Shown here piece by piece: positions 1 to 10,190 of a DNA stretch of 10,190 nt. The notes beneath the pieces were generated by a model. It had not been told where the DNA came from. It saw nothing but the letters and a program-made list of their open reading frames with translations, and did not search any database. Where the stretch lies: NCBI GenBank assembly GCA_028819835.1, contig JAPPKR010000210.1, positions 1 through 10,190 on the forward strand. The letters run 5' to 3'. A program made the translations under genes and the position numbers. This stretch comes from a bacterium (GTDB taxonomy: Bacteria; Actinomycetota; Acidimicrobiia; UBA5794; ZC4RG35). Within the stretch, counting starts at the first letter, position 1. Every line of letters starts with the position of its first letter.

Positions 1-869
1 AGTTGTCGGACGTGTTCGCCGACACCGGCTTCCGGGCGTTCGCCGGTGTCCTGGCTTCGGGAGGGGTGGTGCGGGGAATAAACGCCGGCCCGATTTCCAT
101 GAGCCGGGCCCGGGCCGACGCCCTGATAGAGAAGGCCCGACAGTTCGGGGCGGGAGGGCTGGTGTGGATGGTGGTGGAGGACGGGGGTCCTCCCCGCTCG
201 CCGGTTGCGAAGTTCCTGTCCGACGCCGAACTCGACGGGGTGGTCCGGGACCTGGGGGGGAATCCCGGCGACGCCCTGTTGCTGGTGGCGGACGCCGAGC
301 GGACCGTCTCGGACGTCCTTGGCCGTCTGCGGTCGGAGTTGGGCCAGCCTGACGATCCCGGGCGTCTGGAGTTCCTGTGGGTGGTGGACTTCCCCATGTT
401 CGAGGAGCGGGACGGAGAGATCACCTTCCTCCATCACCCGTTCACCTCCCCGGCGGACGTTGAGATGATGAAGGACCGTCCCCTGGAAGCCGCGGCGAAA
501 GCCTACGACCTGGTCCTGAACGGCGTGGAGCTTGGTTCGGGGAGTGTCCGGATTCACGACTCCGACGTCCAGCGGCGGGTGTTCCAGATCCTGGGGATCT
601 CCGACGACGAGGCGGAGGAGCGCTTCGGATGGTTCATCCGTGCCCTGCGTTTCGGCACGCCCCCCCATGCCGGTTTCGCGGTGGGATTCGACCGCCTGGT
701 GGCGGTGCTTCGCGGGGTGGCGAGCATCCGGGAGATCATTCCCTTTCCCAAGACCCAGACCGGCGCCGAACCGCTGAGTCGCACTCCCGCCTCGGTCAGC
801 AACCGGCAGTTGAAGGAACTGGGCATCGCCGTCGATCCCCGCCGGATCAAGGCCTCCCCGCCGGCTTAG
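1..869 (+). CDS. aspS: Aspartyl-tRNA synthetase, C-terminal part (5' end outside window)
   Basis: Class II aminoacyl-tRNA synthetase that charges tRNA-Asp (and tRNA-Asn if non-discriminating) with aspartate in the cytoplasm. The gene enters the window already open; the first complete codon is at position 3, and the TTG there is internal, not a start. The visible 288 residues begin in the bacterial GAD insertion domain (about residues 8-115 of the fragment, with FRAFAGVLASGGVVRGINA). They return to the catalytic core at FLWVVDFPMFEE (124-135) and HHPFTSP (144-150), continue through the ELGSGSVRIH segment (176-185), and reach motif 3, HAGFAVGFDRL (222-232), whose Arg binds ATP. IPFPKTQTG (246-254) is the usual C-terminal signature. 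The anticodon-binding domain and motifs 1-2 lie upstream, so tRNA specificity cannot be judged here. The stop codon lies 5 nt before rarA, and the aspS-rarA order is common in actinobacteria. Confidence 0.97.
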   Translation, partial: LSDVFADTGFRAFAGVLASGGVVRGINAGPISMSRARADALIEKARQFGAGGLVWMVVEDGGPPRSPVAKFLSDAELDGVVRDLGGNPGDALLLVADAERTVSDVLGRLRSELGQPDDPGRLEFLWVVDFPMFEERDGEITFLHHPFTSPADVEMMKDRPLEAAAKAYDLVLNGVELGSGSVRIHDSDVQRRVFQILGISDDEAEERFGWFIRALRFGTPPHAGFAVGFDRLVAVLRGVASIREIIPFPKTQTGAEPLSRTPASVSNRQLKELGIAVDPRRIKASPPA

Positions 870-874
870 GACCG

Positions 875-2239
875 ATGGCCAGCTACGGCGCCGATGACCT
901 GTTCGCCGCTCGGCGGTCGGAGGTCTTGGCGGAGGTGGCGCCGCTGGCCGAGCGCATGCGTCCGAGGAGCCTGGACGAAGTGGTGGGATTGCCCGATCTC
1001 CTGGGCGCCGGGTCGGCCTTCCGGGTCCTGGTCGAGTCGGGCAGGCCCGTCTCGATGGTGTTGTGGGGCCCTCCGGGGAGCGGCAAGACCACCCTGGCCC
1101 GGTTGGTGGCCCTGCATTGTTCGGCGGCCTTCGAGACGCTCAGCGCCACCTCGGCGGGCGTCAAGCAGGTGAGGGAGATCCTGGCGTCCGCCCGTCGCCG
1201 CCTGGAGGGCGACGGCCGGCGCACGGTGTTGTTCCTCGATGAGATACACCGCTTTTCCAAGAGCCAGCAAGACGCTCTGTTGCCGGGGGTGGAGAGCGGG
1301 ACCCTGATCCTGATCGGGGCGACCACCGAGAACCCCTTTTTCGAGATCAACAGTCCGCTGATGAGCCGGATGGTGTTGTTCCGCACTCACAAGATCCCTG
1401 ACGAGGCGCTGGAGGTGCTGGTGGACAGGGCCCTGTCGGCGAGGCGACGAGGATTGGGGGAGGACGACCTGCAGATTGCCGGGGACGCCCGGGAGGCGCT
1501 GGTGACCAGATCGGGAGGTGACGCCCGGGGACTGTTGAACGCCCTTGAGGTCGCGGCGCATCTGGCCAAGGGCAGGGGATCAGGAGTTATCGAGACAGAT
1601 GACGTCTCCGAAGCGCTGGGTCAGCGGATAGTCCGATACGACAAGGCGGGAGACCGCCATTACGACGTGATCTCCGCCTTCATCAAGAGCGTGCGGGGTT
1701 CTGATCCCGATGCTGCCCTGTACTGGCTGTTTCTCATGCTTGAGGGCGGCGAGGATCCCGAGTTCATTGCCCGCCGGTTGGTGATCCTCGCATCCGAGGA
1801 CATCGGTATGGCTGACCGGTGGGCGCTTCCGGTGGCGACTGCGGCGGCCCAGGCCCTCTCCTACGTTGGGATGCCCGAGGCCGCCTATCACCTGGCCCAC
1901 GCCACCCTGTTCCTGGCTCAGGCGCCCAAGTCGAACTCGGTCACCTCCGCCATGGCCCGGGCGCGGTCCGCGGTCCGGGAGGGGCCCAGTCCCTCCGTCC
2001 CCCTCCATCTTCGCAGCGGTGGCTATCGTGGAGCAGACGTTATCGGACACGGAGAAGGCTACGTATACCCGCACGACCACCCCGGCCGCATCGTTCCACA
2101 GGATTACTTCCCCCCGGAGGTCAATCCACAGGTGTTCTTCCGTCCTACCCAAAGCGGTTTCGAAGCCGAAATCCGGCGACGCCTGATTGAGATCGATCAT
2201 GTGTTGGGACGAGCCGGACGCCAGGAGGAGCAGGCGTGA
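875..2239 (+). CDS. rarA: Replication-associated recombination protein A (AAA+ ATPase RarA/MgsA)
   Basis: AAA+ ATPase of the RarA/MgsA/WRNIP1 family, which acts at stalled replication forks and on single-stranded DNA ends in the cytoplasm. The product is 454 residues, close to the usual ~440-450. Walker A is GPPGSGKTT (65-73), Walker B VLFLDEIHRF (118-127), sensor 1 GATTENP (148-154), a likely arginine finger SRM (164-166), and sensor 2 GGDAR (214-218). The C-terminal tetramerisation half has the family segments SEDIGMAD (307-314), PKSNSV (351-356), PLHLRSGGY (376-384) and YPHDHPG (398-404). ATG 875 is chosen because AGGA lies 5-8 nt upstream, overlapping the aspS stop, and because the product length fits; the frame stays open upstream to 629 but only inside aspS. 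The last codons carry the glucokinase ribosome-binding site and overlap its start by 4 nt, so translation is probably coupled. Confidence 0.97.
   Translation: MASYGADDLFAARRSEVLAEVAPLAERMRPRSLDEVVGLPDLLGAGSAFRVLVESGRPVSMVLWGPPGSGKTTLARLVALHCSAAFETLSATSAGVKQVREILASARRRLEGDGRRTVLFLDEIHRFSKSQQDALLPGVESGTLILIGATTENPFFEINSPLMSRMVLFRTHKIPDEALEVLVDRALSARRRGLGEDDLQIAGDAREALVTRSGGDARGLLNALEVAAHLAKGRGSGVIETDDVSEALGQRIVRYDKAGDRHYDVISAFIKSVRGSDPDAALYWLFLMLEGGEDPEFIARRLVILASEDIGMADRWALPVATAAAQALSYVGMPEAAYHLAHATLFLAQAPKSNSVTSAMARARSAVREGPSPSVPLHLRSGGYRGADVIGHGEGYVYPHDHPGRIVPQDYFPPEVNPQVFFRPTQSGFEAEIRRRLIEIDHVLGRAGRQEEQA
2223..2228 (+). promoter_or_regulatory. Strong Shine-Dalgarno site for ppgK inside the end of rarA
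   Basis: AGGAGG, 7 nt before GTG 2236. It is a perfect anti-SD match and fixes the GTG as the glucokinase start. The start overlaps the rarA stop as GTGA (2236-2239), the usual layout for translational coupling. Confidence 0.85.
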
Positions 2240-3012
2240 CCGCTCTGGGAATTGACATCGGCGGCTCGGGAGTCAAAGGCAATCTGGTGGACGCCGCCAC
2301 CGGAGCGCTCCTGTCCGAACGCCTTCGCATACCCACTCCCCGCTCGGGGTCCACCGAGGCGGTGGGCGAGGTGGTGGCGGAGATAGCCGAGCACTTCCGG
2401 CAAGAGAGCGGGCATGAAACCCTACCTGTGGGGTGCGGGTTTCCCGGGGTGATCAGATCGGGCGTCGTAAGCGCCGCCACCCACCTGGACAAGGCCTGGC
2501 TGGGCGCCGACGTGGTCGCCATTCTCTCCGAGGCGGTGGGGAGTCCGGTCACCGTTCTCAACGACGCCGATGCGGCCGGGGTGGCCGAGATCACCTTCGG
2601 GTCGGCCAAGGATCGGAGCGGCACGATCCTGATGATCACCCTCGGCACCGGGATCGGGAGCGGGATGTTCCGGGACGGCCGGCTGGTTCCCAATTTCGAA
2701 CTGGGCATGCTGGAACTGGGCGGTCATCACCCCATCGAGGACCGGGTGGCCTACCGCGTATTCAAGCAGGGGGAGTTGAGTTGGAAGAAGTGGGCCAGAC
2801 GGTTGAACCGCTACCTACGGCATGTCAACGCGCTCTTCGCTCCGGACCTGATAGTTCTCGGGGGAGGAGGGGTGAACAAGTGGTCCCGCTTCGGCCACCG
2901 CCTGGATGTGCCGGTGGATGTGGCCCCCGCCCATTTCGGGAACCATGCCGGCATCGTCGGCGCCGCCCTGGCCGCGGTGAACCCAGGCGCCCTGATGGGG
3001 GAGAATGGTTGA
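2236..3012 (+). CDS. ppgK: Polyphosphate-type glucokinase, ROK family
   Basis: Phosphorylates glucose to glucose 6-phosphate, in this subgroup using inorganic polyphosphate and often also ATP; cytoplasmic. The product is 258 residues, close to Mycobacterium PpgK (about 265). Visible motifs are the phosphate loop GIDIGGSGVKG (5-15), FPGVI (69-73), LNDADAAG (108-115) with the putative catalytic base Asp110, and TLGTGIGSG (135-143). The PpgK-typical region LSWKKWARRLNRYL (181-194) and PDLIVLGGGGVNK (203-215) follow. There is no N-terminal helix-turn-helix and no CxCGxxGC zinc motif, so it is not a ROK repressor or a zinc-type ROK kinase. One oddity: the sugar-site motif ExGH reads ELGM, with Met158 in place of His. 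The start is GTG 2236, preceded by AGGAGG. It is the last gene of the aspS-rarA-ppgK run. The ROK assignment is firm; polyphosphate use is inferred from resemblance. Confidence 0.9.
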   Translation: MTALGIDIGGSGVKGNLVDAATGALLSERLRIPTPRSGSTEAVGEVVAEIAEHFRQESGHETLPVGCGFPGVIRSGVVSAATHLDKAWLGADVVAILSEAVGSPVTVLNDADAAGVAEITFGSAKDRSGTILMITLGTGIGSGMFRDGRLVPNFELGMLELGGHHPIEDRVAYRVFKQGELSWKKWARRLNRYLRHVNALFAPDLIVLGGGGVNKWSRFGHRLDVPVDVAPAHFGNHAGIVGAALAAVNPGALMGENG

Positions 3013-3365
3013 AGCCCCGACAAGGTAAGGGGTGTAGGCGAAACTGGTTGTATCCCTTGGGAAGAGTGTGAAAACATCCCACTCGGAAGCGTTGACTTTT
3101 GTCCCACCCGCAATACACAGTGGAATGAACCAAACATCGAGACGGTCCGCTTCAGGCGCCGACCGGACCGCGTCAGGCATCAACACCCGTGATCCGATCA
3201 ACCCCCGTCGGGCTGGACAGCTCATTTCTGCTCTGGAGAGGTGGTGGTGGGTGAGGGAGCCCAAAGGGAACCCCGTTTTTCGCGCTTTTGTGATTTATGG
3301 GGTGGGCGGCATCGGTTGAGAGGCCATGCGTAGCGTCCCCGCCATTCACTTCCCGTCGCTACATG
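3013..3365. other. Convergent intergenic region (353 nt) without a convincing gene
   Basis: Lies between the ends of ppgK (+) and hflX (-). A frame on the + strand is open from GTG 3068 to TGA 3319 (83 codons), with an internal ATG at 3125. It has no good ribosome-binding site and its product, rich in Arg, Gly and Trp (a WWW run), resembles nothing I recognise, so I do not call it a gene. A TTGACT at 3092-3097 with TACACA 16 nt further on looks partly like a promoter but lacks the final T of a -10 box. I see no tRNA or other known RNA. An imperfect inverted repeat at the hflX end is listed separately. Confidence 0.5.
3325..3365 (-). terminator. Possible hflX transcription terminator (imperfect inverted repeat)
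   Basis: CATGCGTAGCG at 3325-3335 pairs with CGCTACATG at 3357-3365 across a 21-nt loop with a 2-nt bulge. The repeat directly abuts the hflX stop codon. No U-tract follows on the - strand, so termination is only a suggestion. Confidence 0.3.
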
Positions 3366-4712
3366 TCAGGGGGGGTCCGTCCCGGACTCCGGGCCGCCAG
3401 GCTCTTTGCTAAAGAAAGCGGAGAACCGGCTCACCTGGTCGGGAGGGAGCCTGACTACCAAATCTATTCCGTCGGGGCCCTCGTTCGAGGAGAGAACTTC
3501 CCCTGTCCGGTGGAGAGCCGCCAAGGCGTCTCCTCTGGCGTAGGGCACCCGCACCGAGATGGTCGAGGAGCGGGCGTTCAGCCAGCGGATGAGCGTCTCC
3601 ATCAGTTTCTCGGTCCCCTCGCCGGTGAGCGCCGACACGGCGACTGCGGTCTCGGCGGCTCCTAGGAGGCGCCGGACCACTGAGGGAGACGCCGCATCGA
3701 TCTTGTTCACCACGATGATGGTCGGCACCGAGTCCGCCCCGATCTCGGCCAGGACTTCCCGGACCGCCGTGATCTGGCCTTCCGGATCGGTGTCATCGGC
3801 GTTTACGAGATGGAGTATCAGGTCGGCGTCGCGGACCTCCTCCAGAGTGGACTGGAAGGCTTCCACCAAGCGGTGGGGGAGCCTCCGTACGAATCCCACG
3901 GTGTCGGCCATGAGCATCTCCCGGCCTCCTGGTAGCCGGAGGCGGCGGATGGTGGGATCCAGGGTGGTGAACAGGCGGTCTTCGGTGAGCACCCCGGCGC
4001 CGGTCAGCTGGTTCAGGAGGGTCGACTTGCCGGCGTTGGTGTAACCGACCAGGGCGATGATGGGCACTGCGGCCTGGACGCGAGATTGGCGCCGGGTTTG
4101 GTTCTGGCGCCGGAGGGCGGATAGATCCTTCTCGAGGGAGGTGATCCTCTGGCGGATGCGGCGGCGGTCGCTCTCGAGGCGGGTCTCTCCCGGCCCCCGG
4201 GTGCCGATCCCTCCCGCCTGCTGGGAAAGCTCCTCGCCCGTGCCGCGAAGACGGGGCAGCCGGTAGCGCAGCAGCGCCAGTTCCACCTGGAGCGCTCCCT
4301 CCCGGGAGGTGGCGTGCTGGGCGAAGATGTCGAGGATCACCGCCTCGCGGTCCACGACGTCACATTCGAACAATGCCTGCAGGTTGCGTTGTTGCGCGGG
4401 GGTGAGAGCATTGTCGAACACCACCACGTCGATGTCCTCTGCCTTGGTGATGTCGGCCACTGACGCTGCCTGGCCCTTGCCGATGAACAGTCCGGGATCG
4501 GGAGCCGGTCGGTTGAACACCTCCCGGTCGACCGGCTCGGACCCGGCGGTGTCGGTCAGCAGAGCCAGTTCTTCGAGGGACTGTTCCACCTCGAGAGATG
4601 AGTTGCGCCCCAGACGCACTCCCACCAGGAAGGCTCTCTGGCGGGGTACCTCGAGGTCTGCAACCGTGGCGGTGAGCCGGCGGCGTTCCCGGCCGAGATG
4701 TTGATAAGTCAT
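3366..4712 (-). CDS. hflX: GTPase HflX
   Basis: Translational GTPase that binds the 50S subunit and, in studied bacteria, splits or rescues stalled and stress-inactivated ribosomes. The product is 448 residues (E. coli HflX has 426). The N-terminal HflX domain spans roughly 25-215. It contains FIGKGQ (76-81), FDNALTPAQQRNL (99-111), VVDREAVILDIFAQHA (119-134) and the glycine-rich GGIGTRGPGETRLE (167-180), followed by a charged helix. The G domain has G1 GYTNAGKST (223-231), G2 TTLDPT (249-254), G3 DTVGF (270-274), G4 NKID (336-339) and G5 SALTG (360-364). A short C-terminal domain of about 65 residues follows. The ATG at 4710-4712 gives the expected length; its upstream GGACGGAG lies rather close (2 nt), so the exact start is less certain than the identity. 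It lies 24 nt downstream of the small unknown gene and is probably co-transcribed with it. Confidence 0.96.
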   Translation of the reverse strand: MTYQHLGRERRRLTATVADLEVPRQRAFLVGVRLGRNSSLEVEQSLEELALLTDTAGSEPVDREVFNRPAPDPGLFIGKGQAASVADITKAEDIDVVVFDNALTPAQQRNLQALFECDVVDREAVILDIFAQHATSREGALQVELALLRYRLPRLRGTGEELSQQAGGIGTRGPGETRLESDRRRIRQRITSLEKDLSALRRQNQTRRQSRVQAAVPIIALVGYTNAGKSTLLNQLTGAGVLTEDRLFTTLDPTIRRLRLPGGREMLMADTVGFVRRLPHRLVEAFQSTLEEVRDADLILHLVNADDTDPEGQITAVREVLAEIGADSVPTIIVVNKIDAASPSVVRRLLGAAETAVAVSALTGEGTEKLMETLIRWLNARSSTISVRVPYARGDALAALHRTGEVLSSNEGPDGIDLVVRLPPDQVSRFSAFFSKEPGGPESGTDPP

Positions 4713-4736
4713 TTCTCCGTCCGGAGGGTTGGAAAC

Positions 4737-5036
4737 CTACAGATACTGACCCTCGTCGAGAGCCTCCTCGGGCTCCTCCTCGGCGATGATCTGGGATTGG
4801 CGGACCGCCACCACCGGCTTTCCGGTGGGCGGCCACAGAAAACGCCAAGCGCCGGTGGGGACCGCCCAGAAGTGCCGGCCGGTCACCACGTCGATCAGGG
4901 ACAGCGCGTCGTTCTGGCCGTTGGCGCCGGTTGACACCAGGAGTCCCGAGCGGGTGGTGGATTCCTGCGGGACGTGCCCCACCCTCCAGCCATTGGACAC
5001 TTTGTATTCGGTCGCTTCGTTCTGATTGGAACCCAT
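4737..5036 (-). CDS. Uncharacterised small protein between moaA and hflX
   Basis: I do not recognise this protein. From ATG 5036 it is 99 residues; an in-frame GTG two codons earlier (5042) would give 101. It has no signal peptide, membrane segment or cysteine. The N-terminus is polar. The middle has several short hydrophobic stretches likely to be beta strands (SGLLVSTG, DALSLIDVVTG, KPVVAVRQSQIIA), around an aromatic segment HFWAVPTGAWRFLWPP. The tail is strongly acidic (AEEEPEEALDEGQYL). Evidence for a real gene is indirect: codons keep the local G/C third-position preference, it fills the gap between two same-strand genes, and its spacing is operon-like (53 nt after moaA, 24 nt before hflX). 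The ribosome-binding site is weak for either start. A soluble regulatory or binding protein is possible, but I assign no function. Confidence 0.65.
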   Translation of the reverse strand: MGSNQNEATEYKVSNGWRVGHVPQESTTRSGLLVSTGANGQNDALSLIDVVTGRHFWAVPTGAWRFLWPPTGKPVVAVRQSQIIAEEEPEEALDEGQYL

Positions 5037-5089
5037 GTTCACTTAGTTTGGCGCGTCAGCGGGAGACTTTGTCTGTTTCGGACAGCATC

Positions 5090-6115
5090 TCACCCGCCTA
5101 TGTAGCTCATCTCCACCTTTTGCCCGATCCCCACCGTCTCGCCCGAGCGAAGCTCCGAGTACTGGTCCACTCGATCCGACCAGACCGAGCCGATCTGCCG
5201 GCGAAGTTCCTCATCGGAAGCCCCGGAGCGGACCGCCTCTCGGAGATCGGTCCCGAACACCGCGAACAAGCAGGTGTAGAGCTTTCCGTCTGCCGAGAGT
5301 CTGGCGCGGGTGCAGTCTCCGCAGAAGGGCTGGGTCACCGATGCGATCACCCCCAACTCTCCCTGACCGTCGGTGTATCGCCAGCGCTTCGCAACCTCGC
5401 CCCGGTAGTTGGGCACGAGGGGCTCGATGGGAAAGACGTCGTTGACGGTGCTGATGATCTCATGCGCCGGGGTCACGTCGTCCAGCCTCCAGCCGTTGGT
5501 GACGCCGACGTCCATGTATTCGATGAAGCGGAGGATGTGGCCGCTCCCCCGGAAGTGTTCCGCCATCTCCAGGATGGAGTGGTCGTTTACCCCCCTCCGG
5601 ACCACCATGTTGACCTTGATGGGGGTGAGCCCCGCATCGGTTGCGGCGTCGATGCCGGCCAGCACGTCGGACACCTTGGCGCCCACGTCGTTCATGGTCG
5701 AGAAGACCTCATCGGAGAGAGAATCGAGGCTCACCGTCACTCGATCGAGTCCGGCGGCGGCCAACGCTCGCGCCTTTCGGGGGAGCAAGACACCGTTGGT
5801 GGTGAGGGTGAGATCGGCGATGCCCGACACCCCGGCCAGCATTCCCACCAGCTTCTCCAGACCGGCTCTCAGGAGGGGCTCGCCGCCGGTGAGCCGTACC
5901 TTCCTCGCGCCCAGGGAGGTGAAGATCCCCGCGAGGCGGGTTATCTCCTCGAAGCTGAGGAGCGCGGTGCGTTCCAGGAACTTGTAGTCGCGATTGAAGA
6001 TCTCCTTGGGCATGCAGTAAGTGCACCGGAAATTGCACCGGTCGGTGACCGAGATGCGCAGGTCCGCCAGGGTCCTGCCCAGGCGGTCGAAGGGCTTCAC
6101 GTTTAGGTTGCTCAC
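5090..6115 (-). CDS. moaA: GTP 3',8-cyclase MoaA (molybdenum cofactor biosynthesis)
   Basis: Radical SAM enzyme that, with MoaC, converts GTP to cyclic pyranopterin monophosphate, the first step of molybdopterin synthesis. The product is 341 residues, normal for the family. The N-terminal radical-SAM [4Fe-4S] site is CNFRCTYC (Cys27, Cys31, Cys34) and the SAM-binding GGEP is at 77-80. TLTTNG (103-108) and VTVSLDSL (126-133) are family core strands. The second, GTP-binding cluster uses Cys265 and Cys268 (FCGDC) and Cys282, with TRARLSADG (269-277) between them. The C-terminal Gly-Gly tail (340-341) needed for catalysis is intact, so the gene looks functional. The start is GTG 6115, with AAGG 10 nt upstream. 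It is the first gene of the - strand run and diverges from the AIM24-family gene. No other molybdopterin gene is in the window. Confidence 0.97.
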
Positions 6116-6223
6116 TTGGCCATGACCTTAGCAAGGAACGGATCCTCCGGGTTCCCGGTATTGCCGCCGCAAAACACCCCGAATCCGCCAGACTTGAGAC
6201 CCAAGCTATCGGTAAGGAGTGCC
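6116..6223. promoter_or_regulatory. Divergent intergenic region between moaA and the AIM24-family gene
   Basis: 108 nt that must hold the promoter of the + strand gene and probably that of moaA. I see no convincing -35/-10 pair on either strand. A small inverted repeat, CTTG-AGACC-CAAG (6193-6205), lies just before the AAGGAG ribosome-binding site (6214-6219) of the + strand gene. It is too short to call an operator. Confidence 0.4.
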
Positions 6224-6976
6224 ATGCGAAGCCACGACATCGACTACGAGATCCGGGGAGACGATCTGCAGTTCGTGGAGGTGTACCTGGATCCGGAGGA
6301 GACGGCGGTTGCGGAGGCCGGGACCATGATCTTCATGGACGAGGGTGTCACGTTCGAAGCCAAGATGGGGGACGGGTCCGAGCCCGAGGGAGGAGGCGGC
6401 TTCTTCCGGAAGGCGAAGAGCGCGGCCGGAAGGGTCCTGAGCGGCGAGTCCCTGTTCATGACCCATTTCACCAACTCGGGCGGCGGACGGGCGAAGGTGG
6501 CTTTCGGCGCCTCGGTGCCGGGCAAGATCGTGCCTCTCGACTTGGCCCAGATAGGGCGGCCGGTGATCTGCCAGCGTGACGCCTTCCTGTGCGCGGCCCT
6601 GGGGACCAAGGTCTCCATGCACTTCAATCGCCGCTTCGGCAGCGGCCTGTTCGGCGGCGAGGGCTTCATCCTCCAGAAACTGGAGGGCGACGGGATAGCG
6701 TTCGTGAACGCCGGCGGCATGGTCGTGGAGCGTCATCTGGCGGGAGAGACCATCCGCATCGACACCGGATGCCTCGTCGGCTTCGAAGAGGGAATGGAGT
6801 ACTCCATCGAGCGGGCCGGGGGGCTCAAGACCATGGCCTTCGGCGGCGAGGGAATCTTCCTGGCCACGATAAGCGGGGTGGGGCGGGTCTGGGTTCAGTC
6901 CCTTCCCTTCTCCCGGCTGGCCGATCCCATCATCAGCGCGGCGGTCGCCGCGGCCGCAGCAGCCTCCAGCAAATAG
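6224..6976 (+). CDS. AIM24 / TIGR00266 family protein
   Basis: Member of the AIM24-like beta-sandwich family (TIGR00266), widespread in bacteria and related to yeast mitochondrial AIM24; the bacterial biochemical role is not established. The 250-residue product matches the family's usual length. Characteristic segments are [13 protein letters not shown] (30-42), a glycine-rich loop [13 protein letters not shown] (53-65), [10 protein letters not shown] (75-84), and the C-terminal run [13 protein letters not shown] (145-157), [10 protein letters not shown] (160-169), [12 protein letters not shown] (177-188), [12 protein letters not shown] (199-210) and [10 protein letters not shown] (220-229). 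An alanine-rich tail ends the protein. ATG 6224 is chosen because AAGGAG lies 4 nt upstream and family similarity begins here; the same frame is open 36 codons further upstream but overlaps the moaA promoter region. It has no signal peptide. Its stop lies only 5 nt from the - strand relic at 6982. Confidence 0.92.
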
Positions 6977-6981
6977 CGTTC

Positions 6982-7121
6982 CTAGAGGGCGTGTTTCTTT
7001 AGGCCTTCCAGGCTGATCCACTCTATGGCGGCCCCGGTGGTTGCGGCCGCTGAAACGGGATTCATCGGATGATAGATTCGCGAGAAGGTATCGCAATGAC
7101 CGTTAAGGGAATTTAGCAACA
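6982..7121 (-). pseudogene. Relic of a gene 3' end, paralogous to the gene entering at 10190
   Basis: Read on the - strand, codons ending at TAG (6982-6984) give AAIEWISLEGLKKHAL, matching AALEWINLDDLKKHAL at 10132-10182. By hand count 43 of 51 bases agree, and five of the eight differences are at third codon positions, as expected for two diverged coding copies. Upstream of the match the same frame stays open for only about 30 more codons, to ATG 7119-7121, through unremarkable, increasingly AT-rich sequence overlapping the promoter region of the protease gene. I therefore read it as the leftover 3' end of a truncated gene, not an intact 46-residue gene, though a real short protein cannot be excluded. 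I do not recognise the parent family. Confidence 0.5.
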
Positions 7122-7140
7122 TATTAATTATTTCTGTCGA

Positions 7141-7146
7141 TATAAT
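7141..7146 (+). promoter_or_regulatory. Probable -10 box of the metzincin-SLH gene
   Basis: A perfect TATAAT in an AT-rich stretch (7110-7147) that stands out from the surrounding GC-rich DNA. It lies 33 nt before ATG 7180, so a transcript would have a leader of roughly 27 nt containing AGAGAAGAA (7162-7170) as ribosome-binding site. No recognisable TTGACA sits 16-18 nt upstream, so an activator or an alternative sigma factor may be needed. Confidence 0.55.
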
Positions 7147-7179
7147 GGGGGATTAACCGCAAGAGAAGAATGATTGGCA

Positions 7180-10104
7180 ATGCAGACCCTGAGATTGCGT
7201 GCGTCCCTTGATAGCAAAGCCAGCTGGTCCCTTCTGAGATGCTTGCCAGTGCTGTTGGCGACGATAGGCGTTGTTTGGCTCGCATCCCCATCCGTAGCGG
7301 CCGGGGACAGGATCGAAGAATTGTATGAGGATGACCCGTTGGGTCTGGTCGCGGCTTACAAGGTGAGAACCCACTACAGCCTGGATGAAGATCTTTGGGA
7401 CGTGTGGATTTGTGAGGTTCCGGACGGCACTTTGCAGCTTTCGCCGGAGGAGACTGTGGAATTGCTGCAGGCGAAGATAGCTCCTTATTTTGGTTGGCTG
7501 TCAGGAGGTCGTTATCGCCCCTCCTTCAGGGTGGGCGGTGTGGTCGTGGTGGCTTCTTCTCTTCACGCGAAGGATTGCAACGATGCTGTTTACGAAGCTG
7601 CACGAGGTGTGGATCCGCAGGAGAGGGCGGAAGGGGCGATGATCGTAGTCAATAAGCCCCTGTATCAAAGCGATGCCAGTATTGGTTTTCTAGATAGCGT
7701 CTCCCCGGTCGAGATAGAGATTTCTCACGACACGTTCCCGAGAAACGGCCGGAGCCTGCTACTAACCGGCGCCTCGGTTGCGGCGCCAGGTAGTCTGTCT
7801 AACCTGACGAACAGGCCCACCCCGATCCTGACCACCGTCGCTCATGAGATGGGCCATGCCATTGGCTTCCCGCACTCCTTTCGTTTCTCTCCGTATGACC
7901 ATCCGATGGATGTCATGGGTGGCAACGACGCGGTTTCCCTCGAGGTTGGGACCATTGCCATCAATCGCTACGCAGCCGGTTGGATAGATTCGGCCGAGGT
8001 GCAGGTCTTTGAGAAGGGAAGAGCCAGGTACAGGCTCCGTCCACCGGGTGACGGCGACACCCAGATGCTGGTCTTGCGATCGGACCAGAGTGGATTCATA
8101 ACGTTGGGAGCCCGTGCCAGGAAAGGGTTTGACTCCGGAATACCCAAAGAAGGGGTGGAATCGTACTTTGTCGATTATCAGGCATGCAGCGACAGCCTTT
8201 ACAAAGCTTGTAGACCGTCCCTCACTCCTGTTCAGGCGGTAGTTGCCGCCGGCCAAGCTGTTCCTCTCAACCTGGAGAATGATGTCGCCCATGTGATGGA
8301 GGTAGGCGGCGGTTACACCTGGGAAGGCATCACGGTCAGAGTGGTGGAACGGATCGGCGATGACTACATCGTGGAGGTGGACGATGGGCCTTCCCCGATG
8401 CCGATCGCAGGCGACGGCATCGACGATCGGGTCTCAAATGTGCGAAATGACCAACTGTACGAAGACGACCCCCTGGGATTGATAGCCGGGTTCAACGTGA
8501 CCACTCACTATGGCTTGGGTGAGGATATTTGGGATGTGTGGATTTGCGAGACTCCGGGAGGCATCTTTGACATCTCCGTTGAGAAGACGTTGGAACTGCT
8601 GAAGGCTGAAGTAGTTCCATATTTCAAGGGGATCTCAGGGGGCCGCTACAGCCCTTCCTTTCGCGCCGGCGGGACAATCACAGCGGAGGCGTTCGACAAT
8701 TGGAAGGGATGCATAGATCCGGTTTTCGAGGCTTCGAGACAAATCAGTCCCGAGGGAAGAGCGGAAGGCGTCATTGTCGTGGCCGATCGCATAACAGCAA
8801 GTTTTGGAGGCATTGGAACTGTGTCTCATTTATCAGCCGTCGAGGTGGTATTGAGGGATACGACTTTTCCGGACAACTATCGAGACGTGACATTGTCAGG
8901 TGCTTCGGTTGCGGAGGAGGGTAGTTTGCCGCCGGGAGTCTTCCTGGACGCGCTATTGCCGATTCTGTCCCAAGTCGCTCATGAGATAGGACACGCCATA
9001 GGCTTTCCGCACTCCTTTCGCTTTTCTCCGTATGACCATCCGATGGACATCATGGGGGACGACGATGCGGTACCCGGTCTGCAGGTTGGGACCATTGCGA
9101 TCAATCGGTATGCGGCCGGTTGGATGGATGCGGCCCAGGTGGAGATTCACGAGAAGGGAAGATCCAGGTACAGGCTCCGTCCTCCGGGTGACGGCGGCAC
9201 CCAGATGCTGGTACTCCGATCGGACCAGAGCGGATTCGTTACCTTGGGAGCCCGCGCCAGGAAAGGTATCGACTCCGGGATACCCAAGGAAGGCGTGGAA
9301 TCGTATTTTGTTGAACAGCAGTCGGAGGAATGCTATGGCTCCTCTGTTTATGAAGCATGCTTTGGTACATCGAGACGTACTCAGGCAATCATTCCTCCCA
9401 GCCGGGCCATCCCGCTCGATCTGCAGGACACCGTCGCCCACGTGATGGAAGTTGGTGACGGTTACACATGGCGAGGTCTAACGGTCACCGTAGTAGAGCG
9501 GATCGGTGATGACTTCGTTGTGGAGGTGGTTGACCAATCCTCACCCAATCGGTTTATCGATGACGACTGGAATGTTCACGAGAGGAATATTGAGACCATC
9601 GCAGGCCGGGGGATCACCCTTGGGTGCAACCCGCCCGCCAACGACCGATACTGCCCATCCCGGTCCGTCTCGAGAGCGGAGATGGCCGCCCTACTGATCC
9701 GGGCTCTCGGGGAGAGCCCGACAAGCTCCGCCACTTCCGTCCGGTTCACGGACGTGCCTCGCGGTGGCTGGTATGTGGGACATGTGGAACGGCTGGCCGA
9801 GTTAGGCGTGGTGGGGAGAGACGGAGAAGGCTCTCTCTTCAGACCTCTGGAGCCGCTTACCCGCTTGGAAATGGCGGTATGGATGGCTCGCTCCTTTGAC
9901 TCGATCAGCGAGGTGACTCCCACGGGAGCGTTTTCCGATGTGCCAACCGATGTGTGGTATGCGGGAGCTGTCGAGGGGTTGCTAGAGGCGGGTATAACGA
10001 GAGGCTGCTCCACTGATCCCCTCTCCTACTGTCCCCACGACCATGTCTTGCGTGACCAGATGGCCTCGTTCCTGGCCCGCGTCTTGGCCAGCGAAACAGA
10101 CTGA
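7180..10104 (+). CDS. Secreted tandem metzincin-like zinc protease with three SLH repeats
   Basis: Predicted exported, cell-wall-attached metalloprotease of 974 residues. Residues 1-41 look like a Sec signal peptide: basic start, hydrophobic core LPVLLATIGVVWLA (22-35), and likely cleavage near SVA|AG (40/41). Two homologous modules follow, at about 48-406 and 426-789. Each has the metzincin zinc motif HExxHxxGxxH (His222/226/232 and His601/605/611, with Glu223 and Glu602) and a Met-turn MDxMG (Met246 and Met625), so both sites look catalytically complete. The spacing and the later RYAAGW and GVESYFV segments recall M6/M11-like enzymes; this is a resemblance, not a family assignment. Each module keeps four cysteines (78, 133, 336, 344; 456, 511, 718, 727), probably disulfides. 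Three SLH repeats (about 792-845, 856-908, 918-974) should bind a wall polymer. ATG 7180 is preferred over TTG 7174 because AGAGAAGAA lies 9 nt upstream of it but only 3 nt from the TTG. The substrate is unknown. Confidence 0.85.
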   Translation: MQTLRLRASLDSKASWSLLRCLPVLLATIGVVWLASPSVAAGDRIEELYEDDPLGLVAAYKVRTHYSLDEDLWDVWICEVPDGTLQLSPEETVELLQAKIAPYFGWLSGGRYRPSFRVGGVVVVASSLHAKDCNDAVYEAARGVDPQERAEGAMIVVNKPLYQSDASIGFLDSVSPVEIEISHDTFPRNGRSLLLTGASVAAPGSLSNLTNRPTPILTTVAHEMGHAIGFPHSFRFSPYDHPMDVMGGNDAVSLEVGTIAINRYAAGWIDSAEVQVFEKGRARYRLRPPGDGDTQMLVLRSDQSGFITLGARARKGFDSGIPKEGVESYFVDYQACSDSLYKACRPSLTPVQAVVAAGQAVPLNLENDVAHVMEVGGGYTWEGITVRVVERIGDDYIVEVDDGPSPMPIAGDGIDDRVSNVRNDQLYEDDPLGLIAGFNVTTHYGLGEDIWDVWICETPGGIFDISVEKTLELLKAEVVPYFKGISGGRYSPSFRAGGTITAEAFDNWKGCIDPVFEASRQISPEGRAEGVIVVADRITASFGGIGTVSHLSAVEVVLRDTTFPDNYRDVTLSGASVAEEGSLPPGVFLDALLPILSQVAHEIGHAIGFPHSFRFSPYDHPMDIMGDDDAVPGLQVGTIAINRYAAGWMDAAQVEIHEKGRSRYRLRPPGDGGTQMLVLRSDQSGFVTLGARARKGIDSGIPKEGVESYFVEQQSEECYGSSVYEACFGTSRRTQAIIPPSRAIPLDLQDTVAHVMEVGDGYTWRGLTVTVVERIGDDFVVEVVDQSSPNRFIDDDWNVHERNIETIAGRGITLGCNPPANDRYCPSRSVSRAEMAALLIRALGESPTSSATSVRFTDVPRGGWYVGHVERLAELGVVGRDGEGSLFRPLEPLTRLEMAVWMARSFDSISEVTPTGAFSDVPTDVWYAGAVEGLLEAGITRGCSTDPLSYCPHDHVLRDQMASFLARVLASETD
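7321..8454 (+). repeat. First copy of tandem ~1.13-kb intragenic repeat (protease module 1)
   Basis: Begins at LYEDDPLGL (residue 48) and repeats with a period of 378 residues; small indels shift the base offset from 1134 at the start to 1140 near the end. It includes the zinc site at 7843-7917 and a short linker (about residues 403-425). By hand count, 8011-8160 agrees with 9151-9300 at 133 of 150 bases. Confidence 0.9.
8455..9546 (+). repeat. Second copy of tandem intragenic repeat (protease module 2)
   Basis: Begins again at LYEDDPLGL (residue 426) and ends near residue 789, just before the SLH repeats. The zinc site is at 8980-9054. It is most similar to copy 1 around the active site and the RLRPPGDG segment, and least similar around residues 130-190 of module 1 and their counterparts. 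Confidence 0.9.
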
Positions 10105-10108
10105 CCGG

Positions 10109-10131
10109 AGGCTGCTTCGGCCCAGCAGCCT
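10109..10131. terminator. Hairpin between convergent genes, possible bidirectional terminator
   Basis: AGGCTGCT (10109-10116) and AGCAGCCT (10124-10131) form a perfect 8-bp stem with a 7-nt loop. It lies 4 nt after the protease stop and directly against the stop codon of the - strand gene. No T-tract follows on either strand, so it would be a U-less terminator if functional. Confidence 0.5.
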
Positions 10132-10190
10132 CTACAGGGCGTGCTTCTTCAGGTCGTCCAGGTTGATCCACTCCAGGGCGGCCACCGAGG
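10132..10190 (-). CDS. Partial gene, last 18 codons only, unknown product
   Basis: The - strand frame from the window edge to TAG (10132-10134) reads SVAALEWINLDDLKKHAL. Too little is visible to name a family. Two things suggest it is coding: its closeness to the relic at 6982-7032, with differences concentrated at third codon positions, and the hairpin directly beyond its stop. It converges on the protease gene with 27 nt between the stop codons. Confidence 0.5.
   Translation of the reverse strand, partial: SVAALEWINLDDLKKHAL

Follow-up and report, generated by a model that had tools for sequence, protein, structure and literature searches.

Organization of the locus

The window, the whole stretch of 10,190 nucleotides that was analysed, contains an open reading frame at positions 7180–10104 of the forward strand, which encodes a protein of 974 residues (P0001) if translation starts at the ATG; translation might instead begin at a TTG that lies six bases before it. 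The first 41 residues (7180–7302, + strand) form a probable signal peptide, the cleavage of which was read by eye. Residues 18–34 are the most hydrophobic 17-mer within residues 1–76 and are followed by SPSVAAGD. The remainder of the protein is organized into an N-terminal M6-like metzincin module delimited with a module HMM (7306–8430, residues 43–417), a C-terminal module of the same kind (8440–9579, residues 421–800), and three SLH repeats (9568–10098, residues 797–973), all on the + strand. Each module contains four cysteines (78, 133, 336, and 344 in the N-module; 456, 511, 718, and 727 in the C-module) and an RYAAGW segment.

The two modules are 60% identical over 365 aligned columns (E 2e-159). 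Identity of this extent across the whole module indicates a real tandem duplication and rules out a chance occurrence of the motif. A duplication introduced by assembly is unlikely, because the modules differ at 40% of their residues and a near-identical protein is encoded on another contig. This protein, P0002, has 974 residues with four differences, and its 1.47-Mb contig is longer than and separate from that of locus L001 (226 kb), so an error in a single assembly does not account for the double form. An identical protein (100%) is encoded in record JAPPFD010000032.1 of the MAG RHO1_bin_22, the label of which may point to a sponge origin.

The genes in positions 1–6976 of the window were read by eye and putatively encode the end of an aspartyl-tRNA synthetase, a RarA-like ATPase, a ROK-type polyphosphate glucokinase, HflX (− strand), MoaA (− strand), and an AIM24-like protein. 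A putative two-subunit 2-oxoacid oxidoreductase and an amidase, also read by eye, lie downstream of the gene in L001. No genomic partner was recognised among the L001 neighbours, and they give no hint to the substrate.

Pfam marks two stretches in the SLH region. However, the structure model of the region has three helix pairs and aligns with the SLH domain of Sap along 175 residues, so the three repeats of the first-pass annotation are correct. The pyruvyl transferase family PF04230 scores above its cut-off in four of four genomes, but also in eight of 14 control genomes; such an enzyme would be needed if the repeats bind pyruvylated cell-wall polymer, their candidate ligand, but the family is common.

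Fold of the protease modules

The structure model contains the metzincin fold of the catalytic domain. Together with the beta domain that follows, it matches the M6 fold of 4yu5_B (287 aligned residues, model residues 26–367), and the Foldseek comparison with 4yu6_A has an E value of 6.3e-4. InhA2 is the top non-SLH fold match of the better model. In the full-length model, built from 30 sequences (pLDDT 69, low near the zinc loops), ADAMTS and ADAM entries rank above InhA2, which is at rank 42.

Sequence profiles recognise little of the module. Three Pfam cut-offs are passed narrowly, by Peptidase_M10 (PF00413, 24.9 bits against 24), Reprolysin_3 (PF13582, 23.5 against 22.4), and Reprolysin_4 (PF13583, 22.6 against 22), and the best stretches of these matches span just 16–37 residues around the zinc site rather than most of the catalytic domain. 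The sole NCBIfam match, the M6 domain TIGR03296, is far below its cut-off (45.2 against 110.8 bits). The Pfam M6 model, which we take to be PF05547, gave no match at E values up to 1, and sequence comparison of the catalytic module with solved structures yielded no match either. The M11 gametolysin profile PF05548 matches residues 217–270 weakly, with 13.1 bits against a cut-off of 21; M11 structures are absent from the listed fold matches, an absence that carries no evidential weight. The M6-like grouping suggested earlier is supported. Since no profile model names the whole module or covers it above cut-off, an already named family was rejected.

The first module starts at about residue 43, directly after the probable signal peptide. 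M6 peptidases have an N-terminal prodomain that gives a zymogen. Each module opens with a well-conserved DDPLGL (7330–7347, residues 51–56; 8464–8481, residues 429–434), which is a candidate for a short latency peptide that would substitute for the prodomain. The entry PDB 4yu6 is titled as a zymogen.

Predicted zinc sites and the motif glycine

The first zinc site, HEMGHAIGFPH (7843–7875, + strand, residues 222–232), and the second, HEIGHAIGFPH (8980–9012, + strand, residues 601–611), are both canonical and contain Glu223 and Glu602, as annotated in the first pass. Both fit the metzincin consensus HExxHxxG/NxxH/D, which has Gly or Asn at its eighth position according to the consulted part of PMC12237041. 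Among double proteins, 33 of 34 N-modules retain the putative ligands and Glu, as do 31 of the 32 C-modules covered. The YDHPMD segments (7894–7911, residues 239–244; 9031–9048, residues 618–623; both + strand) lie where the Met-turn neighbourhood had been placed, but the Met-turn residue needs correction: Met243/622 is a better candidate than 246/625, because Met is present at the former position in 201 of 210 modules from the matches listed and at the latter in 168 of 210.

The position of the motif glycine varies. In the 204 intact modules among the matches listed it is occupied by Gly (92), Trp (28), Asn (26), Ser (16), Phe (15), Glu (11), Ala (5), His (4), Asp (4), Thr (2), and Arg (1). 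Among the double proteins of the matches listed, Gly is present in eight of 34 N-modules and in 31 of 32 C-modules, and eight doubles, including that of the window, have canonical motifs in both modules. According to PMC3890501, Gly was formerly thought to be the sole acceptable residue at this position, with exceptions in other families: homologs of a mini-zincin have Trp, and those of pappalysin have Asn or, in one case, Thr.

Retention of both sites among relatives

The protein set combined the best 120 of 295 and the best 120 of 484 matches with the window protein, without P0002, and comprised 178 proteins. Among these listed matches 34 proteins have two modules, including that of the window, and 144 have one, which is not a natural ratio because a double served as the query of the first search. 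In a sample of 296 genomes of the class Acidimicrobiia, 17 have a match at E ≤ 1e-70, and double-module frames occur among the fetched loci in at least seven of the 17 (G001, G002, G003, G111, G199, G277, and G297).

The His, Glu, His, His set is complete in 204 of the 210 modules that cover the site among the matches listed. The six modules with losses belong to P0018 (C-module), P0068 (N-module), and four single-module proteins. Among the listed doubles in which both sites are covered, 31 of 32 keep all residues in both, the exception being P0018. The survival of two sites, which had appeared surprising in the first-pass annotation, is therefore the rule in double-module relatives. Nevertheless, loss occurs: outside the 210-module count, the double at locus L002 (6001–8919, genome G002) has lost both zinc sites. 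Its degenerate segments read APELGH...PPSY and AHVMGY...PHSK, the motif Tyr is altered in both modules, and by its sequence the product would be a double pseudo-protease. With both sites lost in L002 and one each in P0018 and P0068, full catalysis is not required for the protein to persist.

The Tyr of YDxPMD is missing in three of the six modules with ligand or Glu losses (P0018, P0053, and P0057) as against four of the 204 intact ones (P0094, P0100, P0115, and P0155), a hint that it may work together with the zinc site. Two relatives, L014 (G001, 555 residues) and L028 (G005, 554 residues), have no HExxH at the aligned place. The window sequence also lies in G001, which has at least six further module-related frames (C33, C26, C32, C36, C40, and C13) and many SLH matches, and is home to an expanded family of predicted surface proteins. 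LRR and FN3 domains partner the modules in relatives among the matches listed. The double L045 (G111) has a stop soon after its second module, and no SLH repeat was seen by eye in downstream frames of at least 60 residues.

Proposed homogenisation of the catalytic core

In a tree of 99 modules, doubles of the non-Gly type separate by module: their 24 N-modules group in a single clade that also takes in two single-module proteins (support 1.0), and the 24 C-modules in another that takes in three (0.98). These separate clades indicate an old duplication with heads evolving apart. The two modules of P0001 pair with each other (0.94), as do those of P0003 (0.90), which are 77% identical overall.

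The relationship between P0001 and P0003 changes along the module. In five of the six 30-residue blocks that make up 43–222, identity between the two modules of P0001 is lower than in both ortholog pairs; P0003 is mixed, with some blocks closer within the protein than to the orthologs. In block 283–312 the within-protein identities are 93% and 100% (P0001, P0003), against 80% between orthologs; blocks 253–282 and 313–342 are mixed for P0001. Quartet sites supporting orthologous, within-protein, and crossed pairing number 6, 2, and 3 in residues 43–215, a thin signal, then 0, 13, and 0 in 216–330, and 5, 3, and 2 beyond. The run of 13 within-protein sites covers 216–319, is flanked by orthologous sites at 188 and 342, and was reached in four of 20,000 shuffles. 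Likelihood tests gave conflicting topologies: the within-protein topology is rejected for 43–205 (AU 0.009) and the orthologous one for 206–335 (AU 0.0002), and residues 336–417 lean towards the orthologous topology without significance. The region borders were picked after the identity profile had been viewed, and these p values and those below are uncorrected for several tests.

A synonymous excess coincides with the core. Identical residues in the two modules of the window gene use the same codon in 66 of 93 cases in the core and in 53 of 118 outside it (Fisher p 1.6e-4). The segment with the most synonymous identity, residues 199–336, has 74 of 103 same codons, matched in six of 20,000 shuffles. 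It corresponds to the putative conversion tract at 7774–8187 in the N copy, which is also supported by the quartet and AU tests, and, by alignment, at 8905–9333 (residues 576–718) in the C copy, both on the + strand. The window gene is the sole basis of the synonymous test, since the DNA of P0003 was looked for in 138 genomes of the order and not found. Six other double genes for which DNA could be compared lack a clear synonymous core excess; L046 and L056 have synonymous identity over expectation in the N-terminal half.

The longest exact runs between modules are 123 residues in P0003, 26 in P0004, and 20 in P0001, the latter two not far above the 15–18 of five non-Gly-type doubles; five doubles of the P0012 group have 8–10. 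Control cores are orthologous, with 10 sites for P0005/P0022 (also by likelihood), 18 for P0005/P0008, 21 for P0012/P0016, and no within-protein sites. Comparisons of P0004 with P0001 and with P0003 support a within-protein core, but the N-half signal is not clear: by likelihood, P0001/P0004 is not significant and P0003/P0004 leans within-protein, also without significance. The P0004/P0012 core is split (four orthologous, three within-protein sites). Taken together, the data suggest that the catalytic core was homogenised between the modules and that the N-terminal half diverged. Such a core, which includes the zinc site and the Met-turn region, speaks against divergent specificity, one of the options raised earlier, as a general account of the two heads.

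Proposed function and alternatives

We consider it likely, with some reserve, that the gene encodes an exported, two-headed M6-like metzincin, held by SLH repeats, whose cores have been kept alike by intragenic gene conversion after an old duplication. The product would be an endopeptidase held at the cell surface by its three SLH repeats. Each head is predicted to bind zinc through three His, to use Glu223 or Glu602 as the general base, and to cut extracellular protein. The tandem duplication would predate the split of the window species from that of P0003, and later conversion would have copied the core (about residues 199–336 and 576–718) between modules, keeping both sites canonical and primed-side specificity probably alike as the N-terminal halves diverged. 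The zinc site, the residues following the third His, and the Met-turn region all fall within the putatively converted core, and from metzincin anatomy the heads therefore probably share their chemistry and primed-side pocket and differ in the N-terminal half. This agrees in part with the first-pass interpretation, which foresaw neither gene conversion nor that the motif Gly is missing from most N-modules of related doubles.

Within-protein pairing in the whole-module tree, and the high overall identity of the P0003 modules, would also be expected if single-module ancestors of P0001 and P0003 had each duplicated recently and the core were merely slow. That is quite unlikely, since the N-terminal half rejects within-protein pairing, and a slow core yields neither variable sites shared within proteins nor a synonymous excess that peaks in the core. 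It is unlikely that just one head works as a protease and that its partner serves in binding or regulation, retaining its zinc site for folding. The absence of the motif Gly from 26 of 34 N-modules, with its retention in C-modules, and the doubly degenerate L002 favour such a division, but ligands and Glu are conserved equally in N- and C-modules, and the protein of the window has two canonical sites and homogenised cores. A non-proteolytic surface protein, such as an adhesin or S-layer component with an inherited zincin fold, would suit the combination of modules with SLH, LRR, and FN3 domains and the relatives without HExxH; it is very unlikely, as the near-complete conservation of the His, Glu, His, His set is hard to explain without catalysis.

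Beyond the proposed conversion of the window gene, we tentatively suggest, at somewhat less than even confidence, that these proteins form a family of actinobacterial surface proteases, as yet unnamed, whose members freely replace the supposedly required motif Gly/Asn by Trp, Ser, Phe, Glu, and others with activity persisting. Its doubles would be of two kinds: asymmetric ones (N-module mostly Trp, C-module Gly), the heads of which evolve apart, and Gly/Gly ones such as that of the window, in some of which conversion keeps the cores alike. With its naturally varied zinc motifs, the family would offer a way to test the need for the metzincin glycine, and the window protein a natural case of a two-site enzyme that stays two-site, one head being refreshed from the other as the remainder drifts.

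Comparison with known systems

As far as the best-ranked literature shows, there is no account of the family, its SLH double form, the spread at the glycine position, or core-restricted conversion. The idea of a double-site architecture is already known from somatic angiotensin-converting enzyme (ACE). In the accessible part of PMC12008989, on sponge Acidimicrobiia-type actinobacteria, the terms 'S-layer' and 'protease' occur zero times. Compared with the M6 peptidases InhA and InhA2 (4yu5/4yu6), the window protein has 12% identity; it leaves little space for a prodomain and differs in its tandem modules and SLH repeats. Its fold match to M10 and M12 metzincins is far weaker than that to InhA2, and the profile match to them is confined to the residues around the zinc site; with M11 gametolysin/autolysin it shares the weak PF05548 match. 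The Sap-like fold of its SLH region is shared with the Sap and SpaA SLH domains, but is here joined to two protease modules. Somatic ACE is likewise a tandem metallopeptidase duplication with two catalytic domains in one chain; it is, however, an animal type I transmembrane protein and a gluzincin, a different clan from the predicted metzincin of the window. Both of its catalytic domains are active, according to the part of PMC7148434 consulted, so the idea of two active metallopeptidase domains in one chain has a precedent.
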